Positions 1-52,022 of a DNA stretch of 52,022 bases are shown here, piece by piece (the stretch's first letter is position 1; every line of letters begins with the position of its first letter). Origin of the DNA: an uncultured Planctomycetota bacterium (GTDB taxonomy: Bacteria > Planctomycetota > Brocadiia > CAIUPP01); the NCBI GenBank assembly GCA_903901045.1, contig CAIUPP010000124.1:1-52022 (forward strand), given 5' to 3'. A program made the translations under genes and the position numbers. The notes beneath the pieces are model-generated. The model saw nothing but the letters and a program-made list of their open reading frames with translations. It had not been told where the DNA came from and searched no databases.

Positions 1-87
1 ATGGTTGTGCGGGAGGGGAGAAAGGGGAGGGGGTTCCTCCCATACGCGCCAGTGAATTGGCGGGCTATTTTCATTCTGTCCCTACCC

Positions 88-123
88 TTCGATAAACTCA
101 GGGCCATGAGCGAAGTCGAATGG
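88..123 (+). repeat. Dispersed repeat, TTCGA..AGGGCCATGAGC family
   Basis: The stretch contains TCAGGGCCATGAGCGAAG followed by TCGAATGG. The same pattern recurs at 20499-20534, in reverse complement at 11178-11215, and in part inside the gene at 46598-46623. It lies in the roughly 260 bases before the queD promoter, which otherwise hold only short G/C palindromes such as GCCCCCGAAGGGGGC near 150-170. I see no gene in bases 1-265. Confidence 0.6.
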
Positions 124-265
124 CGGGACGAAAGTGAAGCCGCGCACAGTCTTTGAGCCCCCGAAGGGGGCGTCGGAACGTCCCGCCACGGGTCCGTCGC
201 CCCCTGCGGGGGTTCACAGAATGGCTTCTACAGAGCATTCTCAGTTCTCAACTTTCTCCACAACA

Positions 266-294
266 TTGCCCCATCCGCCCGCTTCTGCTAGAAT
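266..294 (+). promoter_or_regulatory. Putative sigma-70-type promoter of queD
   Basis: TTGCCC at 266-271 and TAGAAT at 289-294 are separated by 17 bases. The gene starts 44 bases downstream. This is a sequence match only; the -10 fits 5 of 6 consensus bases. Confidence 0.45.
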
Positions 295-337
295 TTTCCC
301 CAGTAGCTTCAGTTCCACGACCAAGGGCAATCCACCC

Positions 338-703
338 ATGTATGAACTGCTCATCGAGTCGGAATTCTCCGCCGCCCACCGCCTGCGCGAATACCACGGC
401 GCGTGCGAGAACCTCCACGGCCACAACTGGCGCGTCGAAATGGCCGTCGGCGGGGAAACGCTTGACAAGTTGGGGATGCTCATAGACTTCCGGGAACTCA
501 AACGCATTCTGAACGCGGCGATTGAGCATTTCGACCACGTTTACCTGAACGAGTTGCCGGAGTTCGAGAAGCAGAACCCGACCACCGAGAATATGGCAAG
601 GATTCTCTTCGAGGAATGCGCGCGGCGACTGCCCACGGGCGTGCGCGTGCGAAGCATCAGCGTCTGGGAATCTCCGCGCTGCGGCGCGCGATACAGTGGG
701 TGA
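338..703 (+). CDS. queD: 6-carboxytetrahydropterin synthase (QueD/PTPS family)
   Basis: A 121-residue cytoplasmic enzyme of the 6-pyruvoyl-tetrahydropterin synthase fold. QueD converts dihydroneopterin triphosphate to 6-carboxytetrahydropterin in queuosine/7-deazaguanine synthesis. Visible residues fit the family: zinc ligands His14, His27 and His29 (HGH), catalytic Cys23, the LIDFREL segment around 48-54, HFDHVYLN at 64-71, PTTEN at 81-85 and Glu111 in VWES. The reading frame is open further upstream, but the start at 338 gives the usual family length and lies just after a promoter-like sequence; the upstream extension is low complexity. No other queuosine genes are nearby. A PTPS-III/PTPS-I type substrate cannot be excluded. 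Confidence 0.88.
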   Translation: MYELLIESEFSAAHRLREYHGACENLHGHNWRVEMAVGGETLDKLGMLIDFRELKRILNAAIEHFDHVYLNELPEFEKQNPTTENMARILFEECARRLPTGVRVRSISVWESPRCGARYSG

Positions 704-789
704 AGAGGGCTGCGGCATAGCCGTCACATGATCGCCGTCCTTGTTGTCCTTGCAGTCCCTTATCTCCTTTCGTAATTAGGTAACAAGCC

Positions 790-2079
790 ATGAAACCTGT
801 TCTGCAACTGGCGTTGGATTTTGTGGACCTGGAGCGCGCGCTGGGCGTCGCGCGCGAGGCGGTCGCCGGCGGGGTGGACTGGATCGAGGCGGGCACCCCC
901 CTGATCAAGAGCGAAGGGCTCGACGCCGTGCGGCGTCTCCGCGCGGAGTTCCCCAAAGCCACGATCGTCGCCGATTTGAAGACGATGGACGCCGGGCGCG
1001 CGGAGATCGAGATGGCCGCCAAGGCGGGAGCGAATGTCGCGCTCGTGCTGGGCGTCGCCTCCGACGGCACGCTCAGGGAATGCTTCGAGGCCGGGCGCAA
1101 CTACGGTATCCAGGTGGGCGTTGACCTGATCCGCGTGGCCGACCCGGTCGCCCGCGCCGCGCAAGTGCAGGAGTGGGGCGGGCACCTCGTTGTCGCGCAC
1201 ACCGGCATTGACGAGCAGATGCGCGGGGAGGCCCCCTTCGACCTGATCCGCCGCATCGCCGGCACGCTCTCCATCCCCGTCGCCGCCGCAGGCGGCTTGA
1301 ACAGCGAGACGGCGGTGGATGCGCTGGAGGCGGGCGCGTCGATCCTCATCGTCGGCGGGGCAATCACCAAGTCCGCCGACGCGCGCACGGCCGCCGGGCA
1401 GATCGCCGGCGCTCTGCGCACCGGCAAACGCGTGGAGTCCACCCTCTACAAGCGCGTCTCGGAAAAGAACATCCGCGAGGCGCTGATGAAGGTCTCGACC
1501 GCCAACATTTCCGACGCCGCGCACCGGATGCCCTGCATGGAGGGGATACGCCCCATCGCCCCGGGCCTCAAGCTCGTCGGGGCCGCCGTCACCGCGCGCA
1601 CGCTTCCGGGCGACTGGTCCAAGCCGGTGCAGGCGATCGATGCCGCGCAGCCGGGGGACGTGGTCGTCATCGACGCCTGCGGGCGCGGCCCGGCCGTCTG
1701 GGGAGAACTGGCCACGCACAGCGCGCTCCAGCGCAAGGTGAGCGGAGTGGTGATCGACGGCGCGATCCGCGACACCCCCGAGATACTCGCGCTCAAGTTC
1801 CCGGGGTTCGCCCGGCTGACGCTCTCCCACGCGGGGGAGCCGCGCGGGCATGGGGAGATCAATTGCCCCGTCACCGTCGGAGGGCTGCGCGTCGAGCCGG
1901 GGGACTGGATCGTCGGCGACGACGACGGCGTGGTGGTCCTGCCCAAAGCGCGCGCGGTGGAGATCGCCAACTACGCCCTGGACTGCATGGAGCGCGAGAA
2001 CCGCATCCGCGACGAGATCGAGAGAGGCGAGACGACACTGGGCAAAGTCGCGGACTTGCTGCGGTGGGATAAGAAATAA
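790..2079 (+). CDS. Hexulose-6-phosphate synthase / RraA-family fusion protein
   Basis: A 429-residue two-domain protein. Residues 1 to about 215 form an orotidine-phosphate-decarboxylase-like TIM barrel of the 3-hexulose-6-phosphate synthase/KGPDC type, with the signature DLKTMD (Asp62, Lys64, Asp67) and the AAAGG and IVGGAIT phosphate-binding turns. Residues from about 225 to the end match the RraA/HMG-CHA aldolase fold (GELATHSALQRK, VIDGAIRD, VGDDDGVVV). Hps joins formaldehyde and ribulose 5-phosphate, or runs in reverse to make ribulose 5-phosphate. Such fusions are best known from archaea and some bacteria. The role of the RraA part is unsettled: an aldolase or decarboxylase activity is more likely than RNase E control. 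No hexulose isomerase is adjacent. Confidence 0.85.
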   Translation: MKPVLQLALDFVDLERALGVAREAVAGGVDWIEAGTPLIKSEGLDAVRRLRAEFPKATIVADLKTMDAGRAEIEMAAKAGANVALVLGVASDGTLRECFEAGRNYGIQVGVDLIRVADPVARAAQVQEWGGHLVVAHTGIDEQMRGEAPFDLIRRIAGTLSIPVAAAGGLNSETAVDALEAGASILIVGGAITKSADARTAAGQIAGALRTGKRVESTLYKRVSEKNIREALMKVSTANISDAAHRMPCMEGIRPIAPGLKLVGAAVTARTLPGDWSKPVQAIDAAQPGDVVVIDACGRGPAVWGELATHSALQRKVSGVVIDGAIRDTPEILALKFPGFARLTLSHAGEPRGHGEINCPVTVGGLRVEPGDWIVGDDDGVVVLPKARAVEIANYALDCMERENRIRDEIERGETTLGKVADLLRWDKK

Positions 2080-2090
2080 CTGGGGAGAAC

Positions 2091-2220
2091 GGATTCAACG
2101 TTCAACATCCAACGTTCAACTTTCAACATTCAACAAACAGCGAGACGCCGCCCCGCAAACTCTGTTGTTGCCGTCGCTTGAACGTTGGACGTTGAACGTT
2201 GGATGTTGAACGTTGAATCC
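2091..2220. repeat. Perfect 30-bp inverted repeat of AACGTTCAAC units
   Basis: Bases 2091-2120 are the exact reverse complement of 2191-2220, enclosing a 70-base loop. The arms are made of CAACGTTCAAC/CAACATCCAAC-like words, and more degenerate copies continue just inside them (2121-2134 and 2178-2190). The element fills the gap between two co-oriented genes. It can form a very stable hairpin in RNA from either strand and may act as a terminator or mRNA stabiliser. It looks like a low-complexity mobile repeat. Confidence 0.85.
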
Positions 2221-2322
2221 GTTCAGCCGTCGTTCTTGCACTTTTCAACCGCCGCCGAACGTGGTATCCTGAATGGAAGCCGTTGGAATCCGGGCAGGTT
2301 CATCAGAGAAGAGGAGAGAGCT

Positions 2323-3114
2323 GTGATCGTCATCGCCGAACGGATCAACGCGACGCGCAAGCGCATTGGCAAAGCCGTGGCCGACCGGGACGCCGCATTC
2401 ATCGCCAAGGAGGCGCGCGACCAGGCCGACGCCGGCGCCACCCACATCGACTGCAACGCCGGCCGCAAGCCGGAACGCGAAATCGAGGACCTCAAGTGGA
2501 TGATTGGCATCGTGCAGGAAGCCGTGGATCTGCCGCTGTGCATCGACAGCCCGAACGCCGCCGCCATCACCGCCGGGCTCAAGCTGGTCAAAAAGGTCCC
2601 GATTATCAATTCGGTGACTGCGGAGAAGGCCAAGATCGAGCAAGTGATGCCGCTGGCGCGCGATCACGAATCGCAGTTGGTCGCCCTGTGCATGAGCGAC
2701 GCCGGGATGCCCGCCTCCAAGGAGGACCGTCTCACGGCGCTGAAGATGATCCTCGAAGCCGCGGCGAAGTACAACATCGCCGAGGAGCGCCTCTATTTCG
2801 ACCCGCTCATCGTGCCGGTCAGCACCAACGCCGCCGAGGCGATCGCCGCCATGGAGACGGTCCGCTACGTCGCCACCCAGACCAAGGCGCACACCACCTG
2901 CGGACTGAGCAACATCTCCTTCGGGCTGCCCAACCGCAACGTGCTGAACCGCACGTACCTGGCGATGCTGATCGCCGCCGGGCTCGATGGCGTCATCATG
3001 GACCCCACCGAGCCGCACATGATGGCCACCGTTCTGGCCGGCCGCGCCCTGATGGGCCGCGACGAGTGGTGCATGGAGTACATCCAGGCGGGCCGCGCGG
3101 AGAAGCTGGATTGA
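2323..3114 (+). CDS. Methyltetrahydrofolate:corrinoid protein methyltransferase (AcsE-like)
   Basis: A 263-residue pterin-binding TIM barrel of the dihydropteroate-synthase-like family. It matches the size and key residues of MeTr/AcsE, which moves the methyl group of CH3-H4folate to a corrinoid protein. Visible residues are DSPN at 75-78 (Asp75), Asn96 in PIINSV, Asp160 in YFDPL, and GLSNISFGLPNR at 194-205. In Moorella MeTr the folate contacts are Asp75, Asn96, Asp160 and Asn199. The start is GTG at 2323, preceded by GAGGAGAG; the frame is open upstream but runs through the low-complexity repeat. No corrinoid protein or CO dehydrogenase is adjacent, so the partner is unknown. It could serve one-carbon salvage rather than acetogenesis. 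Confidence 0.85.
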   Translation: MIVIAERINATRKRIGKAVADRDAAFIAKEARDQADAGATHIDCNAGRKPEREIEDLKWMIGIVQEAVDLPLCIDSPNAAAITAGLKLVKKVPIINSVTAEKAKIEQVMPLARDHESQLVALCMSDAGMPASKEDRLTALKMILEAAAKYNIAEERLYFDPLIVPVSTNAAEAIAAMETVRYVATQTKAHTTCGLSNISFGLPNRNVLNRTYLAMLIAAGLDGVIMDPTEPHMMATVLAGRALMGRDEWCMEYIQAGRAEKLD

Positions 3115-3221
3115 TACAATGAGGAAAACGCCTGAGAAATCGGACATGCGCGCGGAATACGATTTCTCCAAGGGCGTTCGTGGTAAGCATGCTGCGCGCT
3201 ACGCTGATGGGAGTAACGCCT

Positions 3222-3434
3222 GCGTCCCGGAGGGACGCGGGGATAATAGGCCGGCACTTCAGTGCCGGTGTACCGGCGCTGCCATTTCTCCTGTTCGCAT
3301 CGCGTCCCGTAGGGACGCGGGGAAATCTGCCTCGCTGCCGGTTTCCCAGCGTCCCGCCGGGACGCTGAAAACGAAGAACGCGGCGCGAAGCAGGGGCTGA
3401 AGCCCCTGCCTATTGTCCCACCGTCCCTCTGGGA
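3222..3434. repeat. Cluster of short GC palindromes (CGTCCC..GGGACG)
   Basis: The 365-base gap before mcsA holds four copies of a CGTCCCnnnGGGACG palindrome (3222-3240, 3301-3319, 3350-3366, 3418-3434). It also holds GCCGGCACTTCAGTGCCGG near 3250 and a GCAGGGGCTGAAGCCCCTGC hairpin near 3392. A weak TATAGT box at 3453-3458 could be part of the mcsA promoter. No open reading frame here looks real. The palindromes read as REP-type intergenic hairpins. Confidence 0.6.
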
Positions 3435-3479
3435 CGGACGCAAGGCGCACGATATAGTGACAATTCTAGGACGAACCGC

Positions 3480-3974
3480 ATGAAGTGCGAGAACTGCAAC
3501 AATCAGGAAGCCACGGTCCACTATACCGAGATCGAGGGCGCGGAGAAGCACGAGATACACCTGTGCGAGGAGTGCTATCGCCAGAAGGCCGCGCCCGTCC
3601 AGCAGGTGGCCGACCTGGGGGAGATGCTCAAGACGCTGCTGCACGGCGCGATCAAGGAGCAGGGGGCCGCGTCCAAGGCGCTCTGCCCCACCTGCGGCAT
3701 CAGCCTGGCGGAGTTCCGCGGCACGGGCCGCTTCGGCTGCCCGAACGATTACAAGGTCTTCCAGGACGCCATCACGCCGCTGCTGGAGAAGATTCAGCAC
3801 GGCGTGCGCCACGTGGGGACGGTTCCCTCGCGCGCGGGGCTGGAACTGGAGAAGGAAAACGAATTGATCCGCCTGCGCCGCGAGCTGGAGCGGGCGGTGC
3901 AGCGCGAGGAGTACGAGGAGGCGGCCAAAATCCGCGACCGCATTCGCGAGCTGGCCGAGCACGATGGCGATTGA
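3480..3974 (+). CDS. mcsA: McsA-like activator of protein arginine kinase (UVR motif)
   Basis: A 164-residue zinc-finger protein that activates the arginine kinase McsB and links it to ClpC. It has CxxC pairs at Cys3/Cys6, Cys29/Cys32 and Cys69/Cys72. A further motif, GRFGCPNDY, has Cys87 but an Asp where Bacillus McsA has the second Cys, so the last site may bind metal differently. A UVR motif (UvrB/UvrC-like coiled coil) covers about 134-160. The gene is followed directly by mcsB, whose start overlaps its last 11 bases, which implies translational coupling. No ctsR gene precedes it, unlike the Firmicutes operon. Confidence 0.9.
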   Translation: MKCENCNNQEATVHYTEIEGAEKHEIHLCEECYRQKAAPVQQVADLGEMLKTLLHGAIKEQGAASKALCPTCGISLAEFRGTGRFGCPNDYKVFQDAITPLLEKIQHGVRHVGTVPSRAGLELEKENELIRLRRELERAVQREEYEEAAKIRDRIRELAEHDGD

Positions 3975-5025
3975 TTTCGGCGAACGCATCGGTCAGTGGA
4001 TGTCCGGCGCCGGTCGCGACAGCGACGTGGTGATCAGTTCCCGCGTGCGCCTCGCCCGCAACATCGCCGGCCACCGCTTCATGAGCCGCGCCAGCCTGGA
4101 GGAGCGCCGCGAACTGGCCGCCAAGCTGCATCAGGCCGTGCTGGCCGCGCACGTCGCGCCGTCGGTCCGCTACGCGGACCTGGAGGCGCTGCCGGAAGTG
4201 GACCGCGCCATGCTGGCGGAGCGCCACCTCATCAGCCGCGAGCATGCCGAGGCGGAAGGCCCGCGCGGGGTCGCCTTCTCCGAGGAGGAGACCGTCTCGG
4301 TGATGGTCAACGAGGAGGACCATCTGCGCATGCAGGTGCTCCACGGCGGGCTGGACCTGGAGAATACCTGGTCGGAGATGCAGGGGGTCGATCGCGCCAT
4401 CGAACGCGAGGTGCCGTACGCCTTCGACAGCCAGTTCGGCTACCTGACCGCCTGTCCGACCAACGTCGGCACCGGCCTGCGCGTGAGCGTGATGCTCCAC
4501 CTCCCCGCGCTGGCGATGACGCGCGAACTGCAGCGCGTCTTCAACGCCGCCGCCAAGATCGATTTCATCGTCCGCGGCCTCTACGGCGAGGGGACGCAGG
4601 GGCATGGCGATTTCTTTCAGATCAGCAACCAGAAATCGCTGGGCCGTTCCGAGCGCGAGATCATCGGCAGCCTCGAAGTGGTCATCCCGCAGATCATCCG
4701 GTATGAACGCCGGGTGCGCGACGGGCTGATCGGCGAGCATCGCCGCCAGGTGGAGGACCGCGTCTGGCGCGCGCAGGGCATCCTGCTCAGCGCGCGGGTG
4801 ATCAGCTCCGAGGAAGCGCTGCACCTGCTGAGCCAGCTTCGGCTGGGGATCAACATCGGCATCATCAAGGAGTACGATATTCCGCTGGTGCACCGGCTGT
4901 TCATGCTCTCGCGCCCGGCGCATCTGCAAAAGCTGGAAGGCGCGGAACTGGACGCGCTGGCGCGCGATGCCGCGCGCGCGGACTTCCTGCGCCGGAGCCT
5001 GACCGCGCCGCGCGGGAAGGCGTAG
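3964..5025 (+). CDS. mcsB: Protein arginine kinase McsB
   Basis: A 353-residue ATP:guanido phosphotransferase-fold kinase that phosphorylates arginine residues and marks proteins for ClpC-dependent degradation. The N-terminal VVISSRVRLARNI binds ATP phosphates. The loop CPTNVGTGLR contains Cys164, equivalent to the catalytic-region cysteine of guanidino kinases. Length equals that of Bacillus McsB. The C-terminal receptor region that recognises pArg is present. The gene overlaps mcsA by 11 bases and is followed after 326 bases by clpC, as expected for a pArg-ClpC degradation module. I see no sign of degradation of the reading frame. Confidence 0.93.
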   Translation: MAIDFGERIGQWMSGAGRDSDVVISSRVRLARNIAGHRFMSRASLEERRELAAKLHQAVLAAHVAPSVRYADLEALPEVDRAMLAERHLISREHAEAEGPRGVAFSEEETVSVMVNEEDHLRMQVLHGGLDLENTWSEMQGVDRAIEREVPYAFDSQFGYLTACPTNVGTGLRVSVMLHLPALAMTRELQRVFNAAAKIDFIVRGLYGEGTQGHGDFFQISNQKSLGRSEREIIGSLEVVIPQIIRYERRVRDGLIGEHRRQVEDRVWRAQGILLSARVISSEEALHLLSQLRLGINIGIIKEYDIPLVHRLFMLSRPAHLQKLEGAELDALARDAARADFLRRSLTAPRGKA

Positions 5026-5051
5026 ACGACGTTGGCAGGCGTTAATTAATT

Positions 5052-5192
5052 GTCATTGCGAGGCCGAGCGCAGTGAAGGCCGTGGCAATCTTCAAGTTTT
5101 CCGTTGCCGTTTGTCGCGGCAAGGGACGGCTACGGAAATAAGGAAGATTGCCGCGTCGTTCCCCGCGTTGCGGGGGAACTCCTCGCAATGAC
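5052..5192. repeat. Palindromic element bounded by GTCATTGCGAGG arms
   Basis: The outer arms GTCATTGCGAGG (5052-5063) and CCTCGCAATGAC (5181-5192) are perfect inverses. Nested inside are GGCAATCTT (5084-5092) and AAGATTGCC (5144-5152). Other members of the family are at 18418, 26598-26727, 32023-32122 and, degenerate, 34637-34790. The element sits between mcsB and clpC and would form a cruciform or a long RNA hairpin. The rest of the 326-base gap holds a GGCGGGCTTTAGCCCGCC hairpin near 5276 and a TATACT -10-like box at 5242-5247. Confidence 0.8.
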
Positions 5193-5351
5193 CACTCATG
5201 AGAGAAATTCGCGCCGCATTCAATCCGCGGCGCGCATCCGTTATACTGAATACTGTTCGCATCGACTCGTGCAGGGCGGGCTTTAGCCCGCCGCCGTGTC
5301 AGCACTCAATGACTCGTTCGCACCGCCGCTTCTTTGCAGTAGGAGAAACAA

Positions 5352-7874
5352 ATGTTTTACGACCGATTCACCGACCGGGCCCGCAAGGTGATGGCCTACG
5401 CGCGCCAGGAGGCCCAGCGTTTCAACCATGACTACATCGGCACCGAGCATATCCTGCTCGGGCTGATCAAGGAGGGCAGCGGCGTCGCCGCCAACGTCCT
5501 GCGCAACCTGGATGTGGACATCAAGAAAATCCGCCTCGAAGTCGAGAAGATGGTGCAATCCAGCCCCGACGTCGCGACCAAGGGGCAGTTGCCCTTCACC
5601 CCGCGCGCCAAGAAGGTGATCGAGTTCTCGCTGGAGGAGGCGCGCGCCCTCGGGCACAACTACATCGGCACCGAGCACATCCTGCTCGGCCTGCTGCGTG
5701 AGAACGAAGGAGTGGCCGCCCACGTCCTGCTGAACCTGGGAGTGAAGCTGGAAGATGTGCGCGAGGAGGTGCTCAACCTGCTCGGCGCGGACGCCCAGGC
5801 GCAGTCGGGCCGCACCGGCGAGCCGGAGGCTCCCAACGGCGAGCCCCCCGCCGAGCCGCGCGGCAACGGCCCCCGCACCAAGTCCAAGACCCCCGCGCTG
5901 GACAGCTTCGGCCGCGACCTGACCGTGCTGGCGCGCGAGCAGAAGCTCGATCCGGTGATCGGCCGCGCCAAGGAAATCGAGCGGCTGATGACCGTTCTTT
6001 CCCGCCGCACCAAGAACAACCCGGTGCTGCTCGGCGAGGCGGGCGTCGGCAAGACCGCCATCGTCGAGGGGCTGGCGCAGGCCATCGTCGCCAACAACGT
6101 CCCGGAGCTCCTGCGCGACCGTCGCATCGTGGTGCTCGACCTGGCCCTCATGGTGGCCGGCACTAAGTACCGCGGGCAATTCGAGGAGCGCATCAAGGCG
6201 GTGCTCAGCGAAGTGCGCCGCGCGCACAATGTGATTCTCTTCATCGACGAGTTGCACACGCTGGTGGGCGCGGGCGGCGCGGAGGGGGCGATTGACGCCT
6301 CCAACGTCCTGAAGCCCGCCCTCTCGCGCGGCGAGATTCAGTGCATCGGCGCGACCACGCTGGATGAATACCGCAAGTACATCGAGAAAGACGCCGCCCT
6401 GGAGCGCCGCTTCCAGACGATCATGGTGGAGCCTCCCACCAAGGCGGAGGCGATTGAGATTCTCAAGGGGCTGCGCGACCGCTACGAAGCGCACCACCGC
6501 GTCCAGATCACCGACAGCGCCATCGAGAGCGCCGTGGAACTGGCCAACCGTTACATCACCGGGCGCTTCCTGCCCGACAAGGCGATTGACGTGATCGACG
6601 AGGGCGGAGCGCGGGTGCGCCTGCGCTCCATGACCGCCCCGCCGGACGTGAAGGAACTGGAGGCGGAGATCGCCGGGCTGAACAAGGAGAAGGACGAAGC
6701 GGTCGCCATGCAGGATTTCGAGCGCGCCGCCAGCCTGCGCGACAAGGCGGAGAAGCTCAAGAAGAAGATGGAGCAGATCCAGAAGGAATGGCGCGAGTCC
6801 GCCACGGAGACCGACGGCGTGGTGGATGACGAAGTGGTCGCCGAAGTCGTCAGCAAGATGACGGGCGTGCCTCTCACCCGCCTGGAGAGCCACGAAGCGG
6901 AGCGGCTCCTCAAGATGGAGGATGAGCTCCACAAGATGGTCGTCAGCCAGGAGGAGGCGATTCACGCCATCGCGCGCGCCGTGCGCCGCAGCCGCGCGGG
7001 ACTGAAGAACCCGAACCGCCCGGTCGGCTCCTTCATCTTCCTGGGCCCCACCGGCGTCGGCAAGACGCTGCTGGCGCGCGCCCTGGCCCGGTTCATGTTC
7101 GGCTCCGAGGAAGCGCTCGTCCAGGTGGACATGTCCGAGTACATGGAAAAGCACAACGTCTCGCGCCTGATCGGCGCGCCGCCGGGGTACGTCGGCTACG
7201 AAGAGGGGGGACAGCTTACCGAGAAGATCCGCCGCCGCCCCTACAGCGTGGTGCTGCTGGATGAGATCGAGAAGGCGCACGGCGACGTGTTCAACATGCT
7301 CCTGCAGATCATGGAGGAGGGCCGTCTCACCGACTCCTTCGGCCGCAAGGTGGACTTCCGCAACACGCTGCTGGTGATGACCAGCAACCTCGGGGCCGAG
7401 ACGATCAAGCAGCAGTCCGGCCTGGGCTTCCGCCGCGCGGGGGGAGACCAGACCTACGAGACGATGAAGAAGCAGTTGATGGAGGAGGTGGAGAAGCACT
7501 TCCGGCCGGAGTTCCTCAACCGCCTGGACGACGTCATCGTCTTCCGCAGCCTCACCAAGGACGACCTGCGCATCATCGTGGATTTCGAGTTCGCCAACGT
7601 GCTCGCCCGCGCCGCCGGCCGCGGCGTGGCGATCGATCTCAGCGCCGAGTCGCGCGACTACCTGATCGACAAAGGGTACAGCCCCGATTTCGGCGCGCGC
7701 CCGCTGCGCCGCGTGATCGAGCACGAGATCGAGGACCCGCTCAGCGAGGACATCCTGCGCGGCATGTTCAAGTCGGGCTCGAAGATCGTCGTGCGCGTGA
7801 AGGACAAGCACCTCTACTTCGACAGCGTCGAAGCCGCCCCCGCCGCCGAAGGGGCCAAGGCCGAAAAGGAGTAG
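5352..7874 (+). CDS. clpC: ClpC-type AAA+ unfoldase (ATP-dependent Clp protease subunit)
   Basis: An 840-residue Hsp100 unfoldase that feeds substrates to ClpP. The N-terminal double Clp repeat (about 1-145) begins [13 protein letters not shown]. The first AAA+ domain has Walker A GEAGVGKT near residue 230 and Walker [15 protein letters not shown]-containing middle domain (about 440-470, [16 protein letters not shown]) marks ClpC rather than ClpA or ClpB. The second AAA+ domain has GPTGVGKT near 566 and ends with FGARPLRR. The start is preceded by TAGGAGA. It lies downstream of mcsA-mcsB, so arginine-phosphorylated proteins are the expected clients. No CIRCE or CtsR operator is visible upstream. 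Confidence 0.95.
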
Positions 7875-7880
7875 CACTCC

Positions 7881-8261
7881 ATGTGGCCCAAGTTGCTGTG
7901 GATCGGCGGAGCCGGAGCGCTGGGCGCGCTGGCGCGCTACGGGCTGGGGGGGCTGATTCAGCAGCGCGTCCCCGGCAGCGACTTCCCCTGGGGAACGCTG
8001 GTGGTGAACCTCTCCGGCTGCCTGCTCTTCGGCTTCCTCTGGACGATGGCCGAACGGCGGCTCCCCTTCGCCCCGGAGGCCCGGCTCTTCGTCTTCATCG
8101 GCTTCCTCGGCGCCTTCACCACCTTCAGCACCTTCGCCTACGAGACCGGCTCCATGCTGGAGTCGGGCCAGTGGTGGACCGCCGCCGGAAATCTCCTGGC
8201 GCAGAACGTCGGCGGAATCCTCTGCCTGCTGGCCGGGATGGCCTGCGGACGGCTTGTGTAA
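7881..8261 (+). CDS. crcB: Fluoride channel Fluc/CrcB
   Basis: A 126-residue, four-helix membrane protein of the dual-topology fluoride exporter family. Family motifs are clear: GALGALARYGL near the N-terminus, GTLVVNLSGCLLFG in helix 2 (the Asn of the fluoride path), and GFLGAFTTFSTFAYE with the conserved TTFSTF phenylalanine-box segment in helix 3. Its ribosome site AAGGAG overlaps the end of clpC, only 6 bases upstream, so it is probably co-transcribed. No fluoride riboswitch is present before it. It is followed by a DUF190 gene, a common partner. Confidence 0.94.
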   Translation: MWPKLLWIGGAGALGALARYGLGGLIQQRVPGSDFPWGTLVVNLSGCLLFGFLWTMAERRLPFAPEARLFVFIGFLGAFTTFSTFAYETGSMLESGQWWTAAGNLLAQNVGGILCLLAGMACGRLV

Positions 8262-8274
8262 AGAAGGAGCGGCT

Positions 8275-8634
8275 ATGAAACTTCCAGCCGAGGCGCAACT
8301 GCTGCGCATCTTCATCGGCGAGAGCGACCGGCATCACGGCCGCCCCCTGCATCAGGTGATCGTGGAGGAGGCGCGCCGGCGCGGCATGGCCGGGGCCACC
8401 GTCCTGCGCGGCCTGGCCGGATTCGGCGCGCACAGCCGCATGCATACCGCGCACGTCCTGCGCCTCAGCGAGGACTTGCCGCTGGTGATCGAGATCGTCG
8501 ACAACCCGGAGCGCATCGCCGCCTTCCTGCCGGAACTGGACAAGCTGATCCCGGAGGGGCTGGTGACCCTGGAGAAAGTCCAGGTCATCGCCTACCGCGC
8601 CGAAACTGACAGAAATGGAACGTCTCAGGCTTGA
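8275..8634 (+). CDS. DUF190 family protein (CrcB-associated)
   Basis: A 119-residue cytoplasmic protein of the DUF190 family, a small PII/ACT-like alpha-beta fold. Family hallmarks are RIFIGESDRHHGRPLHQ at the N-terminus and GMAGATVLRGLAGFG in the middle. The ATG at 8275 follows an AAGGAG site and starts 13 bases after the crcB stop. DUF190 genes commonly sit beside crcB, which suggests a regulatory or accessory role in fluoride resistance. That role is inferred from context only. Confidence 0.88.
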   Translation: MKLPAEAQLLRIFIGESDRHHGRPLHQVIVEEARRRGMAGATVLRGLAGFGAHSRMHTAHVLRLSEDLPLVIEIVDNPERIAAFLPELDKLIPEGLVTLEKVQVIAYRAETDRNGTSQA

Positions 8635-8732
8635 AACCGCATTTCATCACCGCGAGTTCTCTGCAGAGGGCGGCGCTGCGAGTATTCTGCCTTCGTCGCA
8701 GAAAGAACCAGGCCGGGAGAAGGTAGAGCGTC

Positions 8733-9770
8733 ATGGAGCGCAAGCGCCGGCGGATCGGCCGTATTGGTGTGGTGAGTGCGTTCGCGGCTTCGCTCGCACT
8801 TTGGACGCTACTTTGTTTCTTTTATATGTTTCGACGGGATTCATGGGCAGCCGCAACATTCCTGCCGCCTTGGATATGGTTGCTGCCGGGGTTGCTGCTG
8901 GCAGTTCTGGGCTTTCGCTCTTCCAACAAACGGGTCTTCCTGGCCGTCGTTTTGCTTTGGGGAGTCTTTCTGTGCGCTTTTTCGGAAGAGCCTTGGAGTC
9001 TGCTAAAATCGCTCGTACGCAGCGGTGTCAAGCATGATATTGCGTTCCTGGCCGAGCGCAAGAGCGGTGGAGGAGTCCGGGTCGCCACCCTCAACTGCGC
9101 CGGCGCCAATATAGAGGCCGCAGCAGAGATCGCGCCATACTCCCCTGATATTGTCCTGCTTCAAGAATCACCCAATCGCGCAGAGGTGGATGCTTTAGCG
9201 CTGCAACTGTTTCCCGGAAACGCCGGTGTGGTATGGGGGCGAGATACGTCAATCCTTGCGCGGGGCGTTGTCACCCAAACACCTGCGGTTTCTCAAGGCG
9301 GGCACTACTTCTCCGAAACGCAAGCCAGAGTGAGATTGGCAAATGGAACAGAGTTGGAGGTGATCAGCCTGCGGCTTCAGCCTCCCGTAGTTCACGTGGA
9401 CCTGTGGTCGCCGGACTGTTGGCGGGAGCACGCAGCAGACCGGCGTGAGCGAAGGGGGCAGTTGATCGTCATCGGTGAACAAATCAGGACGTTCCCGCCG
9501 GGGCTGCCGGTAATAGTTGGCGGGGATTTCAACGTCCCATCCGGCGACGCGGTCTTCGACACACTACGCCCAGGTCTCACGGACTCCTTTGCAGCGGCGG
9601 GAAAGGGATGGGGCAATACGGCGCTCAACGATTTCGCCGTCTCCCGAGTTGATCAGATATGGACCAACTCACTTTGCCACGCGTTCGCCGTAAGAGCGCA
9701 CAAGACCTTGCACTCGGATCATCGCATGGTCATTGCGGACCTCTTTGTGGACAAGCCGCTGACCAGGTAG
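8733..9770 (+). CDS. Membrane-anchored endonuclease/exonuclease/phosphatase family protein
   Basis: A 345-residue protein. Three hydrophobic segments (about 13-34, 42-61 and 67-85) are followed by an EEP/DNase I-like domain from about 112. Catalytic motifs are visible: VATLNCAG (Asn), IVLLQES (Glu), GGDFNVPSG (Asp-Asn), VDQIWTN and HSDHRMVIADL (Ser-Asp-His). The arrangement resembles bacterial vancomycin-resistance-associated VanZ-neighbour or YafD-like EEP proteins, whose substrate may be a phosphodiester or a phospholipid. The active domain probably faces the periplasm. The gene stands alone with a GAGAAGG ribosome site. GC and codon choice are slightly lower than in its neighbours. Confidence 0.85.
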   Translation: MERKRRRIGRIGVVSAFAASLALWTLLCFFYMFRRDSWAAATFLPPWIWLLPGLLLAVLGFRSSNKRVFLAVVLLWGVFLCAFSEEPWSLLKSLVRSGVKHDIAFLAERKSGGGVRVATLNCAGANIEAAAEIAPYSPDIVLLQESPNRAEVDALALQLFPGNAGVVWGRDTSILARGVVTQTPAVSQGGHYFSETQARVRLANGTELEVISLRLQPPVVHVDLWSPDCWREHAADRRERRGQLIVIGEQIRTFPPGLPVIVGGDFNVPSGDAVFDTLRPGLTDSFAAAGKGWGNTALNDFAVSRVDQIWTNSLCHAFAVRAHKTLHSDHRMVIADLFVDKPLTR

Positions 9771-9809
9771 GCGCCATGGTCTGCATGCGTTCGGCAAACC
9801 CAGCCGGAG

Positions 9810-9913
9810 CGGTACGATTTCTCAGAAGGTGCAATCGCATTTCTGAGGATGCCCTGCTGACCGAAAAGGCCGATCACCCCGACGCCCCGGAAACCAAACT
9901 CCCGAAGACCTGA
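9810..9913 (+). pseudogene. Relic copy of the promoter and 5' end of the 14236 gene
   Basis: Bases 9810-9890 align without gaps to 14189-14269, with about 14 mismatches. The matching part covers the TACAAT -10 region, leader and first codons of the small CxxC-protein gene. At the place of its ATG this copy has CTG (9857). The frame then reads TEKADHPDAP, against AEKADRPDAP in the intact gene, and stops at 9911 after about 18 codons. The Cys-containing part is absent. It is most simply a degraded partial duplication. Confidence 0.6.
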
Positions 9914-9930
9914 GGCGGGCTTGCCGTCGC

Positions 9931-9968
9931 GAACCTTGCGAAAGTCTTTACCGGCCTTCGCAAGGTTC
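9931..9968. repeat. GAACCTTGCG / CGCAAGGTTC hairpin element
   Basis: GAACCTTGCG at 9931-9940 pairs with CGCAAGGTTC at 9959-9968 and can form a stem-loop. Two further members lie downstream of fusA (34494-34529 and 34563-34598). Here it lies between the convergent EEP and oxidoreductase genes and may act as a bidirectional terminator. Bases 9970-10064 show nothing else. Confidence 0.65.
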
Positions 9969-10064
9969 ATGTTTTTCGCTCAGGGAAACGAGCTTCTCGC
10001 CGGTCCCACAAATTCATTGACCTTCCCTCCGGCGCAGCGTACTGCGCCCTCCCCCGGTCGCCTG

Positions 10065-11096
10065 TCAGCTTGCGGGCTTCCGTTCCCGCTGCCAGACCTC
10101 GCTGAGCCTCACGGGCCGGCCGGCGCGCTGCGCCTTGCGCGCGGCCGTGGCCACGGCGATGTTCTCGATCATGTCATCATAGGGGACGGGTGAAGCCTGG
10201 GTCCGCACCATCTTCTTGATGAGTCTCAGGATGGCGGCCGATCCATCGGGGTAGGCAAAATCCCCCAGCGCGCCCGAGAGAATCGTGCCTCGCCCACCGG
10301 ATGCGGTCACATAGAACGCCCCATGCCAGGTCGGACCCGCGTCGCAGTTGAGCATCACCCCGGAGGATGGCCTGTCCTTGCGTTGGCCGTAGTTGAGATG
10401 CACAAAGCCGAGCTCCTGCTCGCCCATGGCTTCCACGGACTCCACGCCGTTTCCGAATACGGCTTGCGCCAGACTGATGGCGTGGATATGACCCGCCATG
10501 CTCCGGCCCCCGCCGTTGACGACGCCGAACGCCACCGCGCCCACTTCAGGCAGACGCCGGCCGAAGTCCCTTGCCTGGGGGAGGCGGTTCAGGATCGAGA
10601 GCGACAGGAGGGGGACGCTTCTCTTCTTCGCGAGCGCGACAATGCGGACCGCGTCGGCAACGTCGTAGGCCAGCGGCTTGTCGATGAACGTCGCCACCCG
10701 CTTTTCGATGCCGGGCCGGGCAAGCGCCAGATGGTCCGAGCCGTCGCCGTTGCAATCGTTGATGAACACAAGATCCACATCGTCGGAGACCTGGTCCGCC
10801 TCATCGCAGACCTTCGGAGGCGAGAGGAAGGTCTCCGCCAGAATCTCAGCAGCCTGCCGGTCCTTGTCCCAGACCTTGGCCAGCTTGAAGCCCCCCACAA
10901 AGGGCGCAGTCATTCTGAGGGGGTGGTAGCAGTCCAGGTGGAAATAGAGAAAGCACGCCCCCTGCATCCAGGAGTGCGCCGGCTCGGAACGGCGCGGCGC
11001 TCGCAGCTTCAGCGGGTCGCACCTGGCGAACTGGGGGCCGAAATAGGCGGCATGGGTATCGCAACGAATCATCCCCACGCGGATGGGCTTCATCAT
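10065..11096 (-). CDS. Gfo/Idh/MocA family oxidoreductase
   Basis: A 343-residue protein of the glucose-fructose/inositol dehydrogenase family, NAD(P)-dependent sugar or cyclitol oxidoreductases. The N-terminal strand IRVGMIRCDTHA lacks the classical GxGxxG but is followed by a Rossmann-like domain with DLVFINDCNGDGSDH and the family EKP-like motif FIDKPLAYDVADA. The C-terminal half carries the beta-sheet substrate domain (MAGHIHAISLAQ, TASGGRGTILSG). The degenerate dinucleotide turn is unusual. Upstream on the same strand are an MttB-like methyltransferase and a LacI regulator, so it probably belongs to that catabolic operon. The substrate is not predictable. Confidence 0.82.
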   Translation of the reverse strand: MMKPIRVGMIRCDTHAAYFGPQFARCDPLKLRAPRRSEPAHSWMQGACFLYFHLDCYHPLRMTAPFVGGFKLAKVWDKDRQAAEILAETFLSPPKVCDEADQVSDDVDLVFINDCNGDGSDHLALARPGIEKRVATFIDKPLAYDVADAVRIVALAKKRSVPLLSLSILNRLPQARDFGRRLPEVGAVAFGVVNGGGRSMAGHIHAISLAQAVFGNGVESVEAMGEQELGFVHLNYGQRKDRPSSGVMLNCDAGPTWHGAFYVTASGGRGTILSGALGDFAYPDGSAAILRLIKKMVRTQASPVPYDDMIENIAVATAARKAQRAGRPVRLSEVWQRERKPAS

Positions 11097-11122
11097 AGGG
11101 CTTCTTTTCGCTTCCTGGGACT

Positions 11123-11249
11123 GGTTTCACAACTGTGGCGCGGGTTATCAAACCCGCGAATTCATGAGCGCGGACTTGCCGTTCGGCGTTGCTCACGGCC
11201 CCGAGTTGGTCGAGGGGATAGTCCGCGCTACATGTCAAGTTGTGAAACC
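11123..11249. repeat. MITE-like element with GGTTTCACAAC terminal inverted repeats
   Basis: GGTTTCACAAC (11123-11133) and GTTGTGAAACC (11239-11249) are perfect inverses 127 bases apart end to end. The interior holds GCGCGGGTTATCAAACCCGCG (REP hairpin) and, in reverse complement, the same GTAGCGCGGACT..CCATGAGCAACG segment found inside the element at 20417-20588. It separates the oxidoreductase from the MttB-like gene. Confidence 0.7.
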
Positions 11250-11253
11250 CGCT

Positions 11254-12699
11254 CTAGACATTCTTGAGCCGTTGCCGGTCGGAGGACCGGAGGATGGCGT
11301 CAATCGCCTTGAGCTTGTCGGCATCGACGGGAACGGGCGTATGCTCGCGAAGTATCCTTGCAGCCTCCTGCTTGAGCCGCTCGCGGATCCTGGGCTTGCC
11401 CTCTTTGACCCACTTCTCGAAGTAGTCCCTGACGAACAGTTTCGGGTACCACACCTCCTCCCGGAAGAGGCTCAGGGTCAGTTCGGAATCCATGAAGCTG
11501 CCGCCCGGCCCGACGCGCGAGATATCCTCCACGGCCAGGCGCCGATCGTCGGTCGCCACGCCGCGGCAGAAGCGTTCCGTGAAGCGGATGTACTCGTCGC
11601 TCAGGATGAGCAACTCCTTGCAGACCGCCGTGCCGGAGCCGAGTACGCTCATGGCATGGACGAGATTTGCGCCGCTCAGCGCGGTCACCAGCGTGTTGAA
11701 CCCGATCTCAAAGCCGGCCTGTTCGTCAATTTCATGAGCGTCGGTGCAGCCCGCGGAACTGAAGGAGGGAACGCCGTAATGGCGCGCCATCCGGGCTTGC
11801 GCGGAGTTGAGCAGATTGAACTCCGGCGAGCCGTGGGTCATGATCATGTGCGCCAGGTCCATGTTCGTCATGAATCCCCCGTAGAGGAACGGAGCGCCGG
11901 GCCTGATGGCCTGGGTCAGGACAAGCCCGCAGAGCATTTCCGCGTTGCCGACAACCAGAGTGCCCGCGACGGAAATCGGCGAGGTGCCGCCTGCGCCCGG
12001 CGCGGCGACGGCAATGAATGGGAAGCCGCTCTCCACGGCCAGCATCATCTTGCTCAGCGCGGATTCGGCGTATTTCAGGGGGGAGATCGGACACACGCAG
12101 TAGAGGACGAAAGGCTCTTTCTTGAACGCCGCCATGTCCCCCTTGTAGACGGCGCAGATGTCCATGATCGTCCGCAGCCCCTCCACGTCGTGGGTGGTGA
12201 TCAGGACGGGCTTGGGCGAGTGCTGGAAGATGCAGCTTTGTTCGTGCGTGTCGGATACGGCCGGCGGCACATCGGCGCTGTTGCCGGTAGCGGTGGCGAA
12301 TTCCATCGTGTTGAGGGCGTCCATGAGGATGGTGGTCTCACGGCAGTCTTCCAGCGTATAGGCGCGCCGGTTGCCGTCGAGGTCCGCGGTGAAAGGCAGG
12401 CTTGTCACCGTGCCGTAGTGGACCCGCCGCCCCCCAAGGCGCAGCCGCGGTTCGCCCAGTCGGGAATAGATGGTGACCTCCTCCGGCGCCTGTTCTATCG
12501 CCCGTTCGACCACCTGCGGCGGGAAGCGCACTCGGCCGTCGCCGTCGACGCGGCAGCCCGCGCCCGACAAAATCTCGCGCGCTTTCGCGTGCGCCACCAC
12601 CACGCCGGTCTTCTCCAGGACCTCCAGCGTGGCGGCATGGATTCGTTGGACGTCCTTCTGGGTCAAGCCCCCGGAACAGGAATCTTCAAGACAGATCAT
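11254..12699 (-). CDS. MttB superfamily (trimethylamine methyltransferase-like) protein, non-pyrrolysine
   Basis: A 481-residue TIM-barrel methyltransferase of the MttB superfamily. Members demethylate quaternary amines (glycine betaine, carnitine, proline betaine) and pass the methyl to a corrinoid protein. It starts ICLEDSCSGGLTQKDVQRIHAATLEVLEKTGV, typical of the family, and has conserved segments HEQSCIFQHSPKP, VLYCVCPISPLKY and GSPEFNLLNSAQ. No in-frame amber codon interrupts it, so it belongs to the non-Pyl branch (MtgB-like). No cognate MttC corrinoid protein or RamA is adjacent. The AcsE-like methyltransferase at 2323-3114 is distant but could share a corrinoid partner. The regulator upstream suggests induction by its substrate. 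Confidence 0.88.
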   Translation of the reverse strand: MICLEDSCSGGLTQKDVQRIHAATLEVLEKTGVVVAHAKAREILSGAGCRVDGDGRVRFPPQVVERAIEQAPEEVTIYSRLGEPRLRLGGRRVHYGTVTSLPFTADLDGNRRAYTLEDCRETTILMDALNTMEFATATGNSADVPPAVSDTHEQSCIFQHSPKPVLITTHDVEGLRTIMDICAVYKGDMAAFKKEPFVLYCVCPISPLKYAESALSKMMLAVESGFPFIAVAAPGAGGTSPISVAGTLVVGNAEMLCGLVLTQAIRPGAPFLYGGFMTNMDLAHMIMTHGSPEFNLLNSAQARMARHYGVPSFSSAGCTDAHEIDEQAGFEIGFNTLVTALSGANLVHAMSVLGSGTAVCKELLILSDEYIRFTERFCRGVATDDRRLAVEDISRVGPGGSFMDSELTLSLFREEVWYPKLFVRDYFEKWVKEGKPRIRERLKQEAARILREHTPVPVDADKLKAIDAILRSSDRQRLKNV

Positions 12700-12756
12700 C
12701 GTCTTCCCTCCCCAATAGAAATTACTTTCTCATGGTTGCACAGGCCAAGCGTCTGC

Positions 12757-13806
12757 TCAGCGCCCCGACCGGGAGAACACAAACGACTCGCCCGCGAGCA
12801 CCCGCACATCCGTCAGTTCATAGCGCTTCGGCTCCGGCTTCACTCCCCGGTCCAAACCGCCGACGAGCTCAAGCGTCTTGCGAACCATTTGACGCTCGCA
12901 CTCCATCGCGTCCACACACGTCAACCGGGGCCGAATCCCGATTTCGCACTCCGGCGCGCCCTGGGAGATCAGTCCATAGTCGCCCGGTGCCTCATACCCC
13001 GCCTCGCGCGCGGCAAGCAGGATGTTCAGCGCGAGGCTCGCGTTGTGCGCAATGATCACCAGCGGCCCATTACCGGGGCGCTTGCGGATTGCCTCCACAA
13101 CTCTCCCGCCAAGGTCCGCGGCCGCCGTCCGGCCCAGAATTCCCGTGAACGACATGTCCGCATGGGCGGCTGAAGACTTCTCGTATCGGCTCAGGAAGAA
13201 ACTCCCGTACGGGCCCTCCTGCGCGACGGCCACCACCTGTTTCACACCCTCCTGCGTCAGCAGTTGGAGAACATGTCCCGCGCAGGCCTCATGTCCTGTG
13301 ACCACATTGACCGTCCCCTCGTGGCCGGCGATGTCGCCAACGCATATGAAGGGACCGCACTCATGGGCTCCCTTGCGCAACTGCTCAATGACCGCGTCTT
13401 CGATAACGCCAGTGCCCGAAGCCACCGCCACAACCGCCTGCGTGCGGTAACTGCGAAACATCCGGATCTGATGCCCAATGGCGTCCGGGTTGTTCAGGTG
13501 GACGCCCAGCACGATCTGTTTTCCCTGCTCAGCCAATCCGAGCGCCAGGGCATTGTAGAAGACGGAGTTGCCCAGCCCTTCTATCTGACGCGCGAGGACA
13601 CCGATCAGGGAAGAACTCCCGGTTCGCAGGTTTCCGGCGCGAGCGTCGGGGGTGTAATTGGCCTTCTTCGCCTCATCGAATATCCGCTGCTTCGTGGCTG
13701 AAGAAATGGCAATGTCGCCCCGTCTTCCACGCAGTACGCGGGAAACAAGACCCGCGCTTACTCCCGCTGCCTGCGCAATGTCTCGCATAGAATTATGGCT
13801 GCTCAT
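12757..13806 (-). CDS. LacI-family transcriptional regulator
   Basis: A 349-residue regulator with an N-terminal LacI helix-turn-helix (SMRDIAQAAGVSAGLVSRVLRG, about residues 5-26) and a periplasmic-binding-protein-like effector domain (SLIGVLARQIEGLGNSVFYNALALG onward). The ATG at 13806 is preferred; an upstream in-frame start at 13839 would fall inside the probable promoter/operator. It is 57 bases upstream of the MttB-like gene and co-oriented, so it probably controls the lacI-mttB-gfo unit and itself. The inducer is unknown; a sugar or cyclitol would fit the downstream oxidoreductase. Confidence 0.9.
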   Translation of the reverse strand: MSSHNSMRDIAQAAGVSAGLVSRVLRGRRGDIAISSATKQRIFDEAKKANYTPDARAGNLRTGSSSLIGVLARQIEGLGNSVFYNALALGLAEQGKQIVLGVHLNNPDAIGHQIRMFRSYRTQAVVAVASGTGVIEDAVIEQLRKGAHECGPFICVGDIAGHEGTVNVVTGHEACAGHVLQLLTQEGVKQVVAVAQEGPYGSFFLSRYEKSSAAHADMSFTGILGRTAAADLGGRVVEAIRKRPGNGPLVIIAHNASLALNILLAAREAGYEAPGDYGLISQGAPECEIGIRPRLTCVDAMECERQMVRKTLELVGGLDRGVKPEPKRYELTDVRVLAGESFVFSRSGR

Positions 13807-13835
13807 CCCGGCCGCTCTCCAAGTAGACCGTATAC

Positions 13836-13882
13836 TCACGAAATACCGTGAATATGCTAATACGTATATCGATTGTTGTCAA
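13836..13882 (-). promoter_or_regulatory. Promoter with operator-like palindrome for the lacI-mttB-gfo unit
   Basis: Read on the minus strand: TTGACA (13882-13877), 17-base spacer, TAGCAT (13859-13854). Directly downstream is the inverted repeat TCACG-N6-CGTGA (13836-13851), a plausible LacI-type operator that would cover the transcription start. This implies autorepression and is unproven. Confidence 0.55.
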
Positions 13883-13934
13883 CCCATATTCAGGTGCGGC
13901 GCAGCCGGTGGCCGGTTCTCGATGGGGTAACGTC

Positions 13935-14051
13935 GGGCTGTTGAAAAACCCTGCGAACGCACCTTCTCGCAAGATCAATGGGTAAATGGCGCGGGCTTCG
14001 CGGTCTGCACACGCGGGTTTGATAACCCGCGCTACACTTTTTCAACAGCCC
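13935..14051. repeat. MITE-like element with GGGCTGTTGAAAAA terminal inverted repeats
   Basis: GGGCTGTTGAAAAA (13935-13948) and TTTTTCAACAGCCC (14038-14051) are perfect 14-bp inverses; total length is 117 bases. The interior carries a REP-type hairpin CGCGGGTTTGATAACCCGCG followed by CTACAC (14011-14037). It lies upstream of the lacI promoter on the other side. Confidence 0.75.
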
Positions 14052-14169
14052 CAACGTGTGGAATTGCTCGGCGCGATAGCCTATTCTCGCGGCGACGCCG
14101 GCAAGCCCCGTGCACCCCGGCCAAAGCGGGTGCTGCGCTCCTGCTCAAGACCGCGCGTGGCGCCTGAGT

Positions 14170-14197
14170 TTGAAAACCCCCGCGCACTCGGTACAAT
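14170..14197 (+). promoter_or_regulatory. Putative promoter of the small CxxC-protein gene
   Basis: TTGAAA (14170-14175), 16-base spacer, TACAAT (14192-14197), 38 bases before the start codon. The -10 and leader are copied in the relic at 9810-9913, which supports this being a unit. Confidence 0.5.
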
Positions 14198-14235
14198 GCA
14201 TCGGAAGGTGAAATCGCTTTTCTGAGGATGTCCCC

Positions 14236-14478
14236 ATGGCCGAAAAGGCCGACCGCCCCGACGCACCGGCTGATCCTCTCCCGCAGGAAGCAGTCCCGCC
14301 GCAGGCCATCCCGCAGATTGACAGCGCCTCCTTTCTGCGCTGCGCCGGATGCCGCCACGCCAAGGGGGTGGACATCGCCGCCGGTACGCTGCTGTGCGAC
14401 AAGCACAACATGCACGTCAACGCCGAGCAGGACGAAATCCCGGACGACTGCGTGGAACATGAGCCGACAGCGGGATAG
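14236..14478 (+). CDS. Small Cys-rich protein, unknown function
   Basis: An 80-residue soluble protein with a Pro/Asp-rich N-terminal tail (about 1-32) and a compact Cys motif: CAGC at 36-39, a third Cys at 54 (LLCDKH) and a fourth at 72 (DDC), plus several His. The pattern CxxC-x14-C-x17-C suggests one zinc or iron-sulfur site. I do not recognise the family by name. The start follows CTGAGGATG with modest spacing. The last 11 codons lie in the first unit of a 110-bp tandem duplication, so a fragment of its 3' end is repeated downstream. A relic of its 5' end lies at 9810-9913. Confidence 0.6.
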   Translation: MAEKADRPDAPADPLPQEAVPPQAIPQIDSASFLRCAGCRHAKGVDIAAGTLLCDKHNMHVNAEQDEIPDDCVEHEPTAG

Positions 14479-14667
14479 CCGGCGAACCGTGTAGCGCGGG
14501 CTTCAGCCCGCGATCATCGTGCGTTCTTTCCATTGACAAAACAACCGCGGGCTAAAGCTGCGTGGAACACGAGCCGACAGCGGGATAGCCGGCGAACCGT
14601 GTAGCGCGGGCTTCAGCCCGCGATCATCGTGCGTTCTTTCCATTGACAAAACAACCGCGGGCTAAAG
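14448..14667. repeat. 110-bp tandem duplication (two units, one visible mismatch)
   Basis: Unit 1 is 14448-14557 and unit 2 is 14558-14667. They differ at 14460 (T) versus 14570 (C). Each unit holds the 3' end of the small Cys-rich gene plus most of a 79-bp REPIN-like element. The near identity suggests a recent event. Confidence 0.9.
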
Positions 14668-14678
14668 CCCGCGCTACA
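14600..14678. repeat. 79-bp double-hairpin (REPIN-like) element
   Basis: It is bounded by TGTAGCGCGGG (14600-14610) and CCCGCGCTACA (14668-14678). The inner REP hairpins are GCGGGCTTCAGCCCGC and GCGGGCTAAAGCCCGC. Two more copies of exactly 79 bases lie at 47949-48027 and 48043-48121. A copy truncated by the tandem duplication starts at 14490. Confidence 0.85.
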
Positions 14679-14697
14679 CGTTTTCAGGACTTTCCTT

Positions 14698-14964
14698 ATG
14701 CCCGATGCACCCAAAGCACCGCAGCTTGAATTCCCTCTGGAATGGAACGGCAAGGTCATTGCCTGCGATACGCCGGAGATGCCCGACCTCATCCTGCGCG
14801 CTCTGAAGCAACTCGACCTCTCCAGCCCCGTCTGCCGGGGAAGCGGTTCGGCCAAGGGGCGCTACATCACCTACAACCTCAACCTCCTCCTCATGGACCG
14901 CCCGACGATGGAGAAGCTCTTCACCGCCCTCGCCGCCATCCCGGGTGTCAAGATGGTGCTGTAG
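14698..14964 (+). CDS. DUF493 (YbeD-like) family protein
   Basis: An 88-residue ACT-like alpha-beta protein of the DUF493 family. The arrangement LEFPLEWNGKVIA at the start, SAKGRYITYNLNLLL in the middle and the C-terminal IPGVKMVL match YbeD-type proteins, which typically end in PxVKxVL. In E. coli, ybeD lies beside lipoate genes and is thought regulatory; no such neighbour exists here. The start lies just after a 79-bp REPIN-like element. A function beyond a possible allosteric or RNA/protein-binding domain cannot be stated. Confidence 0.75.
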   Translation: MPDAPKAPQLEFPLEWNGKVIACDTPEMPDLILRALKQLDLSSPVCRGSGSAKGRYITYNLNLLLMDRPTMEKLFTALAAIPGVKMVL

Positions 14965-14966
14965 GA

Positions 14967-15063
14967 AAGGATGAAGTGTGAAGGATGAAGGATAAAGGAA
15001 GCGGCCAATCGCCGGCTCTCCGTCTCTTTATCCTTGATACTTCATCCTTCACACTTCATCCTT
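14967..15063. repeat. 24-bp perfect inverted repeat of AAGGATGAAG words
   Basis: Bases 14967-14990 and 15040-15063 are perfect inverses, each made of AAGGATGAAG-like units. A further GATAAAGG/CTTTATC pairing lies inside. It fills the gap between the DUF493 gene and ileS and can form a long hairpin. It is of the same low-complexity class as 2091-2220 and 41179-41332. Confidence 0.85.
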
Positions 15064-15075
15064 CCACAACCTCTC

Positions 15076-15104
15076 TTGCATCCCACGCCCCGAACCGCTA
15101 AATT
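15076..15104 (+). promoter_or_regulatory. Possible ileS promoter
   Basis: TTGCAT (15076-15081), 17-base spacer, TAAATT (15099-15104), 38 bases before the ileS start. The match is moderate. I see no T-box specifier or antiterminator in the short leader. Confidence 0.35.
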
Positions 15105-15142
15105 TGAGCGCCGGTGTCTCGGTACTTTTCAGGTAGGACATA

Positions 15143-18100
15143 ATGTTTCGCCCCATTGACAAGAACTTCGACATGGTCGCCTCCGAGCATGAAATGCTCA
15201 AGTTCTGGGAGGAGAGCGACGCGTTCAACAAGCTCCGCGCGCAGAACGCCGGCAAGCCCAAGTGGTCCTTCCTGGACGGCCCCATCACCGCCAACAACCC
15301 GATGGGCGTCCACCACGCCTGGGGGCGAACGCTCAAGGACTGCTACCAGCGCTACCACGCCATGACCGGCCACGAGTTGCGCTACCAGAACGGCTTCGAC
15401 TGTCAGGGGCTGTGGGTCGAGGTGGAGGTGGAGAAGGAGTTCGGCTTCAAGGACAAGCGGCAGATCGAGGAGTTCGGGCTGGAGAAATTCATCCTCGCTT
15501 GCAAGGCGCGGGTGAACAAGTACGCGAAGGTGCAGACGGCACAATCCGTCCGCCTCGGCTACTGGATGGATTGGGACCGCGACGAGGACTGGCAGAAGGA
15601 GCCCGGCCAGCGCCGCAGCTACTTCACGATGGCGGATGAGAACAATTACACCATCTGGTCTTTCCTGAAGAAGTGCCATGAGCGCGGGCTGATCTACAAA
15701 GGGCTGGACGCCATGCCCTGGTGCCCGCGCTGCGGCACCGGCATCTCCGAGCAGGAGCGCCGCGTGGGGTACAAGAAGATCACCGACACCGCTGTGTACA
15801 TCAAGCTGCCGCTGCACGGGCGCGAGAAGGAGTTCCTGCTGGTCTGGACCACCACCCCCTGGACGCTCGCGGCGAACGTCGCCTGTGCCGTCCATCCCGA
15901 GCTGACCTACGTGAAGGCCCGGCAGGGGGAGGAGACGTTCTACGTCGTGCGCGAACGCGCCCACGTCCTCAAAGAACGCGGACCGTTTGAGATCGTCCAG
16001 GAGTTCCCCGGCAGCCATCTGCTCGGCCTGACGTACGACGGCCCGTTCGACGACCTGCCCGTTCCCTCGCAGACCACCAAGGCGCACAAGATCATCCCGT
16101 GGACGGAGATCACCGCCGGCGACGGCACCGGCATCGTCCATATCGCTCCCGGCTGCGGCAAGGAGGACTTCGACCTCTCCAAGGAACTGCGTCTGCCGCT
16201 GATTGCGCCGATCGACGACGCCGGAATCTACAAGGAGGGCTTCGGCTTCCTCACCGGCCAGTACGCGGGCAAAGTCGCCGACCTCGTGCTCGACGAACTG
16301 CGCAAGCGCGGCGTCTACTACAAGAAAGAGAACTACGAGCACGACTACCCCCATTGCTGGCGCTGTTCCACGCAATTGCTCTTCCGCTCCGTGGATGAAT
16401 GGTACATCTCCATGTCCTGGCGCGAAGAGATCATGGAGAACGTCCAGAAGATCCGCTGGATTCCCGACTACGGCAAGGACCTGGAGCTGGACTGGCTGGC
16501 CAACATGCACGACTGGATGATTAGCAAGAAGCGCTACTGGGGCCTGGCGCTGCCGATCTTCTCCTGCGAGTGCGGCTGGTTCGACGTGGTCGGCAGCCGG
16601 GAGGAACTCCAGGCGCGCGCGGTGGAGGGATGGAAGGAGTTCGACGGCCACAGCCCGCACCGCCCCTGGGTGGATGCCGTCAAGATCAAGTGTGGCAAGT
16701 GCGGCAAGCCGGCGGCGCGCATTCCCGACGTCGGCAACCCCTGGCTCGACGCCGGCATCGTCCCCTACTCCACCGTCCGCTACGGCACCGACCGCGGCTA
16801 CTGGAAGGACTGGGTCCCCGCCGACCTCGTGCTGGAGTGCTTCCCCGGCCAGTTCCGCAACTGGTTCTACGCGCTGCTTTCCATGAGCACCATGATGGAG
16901 GACATTCCCCCCTTCAAGAGGCTGCTGGGCCACGCCCTGGTGCGCGACGAGAACGGCGAGGAGATGCACAAGTCCAAAGGCAACGCCATCTGGTTCGACG
17001 AGGCCGCCGAGAAGATGGGCGTCGACGCCATGCGCTGGCTCTACTGCCGCCAGAACCCGGTCAACAACATGAACTTCGGCTACACGCTGGCCGAGCAGGT
17101 CAAGCGCAAGGTGTTCAACACCTGGTGGAACGTCTTCAGCTTCTTCGTCAGCTACGCGCGCACGGATGACTTCGACCCGCAGGCTCCCAAGGTGCCCTTT
17201 GCCGAACGGCAGGACCTCGACCGCTGGATTCTCAGCCGGCTGCAGGAGTTCCTGACCACGGCGAACAAGGGGCTGGCGGAGTTCGACGCCCCCTCCGTCA
17301 CCCGCGCCGCCGAGGAACTGATGGACGCGCTGAGCACCTGGTACGTGCGCCGCAGCCGCCGCCGTTTCTGGCGGCCCAAGGATGCCGCCGACCGGGACAA
17401 GCTGGCCGCCTACCAGACGCTGCACGAGGTGCTGATCGCCCTCACGCAGGCGCTGGCGCCCCTCGTGCCGTTCATCACGGAATATTACTACCAGCGGCTC
17501 GTGCGGGACGTGGAACCTTGTAGGGGCAAGGCATGCCTTGCCCCTACGCCGGATGGCGTGGCCGCGCGCGTTGAATCCGCCCCCATCAGCGTCCACCTCT
17601 GCGCTTACCCGCAGCCGGACCCGGCGCTGCACGACGAGAAACTCAGCCGCGAGATGGACGCCGCGATGCAGGTGGTCAGCGCCGCCCTCTCACTGCGCGA
17701 AACGCGCCAACTCCGCGTCCGCCAGCCGCTGCGCGAGATGGTGGTGGTGCCCGCCGATGCCTTCCAGTCCGGCGCGCTCAAGCGCTTCGAAGCGCACATC
17801 CTCGATGAGTTGAATATCAAGAAACTCACCGTCGCCACCGACCCCGCCGAGCTGGTGCAGTACCAGATCAAGCCCAACCTCAAGCTGCTGGGGCCGAAGT
17901 ACGGCAAGGAGGCGGGCAAGCTGCGGGAGTTGCTGTCGAAGATGGACCCCGCCGCCGTCGCGCGGCAGGTCGAAGGCAAACTCCCTGTGCGCCTCGAATC
18001 TGACGGTGCATCGTGGGAGCTGCTGCCGGAGGAAATCCTCGTCGAGCGCAAGGCCTCCGACAAGCTGGTGGTCAGCGAGGAGAAGGGGCTGCTGGTGGCG

Positions 18101-18382
18101 CTCGATGTCACCCTCACCCCGGAGCTCGAACGCGAAGGGCTCGCGCGCGACGTCGTCCGCCATATCCAGCAGATGCGCAAGGAGGCGGATTTCGACCTGC
18201 TCGACCGCGTCGAGGTTTCCTACGAAACGAAGGACGAGATGCTGGCGCAGGTCTTCGTCGAGCACGCCGACGCCATCCGCAGCGAGACCCTCTGCGACAA
18301 GCTCTTCCCCGGCCACTGCGAGACCTCTAAGGAGATCAAACTCTCCGGCCGCGATCTCAGGCTGGCGGTGCAGAAGATCTGA
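15143..18382 (+). CDS. ileS: Isoleucyl-tRNA synthetase
   Basis: A 1079-residue class I synthetase that charges tRNA-Ile. The HIGH-type motif appears as GVHHAWGRT near residue 54 and the KMSKS-type motif as MHKSKGN near 610. The editing domain contains VWTTTPWTL and GTGIVHIAPGCGKEDF. The sequence resembles the eukaryote-like (type 2, often mupirocin-tolerant) IleRS group, as judged by length and the HHAWGRT form. An oddity: a 28-bp perfect palindrome (17520-17547) is read in frame and adds the segment PCRGKACLAPTPDG at about residues 793-806, between the tRNA anticodon-binding helices. The frame stays open, so the enzyme probably tolerates it. Confidence 0.95.
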   Translation: MFRPIDKNFDMVASEHEMLKFWEESDAFNKLRAQNAGKPKWSFLDGPITANNPMGVHHAWGRTLKDCYQRYHAMTGHELRYQNGFDCQGLWVEVEVEKEFGFKDKRQIEEFGLEKFILACKARVNKYAKVQTAQSVRLGYWMDWDRDEDWQKEPGQRRSYFTMADENNYTIWSFLKKCHERGLIYKGLDAMPWCPRCGTGISEQERRVGYKKITDTAVYIKLPLHGREKEFLLVWTTTPWTLAANVACAVHPELTYVKARQGEETFYVVRERAHVLKERGPFEIVQEFPGSHLLGLTYDGPFDDLPVPSQTTKAHKIIPWTEITAGDGTGIVHIAPGCGKEDFDLSKELRLPLIAPIDDAGIYKEGFGFLTGQYAGKVADLVLDELRKRGVYYKKENYEHDYPHCWRCSTQLLFRSVDEWYISMSWREEIMENVQKIRWIPDYGKDLELDWLANMHDWMISKKRYWGLALPIFSCECGWFDVVGSREELQARAVEGWKEFDGHSPHRPWVDAVKIKCGKCGKPAARIPDVGNPWLDAGIVPYSTVRYGTDRGYWKDWVPADLVLECFPGQFRNWFYALLSMSTMMEDIPPFKRLLGHALVRDENGEEMHKSKGNAIWFDEAAEKMGVDAMRWLYCRQNPVNNMNFGYTLAEQVKRKVFNTWWNVFSFFVSYARTDDFDPQAPKVPFAERQDLDRWILSRLQEFLTTANKGLAEFDAPSVTRAAEELMDALSTWYVRRSRRRFWRPKDAADRDKLAAYQTLHEVLIALTQALAPLVPFITEYYYQRLVRDVEPCRGKACLAPTPDGVAARVESAPISVHLCAYPQPDPALHDEKLSREMDAAMQVVSAALSLRETRQLRVRQPLREMVVVPADAFQSGALKRFEAHILDELNIKKLTVATDPAELVQYQIKPNLKLLGPKYGKEAGKLRELLSKMDPAAVARQVEGKLPVRLESDGASWELLPEEILVERKASDKLVVSEEKGLLVALDVTLTPELEREGLARDVVRHIQQMRKEADFDLLDRVEVSYETKDEMLAQVFVEHADAIRSETLCDKLFPGHCETSKEIKLSGRDLRLAVQKI
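17520..17547. repeat. 28-bp perfect palindrome inserted in ileS
   Basis: The sequence is its own reverse complement over 28 bases, centred on GGCAAGGCATGCCTTGCC. A shorter 20-bp copy (GGGCAAGGCATGCCTTGCCC) lies between genes at 48192-48211. This identifies it as a dispersed element rather than ancestral ileS sequence. Confidence 0.85.
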
Positions 18383-18417
18383 CGTCCGCGAGCCGCGCGC
18401 GCAATCGTCAATGAGCC

Positions 18418-18518
18418 GTCATTGCGAGGTCCCGCCTTCGGCGGGGCCGTGGCAATCTTCAAGTCTTCCGTGGCCGTTGGTCCGTAACGGCAACGGCCGC
18501 ACGGAAAACCGGAGCGGA
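18418..18518. repeat. Half element of the GTCATTGCGAGG family
   Basis: GTCATTGCGAGG at 18418-18429 leads into GTGGCAATCTTCAAG (18449-18463), as in the element at 5052. The closing CCTCGCAATGAC arm is missing. It lies in the 143 bases between the convergent ends of ileS and the RCC1 gene. An inner CCGTGGCCGTTG/CAACGGCCGCACGG pairing could act as a terminator. Confidence 0.6.
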
Positions 18519-18525
18519 ATATCCG

Positions 18526-20220
18526 TCACGGGTTGATGGAAATTGGGAGCGTTCCGGTTAGCTTGCCCTTCCCGTAGGTGGCGGTGATGGTGCAGGGCTG
18601 AGGGGCGGTGACGGACGCGGTCGTCAGCAGGCCGGTTTTGCCCATCTTGGCCCCGGCAACTTTCGAGCAACTCCACTTGGCCAGCGTTGTGACATCGCGC
18701 TCGGCGCCGCTGGTGAAATGCGCGGTGCAGGTGTAGGAGGCCGAGTCGCCGCCGTCAACCACGGTATTTCCCGTGACCTTCAGCGAATCCACGCTTCCGA
18801 TCCCGAAGTCAAAGGCGCTCTCGTCGAAATCCACGCCGTCCGGCGAGGTGATCCGAATCCGGTAATCGGCCCCCTCGGGGTAGACTTCCTGTGTCTTAGA
18901 CTTCCACGCCCCGACGGTCCACGCGAAACTGCCCGTATTGGAGGCAGCGGCGGAAAGCGTCCAGGTCTCCGAGCCGCCCTTCACCAAATCAATCCTCACT
19001 TTGGCATTCTTGGGCAGGTTGAAGGAATTCCATCGAATGGTCGTCTTCTCGCCCACTTCGAAGGCCATGTCGGCGGCGGTGGGGGTCGTCAGCTCGACGC
19101 CGTACCAGGCGGCCACCAGCGAATCGCGCCCGGCGGAAATTTCGAACACGCTGTTGACGCCCGCGAGCCGGGTGAAAGCGGTGATGTCCGTCCCTTTGGT
19201 CAGTCCGAGCTGCCCCGACAAGTTCTTGCCCGCCCCCCAGAGCGTGCCGTCGCTCTTCAGCGCCAGGGTGTGCCACATGCCGGGGGCGATGGCGGTGACT
19301 CCGGCCAGGCCGGGGACGGTGGTGAAGACGTTGCGGTTGACCAGGTCCCCCAGGCCGAGTTGGTAGCTGCTGTTGTCGCCCGTCGCCTTGACGGCGCCGT
19401 CACCCATGAGGACAAAGGAGGAGCGGGCCCCGGCGAAGATGGCTGAGACGCTTCCCAGTCCGTCCACGCTTGCCAGGTAATTATAGTCGGTGTTGTCGCC
19501 CAGTCCGAGCTGCCCTTCCGTGTTGCGGCCGGAGGCGTAAACGGGCCCGTCGTGGGACAGGGCGAGCAGATGATTCTGCCCGGTGGCGATGGAAACGACC
19601 CAGTTCTGGAACTTGTTGGTGAAGAACGAGCGCGGGTCGTTGTCGCCGAGTCCGAGTTCCCCCTCGCCGTTGTAGCCGCATGCACTGACGAGCCCGCTCA
19701 TCAGCAGGGCCGATCCCTGGCTCTGGCCCCTGACCATGGTGACATCGCTGAGTCCGCTCACTGCCTGAAAGGAGCTGCGATTACTGTTGTCGCCCAGCCC
19801 AAGATTCCCATAGTAGTTGTAACCGGTTGAGTAAAGCGTGCCGCCGCTCAGCGCCAGGGAATGGACATCACCGGCGGCAATGGCCTCGACGTTGGTCAAA
19901 CCGGGCACTTGCACAAAGGCCGGCTGGTTGGTTGTGTTGCCCAGGCCGAGACGTCCGTCATGGTTCTGCCCGGCGACCCAGAGCGTGCCGTCGCCGCAGA
20001 GGACGAGGGAGTGAAGATTCCCCGCCGCGACGTGGCTCACATTGCGCAGGCCGGGGACCTGCGTGAACACGGGCACTGTGGTCCCGGCGGCGCCGATCCC
20101 AAGCTGCCCGCTGTTGTTGGCCCCCGCGACATAGAGCCTGCCGTCCTTGGCCGGAGCCGGCGCCGCCATGAGCGCGACAAGGGAGATGAGGGCGAGGAAC
20201 ATCGAAAAGCGTGTGGTCAT
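18526..20220 (-). CDS. Secreted RCC1-repeat beta-propeller protein
   Basis: A 564-residue exported protein. Residues 1-24 form a signal peptide (hydrophobic FLALISLVALMAAPAPA, cleavage near AKA/KDG). Residues 25 to about 370 contain about seven RCC1 repeats of the form GxxLYVAGxNNSGQLGLGDxxN followed by V.AIAAGxxHSLAL, which build a seven-bladed propeller. The C-terminus (about 375-475) resembles a Ser/Thr-rich Kre9-like immunoglobulin domain (IRWNSFNLPKNAKVRIDL). Residues 480-564 resemble a bacterial Ig-like (Big) domain. Bacterial RCC1 proteins of this kind are extracellular or surface binding proteins with no known substrate. It stands alone with its own promoter. Confidence 0.88.
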   Translation of the reverse strand: MTTRFSMFLALISLVALMAAPAPAKDGRLYVAGANNSGQLGIGAAGTTVPVFTQVPGLRNVSHVAAGNLHSLVLCGDGTLWVAGQNHDGRLGLGNTTNQPAFVQVPGLTNVEAIAAGDVHSLALSGGTLYSTGYNYYGNLGLGDNSNRSSFQAVSGLSDVTMVRGQSQGSALLMSGLVSACGYNGEGELGLGDNDPRSFFTNKFQNWVVSIATGQNHLLALSHDGPVYASGRNTEGQLGLGDNTDYNYLASVDGLGSVSAIFAGARSSFVLMGDGAVKATGDNSSYQLGLGDLVNRNVFTTVPGLAGVTAIAPGMWHTLALKSDGTLWGAGKNLSGQLGLTKGTDITAFTRLAGVNSVFEISAGRDSLVAAWYGVELTTPTAADMAFEVGEKTTIRWNSFNLPKNAKVRIDLVKGGSETWTLSAAASNTGSFAWTVGAWKSKTQEVYPEGADYRIRITSPDGVDFDESAFDFGIGSVDSLKVTGNTVVDGGDSASYTCTAHFTSGAERDVTTLAKWSCSKVAGAKMGKTGLLTTASVTAPQPCTITATYGKGKLTGTLPISINP

Positions 20221-20271
20221 GAGAACCTTCTTTCTCGAAGAGGGAAGATGGCCGGGCGTAGGGACGCATGA

Positions 20272-20300
20272 AAGGTACTCTCGACTGCGTCGATTGTCAA
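20272..20300 (-). promoter_or_regulatory. Putative promoter of the RCC1 protein gene
   Basis: Minus strand: TTGACA (20300-20295), 17-base spacer, TACCTT (20277-20272). The gene starts 51 bases downstream and has a GAAAGAAGG ribosome site. Confidence 0.5.
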
Positions 20301-20416
20301 CGGGCGCGGAAGTTGCCCGGCCATGGAGAGAAAAGCGGGCGGGAGTCTCTTCGCAACGCTGGAGAGCGCACGGCCGCTTTCCTCAGACACCCTCGCCCGC
20401 AGGGATTGAAACAGCG

Positions 20417-20588
20417 TTGCTCTGTTGAAACCATAGTGAATCGCGGGCCGGAGGACCCGCGCTGCACGGTTTCATCCGTATGTAGCGCGGACTCTCCCCT
20501 CGACAGCCTTGGGGCCATGAGCAACGTCGAATGGCAAGTCCGCATCGCGGACGGAACGCCCGCGAAGGAGATGGTTTCAACAGAGCAA
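20417..20588. repeat. 172-bp MITE-like element with 18-bp perfect terminal inverted repeats
   Basis: TTGCTCTGTTGAAACCAT (20417-20434) is the exact inverse of 20571-20588. The interior includes a CGCGGGCCGGAGGACCCGCG hairpin and a GTAGCGCGGACT..CCATGAGCAACG..GTCCGC segment shared with the element at 11123-11249. It lies 91 bases upstream of purSL. No open reading frame inside looks real. The remaining bases 20301-20416 show nothing certain. Confidence 0.8.
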
Positions 20589-20679
20589 TGTTGGAACCAT
20601 TCCGCGTGGCGATGCTACCCCAATTGTGGTATCCTGCCACGTCAGTTATCTTCCGCAATTCACTATTGCAGGAACTCCG

Positions 20680-23559
20680 ATGGCCAAGAAATCGAATGAA
20701 TGGCGCGTGGAAGTGACGCTGCGGCGCGAGTTCTACGACCCCGAGGGGCATGCCGCGCTGGGGGATATCCGCGATCTGGGAATCGCCGGCGTCAGCGACG
20801 TGCGCCTCGTCCATGTCCATCTGCTCACCGGCCCCCTCACCGCGAAACAGGTCGAGCGCGTGGCCGCGCGGCTGCTGGCCGACCCGGTCAATCAGGTCTA
20901 CAGCATCGGCAGGCCGATGCCCTCCCCGCTCAAGGGACGCCACGCCGTGGTGCAGGTCTTCAGAAAGCCCGGCGTGATGGACCCCGTCGCGGCGAGCACG
21001 CTCAAGGGAATCGCCGACCTCGGCCTGCGCGCGGACAGCGTCCGCACCGGCCGCAAGTTCCTCCTCTACGGCAAGCCGACGAAAGGGGAGCTCGCGCTCA
21101 TCAGCGACAAGGTGCTCCATAACGCCGCCATCGAGGAGGCGTTCTACGGCGAGGTCGCCATCCCGCACGCCCCCGCCGTCCCGGAGTACAAGTTCCAGCG
21201 CCGCGAGGTCTCCCTCCTCGGCGTGAGCGACCAGCGCCTGTTGGAGATCAGCAAACAGTGGACGCTCAGCCTGAGCCTGGAGGAGATGCGCACCATCCAG
21301 CGCCATTTCGCCGACCAGGGGCGCAACCCCACCGACATCGAGCTGGAATGCATCGCGCAGACCTGGTCGGAGCATTGCGTCCACAAGACCCTGCGCGGGG
21401 TGATCGACTTCGAGGGGCGCATCATCGACAACCTGCTCAAGAGCACCGTCTTCAAGGCGACCAGCGAGTTGAAGAAGCCCTGGTGCGTCTCGGTCTTCAA
21501 GGACAATGCCGGGATCATCCGCTTCGACGAGGAGTTCAACGTCTGCTTCAAGGTGGAGACGCACAACCACCCCAGCGCCATCGAGCCGTACGGCGGCGCG
21601 GGCACCGGCATCGGCGGGGTGATCCGCGATCCGCTCGGAACCGGGCTGGGCGCCAAGCCGATCCTAAATACCGACGTCTTCTGCTTCGGCCCGCCCGATC
21701 TGCCCGCCTCCAAGGTTCCCCCCGGCGCGCTGCATCCCAAGCGCGTGATGAAGGGGGTGGTCTCCGGCGTGCGCGACTACGGCAACCGCATGGGAATCCC
21801 CACCGCCAACGGCGCGGTGCTGTTCGACGAGCGCTACGTCGGCAACCCGCTGGTCTATTGCGGGAACGTCGGCATCATCCCGCGCGACCGCTGCGAGAAG
21901 GCCTCCCACCCCGGCGACCTGATCGTCGTCGTCGGCGGGCGCACCGGGCGCGATGGCATCCACGGCGCGACTTTCTCCTCCATCGAATTGACCGAGGATT
22001 CCGAGACGGTCTCCTCCGGCGCGGTGCAGATCGGCAACGCCATCGAGGAGAAGCGCGTCGCCGACACGATCCTCCAGGCGCGCGACCTGAACCTGTACAG
22101 CTGCATCACCGATTGCGGCGCGGGCGGGCTTTCCAGCGCCGTCGGCGAGATGGGGGAGCATCTCGGCGCGGACGTGCATCTGGAGAAAGTGCCGCTCAAG
22201 TACCACGGCCTGAGCTACGCCGAAATCTGGATCAGCGAGGCGCAGGAGCGCATGGTGATCGCCGTGCCGCCGAAGAAGCTCAAGGCGATCCTGAAGCTCT
22301 TCGCGGGGGAGAACGTCGAGGCGACCGTCATCGGCACATTCCGCAAGGACCGCCGCCTGCGCCTGTTCTACCGCGGCACGCAGGTGGGTGAACTGGCGAT
22401 GGAGTTCCTCCACAACGGCGTCCCACGCCTCACGCGCAAAGCGGTCTGGCGCAACCAGAAATTCATCGAGCCCAGGCCGAAGGCGCGCAAGGACTACGGC
22501 CCCGCGCTGCGCGGCATCCTGGGAAGCTGGAACGTCTGCTCCAAGGAATGGATCATCCGCCAGTACGACCATGAAGTGCAGGGGGCCAGCGTCCTCAAGC
22601 CGCTGGTGGGCGTCGCCAACGACGGCCCCGGCGACGCGGCCGTCATCGCCCCGGTGCTGGGCAGCACGCGCGGCATCGCCGTCGCGAACGGCATCAACCC
22701 GAAGTACGGCGACATCGACCCCTACGCCATGGCCGCCTCGGCCATCGACGAAGCGGTCCGGCAGATCATCTCCGTCGGCGGGCGGTTCGACCGCATCGCG
22801 CTGCTGGACAATTTCTGCTGGGGAAACACCGACAAGCCCGACCGGCTCGGCTCGCTCGTGCGCGCCGCGGAGGCCTGCTACGACCTCGCCAAGGCGTACG
22901 GCGCCCCCTTCATCAGCGGCAAGGACAGCCTCAACAACGAGTTCCGCGTCGGCGACCAGACCATCGCCATCCCCCCCACGCTGCTCATCAGCGCCATCGG
23001 CCTCGTCGCCGACGTGCGCAAGTGCGTCAGCATGGACGCCAAGAAGGCCGGCAACGTCCTGTACGCCGTGGGCATGACCTATGACGAACTGGGCGGATCG
23101 CACTACTATGCCCTGGAGAACGAGGTCGGCAACAAAGTGCCCATCGTGCGGCCGGAGATGGGCAAGGCGATTTTCACCGCGCTCTCCGGCGCGATCCGCA
23201 AGGGGCTGGTGCGCTCCTGCCACGACTGCTCCGAAGGCGGCCTGGCCGTCGCCGCCGCAGAGATGGCCTTCGCCGGCGGGCTGGGGATGGACCTGTACAC
23301 CCTCACCGTCCCGCGCCCGGAAGAATTGCAGCGCGACGACGCCATCCTCTTCAGCGAGTCCAACAGCCGCTTCCTGGTCGAAGTCGAGCCGGGCAAGGTG
23401 GCGAAATTCGAGGCCGCGCTTTCCGGCGTCCCCCTCGCCCCCATCGGTCGCGTCACGAGCGAGGACGTTCTCCGCATCCGCGGCCTCCTCGGCGACGTGA
23501 TCGTGCAAGAGAAGCTGGCCGAATTGAAGGAAGCATGGCAGAAGCCTTTAAGGTGGTGA
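20680..23559 (+). CDS. purL: Phosphoribosylformylglycinamidine synthase, PurS-PurL fusion
   Basis: A 959-residue enzyme of de novo purine synthesis that turns FGAR into FGAM using ammonia supplied by PurQ. The N-terminal 170 residues contain two successive PurS-like units. The second has the PurS signature PGVMDPVAASTLKGIADLG followed by VRTGRKF. The rest is a small-type PurL with paired AIRS domains: TWSEHCVHKT, FKVETHNHPSAIEPYGGAGTG, the SGKDSLNNE loop and SCHDCSEGGLAVA. There is no C-terminal glutaminase domain, so a separate PurQ is needed; none lies in the window. The ATG at 20680 follows AGGAA and leaves out an unrelated upstream extension. The stop overlaps a possible upstream start of the nuclease gene. 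Confidence 0.92.
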   Translation: MAKKSNEWRVEVTLRREFYDPEGHAALGDIRDLGIAGVSDVRLVHVHLLTGPLTAKQVERVAARLLADPVNQVYSIGRPMPSPLKGRHAVVQVFRKPGVMDPVAASTLKGIADLGLRADSVRTGRKFLLYGKPTKGELALISDKVLHNAAIEEAFYGEVAIPHAPAVPEYKFQRREVSLLGVSDQRLLEISKQWTLSLSLEEMRTIQRHFADQGRNPTDIELECIAQTWSEHCVHKTLRGVIDFEGRIIDNLLKSTVFKATSELKKPWCVSVFKDNAGIIRFDEEFNVCFKVETHNHPSAIEPYGGAGTGIGGVIRDPLGTGLGAKPILNTDVFCFGPPDLPASKVPPGALHPKRVMKGVVSGVRDYGNRMGIPTANGAVLFDERYVGNPLVYCGNVGIIPRDRCEKASHPGDLIVVVGGRTGRDGIHGATFSSIELTEDSETVSSGAVQIGNAIEEKRVADTILQARDLNLYSCITDCGAGGLSSAVGEMGEHLGADVHLEKVPLKYHGLSYAEIWISEAQERMVIAVPPKKLKAILKLFAGENVEATVIGTFRKDRRLRLFYRGTQVGELAMEFLHNGVPRLTRKAVWRNQKFIEPRPKARKDYGPALRGILGSWNVCSKEWIIRQYDHEVQGASVLKPLVGVANDGPGDAAVIAPVLGSTRGIAVANGINPKYGDIDPYAMAASAIDEAVRQIISVGGRFDRIALLDNFCWGNTDKPDRLGSLVRAAEACYDLAKAYGAPFISGKDSLNNEFRVGDQTIAIPPTLLISAIGLVADVRKCVSMDAKKAGNVLYAVGMTYDELGGSHYYALENEVGNKVPIVRPEMGKAIFTALSGAIRKGLVRSCHDCSEGGLAVAAAEMAFAGGLGMDLYTLTVPRPEELQRDDAILFSESNSRFLVEVEPGKVAKFEAALSGVPLAPIGRVTSEDVLRIRGLLGDVIVQEKLAELKEAWQKPLRW

Positions 23560-23567
23560 AGGAAAAC

Positions 23568-24266
23568 ATGAGCAAATTTAGACCGGCATCAGAGGTGGCG
23601 GAAGCTGTAAGGCATTTCTGGAGCACACGCGCTGCGCAGGCGGTCAAGCAGAGTGTTTCTGGAAAGGCAGATCAGGGAGCACGTTCAGCAGTGACCGGTG
23701 GCGCGCAAATGGACGGTTTCATCCGCCTCCTGACAGAAACCATTCTACGAGCCGGCGTTCGACGGGAAGCCATCTTCTATGATTCCGCGCTCGAATTGCC
23801 GGGCTATTTTCGACCCACAAAGAAGTGGGATTTACTTGTTGTGCAGGATGGCGCGCTCCTTGTGGCGCTGGAGACCAAATCACAGATAGGCCCCTCCTTC
23901 GGCAACAACTTCAATAACCGAACGGAGGAGGCAATGGGTAGCGCCTTAGACATCTGGACGGCGTACCGCGAAGGGGTCTTCGGAAAACATGTGCGGCCAT
24001 GGCTGGGCTACTTGTTCCTTCTGGAAGACTGCCCCAAGTCGCAGTCGCCAATCCGAGCCAACGAACCGCACTTTGCAGTCCTGCCCGAGTTCAAAGCGGC
24101 GTCGTACCAGCAACGCTATGAACTGTTCTGCCGCAAGCTTGTCTTAGAGAGACACTATGACGCCGCCTGCCTTTTGACCTCTCGCCGCGACGGGGGGGGG
24201 GGGCGCGCGGACAATACACCGAGCCGGCAGATGATCTCACCTTTGCGCACTACGTCAATTCCTTGA
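23568..24266 (+). CDS. PaeR7I/XhoI-like type II restriction endonuclease, 3' end frameshifted
   Basis: A 232-residue reading frame strongly resembling R.PaeR7I (CTCGAG-specific): AVRHFWSTR, GARSAVTGGAQMDGF, ELPGYFRPTKKWDLL and GPSFGNNFNNRTEEAMGSA. The probable PD-(D/E)xK residues are the Asp of KWDLLVV and the Glu/Lys of LETKSQ. A run of twelve G at 24192-24203 throws the frame off. The +2 frame after it reads GQYTEPADDLTFAHYVNSL and stops at 24296-24298, three bases before the methylase start, so that is the likely true C-terminus. One extra G or two fewer would restore it. An alternative start at 23535 overlaps purSL. Base composition is lower in GC than the neighbours, which suggests horizontal gain. 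Confidence 0.85.
   Translation: MSKFRPASEVAEAVRHFWSTRAAQAVKQSVSGKADQGARSAVTGGAQMDGFIRLLTETILRAGVRREAIFYDSALELPGYFRPTKKWDLLVVQDGALLVALETKSQIGPSFGNNFNNRTEEAMGSALDIWTAYREGVFGKHVRPWLGYLFLLEDCPKSQSPIRANEPHFAVLPEFKAASYQQRYELFCRKLVLERHYDAACLLTSRRDGGGGRADNTPSRQMISPLRTTSIP
24192..24203 (+). other. G12 homopolymer in the restriction nuclease gene
   Basis: Twelve consecutive G near the 3' end of the nuclease gene. At this length the downstream family-like C-terminus is out of frame; G10 or G13 would put it in frame to the stop at 24298. Either slipped-strand phase variation or a sequencing/assembly length error can explain it. Confidence 0.75.
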
Positions 24267-24300
24267 CAGCCCAACTGCGCGCCTTTGTAGGTAAGTAACG

Positions 24301-25248
24301 ATGGCAGAATACCGGCTGGAGGCTGACGCAACCACGCATCGCCTCGTCCTGGGAGATGCGCGGAAGATAGACTTCCTCCCGGACGAATCCGTTCACCTCG
24401 TGCTCACCTCTCCGCCCTACTGGAACCTTAAACGATACAACGAAAGCGTGGGGCAGCTTGGGCACGTTGCTGACTACGAGCCGTTCCTCGCAGAACTGGA
24501 GAAAGTCTGGCGGGAAGCGTACCGCGTACTGGTTCCCGGCGGCCGTCTCGTTTGCGTGGTGGGAGATGTCTGCCTGTCCCGGAAAGAGCATGGGCGTCAT
24601 CGAGTCATGCCGCTCCATGCGGACATCTGTGTGGCTTGCCGCAAGATCGGCTTTGACAACCTCAATCCCATCATCTGGCACAAGATATCCAACGCGAAGT
24701 TCGAGGCGAATCAGGGGACGAAGTTTCTCGGCAAACCCTACGAGCCGAACGCGATCATCAAGAATGACATCGAGTTCATCCTGATGCAGCGCAAGCCGGG
24801 CGCTTACCGGAAGCCCACCGAGGAACAGCGGCGGAATAGCCGGATTGACAAGCAGGACTTCGCGACGTGGTTCCGGCAGTTTTGGGAGATTACAGGGGCA
24901 TCTACCAGAGAGCATCCAGCGCCGTTCCCGATTGAACTGGCCTACAGGTTGGTGCGAATGTTCAGCTTTTCGGGAGATACTGTCCTTGATCCGTTTGTCG
25001 GGAGCGGCACGACGATGGTGGCGGCCATGCGAACCAATCGCAACAGCGTTGGCATAGACATTGACCCCAGCTACTGTGCCATGGTGAAGAGGCGACTTCA
25101 ACTGGAAGCGGGAGGGCTTTTCTCGGTGCGGCCTGCAACTGAAGCTGCCCCGACGCGCAACGCCGCGCCCATTGTTGCTGCGGTCACAGAAGAAGCCGCC
25201 GCCTATCTGCCGCCCACCGAGCGCCGCAAGCCTAAGGCAAAGCGTTAG
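24301..25248 (+). CDS. DNA modification methyltransferase of the restriction pair (beta-type order)
   Basis: A 315-residue SAM-dependent DNA methyltransferase. Motif IV appears early as LTSPPYWN (near residue 40). Motif I-like DPFVGSGTTMVAA lies near the C-terminus (about 231), followed by VGIDIDPSY. This order with a TSPPYW box is typical of the N4-cytosine or N6-adenine beta group. It follows the nuclease gene by two bases after the reconstructed nuclease stop, so the two form a restriction-modification operon. M.PaeR7I itself is a larger N6-adenine enzyme of another architecture, so this methylase is not its simple orthologue. It should protect the same site if the pair is functional. Confidence 0.88.
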   Translation: MAEYRLEADATTHRLVLGDARKIDFLPDESVHLVLTSPPYWNLKRYNESVGQLGHVADYEPFLAELEKVWREAYRVLVPGGRLVCVVGDVCLSRKEHGRHRVMPLHADICVACRKIGFDNLNPIIWHKISNAKFEANQGTKFLGKPYEPNAIIKNDIEFILMQRKPGAYRKPTEEQRRNSRIDKQDFATWFRQFWEITGASTREHPAPFPIELAYRLVRMFSFSGDTVLDPFVGSGTTMVAAMRTNRNSVGIDIDPSYCAMVKRRLQLEAGGLFSVRPATEAAPTRNAAPIVAAVTEEAAAYLPPTERRKPKAKR

Positions 25249-25284
25249 CGCACGCGGCATCTACCGTCGAATGGAGAGTTCCTT

Positions 25285-25947
25285 ATGTCGAAGCCGCCGC
25301 CCCCCGGCCGCGAGCCGGTGAATGAGGGGTTGCCGGAGGATTTGGAGCCGGAGGAGCGCCGCGCCGCGCGGATGCGGCTGGTGGCCGCGCGCCGGCTGAC
25401 GGGGCTCACCGTCGCGCTGGACGGGGTCCACGATCCCCACAACATCTCCGCCGTGTTGCGCTCCTGCGAAGGGTTCGGCCTTCAGGCGGTGCACTGGGTC
25501 GAGCCGCGCGGCGGGGCGAACCGCGCCATCAGCATGGGGTGCGAGAAGTGGCTGACGCTGAATCGCTACAAGGGCGCGCTCGACTGCGCCACCGCGCTCC
25601 ACGCGGCGGGGTTCGAGCTCTGGGCGGCGGTGCCTGACCGTTTCGCGCCGACGATCGAGCAGGTGGACTTCTCGCGCCGCATCGCCCTGGTCTTCGGCGC
25701 CGAGCGCGACGGCCTCTCCGATGAACTGCTCGGCGCCTGCGACGGACGCTACCAGATTCGCATGGTCGGCTTCTCCCAGAGCCTCAACGTCTCCGTCGCC
25801 GCCGCCATTTCCATCCAGGTCGCCGCCGGCGCGCGTCGCAGGCACCTGGGCCGCGACACCGACCTGACCGACGCCGAAGTGGAGGCGCTTGCCAACCAGT
25901 GGCTCGCAAAGGACTTGGAACGCAAAGGGCGCGGCCGAATCTCCTGA
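25285..25947 (+). CDS. trmH: tRNA/rRNA 2'-O-methyltransferase, TrmH-like SpoU family
   Basis: A 220-residue SPOUT enzyme that probably methylates the ribose of G18 in tRNA. All three family motifs are present: HNISAVLRSCEGFG (motif 1, with the catalytic Arg), LVFGAERDGLSDEL (motif 2) and MVGFSQSLNVSVAAAI (motif 3). A Pro/Glu-rich N-terminal stretch and a basic C-terminal tail (DLERKGRGRIS) match E. coli TrmH in length and layout. It begins 36 bases after the methylase gene on the same strand. Another 2'-O-methyl specificity cannot be excluded. Confidence 0.85.
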   Translation: MSKPPPPGREPVNEGLPEDLEPEERRAARMRLVAARRLTGLTVALDGVHDPHNISAVLRSCEGFGLQAVHWVEPRGGANRAISMGCEKWLTLNRYKGALDCATALHAAGFELWAAVPDRFAPTIEQVDFSRRIALVFGAERDGLSDELLGACDGRYQIRMVGFSQSLNVSVAAAISIQVAAGARRRHLGRDTDLTDAEVEALANQWLAKDLERKGRGRIS

Positions 25948-25979
25948 AGTTTCCCCCGGAATCCCACCCGGAATTTTTC

Positions 25980-26008
25980 TTGACCACCTCGCCCACTCGC
26001 GATAAACT
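25980..26008 (+). promoter_or_regulatory. Putative promoter for the small CxxC protein at 26183
   Basis: TTGACC (25980-25985), 17-base spacer, TAAACT (26003-26008). It would give a leader of about 170 bases. I see no recognisable riboswitch in that leader. Confidence 0.45.
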
Positions 26009-26182
26009 GGAGTGTGTAAGCAGTTCAGAGGTGAACGATGCCGAACAGGGCATTTGACCATACAGCCAGCTCACCCGCTCGCCACCCCCCCCTTCCGTTT
26101 CCTATCCGCATGGCTGCATTGTCGAAACCTCTGTCGGCGCACCTCGTGGTTGTCCTTCGTTTTCCGGGGGAAAGGAGTTCGT

Positions 26183-26458
26183 ATGCACCACACCGCAAAG
26201 CCTGTGGGGAAGTGCCATGGTTGTGGGCTGAACCTTGGGGAGCGCTGCGGGATTTTCGAGAGCCCGCACGCGATGTGGCAAACGCACAACGTTTGTCCGG
26301 GCTACCTGAATGACGAGTTGCTCCTGACCTATCAGGAGTCCATGGCGCACAAGGATGCGAACGTGCGAAAGGAGAAGCGAAGATTGGTGGCCCGCATGCG
26401 CCACGACTACGCGCACCAAACCGGCGACCGCCATGTGCTGTTGGCGGCGCGACACTGA
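26183..26458 (+). CDS. Small zinc-ribbon-like protein, unknown function
   Basis: A 91-residue soluble protein. The N-terminal part has CHGCGLNLGERCGIFESP, with Cys at 13, 16 and 24, then WQTHNVCPGYLNDELL with a fourth Cys near 39. This four-Cys arrangement suggests a zinc site. The C-terminal half is basic and helical (KEKRRLVARMRHDYAH) and could contact nucleic acid. The ATG at 26183 follows a strong AAAGGAG site, which is why the longer upstream frame is not used. It ends before a good intrinsic terminator, so it is a separate transcription unit. I do not recognise a named family. Confidence 0.72.
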   Translation: MHHTAKPVGKCHGCGLNLGERCGIFESPHAMWQTHNVCPGYLNDELLLTYQESMAHKDANVRKEKRRLVARMRHDYAHQTGDRHVLLAARH

Positions 26459-26480
26459 GGCTTTTGATCCGAGGAAATTC

Positions 26481-26516
26481 AGGGCCCGCGGACTCCGGTT
26501 CGCGGGCCCTTTTATT
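26481..26516 (+). terminator. Intrinsic terminator
   Basis: AGGGCCCGCG (26481-26490) pairs perfectly with CGCGGGCCCT (26501-26510) around a 10-base loop and is followed by TTTATT. It lies 22 bases after the stop of the small zinc-ribbon gene. Confidence 0.85.
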
Positions 26517-26597
26517 GTGTGCTGCATGGCGCGTGCGGAAGCGCGCTGGGCGGTGCGCACGGCGCACCTGGGACAGCGCGCTCCACCAGAACCATAC

Positions 26598-26727
26598 GTC
26601 TTTGCGAGGAGGAGGCGAAGCCGACGACGTGGCAATCTCCCTTATTTCCGCTAGTCGTACTCGTGCTGGCGGCGACGGAGAACTTGAAGATTGCCACGGC
26701 CTTCGCTACGCTCGGCCTCGCAATGAC
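26598..26727. repeat. Palindromic element of the GTCATTGCGAGG family
   Basis: The left arm GTCTTTGCGAGG (26598-26609, one change) and right arm CCTCGCAATGAC (26716-26727) bound 130 bases. Inner GTGGCAATCT and GAAGATTGCCAC also pair. It ends seven bases before the promoter-like -35 of the YkvA gene. Confidence 0.75.
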
Positions 26728-26733
26728 AATTGA

Positions 26734-26763
26734 TTGGACGCTCGCTCCCCCTTGCCCTATACT
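26734..26763 (+). promoter_or_regulatory. Putative promoter of the YkvA-family gene
   Basis: TTGGAC (26734-26739), 18-base spacer, TATACT (26758-26763; 5 of 6 bases of consensus), 31 bases before the start codon. Confidence 0.5.
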
Positions 26764-26793
26764 GTCTGCGTCCCAGCCCCAATCGAGAAATGC

Positions 26794-27153
26794 ATGTTCA
26801 AGTTCATCCGCGAGTTGACGCAGTTCGTTTCCGCGCTGGCCAAGGACCCGCGTCTCCCGGCGCGGGACAAGGCGCTTCTGGCGGGCCTCTGCGCCTATCT
26901 CGCGACGCCATTCGACCTGATCCCCGATTTCATCCCGGTGCTGGGATCGTTGGACGACGCCGTGGTGGCGGTGGTGGTGCTGGATTTCATCTTCAACGCC
27001 ATCCCCGAGGAGATCGTCCTGGAGCATTTCAAGTGGGACCCGAAGCGCTATCACCAGATCCGCCGCCGGACGCAGCGCTTCGCCTGGCTGATCCCCCACT
27101 TCATCCGCCGCCGCATCTGGAAATGCGTCGATCAGCAGACGCCGAAGGGCTGA
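26794..27153 (+). CDS. YkvA-family (DUF1232) membrane-associated protein
   Basis: A 119-residue protein with the DUF1232 signature: DPRLPARDKALLAGLCAYLATP followed by FDLIPDFIPVLGSLDDAVV. Two hydrophobic stretches (about 30-45 and 55-80) suggest membrane association. The C-terminus is basic (IRRRTQRF, IRRRIWK). The ATG at 26794 fits the family length and follows a TATACT promoter. No biochemical role is established for the family. The gene is convergent with the BchE-like gene, 54 bases away. Confidence 0.85.
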   Translation: MFKFIRELTQFVSALAKDPRLPARDKALLAGLCAYLATPFDLIPDFIPVLGSLDDAVVAVVVLDFIFNAIPEEIVLEHFKWDPKRYHQIRRRTQRFAWLIPHFIRRRIWKCVDQQTPKG

Positions 27154-27207
27154 ATGCGGGGAGCTCGCGGCGCTCCTCAGGATGGCTCGCGGCGCGTTCT
27201 CGCAGTG

Positions 27208-28815
27208 TCATGTTTCCCCCAGGTTCTGTTCGCGCCGTGCCGCGCCGGCGGGCGAACGCTCCGCCGCGCGAAGCTCACCCCTTGTACCGGGGGAGCGCCG
27301 TTCGGTCAAGTCAGGCGCGCCGTGAGCGGGGGTCAGCGCCTCCTCCTCGGCATCCTGCGGCGCCCCCCAGAACTCCGCCAGCGTCGGGCCGTTCTTTCGC
27401 CGCCGGTCGCGGAAGAAAAAATTCCAGATCTCATGGGGCCACACCCGCCGCCCGATGCGGTAGTACCATCGGTGCGCGGCGCGGATCGCCCGGTCCGGAT
27501 GCGTGAGAACCCGCCGGAGCGAGCGCGGACGCAACTGGACGACCGCCTCGATGAACTTGACCCACAGCATCACCCGCCAGGCCGGCACGCGCCGGTTCGC
27601 GAGCACCTGATGCTTGTAGTCCCAGCGCCTCCGGTCGGTCTGAATCACGCGCCGGGCGGCCTCCTGCCGGTAGTAGGGAGTCCAGCGGTGCGGCGTGGAG
27701 TGCAGCACCTGGACCTGGTCGGGGTCGTACGACAGGAGTTGGCGCAGCCCGCGCGCGAAATCGCGGTCGGTCTCCTCCGCGAAGCCGATCACCCAGGTGG
27801 CCATCGAAAGAATCCCGTGCCGCCTGAGCAGTTGGATCGCCAGCCGGTCGTTCGTGGTCGCGCCTTCCTTGCGGATCCGGCGCAGAGTGTCCTCGTCGTA
27901 ATTTTCTATTCCAAGGAGCCAGCGCGCCACGCCCGCCTGCTTGTAGAGATGAAGGATATCGGCGTCGCGCACGATGTCGTCCGCGCGGGTGGAGCCAACG
28001 AGCGTGACGTCGACCTTCTCGGCAATCAATGCTTCAAGGAACGCCCGCCACGGGCCGCGCGCGGCGGTGGGGTTCTCGTCGGCGAAGTTGAAGACCTCCA
28101 CCCCATGGACGCGGTGGAGCCAGGCGATCTCCGCGGCGAAGCGCTGCGGGTCGCGGTGCCGCCAGCGCGTCCAGAACCCGTGCTGGCCGCAGTAATTGCA
28201 GTGATGGGGGCATCCGCGCGAAAATTGGACCACCACGGCCCGGCGGTCTCCCCAGTAACTGTACCGGGCCGGATCGATGAGTTCCCAGCCGACTCGGCAG
28301 GCGTCGAGGTCGGCAATGAGTTCCGCGGGCGCCGTGGCGCGCGGCGCACCCTCTTTACGGAACGCGATGCCGGGGATTCCATCGAACGGCGCGCCGAGTT
28401 CCAGCGCGCGGACGACGCGCAGCACTGTAGCCTCCCCCTCGCCGCGCACGATCAGGTCTATCTGCGGTTCTTCCCCCAGAATCTCGCGCCAGTGGTAGGT
28501 CGGGAAGATTCCGCCGTAAACGATCCACACCCCCGGCAGCGCGAGGCGCAGGGCGCGGGTGATTTCCACCACCGCCGGGTGCCCCGAAGTTGATCCGGAG
28601 TGGCCCAGCAGAATGGCGGCGGGGCCGAAGGAGACGGCTTGCCGCACGATTTCCGCCGTCGCCAGGGGGCCGAACTCCGCGTCCAGCAAGCGCACTTCGT
28701 GCCCCTCGTCGAGCAGCGGACCTCCCAGCGAGAGCAACCCCAGCGGCGGCAAGTGCTCGTGCGGAATGCGGCTGCCGATGGAGGGATGCGGCGGATTGAT
28801 CAGCAGGATTCGCAT
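27208..28815 (-). CDS. B12-binding radical SAM protein, BchE-like
   Basis: A 535-residue protein. The N-terminal B12-binding-like domain (about 1-140) begins RILLINPPHPSIGS and has VYGGIFPTYH and IVRGEGE. The radical SAM domain binds a 4Fe-4S cluster through Cys202, Cys206 and Cys209 (RGCPHHCNYCGQ). The following FWTRWRHRDP, HGVEVFNFADENPT, TRADDIVRDADILHLYKQAG and the C-terminal FWGAP region resemble BchE, the oxygen-independent Mg-protoporphyrin monomethyl ester cyclase, more than generic members. No other chlorophyll genes are nearby, so another cyclisation or oxidation is possible. It has a strong GGAGGTG site and starts 12 bases after the preceding membrane-protein gene, the last gene of a minus-strand cluster. 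Confidence 0.82.
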   Translation of the reverse strand: MRILLINPPHPSIGSRIPHEHLPPLGLLSLGGPLLDEGHEVRLLDAEFGPLATAEIVRQAVSFGPAAILLGHSGSTSGHPAVVEITRALRLALPGVWIVYGGIFPTYHWREILGEEPQIDLIVRGEGEATVLRVVRALELGAPFDGIPGIAFRKEGAPRATAPAELIADLDACRVGWELIDPARYSYWGDRRAVVVQFSRGCPHHCNYCGQHGFWTRWRHRDPQRFAAEIAWLHRVHGVEVFNFADENPTAARGPWRAFLEALIAEKVDVTLVGSTRADDIVRDADILHLYKQAGVARWLLGIENYDEDTLRRIRKEGATTNDRLAIQLLRRHGILSMATWVIGFAEETDRDFARGLRQLLSYDPDQVQVLHSTPHRWTPYYRQEAARRVIQTDRRRWDYKHQVLANRRVPAWRVMLWVKFIEAVVQLRPRSLRRVLTHPDRAIRAAHRWYYRIGRRVWPHEIWNFFFRDRRRKNGPTLAEFWGAPQDAEEEALTPAHGAPDLTERRSPGTRGELRAAERSPAGAARREQNLGET

Positions 28816-28827
28816 GGCCCACCTCCT

Positions 28828-29787
28828 TCAATGAGGCCTGATCGCATGGAACGACTCCACCGCGCTGACGAAGATGTTGCCCTTATCCACTCGGAATGGG
28901 GGCGTGTCCGGGAGATAGGGCGTGCCGAGAAATGGCTTCAACGTCCAGGCCAGTTGCGCCCCCACCAGGCAGTACAGGAGCAGCCACGCCAGCAGGACGC
29001 GCCTGACGCGCGGCGGCGCGGCCGGGCCGATTTGCGCCTCGGGCTGAGGCGGACGCATCCGGGGAAGCGCCTCCGCCAGGATCTTGACGCCGAAGAAGCC
29101 GGCGATGACGAACGACAACACGTGCAGCAGTTTCATGAAGTGGTAGTTGGCCGTGACCACGGTGAACAGCAGCGAGATGGGGGCGAGCGCCAGCAGTAGC
29201 ACCCCCGTGCCCGCGAGCGCCAGGAGGAAGGCCGTCATCGTCGGCATGAAATGAAGGCTCAGGCCGAGCGCCAGGTTCATGGCGTAAAGGGCCAGCGCGC
29301 ACACCAGCAGGGTCAGAATGAAAAGAAGGGGTATCTTGAGCGCCACGAGCAGCGGCAATTTCCACGCGCCGGCTTCCTCCAGCGCAGGGCCGGGCGCGAG
29401 GAGAATTCTGCCGTAGCCCTTTTCCTCGCGGAAGGAGGCGATCTTGTACGCTTCGGATGGCTCGGTGGTGTTGAACTGAATTGTGGCGTCGGGCGAGAGC
29501 GCAAGCTCTTTGCTCCAGAGGTACACGGTCCTGTCTTTCGGCGAGATTCCCGCGACTTTCTGCGCCGGCCCCTTCTGGCCCTGCGAGGTGATGGCGCAGT
29601 CGCCGAAATAGTACTCGGGGTGGATGAAACGAAACGCCCCCATGACCGCGCCATACAGCCCCGTCGCCAGAACGAAAACCAGCAGCAACCGGCCGCAAAG
29701 TCCCGGCCGGTTTGCGCTCTGCCCCGCGGCCTCGTACAGTGCGCCGCGGCTCCGCAAGAGGCCGTCCGCGACTTGAAGGATGCTCAT
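28828..29787 (-). CDS. Polytopic Yip1-like membrane protein
   Basis: A 319-residue inner-membrane protein. Hydrophobic segments lie at about 32-50, 145-170, 178-205, 213-232 and 263-285, with a soluble insert (about 55-140) between the first and second. The start MSILQVADGLLRSRGALYEA and central KIPLLFILTLLVCALALY resemble proteins often labelled Yip1-like or actin-binding-WH2 in databases; that label is not informative. The start codon overlaps the uppS stop (ATGA), so translation is coupled. It lies between uppS and the BchE-like gene. A role in envelope or lipid handling is only inference from position. Confidence 0.7.
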   Translation of the reverse strand: MSILQVADGLLRSRGALYEAAGQSANRPGLCGRLLLVFVLATGLYGAVMGAFRFIHPEYYFGDCAITSQGQKGPAQKVAGISPKDRTVYLWSKELALSPDATIQFNTTEPSEAYKIASFREEKGYGRILLAPGPALEEAGAWKLPLLVALKIPLLFILTLLVCALALYAMNLALGLSLHFMPTMTAFLLALAGTGVLLLALAPISLLFTVVTANYHFMKLLHVLSFVIAGFFGVKILAEALPRMRPPQPEAQIGPAAPPRVRRVLLAWLLLYCLVGAQLAWTLKPFLGTPYLPDTPPFRVDKGNIFVSAVESFHAIRPH

Positions 29788-30563
29788 GGTTCTTCCTCAC
29801 TTTGAATTTCACCGGCGCGGATAACTTCCAAAGCCGCAGGAGGCGCCCCGCCGAAGCGCCGCATGCGGGAACCGAAGTCGGCGACGGCCCGCCGGAAATC
29901 CTCCTCTGCAAAATCGGGCCAGGGGAGCTGCGTGAACCACAGTTCGCTGTACGCCGCCTGCCAGAGCAGGAAATTGCTGAGCCGCATCTCCCCTCCGGTC
30001 CGGATGATCAGGTCCAGCGCAGGCATCTCCGGCTGGTACAGGCGCGCGGCGAGACGCTCCTCGGTGATCCCGTCTGCGCCGATCCCCCCGGCGGCCGCTT
30101 CCCGGACCAGTTCCCGGCAGGCGTCCGTCAATTCCGCGCGGCCACCATAATTCAAAGCCAGGCACAGCGTCATTCCTCCGCCGCCACGCGTGAGAGAGAT
30201 CGTCCGCTCCAGTTCGCTGCGAACTTCCCCCGGCAGCTCGTCGAACCGACCGATGGCCCGCAACCGGATGCCGTTGCGCCGCAACTCCCCGCACTCCCCG
30301 CGGAGGAACCGCCGGATCAGCCGCATGAGGAACGACACCTCCATCCGCGGTCGGCCCCAGTTCTCGGTGGAGAAGGCGAACAGCGTCAGTTGCTCGATGC
30401 CCAGCGTCGCGGCCTCGCGCACGACGCGCCGGACTGCCGCAGCCCCCATGCGGTGTCCGGTCATTCTCGACCGCCCCCGCCGCTGCGCCCAGCGCCCGTT
30501 GCCGTCCATAATGACGCCGACGTGCCGCGGCAGCGCCGGGGGAGCCGCCAGAGGGCTAATCAT
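29784..30563 (-). CDS. uppS: Undecaprenyl diphosphate synthase (cis-prenyltransferase)
   Basis: A 259-residue cis-prenyltransferase that makes the C55 lipid carrier for cell-wall synthesis from farnesyl and isopentenyl diphosphates. Conserved blocks are present: HVGVIMDGNGRWAQRRG (catalytic Asp), TLFAFSTENWGRP, LALNYGGRAEL, and the C-terminal IRTGGEMRLSNFLLWQ followed by YSELWF. The ATG at 30563 gives the normal family length; the open frame continues upstream without family similarity. The start overlaps the end of a small upstream gene by 8 bases. The stop overlaps the next start. The ISPLAAPPALP lead is typical. Confidence 0.93.
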   Translation of the reverse strand: MISPLAAPPALPRHVGVIMDGNGRWAQRRGRSRMTGHRMGAAAVRRVVREAATLGIEQLTLFAFSTENWGRPRMEVSFLMRLIRRFLRGECGELRRNGIRLRAIGRFDELPGEVRSELERTISLTRGGGGMTLCLALNYGGRAELTDACRELVREAAAGGIGADGITEERLAARLYQPEMPALDLIIRTGGEMRLSNFLLWQAAYSELWFTQLPWPDFAEEDFRRAVADFGSRMRRFGGAPPAALEVIRAGEIQSEEEP

Positions 30564-30903
30564 GCGCCGCTCCCGCCGCGCTCTCCACCCGCGCGACCTG
30601 GGGATGCGTCGGCAATCCCGCGGCATTTGCTCCGCCGTCCGGCGCGTTGCGCCCGCCGCCACCCGGAACCGCCTTCGCGCCGAAGCTGAGCGAGCCGGAG
30701 GAGCGGATGGCAAAGTCCTTTGCGTTACAAAGTGACCACTCAAAAAAAAGCCCCCCGCCCCTCTTCCCGGCGGTAAGCGCAATCCTCTCCAGCGACTCGA
30801 CCCTCCGCGCCACCGCGCGACGCAATGCGCCCCCCAGGCCATCGCCTCGCCGAATGCCGCCCACGATCCTTGAGACCATGCAGCCCGGACACAACCGAGA
30901 CAT
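30556..30903 (-). CDS. Small protein of unknown function
   Basis: A 115-residue frame. It is preceded by a near-perfect AAAGGAGG ribosome site eight bases before the ATG. It lies 24 bases after the regulator gene and overlaps uppS by 8 bases, so it fits the operon. The protein is Arg/Gly/Ala-rich, with an N-terminal CPGC pair (Cys5, Cys8) and a third Cys at 58, and has low complexity towards the C-terminus. I recognise no family. A caveat: an operator-like palindrome CAAAGTCCTTTG (30711-30722) lies inside it, so part of this region may instead be regulatory. Confidence 0.45.
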   Translation of the reverse strand: MSRLCPGCMVSRIVGGIRRGDGLGGALRRAVARRVESLERIALTAGKRGGGLFFEWSLCNAKDFAIRSSGSLSFGAKAVPGGGGRNAPDGGANAAGLPTHPQVARVESAAGAAHD

Positions 30904-30927
30904 AAGAAACCTCCTTTCAAACCGCGC

Positions 30928-31242
30928 TCACCCCTTCTTCTTCCCCGCGACGACGACTTGCTCAAGTTGGTCGATGTACTTCCGGAACGCCGACTGGCCG
31001 GCGGCGGTCACCGTCAGCGTCGTCTGCGGCTTCTTCCCGACGAAACACTTTTCGATCCGCACGTATCCCGCGCTTTCCAGGACGTGCGCGTGAACGCTCA
31101 GGTTGCCGTCGGTCATGCCCACGATCTCCTTGAGATCGTTGAACGTCATCCCCTCGCCGGTCGCCAGCGCCGCCATGATCGCGAGGCGCGAGCGCTCGTG
31201 GATCACTTTGTCGAGGTCCATGGGAGATGCGGGCTTCGTCAC
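30928..31242 (-). CDS. Winged-helix transcriptional regulator (HTH_34 type)
   Basis: A 104-residue one-domain regulator. LDKVIHERSRLAIMAALATGEGMTFNDLKEIVGMTDGNLSVHAHVLESAGYVRIEK is the winged-helix core, with the recognition helix around TDGNLSVHAHVL, and VTAAGQSAFRKYIDQLEQVV forms the dimer helix. It matches the small MarR/ArsR-related group called HTH_34. The start is GTG at 31242, three bases after the stop of the membrane-protein gene and after a GGAG site; an internal ATG at 31221 has no site. Pairing with a membrane protein is typical of the group. A perfect palindrome in the operon promoter suggests autoregulation. Confidence 0.85.
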   Translation of the reverse strand: MTKPASPMDLDKVIHERSRLAIMAALATGEGMTFNDLKEIVGMTDGNLSVHAHVLESAGYVRIEKCFVGKKPQTTLTVTAAGQSAFRKYIDQLEQVVVAGKKKG

Positions 31243-31245
31243 GGG

Positions 31246-31857
31246 TTACTCCCCGAATCGCTTGAGCAGGTAAATTCCGTAGACGATATGCGCGGCTCCG
31301 AACGTCAGCGCGACCATCACCAGCGCGACCGGCCCCGCCCACATCAGCGTGGCAAAGCCGGCGAAAAGGAAGAAGAGCCCGAGCAGGCCGGGAGCGCGCG
31401 TGGAGAGGAGCGAGGACATCCAGACCGCCACGCCGTAGAGCATCATCCAGATGGCCGGCAGCGGCTCCCAGAGGCCATGGTCGGTGAGCGATACGGTGAG
31501 CGCGGAGGCGACCAACACCGCCGGGCCCATGGTGTACGCGGCCAGTTGCCCCATGCGCGACCAGGGGCTGCGACCCTGCTTCTTCGCCAGCCGGACGGTA
31601 AACAGGATGTCCACGACGACCGCAATGAGAGCGACCCCCATCCAGAGGCCCGCCACGGCACACTGCTGCCGCGCCGACATCGTCGCGGCGGCGCCGAAGC
31701 TCAGCCCGCCCAGCAGCCGGTAGCTGATCACCGACCCCACCAGGGCCAGAACTCCGCCCGCGATGGCCGCGCGGCCGGGCAGCACCGTCAGTTTCGTCGC
31801 GCTTTCCATGATCTTGCGAATCGTGGCGAGATGTTCGACCGCTTCATTGGAGTCCAT
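31246..31857 (-). CDS. Membrane protein paired with the HTH_34 regulator
   Basis: A 203-residue polytopic protein. About six hydrophobic segments are visible (27-50, 62-88, 104-125, 130-148, 155-172 and 174-195). The N-terminus is soluble and acidic (SNEAVEHLATIRKIMESA). The start at 31857 follows a GGAGGG site. It is the first gene of a minus-strand cluster that continues with the regulator, a small protein, uppS, the Yip1-like protein and the BchE-like protein. Such membrane protein/HTH_34 pairs are common, and their signal is not known. Sensing of envelope state is speculation. Confidence 0.75.
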   Translation of the reverse strand: MDSNEAVEHLATIRKIMESATKLTVLPGRAAIAGGVLALVGSVISYRLLGGLSFGAAATMSARQQCAVAGLWMGVALIAVVVDILFTVRLAKKQGRSPWSRMGQLAAYTMGPAVLVASALTVSLTDHGLWEPLPAIWMMLYGVAVWMSSLLSTRAPGLLGLFFLFAGFATLMWAGPVALVMVALTFGAAHIVYGIYLLKRFGE

Positions 31858-31919
31858 CGCTCAACCCTCCACCGTGGATAGACGCACCCGGCATTCCGGA
31901 GCGCACGTGCTTTGTTATG

Positions 31920-31954
31920 TAAAGTACTTTATCACTGGTTTCGGGACTTGTCAA
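31920..31954 (-). promoter_or_regulatory. Promoter with perfect palindrome over the -10 box
   Basis: Minus strand: TTGACA (31954-31949), 17-base spacer, TAAAGT (31931-31926). The -10 lies within the perfect 12-bp palindrome TAAAGTACTTTA (31920-31931), a good operator candidate for the HTH_34 regulator. A related CAAAGTCCTTTG lies at 30711-30722. Confidence 0.6.
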
Positions 31955-32022
31955 GAGGCTCGTTCAAGAAAATGTCACTGGCCGGGCGCGCCCGGTAATG
32001 GTTCACTCTGGCGAAGCATCTC

Positions 32023-32122
32023 GTCATTGCGAGCGAAGCGATCTTTCGGCAGGAGTGGCCCCAGCACAATCGAGGTCTTCTCGATCCAACGATTGCTTCG
32101 TCGCTACGCCCCTCGCAATGAC
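32023..32122. repeat. Palindromic element of the GTCATTGCGAGG family
   Basis: GTCATTGCGAG.. at 32023 and CCTCGCAATGAC at 32111-32122 bound 100 bases. Inner CGAAGCGATC and GATTGCTTCG pair as well. It lies in the 490-base gap between the divergent membrane-protein and fusA genes. The rest of that gap holds the two promoters and a roughly 155-base fusA leader without recognised structure. Confidence 0.8.
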
Positions 32123-32160
32123 GCCACGCCAAAGTGACACACTACCAGACCCCGCGTCAT

Positions 32161-32190
32161 TTGCACCGTCCCGGCGCTTTCCGGTATAAT
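32161..32190 (+). promoter_or_regulatory. fusA promoter
   Basis: TTGCAC (32161-32166), 18-base spacer, TATAAT (32185-32190, perfect -10). Transcription would start near 32197, leaving a leader of about 150 bases before fusA. Confidence 0.65.
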
Positions 32191-32347
32191 TCAGGAGTCT
32201 GAGGGCAGCGTGTGATTGCCTCGGTCTTCTGCGTGTGCCGTTCCCTCCGCTGAAGCCGCAGTTCTTCACCCTGAAATGGCGCGGCACTTGTGTCGCCCGC
32301 CATGCAGACTAACAGAAGCTTAACACAGATGGAGACGGAGTTTTCCC

Positions 32348-34444
<2,097 letters not shown>

Positions 34445-34493
34445 TTGTAGATTACTGATTACTGATTTGCGATTTTGACGACCCGACTGACCC

Positions 34494-34598
34494 AACCTTG
34501 CGAAGGCTTGCTTAGCCCTTCGCAAGGTTCTTCATTTGGTAGCTAGCGCCACGTCGAATCCCGAACCTTGCGAAGGTAAGACGAACCTTCGCAAGGTC
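34494..34598. repeat. Two GAACCTTGCGAAGG hairpin elements
   Basis: The first is at 34494-34529 (AACCTTGCGAAGG .. CCTTCGCAAGGTT). The second is at 34563-34598 (GAACCTTGCGAAGG .. CCTTCGCAAGGTC). Both are near-perfect stem-loops downstream of fusA. A member lies at 9931-9968. Just before them, 34448-34475 has GATTACTGATTACTGATTTG, related to the GATTTCT words at 41179. Confidence 0.75.
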
Positions 34599-34636
34599 TT
34601 CGATCTAAACGGACGCCCCCGCCGCCATCTTTGATC

Positions 34637-34790
34637 GTCATTGCGAAGGAGGCGCGCCACGCCCGCCCGCGCGCTCTGTCCGGGCGCCGCGCCGACTGCG
34701 GCAATCTTCCGCTTTCCCAACCCCCCGGCGCGGATGGCCAATCCCGCATTCGCGCGGGTTGAAAAGCAGGAAGATCGCCGCGTTCGCGCC
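34637..34790. repeat. Degenerate GTCATTGCGA-family element
   Basis: It starts GTCATTGCGAAGGAGGCG (34637) and has CGGCAATCTTCCGC and, inverted, GGAAGATCGCCGCG in its interior, as in other members. The right outer arm is not clear. It fills the space before the promoter of the cupin regulator. Confidence 0.5.
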
Positions 34791-34823
34791 GCCAGCCCCC
34801 CGCGCTCCAACACGCCCCGCCCC

Positions 34824-34865
34824 TTGACAAACCGTTTCCTGCAACGATACACTGTTTCCTGCAAC
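34824..34865 (+). promoter_or_regulatory. Promoter with two GTTTCCTGCAAC direct repeats
   Basis: TTGACA (34824-34829), 18-base spacer, TACACT (34848-34853). GTTTCCTGCAAC occurs at 34834-34845 in the spacer and again at 34854-34865 just after the -10. The period is 20 bases (two helical turns). These are probable binding sites of the XRE-cupin regulator encoded directly downstream. Confidence 0.6.
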
Positions 34866-34909
34866 CACACATCCGCACTTCCACTTCAGCAGGAGCGGCG
34901 GCCCTCGCG

Positions 34910-35521
34910 ATGAACGAGCAGACCCTCGGGGCGAATATCCGGCAGCGGCGCGAAGAAGCGGGGATCACCGTGACGGAGCTGGCCCGCCGCGCCGGGCTGA
35001 CCAAGAGCGCGGTATCGAAGATCGAGACGGGCAAGGCCTCGCCCCCCATCTCCACCATCCTGCGCATCGCCCAGGCGCTCAACGTCCCGCTGGCGGAGCT
35101 GTTCACCGAGCCGGAGCCCTCCCTCCCCTTCGCGCTGACGCGCGCCGGCGAGGGGCACATCATCACCCGTGACGGCAGCCGCTTCGGCTACTCCTACGAA
35201 GGGCTCGCCCTCGACATGAAGCGCAAGGCCGCCGAGCCGTTCCTGCTGACCATCCGCCCCGGCGACCCGCAGGGCGCCTTCAAGCACGGCGGCGAGGAGT
35301 TCGTTTACATGCTCTCCGGGCAGATGGAGTTCTGCGTCGGCAAGCAGAAGCTGCGGCTGGGGCGCGGCGACGCGCTCTACTTCAACCCCTCGCACCCCCA
35401 CAGCACGCGCATCATCGGCAAGAAGCCCGCCCGCTTCCTCTGCCTGTTCGTCCAGGGGACCGGGGAATTCCGCGCCCGTCGGGAAGGCGCGCACTCCCGC
35501 AAGAAGAGGAGGACGTCATGA
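34910..35521 (+). CDS. XRE-family regulator with C-terminal cupin domain
   Basis: A 203-residue regulator. The N-terminal HTH_3 domain (about 8-65, IRQRREEAGITVTELARRAGLTKSAVSKIETGKA) precedes a cupin_2 domain (about 110-185, FKHGGEEFVYMLSGQMEF then LYFNPSHPHSTRI), which probably senses a small metabolite. It is the first gene of an operon with an SDR, a CoA transferase and a thiolase. Its stop overlaps the SDR start (ATGA). Two direct repeats over the promoter are likely operators, which implies autoregulation and control of ketoacid use. Such regulators often govern amino-acid, polyamine or acyl-CoA genes. Confidence 0.9.
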   Translation: MNEQTLGANIRQRREEAGITVTELARRAGLTKSAVSKIETGKASPPISTILRIAQALNVPLAELFTEPEPSLPFALTRAGEGHIITRDGSRFGYSYEGLALDMKRKAAEPFLLTIRPGDPQGAFKHGGEEFVYMLSGQMEFCVGKQKLRLGRGDALYFNPSHPHSTRIIGKKPARFLCLFVQGTGEFRARREGAHSRKKRRTS

Positions 35522-36264
35522 TTCAGATCGACCTGACGGGGAAAGTGGCCGTCGTCACCGGCGCCAGCCAGGGGCTGGGGGAGACGACGGCGCGCCTGCT
35601 GCACCGCGCCGGCGCGACGGTGGTGGTGAATTACGTGGAGATGGGGACGAACCAAGCGAACGCGCAGCGCATCGTCGCGGAACTCGGCGAGCGCGCCGTG
35701 GCCATCGAGGCCGATGTCCGCTCGCCGGAGCGCGTCGAGGCGATGTTCGACCAGGCGGTCCGCGCGTTCGGCGGGGTGGACATCGTCGTGAACAACGCGG
35801 GGATCATTCGCGACCGCACGGTGAAGAAGATGTCCCCCGCGGAATGGCAGCAGGTGATCGACACGAACCTCACGGGGGTGTTCAACGTCTGCAAGGCGGC
35901 GTCCGAGCGGCTGCGCGAGAATGGGCGCATCGTGAACCTCGCCTCCATTGCCGGAGTGGTCGGCTTCTTCGGCCAGGCCAACTACGCCGCGGCCAAGGCG
36001 GGGGTGATCGCGCTGACCAAGGTGCTTAGCCGCGAACTGGCGCGCAAGAAGATCACCGTCAACGCCGTCGCTCCCGGCGTGGTGTTGACGGAGATGGGCA
36101 AGTCGATTCCCGAGGAGGTGCGCGCGACGATGCTCGCCAACATCCCGCTGGCGCGCTTCGGCGAGCCGCAGGAAATCTCCAACGCCATCCTCTTCCTCAG
36201 CAGCGACCTGAGCGCCTACATCACCGGGCAGACGATCCACGTCAACGGCGGATGGATTGGATGA
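35518..36264 (+). CDS. SDR-family 3-oxoacyl-ACP/3-hydroxyacyl reductase (FabG-like)
   Basis: A 248-residue classical short-chain dehydrogenase. The nucleotide motif TGASQGLG is at 14-21, NNAG at 92-95, Asn117, and the catalytic triad Ser143, Tyr156 and Lys160 (YAAAK). Length and motifs fit FabG. Its place in an operon with a CoA transferase and a thiolase, rather than in a fatty-acid operon, suggests a (R)-3-hydroxyacid or 3-hydroxyacyl-CoA oxidoreductase. Start overlaps the regulator stop by four bases. The substrate cannot be read from sequence. Confidence 0.88.
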   Translation: MIQIDLTGKVAVVTGASQGLGETTARLLHRAGATVVVNYVEMGTNQANAQRIVAELGERAVAIEADVRSPERVEAMFDQAVRAFGGVDIVVNNAGIIRDRTVKKMSPAEWQQVIDTNLTGVFNVCKAASERLRENGRIVNLASIAGVVGFFGQANYAAAKAGVIALTKVLSRELARKKITVNAVAPGVVLTEMGKSIPEEVRATMLANIPLARFGEPQEISNAILFLSSDLSAYITGQTIHVNGGWIG

Positions 36265-36267
36265 ACG

Positions 36268-37824
36268 ATGGCCACCACCACCTGCCGTGAGAAACTGTGC
36301 AGCGCGGCCGAAGCGGTCGGCAGAATCCGCGACGGCCAGACCGTGGCGTGCGGCGGGTTCATCGGCTCGGGCCACCCCGAGGCGCTGACGGCCGCGCTGG
36401 AGAAGCGTTTCCTGGCCACCGGCGCGCCGCGCGACCTGACGCTGCTGTACGCCGCGGGACAGGGGGACGGCAAGGATCGCGGCATGAACCACCTCGCGCA
36501 CGAGGGGTTGCTGCGGCGGGTGATCGGCGGGCACTGGGGACTCGCCCCGCGACTCGGCAAACTGGCCATCGAGAACAAAGTGGAGGCGTACAACTTCCCG
36601 CAGGGGGTCGTCTGCCAGCTCTACCGCGACATCGCCGCGGGCCGGCCCGGCTGCATTACGCACGTCGGGCTGGGGACGTTCATCGACCCGATCCATGACG
36701 GCGGGCGGCTGAACTCGCGCACCGTGGAGGCGCTGGTCGAGCGCGTGGAGATCGGCGGCAAAATCTGGCTCTGGTACAAATCGCTGCCCATCCACGTCGG
36801 CCTGATCCGCGCCACCGCCGCCGACCCGCACGGCAACCTGATCATGGACGAGGAAACCCTCATCGGCGACGTGCTGGCCATCGCCCAGGCCGCCCACAAC
36901 AGCGGCGGCATCGTGCTGGCGCAGGTGAAGCGGCTGCTCAACAAGGCGGCGATGCCCCACCAGGTGCGTGTGCCGGGAATTCTGGTGGACTGCATCACGC
37001 TGGCGGAGGCGCACGAGCACGATCAGACCTTTGCGGAGACGTTCAACGCCGCCTACGTCTCTCCCGCGCCGGAGGGGGATTACCACCCCGTCGAGCCGCT
37101 GCCGATGGATGAGCGGCGGCTCATCGCCGCGCGCGCGTGCGACGAACTCCCGGAGGGGGCCATCGCCAACCTCGGCATCGGAATGCCCGAAGGGATCGCC
37201 CGCATCGCGGGGGAGCGCGGCCTGCTGAGCCGGTTCACCCTGACGGTGGAGAGCGGCCCCATCGGCGGAATGCCCGCCGCCGGCCTGAGCTTCGGCGCCT
37301 CCACACACCCGCAGGCCATCGTGGACCAGCCGGCGCAATTCGATTTCTACGACGGGCGCGCGCTCGATTTCGCGGCGCTGGGCGCGGCGGAGATCGACCG
37401 CGAGGGGAACGTCAACGTCTCCAAGTTCGGACCGCGCGTGGCCGGCGTGGGAGGATTCGTGAACATCACCCAGACCGCCCGCAAGCTGGTGTTCTGCGGC
37501 ACGTTCACCGCGGGCGGGCTGGAGGTGGCGGTGGAGGCGGGGAGGCTGCGGATCGTCCGGGAGGGGAAAATCCGCAAGTTTGTCGAGTGCGTGGAGCATC
37601 TCTCCTTCAGCGCCGGTCGCTCGCGCGAGGTCGGGCAGGATGTCCTTTACATCACCGAGCGCTGCGTCTTCCGGCTGGTGAAGGAGGGGCTGCAACTGAT
37701 CGAATTGGCGCCGGGGATCGACCTGGAGAGCCAGGTGGTCGCGCTGATGGCATTCCGTCCGATCATCAAGGAGGTGCGCCCGATGCCGCTGCATCTGGCG
37801 GGCGCGGGAGGAACGCATGGCTGA
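36268..37824 (+). CDS. Acyl-CoA:ketoacid/acetate CoA transferase, fused alpha-beta
   Basis: A 518-residue family I CoA transferase with both halves in one chain. The N-terminal half (about 1-270) has the oxyanion-type [16 protein letters not shown] and [11 protein letters not shown]. The C-terminal half carries [16 protein letters not shown] and the catalytic Glu328 in TVESGPIGG. The enzyme moves CoA between acids such as acetate, acetoacetate or a 3-hydroxyacid. It starts three bases after the SDR and overlaps the thiolase start by eight bases. With these partners it would activate acetoacetate-like acids for thiolysis. It also resembles propionate CoA-transferase, so the acid is uncertain. 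Confidence 0.9.
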
Positions 37825-38971
37825 TCGCATCTGCATCGTCGCGGCGCGGCGCACTCCGCAGGGGAGGCTCCTGGGGGCGCTGGCGGAGCACAGCGCCGTC
37901 GCGCTGGCCGAGCATGCGACGCGCCCGCTGCTCGAAGTGGTCCCCCCCGGGCAGGTGGACCTGGTGATCGTGGGGAACATCCTCTCCGCGGGCCAGGGGA
38001 TGAACATGGCGCGCCAGGTGGCGCTGGGGGTGGGCGTGCCCATTCACGCCCCGGCGTACACCGTCAATATGATGTGCGGCTCCGGCATGCAGGCCGCGGC
38101 GCTCGCGGCGCAGGCGATTGTGGCCGGGGAGGCCGATGTCGTTCTGGCCGGCGGCGCGGAATCCATGAGCAACGCCCCCTACCTGCTCGAACGCGCGCGG
38201 ACGGGGTACCGCCTGGGGGATGGAAAGCTGGTGGATGCCATCCTGCGCGATGGATTGGTGGACAACCGGCTGGAGGAGCACATGGCGCTCAACGCCGAGC
38301 GGCTGGCCGGCGAGTGCAAAGTGACCCGGCAGGAGCAGGATGAGTTCGCCCTGCGCAGCCACCGCAAATACTTCGAGGCGCTTGCGGCGGGGCGCTTCGC
38401 CGGCGAGATAGTCCCCATCGGCAAGGTGGAGCGCGATGAGCCTCCCCGCACCGACACATCGCTGGAGAAACTCGCATCGCTCAAACCGCTCTTCAGCACG
38501 CAGGGGACGATCACCGCCGGGAACGCGTCGGGGGTCAACGATGGCGCGGCGATGTTCATCCTCTGCCGCGAGGAGACCGCCCGGAAGCGCGGCTGGCAGC
38601 CCCTGTGCATCCTGAGCGCCTGGGCGGCGGTCGGCTGCGACCCGCGCGCGATGGGCTTGGGGCCGGTGCACGCCGCGCGCAAGCTGTGCGATCGCGCCGG
38701 CTGCAAGCTGGAGCAGTTCGATACGATTGAGCTCAATGAGGCCTTCGCGGCGCAGGCGCTGGCCTGCCTTCGCCAATGGTCCCCCGAGGTAGGGGCGCGC
38801 GTCAACCCCGATGGCGGCGCCATCGCCATGGGGCATCCCATCGCCGCCAGCGGCGCGCGGCTGATCGTCCACCTCGCCCACCGCATCCGCCGCGGCGAAA
38901 CCCGACGCGGCCTGGCCGCTCTCTGCGTCGGCGGCGGCATGGGAATCGCCGTCGCGCTGGAGACCTGCTAG
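37817..38971 (+). CDS. Acetyl-CoA C-acetyltransferase (thiolase)
   Basis: A 384-residue thiolase that cleaves acetoacetyl-CoA to two acetyl-CoA or runs in reverse. Catalytic residues are Cys87 (MCGSGMQ), His340 (GHPIAASGA) and Cys370 (CVGGGMG), with NEAFAAQ and the substrate-loop segment intact. It is the last gene of the regulator-SDR-CoA transferase-thiolase operon, so a degradative role in 3-hydroxybutyrate/acetoacetate use is favoured over polyester synthesis; no phaC or phaB-phaC neighbour is present. It ends nine bases before a hairpin element that separates it from rho. Confidence 0.93.
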
Positions 38972-38979
38972 AAGCAAAT

Positions 38980-39063
38980 AAGTCGGGACACAATACTTTC
39001 TGCGCCAGTCAAACCATTGCGCGGCAACGGTTTAGCGTTTTGCAAAGTATTATGTCCCGACTT
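38980..39063. terminator. 84-bp bipartite hairpin between convergent thiolase and rho genes
   Basis: AAGTCGGGACACAATACTTT (38980-38999) pairs with 39044-39063 with one mismatch. An inner stem AAACCATTGC/GCAACGGTTT (39011-39033) closes a short loop. T and A runs flank it, so it can end transcription in both directions. The long ordered stem also resembles a small mobile hairpin element. Confidence 0.65.
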
Positions 39064-39069
39064 TTCGTC

Positions 39070-40542
39070 TTACGGGTTCAGGTTCAGCGCCTTCAGGAAC
39101 TCCTCGTTGCTCTTGCTGCGGGCGATGCGGTCGCGCAGCAGTTCCATCGCTTCGATCATCGGCATTTCGCTCAGCACGCGGCGAAGCACCCAGATGCGCT
39201 TCTGCTCCTCGGCGGTGAGCAGCAGTTCCTCCTTGCGGGTGCCGGAGCGCTCGATGTCGATGGCCGGGAAAATGCGGCGCTCGACGACGCGGCGATCCAG
39301 GTGCAGGTCCATGTTGCCGGTCGCCTTGAACTCTTCAAAAATGACTTCGTCCATTCGGCTGCCGGTATCGATGAGGCAGGTGCCCAGGATGGTGAGCGAG
39401 CCCCCCTCCTCGACGTTACGGGCGGAGCCGAAGAAGCGCTTCGGCTTCTGGAGCGCGTTGGAGTCCACGCCGCCGGAGAGGATCTTGCCGCTGTGCGGCA
39501 CTTCCGCGTTGTACGCGCGGCCCAGGCGCGTGATCGAGTCCATCAGGATGACCACGTCGCGGCCGTACTCGACCAGGCGGCGCGCTTTCTCGATGACCAT
39601 CTCGGAGACTTGGCAGTGGCGGCTGGTAGGCTCGTCGAAGGTGGAGCTGACGACCTCCCCCTTGACGGAGCGCTCCATGTCGGTCACTTCCTCGGGGCGC
39701 TCGGCGATGAGCAGGACGATAAGGTTGACCTCCGGGTGGTTCTGCGCGATGGCCTGAGCCATCTTCTGGATCAGCACGGTCTTGCCGGTGCGCGGCGGGG
39801 CGACGATGAGCCCGCGCTGCCCCTTGCCGATCGGGGTGATGAGGTCCACGATGCGCATGTCCACGTTCTTCGCGTCGGTCTCCAGGTGCAGCCGCTCCTG
39901 CGGGTAGAGCGGGGTGAGTTCGTCGAACGGAATCTTCTCATGCACCTTCTCGGGGGATTCGTGGTTGATCGCCTCGACGCGCAGGAGGGCGAAGTAGCGC
40001 TCGCCATCCTTGGGGGGCCGGATCTGCCCCTGGACGATGGAGCCGGTCTTGATCCCGAAACGGCGGATCTGCGAGGGGCTGATGTAGATGTCGTCCGGGC
40101 AGGGGAGATAATTGTAGTCGGGGCTGCGCAGGAAGCCGAAGCCGTCGGGAAGCACTTCGAGCACCCCTTCGCCGTACATCAGGCCGTTCTTGGTGCAGCG
40201 CTCCTTGAGTATCTTGAAGAGCAGGTCCTGCTTGTTGAGCTGGGAGTATTCGGTGAGGTTCTCCAGCTTGGCGGTGTCGCGCAGTTCCTTGATGGTCATG
40301 TGCTGCAGGTCGGCGATGAAGAGGCGGTCGCTTCCGCCGGCGACGCGCGACTGCTCGGCGGCCTGTTCGGCTGCGCGCTCCTCGGCCTCCTCCGAGCGCG
40401 CAGCGGGCTGCGCCTGCATCTGCTGCGGCGGCTGAGGCTGTGCCTGCGGCTGCGGCCGGGGCTGGGACTGCGGCTGAGAGCGCGGGTCGCGCCGGCCGCG
40501 CGGCTCCTCTCCGTTTCCTCCTGCGTTTCGTTGTCTGGACAT
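39070..40542 (-). CDS. rho: Transcription termination factor Rho
   Basis: A 490-residue hexameric RNA helicase. The N-terminal 60 residues are low-complexity and rich in Gln, Pro and Arg. The Rho N-domain ([29 protein letters not shown]), the cold-shock-like RNA-binding domain ([30 protein letters not shown]) and the RecA-like ATPase follow, with Walker A APPRTGKT and [15 protein letters not shown]. The start at 40542 is chosen because GGAGGAG lies seven bases upstream; in-frame ATGs at 40575, 40581 and 40596 would overlap coaE. It is downstream of polA and coaE on the same strand. Confidence 0.94.
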
Positions 40543-40580
40543 TCTGTCTCCTCCTGCCGGTCTCCTTGGGTTCATCGCCA

Positions 40581-41222
40581 TTACTGTCTCTTCCATTCCT
40601 GAAATAAAGACTGGACCTGTTCGAAGGTCTCCGATTCCTCTCCGTCATTGCGCACCACCGCGTCCGCGCGGCGGCGTTTCTGCGCCAGAGGGACCTGATG
40701 CGCCTCGCGGCGGGCCAGTTCCCCCGGTTCCCATCCTCGGACCGAAGTCGCGCGGCGGGCGCGCGCCTCGGGCCCGGCTTCCACAAACAGCAGAGCGTCG
40801 CACCAGGAGTGCGTCTCCCCTTCGAGCAGCAGCGGCGCGTCAATCACGATGAGCGGGACGGCGGCGTCGGCCAGCGCGCGGTCCAACTGCGCGCGCATCT
40901 CGCGGAGGATCGGCGGGTGAATCCAGCCGATCAGCTTCTTGAGCTTCTCCGCGTCGCCGAAGACCAGCCGGCCGATCCTGGCGCGATCGGGGAAACCGTC
41001 CGCGCCGAACAGCGCCTCTCCCCATTCGCGGCGAACGGCCTCGGCGACCGCCGGGGTGCGGAGCATCTCCTTCGCAATCGCGTCCGCGTCGATCACCACC
41101 GCGCCCAGCCGCTCGAACAGCCGCGCCACCGTGCTCTTGCCCGAGGCGATGCCGCCGACCAGTCCGATGACGGCGGGCGATTTCTGATTTCTGATTTCTG
41201 ATTTCTGATTCGCGATTGTCAT
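40581..41222 (-). CDS. coaE: Dephospho-CoA kinase
   Basis: A 213-residue P-loop kinase for the last step of coenzyme A synthesis. Walker A is [12 protein letters not shown], then [22 protein letters not shown] and [10 protein letters not shown]. The N-terminus before IGLVGG is unusual: residues 3-15 ([13 protein letters not shown]) are encoded by four tandem GATTTCT heptamers and their GATTCGCGATT extension, a low-complexity repeat whose inverse partner lies over the polA stop. No start codon exists closer to the conserved core, so the repeat-derived tail should be translated. A GTG at 41246 is an alternative start. Neither start has a strong ribosome site. Confidence 0.88.
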
Positions 41223-41332
41223 TGGCGCATCACCGTCGTCCGTCACCCATTTGCCGAGATCGAGATTCTCTACTCATCGGGCGCAGACCGTGTGTCTCCT
41301 CCGTCGAATCAGAAATCGCGAATCTGAAATCA
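41179..41332. repeat. GATTTCT heptamer array and its inverted partner
   Basis: Four GATTTCT heptamers (41179-41206) run into GATTCGCGATT (41207-41217). Bases 41314-41332 are the inverse of 41199-41217 with one mismatch. The left arm encodes the CoaE N-terminus, and the right arm contains the polA stop codon. The roughly 100 bases between are intergenic and hold nothing else. Confidence 0.8.
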
Positions 41333-43999
41333 CTTCGCTTCCTGCCAATTCTTCCCGACGGCGACATTCACCTTGATCGGCACGCTCAGCGCGAGGGCGC
41401 CGATCATCTCCGCGCGGACCAGGTCGGTCAGCGCAGCCTGTTCGGACTCGGGCAGGTCGAAAACCAGTTCGTCATGGATTTGCAGGAGCATCCTGGACTT
41501 CATCCGCTCCTCGCGCAGGCGGCGGTGGATGCGGATCATCGCCATCTTGATCATGTCGGCGGCGGTCCCCTGAACGACGGCGTTGACCGCGGCGCGCTCG
41601 GCGAAGGAGCGGACGGCGCGGTTGGCGTCCTCCAGCCCCGGCAGCGGCCTCCGCCGCCCGCACAGCGTGGCGACGCTCCCCGCCCGGTGCGCCTCGGCGA
41701 TGGTGTCGTCGATGAACTTCTTGACGCCGGGGTATTTCTCGAAATAGCCGGTGATGAACTGATCCGCCTCTTTCGGGCTGATGCCCAGTTCGCGCGAGAG
41801 GCCGAAGGGGGTGAGGCCGTATATGATGCCGAAGTTCACCGCCTTGGCGGCGCGGCGCATGACCGGGGTGACCTGCTCCGGCGTGACGTTGTTCACCTGC
41901 GCGGCGACGAACTGGTGGATGTCCAGGTCCTTGGCGAACGCATCGACCAGCGCGGCGTCGCGGCAGATGTGCGCCAGGATGCGCAGCTCGATCTGCGAGT
42001 AGTCGGCCGTCAGGAGCAGACGGTCCGGCCCGGAGGGGACGAACGCCTGCCGGATGCGCTCCCCCACCTCGCTGCGGATGGGGATGTTCTGAAGGTTCGG
42101 GGCGCTGCTGCTGAGCCGCCCCGTCGTGGTGCCGGTCTGGTTGAAGCTGGTGTGAACTCTGCCGGTGGCGGGAATGACCATCTCCGGCAGCGAATCGGCG
42201 TACGTGCTCTTGATCTTCGCCATCTGGCGGTATTCCAGCACGAGGCCGGGCAGCGGGTGCGCGAGGCTCAGTTGCTCAAGCACGTCGCTGTCGGTGCTGA
42301 CGCCCGTCTTGGTGCGCCGCCCCGGCTGGAGGTTGAGTTTTTCGAACAGGATGCGGGAAAGCTGCTTGGTGGAGGCGATGTTGAACTCCTCCCCCGCTTC
42401 CTTGTAGATCTCCTTTTCGATGCGCTCCATCTGCAGCGCGAGCCAGGCGGAGATCTTTTCGAGCACCTTCACATCCAGCGTGATCCCCTGGTACTCCATA
42501 TCCGCCAGCACCGGGATGAGCGGCAATTCGTACCGGTCGAACAGGTCAAGCATCTCTTTTTCGCGCAGGCGCGGCTCGAACAGGTCGGCCAGACGCAGGG
42601 TGATATCGGCGTCGGCGCAGGAGTACTCGCACACCTTGTCGCAGGGGACGCGGTCCATCGTGGTCGCCGTGCGCCCCTTGCCGATGAGGTCGGTGATCGG
42701 GATCATGCGGTAATTGAGGAAATCGGCGGCCAGATCATCCAGGGCGTACCGGCGGCGGTCGGCGTCGAGGATGTAGGCCGCGACCATCGTATCGAAGACG
42801 ATGCCGGCCACTTCGACGCCGTGATTGCGCAGGACGATGGCGTCGTACTTGATGTTCTGGCCCACCTTGCCGATGGCCGGGTCGGTGAGGATGGGGCGCA
42901 GGGCGTCGAGGACGAGCTTCTTGTCCAGCACCTTGTCCCCCATCGGGCCGCGCACCGGCACGTACCAGGACTCGCGCGGCTTCCAACTGAAGGAAAGGCC
43001 GCAGAGTTTGGCGGCCATCGGGGTGGCGCTGGTCGTCTCGGTGTCGAGGGCGAAGCGCTTCTGCGCGCGCAGGAGGCCCAGGAAGTTCTTGAACTTCTCC
43101 TCGGTGTCCACGAGATGGTACTCCGCCTCCTCCTTCGTGGGGGCCCCGGAGACGCTCATCTCAGCGAGAAACTGGCGGAAGCCGAATTTCTGATAGATCG
43201 GAATCATGCGCTCCGGTTCGGCGGGCGCGACGCGCGCGGCGACCAGATCGATTTCCATTGGGACATCCGTATCGATCACCACGAGGCGATGGGAAAGGCG
43301 CGCCAACTCGACGTTCGCGCGCAGCCGCTCGCGCAGGGCGGCGGACTTGACCTGCTCCAGATTCGCCAGGAGGTTCTCCACGCTGCCGAACTGATGCACC
43401 AGGTCGAGCGCCGTTTTCGGGCCGACTTTGGGCACGCCCGGGATATTGTCGGAGGAATCGCCGGCGAGGGCCAGCATCTCGATCACTTGCGCGGGGGTGA
43501 TCGCATCGCGCTCCCGGAGGGTCTCTTCGGTGGTGACCTGCTCCTTGAGAGTGTCCAGCAATGTGACATGCGGTGAGAGCAATTGGCCGGCGTCCTTGTC
43601 GGAGGTGACCAGGACCACGTCGATCCCCTGCGCGGAGAGGCGTTTGGCGACGGTGCCCATCACGTCATCCGCCTCGTACCCCGGCACGGCGTAGACGGGA
43701 ATGCGCATCGCGTCGAGCAGCTCGCGCGCCATGGGAATCTGCACGATGAACTCATCCGGGGGCTTCTGACGGGTGGCTTTGTATTCGGCGTACATTTTGT
43801 GTCGGAAGGTCGGGGCGGGCAGGTCGAAAGCGACCGCGAGGTAGTCGGGGACCCGCTCGCGCAGCAACCTGCGCAGCATGGAGGCGAATCCGAAGACGGC
43901 ATTCGTGGGGCGTCCGTCCGGCCCTGTCAGACCTCTGACCCCGAAGAAGGCGCGATAGAGGTGTGAATGCCCGTCGATCAGGTAGAACTTCTCGGCCAT
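41330..43999 (-). CDS. polA: DNA polymerase I
   Basis: An 889-residue repair and replication polymerase. The 5' nuclease domain (about 1-290) has LIDGHSHLYRAFF, GYEADDVMGT and the helix-hairpin SSDNIPGVPKVGPKTA. The 3'-5' exonuclease domain keeps its acidic residues (FALDTETTS, YSCADADITLRL), so proofreading is probably active. The polymerase domain has LLTADYSQIELRILAH (motif A), AAKAVNFGIIYGLTPFG (motif B) and LLQIHDELVFD (motif C). Its stop codon lies inside a repeat arm. A promoter at 44339-44366 would give a leader of about 330 bases. Confidence 0.96.
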   Translation of the reverse strand: MAEKFYLIDGHSHLYRAFFGVRGLTGPDGRPTNAVFGFASMLRRLLRERVPDYLAVAFDLPAPTFRHKMYAEYKATRQKPPDEFIVQIPMARELLDAMRIPVYAVPGYEADDVMGTVAKRLSAQGIDVVLVTSDKDAGQLLSPHVTLLDTLKEQVTTEETLRERDAITPAQVIEMLALAGDSSDNIPGVPKVGPKTALDLVHQFGSVENLLANLEQVKSAALRERLRANVELARLSHRLVVIDTDVPMEIDLVAARVAPAEPERMIPIYQKFGFRQFLAEMSVSGAPTKEEAEYHLVDTEEKFKNFLGLLRAQKRFALDTETTSATPMAAKLCGLSFSWKPRESWYVPVRGPMGDKVLDKKLVLDALRPILTDPAIGKVGQNIKYDAIVLRNHGVEVAGIVFDTMVAAYILDADRRRYALDDLAADFLNYRMIPITDLIGKGRTATTMDRVPCDKVCEYSCADADITLRLADLFEPRLREKEMLDLFDRYELPLIPVLADMEYQGITLDVKVLEKISAWLALQMERIEKEIYKEAGEEFNIASTKQLSRILFEKLNLQPGRRTKTGVSTDSDVLEQLSLAHPLPGLVLEYRQMAKIKSTYADSLPEMVIPATGRVHTSFNQTGTTTGRLSSSAPNLQNIPIRSEVGERIRQAFVPSGPDRLLLTADYSQIELRILAHICRDAALVDAFAKDLDIHQFVAAQVNNVTPEQVTPVMRRAAKAVNFGIIYGLTPFGLSRELGISPKEADQFITGYFEKYPGVKKFIDDTIAEAHRAGSVATLCGRRRPLPGLEDANRAVRSFAERAAVNAVVQGTAADMIKMAMIRIHRRLREERMKSRMLLQIHDELVFDLPESEQAALTDLVRAEMIGALALSVPIKVNVAVGKNWQEAK

Positions 44000-44338
44000 G
44001 AATCACTCAGACTGGTTCGTTCTGGCGGTAGTCAACAGACCGGGTGCGGCAACGGCTGCGGAGGAGACGGTCGTCGGGAAAGCGCGGCTCCAGATACGGC
44101 TGACGCGGCACGGCGGCTCCGGCGGATGAGGAACTGGAAGTCAAAGTCTGGAACGCCGGGAAACGAACCCGAGTGCGGTGCGCTGGAGGAGTTTCGCTGG
44201 TGCGGCCTTTCGCCGGGGAAAATCGAAACCGTCGCGCGTTGCGTACAGGATGAAAGACCCGATCTCCCGGCAGGCGTGTAAGGGATCTCGCTTCAGGAAG
44301 GTCGCAGTGGCCCGTCCTCCCGGGCCGTTACTCCATCT
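44000..44338 (-). other. Long untranslated leader of polA, no gene recognised
   Basis: If transcription starts at the promoter at 44339-44366, about 330 bases precede the polA ATG. They include a GCCCGGGAGGACGGGC hairpin near 44310-44328. I tested the sequence by eye for 6S, RNase P, SRP RNA, tmRNA and common riboswitch cores and found no match. A plus-strand frame at 43967-44281 has no family features. Confidence 0.35.
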
Positions 44339-44366
44339 ATCATAGCATCTGGGGAATCCTTGTCAA
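44339..44366 (-). promoter_or_regulatory. Putative polA promoter
   Basis: Minus strand: TTGACA (44366-44361), 16-base spacer, TATGAT (44344-44339). It matches 11 of 12 consensus bases, among the best in the window. Confidence 0.65.
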
Positions 44367-44551
44367 GCGGAAAAGAGGCGAATCATTGGGCCATGGGGAA
44401 TAGTCAACGGTCATCCGTCAATGAACAGCGCGCGATGGGAAAGCGCCCTCGGCCCGGCGCAACTCCCGCCAAAGGGAGAATGGCTGGTCGATAAATGCCC
44501 GTTCCCCATTGACCTTTCGCCGGTCGCGCGTGCATTTTGCCCTCCCATCAC

Positions 44552-44580
44552 TTGACAAAATGGCCCGTCCACGCTTGAAT
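44552..44580 (+). promoter_or_regulatory. Putative promoter of the pfp-debranching operon
   Basis: TTGACA (44552-44557), 17-base spacer, TTGAAT (44575-44580), 48 bases before the phosphofructokinase start. It is divergent from the polA promoter. Bases 44367-44551 between them show nothing else. Confidence 0.5.
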
Positions 44581-44627
44581 CCTGTTATTGCGGCTTCCTT
44601 TTCACGGAAATCCACAGAGGGAAAACC

Positions 44628-45914
44628 ATGGCTAAGAATGTCCTCGTCGCGCAGTCCGGCGGCCCCACGCCGGTGATCAACAACAGCCTCCGCGGAATCA
44701 TCGACGCCTGCCGCTCTTTCCCGGGGGATTTCGGCAAAATCTACGCCGGATTCCACGGGATCGAGGGGGTGCTCAAGGAGGAGCTGCTGGACCTCAGCGC
44801 TCAGGCGGACAAGGAGATCGATCTGCTCAAGAACACCCCCGCCGCCGGCTCCATCGGCACCTGCCGTTACAAGCTGCGCGAGAAGAATAAGGAAGATTTC
44901 GACCGCGCCATCGAGGTGCTCAAGACGCACAATATCGGCTACGTTTTCTACATCGGCGGGAACGACTCGATGGACACCGCCAACAAGCTGGCGCTGGTCG
45001 CCAGGGAGCGCGGTCTGGACCTGATCGCCACCGGCGTCCCCAAGACGATCGACAATGACGTGGGGGATTCCGAGTTCAAGATCATCGACCACACCCCCGG
45101 CTTCGGCTCGGTGGCGCGCTACTGGGGCTGCATGGTGCAGTCGGCCAACGAGGAGAACTCCGGTTCCTCCCCGGCCGACCCGGTGCTGGTGATGCAGGCG
45201 ATGGGACGCAAGATCGGCTTCATTCCCGCCGCCGCGCGCCTGGCCGACCCGAAGCGCGAGATGCCGCTCCAGATTTACATGGCCGAGAGCAAGGTGAGCA
45301 TGGAGCAGTTGGCTGAGAACGTCAACGCGCAACTGAAGCGCGACGGCCGCTGCATCGTGGTGGTCAGCGAGGGGTTCGACGTCGGCAGCCTGGGGGAGAA
45401 GCGCGACTCCTTCGGCCACGTCCAGTTCAGTTCCAGCGAGACCACCGTCGAGCAGATCGTCGTGAATTACCTGAACAAGGTGGGGCTGGCCGCGCGCGGC
45501 GCGGCGCGCGGGAACGTCCCGGGCACCGACCAGCGCCACATGATGGTCTGCGCCTCCGTGACCGATCTGGATGAGGCGTACCAGGTGGGGCGGCAGGCCG
45601 CGCTGATCGCCTTGAACGAGGGGAGCGGCTTCATGAGCACCATCCTGCGCGAGCCCGGCGCGGCGTACCGCGTCCGCTACGACAAGGTCCCGCTGCCGCT
45701 GGTGGCCAACTCGGAGCGCACCTTCCCGCAGGCGTGGATCACGCCGAACCGCATCGACGTGACGGACGATTTCATCAAGTACGCGCGTCCGCTCATCGGC
45801 AGCGAATGGGTGAAAATTCCGATAGACGAGAACGGTCTCCAGCGTTACACTCGTTTCCAGCCGATCTTCGCGACGAAGAAATGCAAGCCGTACGTCCCGC
45901 AGGCGTATCGATAA
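44628..45914 (+). CDS. Diphosphate-dependent phosphofructokinase (PFP type)
   Basis: A 428-residue phosphofructokinase that interconverts fructose 6-phosphate and fructose 1,6-bisphosphate. The N-terminal QSGGPTPVINNSLRG and GGNDSMDTA occupy the phosphoryl-donor site. The Asp in GGNDS and the Lys in GVPKTIDND are features of PPi-dependent enzymes; ATP enzymes have GGDGS and PGTIDND. The GGND form, with Asn for the usual Asp, is a variation. The enzyme would work reversibly in glycolysis and gluconeogenesis. It is followed after 14 bases by a glycogen debranching enzyme, so the two are probably co-expressed in glycogen use. Confidence 0.9.
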   Translation: MAKNVLVAQSGGPTPVINNSLRGIIDACRSFPGDFGKIYAGFHGIEGVLKEELLDLSAQADKEIDLLKNTPAAGSIGTCRYKLREKNKEDFDRAIEVLKTHNIGYVFYIGGNDSMDTANKLALVARERGLDLIATGVPKTIDNDVGDSEFKIIDHTPGFGSVARYWGCMVQSANEENSGSSPADPVLVMQAMGRKIGFIPAAARLADPKREMPLQIYMAESKVSMEQLAENVNAQLKRDGRCIVVVSEGFDVGSLGEKRDSFGHVQFSSSETTVEQIVVNYLNKVGLAARGAARGNVPGTDQRHMMVCASVTDLDEAYQVGRQAALIALNEGSGFMSTILREPGAAYRVRYDKVPLPLVANSERTFPQAWITPNRIDVTDDFIKYARPLIGSEWVKIPIDENGLQRYTRFQPIFATKKCKPYVPQAYR

Positions 45915-45928
45915 CATAAGGTCCGCAC

Positions 45929-47923
45929 ATGCCCGAACGCGTGCCCCATGCGCCGTCGCTCCCGCCTTTCGGTCCGGCGACGGCGCAGTCGTTGGAACGC
46001 GCTTCAGCGCTGGAGTGGCTGGAGACGAACGGCCTGGGGGATTTCGCCTGCGGCACGGTCGCCGGGGTGAACACGCGCCGCGCGCACGGACTCTTCATCG
46101 CCAGGACGCCGCGGCCGATGCTCCTGCTGGCGGCGCTGGACGTTGCGATCGAGCGCGACGGCGAGCGCATCGCGCTCTCCACCCACCAGTTCGCCGATAC
46201 GGTTCATCCGGAGGGATACCGCCTCTGCGCGCAGTTCCGGCTGGACCCCTTCCCGGAGTGGCGCATCGAGTTCCCCGGCGGAGCGCTGACGCGCCGCACG
46301 TTCATGCCGGCAGGCCGCCGCTGCGCGGTGACGGCGTGGGAACTGGATGCCGCATCCTCGCCCGCATCCTGGCGGCTCAAGGTCCGCCCGCTGTTCGCCT
46401 GCCGCGATCTGGAAGCGCTCACGCATGCCAACCCCGCCGCCGACATGGCGCTCCGCCCCGCCCCCGAGGGGTTCGCCATCGCCCCATACCCGGGTTGCCC
46501 GGAGATCTCCGTGCGCTGTCCCTGCGCGGCGACGCGGTTCGACCCGGTCTGGTACTTCCGCTTCCGGCATGACGAAGATATCGCCCTCGACCGCACTTCA
46601 ACCTGTTCGACAGGCTCAGGGCCGGGCGAGGCGGAGGAGGATTTCTTCACTCCATGCGAGTTGACGTACGACCTCGCTCCCGGCGGGACCGCCTGGTTCG
46701 TGGCCGGAATAGAATCCCTCTGCGAAGACCCCGCCGCGCTCGAAGCCCATGAGCGCGCCCGTCGCAACGGGTTGGCGCTGCGCGGGCTCGAAACCGACGC
46801 CACCTCCTGCGCCCTGACCCGCGCAGCGGATGCCTTCTGCATGCACCCCATTTCGGAAGAAGGGAAGGCGGCCATCATTGCCCGCTATCCCGAGCTCACC
46901 CGCGACCTGCGCGCGGAGCTGATCGCGCTGCCGGGCCTGCTGCTGGTGACGCGGCGGCTGGCCGAAGCGCGCTCCTGCCTGAGCGGCGCTCTGGCGCAAC
47001 TCCAGTCGCGCCCCGCGCTGAATGATGAAGCGCTCTGGTTCATCCGCGCCGCCGAGTTGTACGTGGACCACTCGCGCGACTGGGAGTTCCTGCGCGCAGA
47101 ACTGGCCCCCGGTTGCCTCGCGCTGACCGAACGGCTGGCCACGGAGAAGCCGGAGTCCGGCCTGCGCCTGGACGCCGACGGACTCCTCCTCTGCGCCGGC
47201 GGCGCTCCGCTGACCTGGATGGACGCGATCGTCAACGGACTGCCGGTCACCCCGCGCGCGGGGAAGCCGGTCGAGGTGAACGCGTTGTGGCATTGCGCGC
47301 TGGGGTTGATGGCCCGCTGGGCGGGGCGGCTCGGGCAGGAGGAGGCGGCGCGCCGCTGGCTGGCGGTGCGCGAGCTTTGCGGGCGCTCCTTCCGCAGGCG
47401 CTTCTGGAACGCGGAGCGCGGATGCCTCTTCGACGTGCTGGACACCCCGGCGGGGAACGACCCGGCGATCCGTCCGAACCAGGTGCTGGCCGTCGCTCTG
47501 GCGGGAGACCTGCTGGACCGCTCGCAGGCGAACGCGGTGCTGGACCTGGTCGAGAAGCGCCTTCTGGCTCCCGGCGGGCTGCGGACGCTGTCGCTCGAGG
47601 AGCCGGCGTTCCACCCCAGCGGGGCGGGGGATGCCGACGCCCGCGCCGCCGCGCGCCACCAGGGGAGCGTGCATCCCTGGCTGCTCGGATTTTACGCCGA
47701 CGCCCTCTTCCGCGTGCATGGACGCACCCCGCGCGCCCACGCACGCGCCGAGACGGCGCTGGACTGGCTGATGCGCGAGCATCTGGCGCAGGGCTGCATC
47801 GGACAGGTGGGGGAGATGTTCGACGGCGCCGCGCCGCACGCGCCCAGAGGCGCCATCGCCCACGCCCCCGCCGTCGGCGAACTCCTCCGCGCCTGCACCG
47901 AACTGCGCAGCAGGGGGTTGTGA
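45929..47923 (+). CDS. Glycogen debranching enzyme (amylo-alpha-1,6-glucosidase type)
   Basis: A 664-residue protein of the archaeal/bacterial GDE family. The N-terminal domain has the signature WLETNGLGDFACGTVAGVNTRRAHGLF. The C-terminal (alpha/alpha)6 GH133-like domain has NDEALWFIRAAELYV, GLLLCAGGAPLTWMD, VEVNALWHCAL and the IRPNQVLAVAL segment near its acidic catalytic residues. It releases glucose from branch points of glycogen. An in-frame dispersed repeat (46598-46623) encodes STCSTGSGP near residues 224-232 in the N-terminal domain. It lies 14 bases after the PFP gene. Confidence 0.9.
   Translation: MPERVPHAPSLPPFGPATAQSLERASALEWLETNGLGDFACGTVAGVNTRRAHGLFIARTPRPMLLLAALDVAIERDGERIALSTHQFADTVHPEGYRLCAQFRLDPFPEWRIEFPGGALTRRTFMPAGRRCAVTAWELDAASSPASWRLKVRPLFACRDLEALTHANPAADMALRPAPEGFAIAPYPGCPEISVRCPCAATRFDPVWYFRFRHDEDIALDRTSTCSTGSGPGEAEEDFFTPCELTYDLAPGGTAWFVAGIESLCEDPAALEAHERARRNGLALRGLETDATSCALTRAADAFCMHPISEEGKAAIIARYPELTRDLRAELIALPGLLLVTRRLAEARSCLSGALAQLQSRPALNDEALWFIRAAELYVDHSRDWEFLRAELAPGCLALTERLATEKPESGLRLDADGLLLCAGGAPLTWMDAIVNGLPVTPRAGKPVEVNALWHCALGLMARWAGRLGQEEAARRWLAVRELCGRSFRRRFWNAERGCLFDVLDTPAGNDPAIRPNQVLAVALAGDLLDRSQANAVLDLVEKRLLAPGGLRTLSLEEPAFHPSGAGDADARAAARHQGSVHPWLLGFYADALFRVHGRTPRAHARAETALDWLMREHLAQGCIGQVGEMFDGAAPHAPRGAIAHAPAVGELLRACTELRSRGL
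46598..46623 (+). repeat. Dispersed repeat read in frame inside the debranching gene
   Basis: TTCGACAGGCTCAGGGCC and flanking bases match the family at 88-123 and 20499-20534. It adds a low-complexity STCSTGSGP segment with no frameshift. Confidence 0.55.
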
Positions 47924-47948
47924 GCGTCGGCAGAGCGCGAAGGTCCAA

Positions 47949-48121
47949 TGTAGCGCGGGCTTCAGCCCGCGTCCTTTATGAAATTGAAAGAACTCACAAT
48001 ACCGCGGGTTTGATAACCCGCGCTACACAGGTGAGCGCCGTATGTAGCGCGGGCTTCAGCCCGCGTCCCCCGCAAAATCGGAACAACTCACGATCCCGCG
48101 GGTTTGATAACCCGCGCTACA
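47949..48121. repeat. Two tandem 79-bp REPIN-like elements
   Basis: The copies are 47949-48027 and 48043-48121. Each is bounded by TGTAGCGCGGG and CCCGCGCTACA and holds the hairpins GCGGGCTTCAGCCCGC and CGCGGGTTTGATAACCCGCG. The central 25 or so bases differ more. A third partial copy (GTGGCGCGGCCTATAAGCCCGCG) follows at 48138-48160. Confidence 0.85.
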
Positions 48122-48188
48122 TGGTTGGGCGTCGTGCGTGGCGCGGCCTATAAGCCCGCGTCGCGCGCGAACCGCCCGCAGCGACGTT

Positions 48189-48211
48189 GTAGGGCAAGGC
48201 ATGCCTTGCCC
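48189..48211. repeat. Intergenic copy of the ileS palindrome
   Basis: The perfect 20-bp palindrome GGGCAAGGCATGCCTTGCCC (48192-48211) is preceded by GTA as in ileS. The rest of the gap up to 48327 holds nothing I recognise. Confidence 0.8.
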
Positions 48212-48327
48212 AAGTGCCGGAATAAATCCCCTCCCTAATTCCCATTTCCCCATCTTGATTCGGCTACCACTCACGCATAGCATTATTAATTGTTGTGGGT
48301 GTCCGAGTTTTGGACGGGGGAAGGGCC

Positions 48328-49272
48328 ATGAGCGATTTTGTCGCCGTTACTGGAGCTACGGGGCATGTAGGCAAGGCGTTGGTGGAGCGGCTGCTGAGCC
48401 AGCGCGTGCGGGTGCGCGCGATGGGACGGCAGATGGAGCGGCTCGCGCCGCTGGTGCTGATGGGGGCCGAAGCGCGCGCGGGCGACCTGACGGATGTGAA
48501 TTTCACCGCCGAGGCGTTCCGCGACGCGCAAGCGGTCTTCCTGATGATCCCGCCGCATTACACGTCGCCCGACATGTACGCCGAGCAGCGCCGCATCGCC
48601 ACCAGCCTCGCGCAGGCGTTGAAGCGCTCCGAGGTCCCCTTTGCGGTGGCGCTCAGCAGCGTGGGGGCAAGCCTCCACTCCGGCACCGGCCCCATCGCGG
48701 GGCTGCACGCCTTCGAGGAGATTCTCAAGGACATTCCCAGCGCCGCCATCCTGGTCCTGCGCGCAGCCTACTTCATGGAGAACCACCTAGCGGCCATCCC
48801 GCAGATCAAGAGCGCGGGGATGATGGCCAGCGCCATCGGCTGCGACACGCAGTTGCCGATGGTCGCGACCCGCGATATCGCCGCCGCGGCCGCCGTCTGG
48901 CTGAAGGAGCCCGCCTTCAAGGGATACTCCGTCCATGAAGTGCTCGGCCCGCGCGATTACACGATGTGCGGGACTGCGGCGATCCTCGGCGCCGCCATCG
49001 GCAACCCGAATCTCCCCTTCACGGAACTCACCTACACCGAGTTGCGCGACGCGCTGACGCAGGGGGGCATCTCCTCCAGCGTGGCCGACGGGTTTGTCGA
49101 GATGCAGCAGGCGTTCAACGCCGGGATCGTGCAGGGGACGTACACGCGCAAGCCGTCGAACTCCAGCCCCACCACGCTGGAGGAGTTCGCGCGCGACGTC
49201 TTCGCGCCGGCCTATTACCGTCAGCAGCCCGCGGCGAGTGCGCAGCGGCAGACGGCGGGCGCCCGTCGCTGA
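48328..49272 (+). CDS. NmrA-like NAD(P)-binding protein (atypical SDR)
   Basis: A 314-residue Rossmann protein. AVTGATGHVGKALVERLLSQ (about 6-25) is the NAD(P) motif GxxGxxG. VRAMGRQMERLAPLVLMGAEARAGDLTD and VFLMIPPHY follow the NmrA/azoR-like SDR pattern. ILVLRAAYFMENHLAAIPQI is a hallmark of NmrA-type proteins. The family includes redox sensors and quinone reductases, and the active Tyr-x3-Lys of classical SDRs is not evident. The ATG at 48328 follows GGGGAAGGG; an upstream in-frame start has no site. It is followed by a lipoprotein gene after 86 bases. Function is not predictable beyond cofactor binding. Confidence 0.82.
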   Translation: MSDFVAVTGATGHVGKALVERLLSQRVRVRAMGRQMERLAPLVLMGAEARAGDLTDVNFTAEAFRDAQAVFLMIPPHYTSPDMYAEQRRIATSLAQALKRSEVPFAVALSSVGASLHSGTGPIAGLHAFEEILKDIPSAAILVLRAAYFMENHLAAIPQIKSAGMMASAIGCDTQLPMVATRDIAAAAAVWLKEPAFKGYSVHEVLGPRDYTMCGTAAILGAAIGNPNLPFTELTYTELRDALTQGGISSSVADGFVEMQQAFNAGIVQGTYTRKPSNSSPTTLEEFARDVFAPAYYRQQPAASAQRQTAGARR

Positions 49273-49358
49273 ACGCGCGACGGACGACGGGAGCGCCCCC
49301 GCCGCGGGGTTCGCGGTCGGCGCTGTTCTTCACCCCGCATGTGAAAAGGAGATTTGCG

Positions 49359-49826
49359 ATGGTTCATGTCGATGGCGCGACGAAGGAACGTCCGGCGCTC
49401 GCGCGGCAGTGTGTGTTGGTAATGTGCCTGGCCGGAGTCATGATGCTCTGTGGCTGCCGGGCGCTATTCATCGGGGCCGGCGCGGCGGCCGGCGCGGCGG
49501 CCGTGGTCGTCTACGTCAAGGGAAACGCGGAGCAGACCGTTGACGTGCCGCTGGAGAAATTCCACGCTGCCACGGTTCAGGCATTAAAGGACCTGAAGTT
49601 GCCCCTGAACGAGGACAAGATGGATTACTCCGGCGCAAGCATGAAGTCGGAATACTCCGACGGCACGAGCGTTTGGATCACCCTGACTGCGATGACGCCC
49701 GGAAGCACTAAGATACGCGTCCGCGTGGGCATCATGGGAGAGATGGAACGCGCCAGGGAAATCATCAACAAGATCAACCTGGACGCAGGACTGGAGACCC
49801 CACAGATCAAGATGGGGGACGCATAG
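49359..49826 (+). CDS. DUF3568 family lipoprotein
   Basis: A 155-residue exported lipoprotein. A hydrophobic stretch (CVLVMCLAGVMMLCGC) ends in a lipobox LCG-Cys33. The following GAGAAAGAAAVVVYVKGNAEQTVDVPLEK and the rest match DUF3568, small periplasmic proteins with a conserved alpha-beta core (KFHAATVQALKDLKLPLNE, STKIRVRVGIMG). The start at 49359 follows AAAAGGA. The lipobox implies an outer membrane or at least a lipid anchor facing the periplasm. No function is known for the family. Confidence 0.8.
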   Translation: MVHVDGATKERPALARQCVLVMCLAGVMMLCGCRALFIGAGAAAGAAAVVVYVKGNAEQTVDVPLEKFHAATVQALKDLKLPLNEDKMDYSGASMKSEYSDGTSVWITLTAMTPGSTKIRVRVGIMGEMERAREIINKINLDAGLETPQIKMGDA

Positions 49827-49856
49827 CGGAAAGAGAACCGTTATCCAGTGCGCTCT

Positions 49857-49916
49857 CAGGGGTGCTGCGCTTGCTGCGCCGAGGCATAGGCGCACAAGCG
49901 CCGCGCCCCTGTCCTT
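49857..49916 (+). terminator. Probable terminator after the lipoprotein gene
   Basis: CAGGGGTGCTGCGC (49857-49870) pairs with GCGCCGCGCCCCTG (49898-49911) with two mismatches, followed by TCCTTTTCC. The loop may contain a small secondary hairpin. Confidence 0.5.
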
Positions 49917-49998
49917 TTCCACCCCGTCGTTGCGCGTTCCAACGCCAGTCAAGAGGGGCGCGCGGGCCCTCCCGGGACAGCGCAAATCCTCCGTTCGG

Positions 49999-50028
49999 TT
50001 GAAACCACCCCCCCGCTGCTGATAACAT
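49999..50028 (+). promoter_or_regulatory. Putative glyQ promoter
   Basis: TTGAAA (49999-50004), 18-base spacer, TAACAT (50023-50028), 65 bases upstream of the glyQ start. No T-box or other leader element is evident. Confidence 0.45.
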
Positions 50029-50093
50029 GCGGTTCAGCCTCCCTGCCAATCCGGGAGGCATCCCGCGGTTTTGCCCCAGAGGCGCGACGAACG

Positions 50094-50978
50094 ATGACCT
50101 TTCAGGACCTGATCCTCACGCTCACCCGGCACTGGGCCGACTACGGCTGCGTGGCGCTCCAGCCCTACGACATGGAGAAAGGGGCCGGCACATTCAACCC
50201 CGGCACCTTCCTGCGCGCGCTCGGACCCGAGCCGTGGAAAGTCGTCTACGCCGAGCCCTCGCGCCGCCCGGCGGACGGACGCTACGGCGAGAACCCCTTC
50301 CGCGTGCAAATGCACCACCAATTGCAGGTGCTGCTCAAGCCCGCCCCCGCGGACGCGCAGAAGATCTACCTGGACAGCCTCCGCGCGTTGGGGGTGGACA
50401 TCGTCGCCCACGACGTGCGCTTCATCGAGGATGACTGGGAATCCCCCACCCTGGGCGCAACCGGGCTGGGCTGGCAGGTCTGGCTCGACGGGTTGGAAGT
50501 AACACAGTACACCTACTTCCAGCAGGTGGCCGGCTTCCAGTGCGATCCCATCTGCGTGGAATACACCTACGGGCTGGAGCGCATCGCGATGGCGATCCAG
50601 GGGAAGGACAACCTGTTCGACCTGGAGTGGGGCAACGGGATCACCTACGGCGACCTGCGCAAGCGCGAGGAATTCGAAGTCAGCAAATACAACTTCGAAC
50701 TGGCGAACGTGGAGATGCTGCGCGCGCAATTCGACACCTGCGAGAAAGAATGCGTGCGGCTCGTCGAGGAGGGGCTGGTGATGCCGGCGTACGACTTCGT
50801 CATGAAATGCTCGCACACCTTCAACCTGTTGGACGCGCGGCGAGCCATCAGCGTCGCGGAGCGCACGGCCACGATCACCCGCGTGCGGCGGCTGGCGCGC
50901 AAAGTGGCCGAAGCGTGGGTGAAACAGCGCGAGGCCGCCGGCTTCCCCCTCCTGAGAGGGGCCGTGGCCGCAACCTGA
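50094..50978 (+). CDS. glyQ: Glycyl-tRNA synthetase alpha subunit
   Basis: A 294-residue class II synthetase subunit. It forms an alpha2beta2 enzyme with GlyS to charge tRNA-Gly. Conserved blocks are present: [53 protein letters not shown]-like [29 protein letters not shown] and [29 protein letters not shown]. The usual next gene, glyS, is absent: tRNA-Lys begins 70 bases downstream, so the beta subunit must be encoded elsewhere. Length and motifs are normal. Confidence 0.95.
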
Positions 50979-51007
50979 GCGCTGGGGCGGCGCGGCGGGT
51001 CGTTCCG

Positions 51008-51036
51008 TTGAAAACCCTCGTGGCATCTGATAGGAT
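51008..51036 (+). promoter_or_regulatory. tRNA promoter
   Basis: TTGAAA (51008-51013), 17-base spacer, TAGGAT (51031-51036). The mature tRNA-Lys begins 12 bases after the -10. Confidence 0.55.
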
Positions 51037-51048
51037 TGTTGATTCGGC

Positions 51049-51124
51049 GAGGGTGTAGCTCAGTTGGCAGAGCACCGGATTTTTAATCCTGTGGCCGTGG
51101 GTTCGAGTCCCACCACCCTCACCA
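51049..51124 (+). tRNA. tRNA-Lys (anticodon TTT)
   Basis: A 76-nt cloverleaf. The acceptor stem GAGGGTG pairs with CACCCTC, the D stem is GCTC/GAGC, the anticodon loop is TTTTTAA (TTT), and the T arm is GTGGG-TTCGAGT-CCCAC. Discriminator A and an encoded CCA end the gene. The anticodon stem CCGGA/TCCTG has a C28-U42 mismatch. It is probably co-transcribed with the tRNA-Glu 91 bases downstream. Confidence 0.93.
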
Positions 51125-51215
51125 TTGATTGCGGGTTCTGGAGTTCGGATCGAGCGCCGCGGCGAAGCAAAGCGTGGTTGTTGAGCGATCTGCAATCCAG
51201 AGTCCGCAATAGTGC

Positions 51216-51290
51216 GACCCCATCGTCCAGCGGTTAGGACACCAGATTTTCATTCTGGGAACGGGGGTTCGATTCCCCCTGGGGTCGCCA
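51216..51290 (+). tRNA. tRNA-Glu (anticodon TTC)
   Basis: A 75-nt cloverleaf. Acceptor GACCCCA/TGGGGTC, D stem GTCC/GGAC, anticodon stem CCAGA/TCTGG around loop TTTTCAT (TTC), T arm GGGGG-TTCGATT-CCCCC, discriminator G and encoded CCA. All stems pair. Confidence 0.96.
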
Positions 51291-51321
51291 TTCGACCGGA
51301 ACGAAGCGCTCTCCGGAAGCC

Positions 51322-51356
51322 AAGGCCCGCTGCCACACGCAGCGGGCCTTGCGCGT
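51322..51356 (+). terminator. Terminator of the tRNA-Lys-tRNA-Glu transcript
   Basis: AAGGCCCGCTGC (51322-51333) pairs perfectly with GCAGCGGGCCTT (51339-51350) across a five-base loop. GCGCGTTT follows, so the U tract is weak. Confidence 0.75.
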
Positions 51357-51410
51357 TTCTGGCCAATAATCGCAAGGGTTCTGGCATTCCAACAGCGGGC
51401 GCCTTTGCAC

Positions 51411-51509
51411 GATCTGGCAACCAGGTACCCCAACCTACCCCCACTCTCGGCCCCTTTTCTCTCTCTTTCTCCGATAACCGACAACCACCCCCTACCTAGT
51501 TGCCAGATC
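51411..51509. repeat. Inverted repeat between tRNA-Glu and the CRISPR array
   Basis: GATCTGGCAACCAGGTA (51411-51427) pairs with TACCTAGTTGCCAGATC (51493-51509) with one mismatch. It encloses a pyrimidine-rich 65-base loop. The rest of 51357-51648 shows no gene. It could be a mobile-element remnant or a terminator of the array transcript read from the right. Confidence 0.55.
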
Positions 51510-51648
51510 GACGATCGTTACGCAGCAAAGGGTTGCAACAACGTCGTTTTTGGCGGTTCGACTCCTGACGGGAGTAACATGCAGTGCCCATATCGAAAGT
51601 AAAACTTTCAGGCACCCTTCAGCAAGGAGGATCGCTTGTTGGCAAATC

Positions 51649-52022
51649 GGCGCAATCCACGCCTCCGTGCGGGAGGCGACACGCTGGCCCCGGAAGTGAC
51701 AAAAGCCGTTGACCGTTTCAATCCACGCCTCCGTGCGGGAGGCGACCTGATTCCGCGCTACGCCTACGGGGACGCCAACGTGTTTCAATCCACGCCTCCG
51801 TGCGGGAGGCGACCATGATGCAGATGGCCGCCGAGGATGGGATTCGGTTTCAATCCACGCCTCCGTGCGGGAGGCGACGCGACCGCGCCCGGGCTTTATT
51901 ACGTCCCCAAAGTTTCAATCCACGCCTCCGTGCGGGAGGCGACGACATACCGAGGTTGAGGGCCAGCCGGAACCAGGTTTCAATCCACGCCTCCGTGCGG
52001 GAGGCGACGCCATCGTCTGAGA
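51649..52022 (-). CRISPR. CRISPR array, type I-C repeat, leader-distal end (continues past the window)
   Basis: Six 32-bp repeats, in plus orientation GTTTCAATCCACGCCT.. ..GGGAGGCGAC, start at 51649, 51715, 51782, 51847, 51912 and 51977. Spacers are 34, 35, 33, 33 and 33 bases, plus a partial one from 52009. The internal GCCTCC/GGAGGC stem and the ATTGAAAC end on the minus strand mark a type I-C repeat. The first copy (51649) has lost the GTTT end, the usual decay of the last, leader-distal repeat. Transcription is therefore expected leftwards, with the leader and probably cas genes to the right, beyond base 52022. Confidence 0.95.

Follow-up and report, generated by a model that had tools for sequence, protein, structure and literature searches.

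The only isoleucyl-tRNA synthetase (IleRS) gene of the genome analysed here carries a perfect 28-bp palindrome that is read as part of the protein, and this palindrome is most likely (probability roughly 0.88) a double-foot GTAG REP of the TnpAREP/RAYT subclass 2.4 kind that was inserted into ileS with the reading frame kept. Read this way, the gene is a clean case of mobile DNA turned into protein sequence for which the empty site is known, and such insertions are tied to a clade of RAYT transposases in which palindromes of this type occur within the transposase genes themselves. The features of the window (the whole 52,022-nucleotide stretch of DNA that was analysed) are listed in table 1.

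The host ORF is full-length, scores 687.7 bits against TIGR00392 (ileS, cut-off 621.4), contains the Pfam domains tRNA-synt_1, Anticodon_1 and DUF5915, and encodes the sole IleRS above the TIGR00392 cut-off in the assembly. An earlier sequence-only reading of the window had described the palindrome as perfect and as translated within ileS without a break in the frame, and both points were confirmed: GTAGGGGCAAGGCATGCCTTGCCCCTAC is translated as CRGKACLAP within the sequence ..RDVEP-CRGKACLAPT-PDGVAARVE-SAPIS... An alignment with IleRS proteins of relatives that lack the insert, proposed by the same reading, was carried out and 19 residues are absent from all relatives aligned (G001, G002, G003, and others). 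In G001, the closest relative searched (same family, IleRS 79% identical to that of the window), RDVDP joins AAPVSVHL directly and the insertion site is empty. The addition had been put at 10–14 residues, which agrees neither with the 19 codons of the insert nor with the roughly nine of them (28 of 57 bp) that the palindrome supplies. The rest of the insert past the palindrome matches no repeat in the sampled DNA, where a search by the first 14 bases of this segment returned no further copy. The insertion point follows the anticodon-binding domain and precedes the C-terminal part; it is probably a loop, since the sequence of PDB entry 8c8w also jumps here, from 766 to 770.

Table 1. Repeats, host gene and parts of the ileS insertion in the window (positions are those of the whole stretch).
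Feature	Position	Strand	Remarks
REP of a different stem type, GTAG-CGCGGGTTATCAAACCCGCG	14012-14035	-	Stem recurs at the end of the L070 RAYT gene
Three REPs, GTAG-CGCGGGCTT[CT]AGCCCGCG type	14491-14512; 14601-14622; 14656-14677	+; +; -	Stem recurs near the L086 RAYT
ileS, isoleucyl-tRNA synthetase, 1079 aa	15143-18382	+	Host gene of the insertion; TIGR00392, Pfam
Net in-frame insert, 19 codons/57 bp, CRGKACLAPTPDGVAARVE	17519-17575	+	Protein and codon alignments with G001, G002, G003 and others
Double-foot GTAG REP, perfect 28-bp palindrome GTAGGGGCAAGGCATGCCTTGCCCCTAC	17520-17547	.	Arms 14+14 nt, 100% complementary, no spacer
GTAG foot	17520-17523	+	Foot conserved among oriented copies
Palindromic core GGGCAAGGCATGCCTTGCCC, 20 nt	17524-17543	.	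123 genomic copies within 3 mismatches
Second GTAG foot (CTAC on +)	17544-17547	-	11/54 exact copies two-footed
Rest of the insert past the palindrome, 28 bp	17548-17575	+	Matches no repeat in sampled DNA
Four REPs, CGCGGG types, alternating orientation	47950-47971; 48003-48026; 48044-48065; 48097-48120	+; -; +; -	
Single-foot intergenic copy	48189-48211	+	Foot and core overlap by one base; core at 48192-48211; no coding frame across

The core GGGCAAGGCATGCCTTGCCC was searched in the 4.77 Mb genome (a draft assembly of 154 contigs, 94% complete), where it occurs in the 123 copies of table 1 compared with 1 match for a reversed control pattern; the palindrome is therefore a dispersed element, as the sequence-only reading had proposed from the shorter intergenic copy near the end of the window, which was verified as the 20-nt core with a GTAG foot. 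For the anatomy and the coding context of the copies, 572 kb of sequence sampled around them was used. What is conserved among the sampled copies has a direction: it starts with the GTAG foot, runs through the 20-nt hairpin and ends where the hairpin ends on its 3' side; the flanking DNA is unrelated between copies and the conserved part spans only 24–28 bp. In oriented copies the foot is conserved at 98% (G), 88% (T), 100% (A) and 100% (G), the last three positions being partly selected for. Long hairpins here have GTAG as their foot far more often than any other foot, and GTAG is also shared by the sister stems GGGCGCAGCATGCTGCGCCC, CGCGGGCTTCAGCCCGCG and CGCGGGTTATCAAACCCGCG. The stem of the REP measures 10 bp and its foot is GTAG. 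Feet on both sides are found in 11 of the 54 exact copies, the ileS copy included, and most copies are single-footed, so that the 28-mer that had been taken as the element describes the ileS copy and the two-footed form only. On single-stranded DNA the ileS palindrome folds into a 12-bp hairpin (-14.1 kcal/mol, z -4.84). Near a contig end, three exact GGGCAAGG cores follow each other at a spacing of exactly 177 bp (L074:149-522), which suggests that a longer unit is tandemly repeated there.

The window contains several other repeats. Just upstream of ileS (14448-14667) there is a near-perfect 110-bp tandem duplication (99%) with one GTAG-CGCGGGCTTCAGCCCGCG REP per unit, and a 38-nt repeat (GGCCGTGGCAATCTTCAAGT..., 92% alike) is found at 5078-5115 and, just after ileS, at 18445-18482. 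A second kind of hairpin, made of AACCTTGCGAAGG and its reverse complement, occurs at 9931-9968, 34494-34529 and 34564-34598, and seven AACCTTGCGAAGG half-sites lie in the window within 2 mismatches (1.2 expected). The window ends in a CRISPR-like array (51648-52015) of at least 6 repeats GTTTCAATCCACGCCTCCGTGCGGGAGGCGAC with a spacing of 65–67 bp.

Two frames of the palindrome are stop-free (CRGKACLAP or VGARHALPL) and the TAG of the feet lies in the third. Copies were called intragenic with a dicodon score for which long ORFs were the training set, and the coding frame had to continue on both sides. This count by coding frame, which had also been proposed, placed 10 of the 53 scorable exact copies (about a fifth of the sampled copies) inside genes and about four fifths outside coding frames. 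All intragenic copies are in the two TAG-free frames, an outcome that the method's demand for an open frame favours. The dicodon score may pick the wrong strand: in L067 the true host gene is on the opposite strand in the same phase. Hosts named by Pfam include MnmA, DUF2400, an aminotransferase, a permease and an FeS/NuoB-like protein, together with a radical-SAM protein whose copy falls slightly under the dicodon score threshold. Empty sites were identified in relatives for mnmA, the aminotransferase and the FeS gene, and the lengths of the inserts vary between host genes (about +10 codons in mnmA, +19 in ileS, about +25 in the aminotransferase and +33 in the FeS gene). The ileS insertion therefore has several counterparts, and the inserts differ in the length they add. 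The two stop-free translations of the REP are a suggested cause for the occurrence of CRGKACLAP and VGARHALPL in unrelated proteins.

A search of 294 genomes of the phylum with the free-stem pattern GTAGGGGC-NNNN-CATG-NNNN-GCCC identified 28 genomes that carry it, with a patchy distribution and compensated changes in the stem; the pattern is absent from many of the genomes searched. At least 96 stretches contain the exact 24-mer of the window; they come from MAGs that span more than ten phyla and are labelled Chloroflexi, Bacteroidetes, Planctomycetota (among them SOJX01000087.1), Omnitrophota, Nitrospirae, Deinococcales, Cyanobacteria (Coleofasciculus), FCPU426, Zixibacteria, Verrucomicrobiales, CPR groups and others. 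Mis-binning may lengthen this list but is unlikely to account for all of it. A search of the literature with the palindromes as strings gave no match. A tentative and rather doubtful interpretation is that the stem GTAG-GGGCAAGGCATGCCTTGCCC has spread across more than ten phyla and was amplified in a genome without a matching transposase, either as an orphan population or driven by RAYTs of other subclasses, with about a fifth of the copies now translated in housekeeping proteins.

Palindrome-rich genomes contain a RAYT clade, referred to as A1 and recognised by alignment, with the motifs HRRSIRLKxYDYS...PNHVHGI...WQ...YIINNP. In most of the closest A1 members, a GTAG palindrome follows the HUH motif at a short distance and in frame, and related palindromes often flank the gene; more distant A1 members tend to be without the inner palindrome. 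The A1 clade is present in 17 of the 28 palindrome-bearing genomes compared with 38 of the 266 others (Fisher p = 1.9e-7, with shared ancestry ignored). The exact ileS stem was found inside three RAYTs (L121, L143, and L194, from two Dysgonamonadaceae and one Helicobacteraceae MAG), of which the L121 RAYT shifts frame at its palindrome; as these three were found via the palindrome search, they show that the pairing exists, not how frequent it is. The motifs and in-gene REPs of the A1 clade fit TnpAREP subclass 2.4, a placement based on motifs and anatomy as described in PMC6006769 and not on a tree with its references. A RAYT with its own in-frame REP was considered as a novelty and dropped, as it has already been described there.

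The assembly of the window itself returned only distant RAYTs and no A1 RAYT at 1e-10, and the missing gene could reflect an assembly gap or a loss. The resident RAYTs in L053, L070 and L086 are each flanked by their own CGCGGG-type REP stem, and in L086 the GTAG-CGCGGGCTT[CT]AGCCCGCG stem occurs twice upstream of the RAYT ORF, at 23 and 70 bp; REPs of these types are also present in the window at 14012-14677 and 47950-48120. The suggestion that the resident RAYTs are flanked by the ileS-type palindrome was rejected, given that they pair with CGCGGG stems. The cognate enzyme of the ileS palindrome has therefore been lost, is unassembled or has been replaced by another.

In the preferred explanation, a non-autonomous REP would fold into a hairpin on single-stranded DNA and an HUH tyrosine transposase would presumably recognise, cut and join it via the GTAG foot and the stem. 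One copy would then have entered the ileS loop, and its persistence may be due to two features: the 57-bp insert does not shift the frame, and the TAG of the feet lies in a frame that is not read. We infer transposition by the subclass 2.4 clade from the known chemistry of TnpAREP (PMC8266576); the insert would be near-neutral and the genome would in the past have contained such a RAYT. Four points stand against this explanation: the 94%-complete assembly contains no A1 RAYT; the inserts are unequal in length, which blurs the limits of the inserted unit; the association between the A1 clade and the palindromes is uncorrected for common ancestry; and the placement in subclass 2.4 comes from motifs and anatomy instead of a tree.

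The first of these points also favours the alternative that the same REP was moved here by a resident RAYT of another subclass (L053, L070, or L086) instead of a lost subclass 2.4 enzyme, and the L053 RAYT ORF is 306 bp away from an imperfect copy, GTAG-GGGCAAGGCAATGCTTTGCCC. This alternative is considered unlikely, as the REPs flanking the residents are of the CGCGGG type, and the literature describes one REP family per TnpAREP (PMC6006769). Selection might also maintain the palindrome as a functional RNA or DNA element (a terminator, mRNA stabiliser or protein-binding site) instead of a passive mobile one. Such roles have been proposed for REPs (PMC3733652), the hairpin is stable and most sampled copies are outside coding frames, but no such role is apparent inside ileS and the other coding genes, the flanks are unrelated between copies and many genomes of the phylum do not have the pattern; this origin is very unlikely.

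Even less probable is that the palindrome is a Rickettsia-type palindromic element (RPE), or close kin of one, specialised for protein-coding genes. The sequence-only reading had drawn a comparison with RPEs, and its first half stands: RPEs insert in frame in protein-coding genes (PMC10969869), and the palindrome is likewise translated in frame inside ileS and several other housekeeping genes. The implied kinship gives way to a GTAG REP of RAYT/TnpAREP. The foot is GTAG, whereas RPE-4 and RPE-6 end in CGTC and are assigned to a separate CGTC super-family (PMC3733652), the unit measures 24–28 bp compared with about 150 bp, around four fifths of the sampled copies are outside coding frames, and this palindrome type is tied to RAYTs, a link that has not been shown for RPEs. 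A chance palindrome or an assembly artefact, for which only the draft state of the genome (154 contigs) speaks, can be practically dismissed, as the repeat is shorter than a sequencing read, the coding signal is kept to either side of the palindrome in ileS (40.8 and 29.5), the genome holds 123 copies, the 28-nt palindrome has 1 match in the window within 3 mismatches and 0 in 100 shuffles, and chance alone would give about 2e-4 perfect palindromes of 28 nt in the window (~52,000 x 4^-14, hand calculation).

The closest known systems support the assignment to the subclass 2.4 kind. TnpAREP/RAYT of subclass 2.4 are associated with canonical long and "double foot" REPs (Quentin et al. 2018, PMC6006769), and the double-foot form is likewise present in the ileS copy and 10 others of the 54 exact copies; Quentin et al. 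suggest that a double foot can arise via a central deletion of an inverted REP pair. Subclass 2.4 also displays flanking REPs and frame-keeping REP insertions in the tnpAREP gene between the HUH and Y motifs (PMC6006769), which is matched in other genomes by most A1-clade RAYTs, with REPs in frame after HUH and in the flanks. The present case differs in that the REPs are in unrelated housekeeping genes, including ileS, and that the host assembly is without a RAYT of the clade. GTAG REPs in general are short palindromes of 20–40 bp, one end of which carries an unpaired GTAG. They have been classified into 24 families and are mostly intergenic; some lie in frame within genes, and the hosts include tRNA synthetase genes (Di Nocera et al. 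2013, PMC3733652). The palindrome shares with families 1–24 the GTAG end, the short stem, the many copies, the coexistence of several families in one genome, and the intragenic in-frame copies with a tRNA synthetase gene among the hosts; the kind of element and intragenic REPs, those in tRNA synthetase genes included, are thus already described (PMC3733652).
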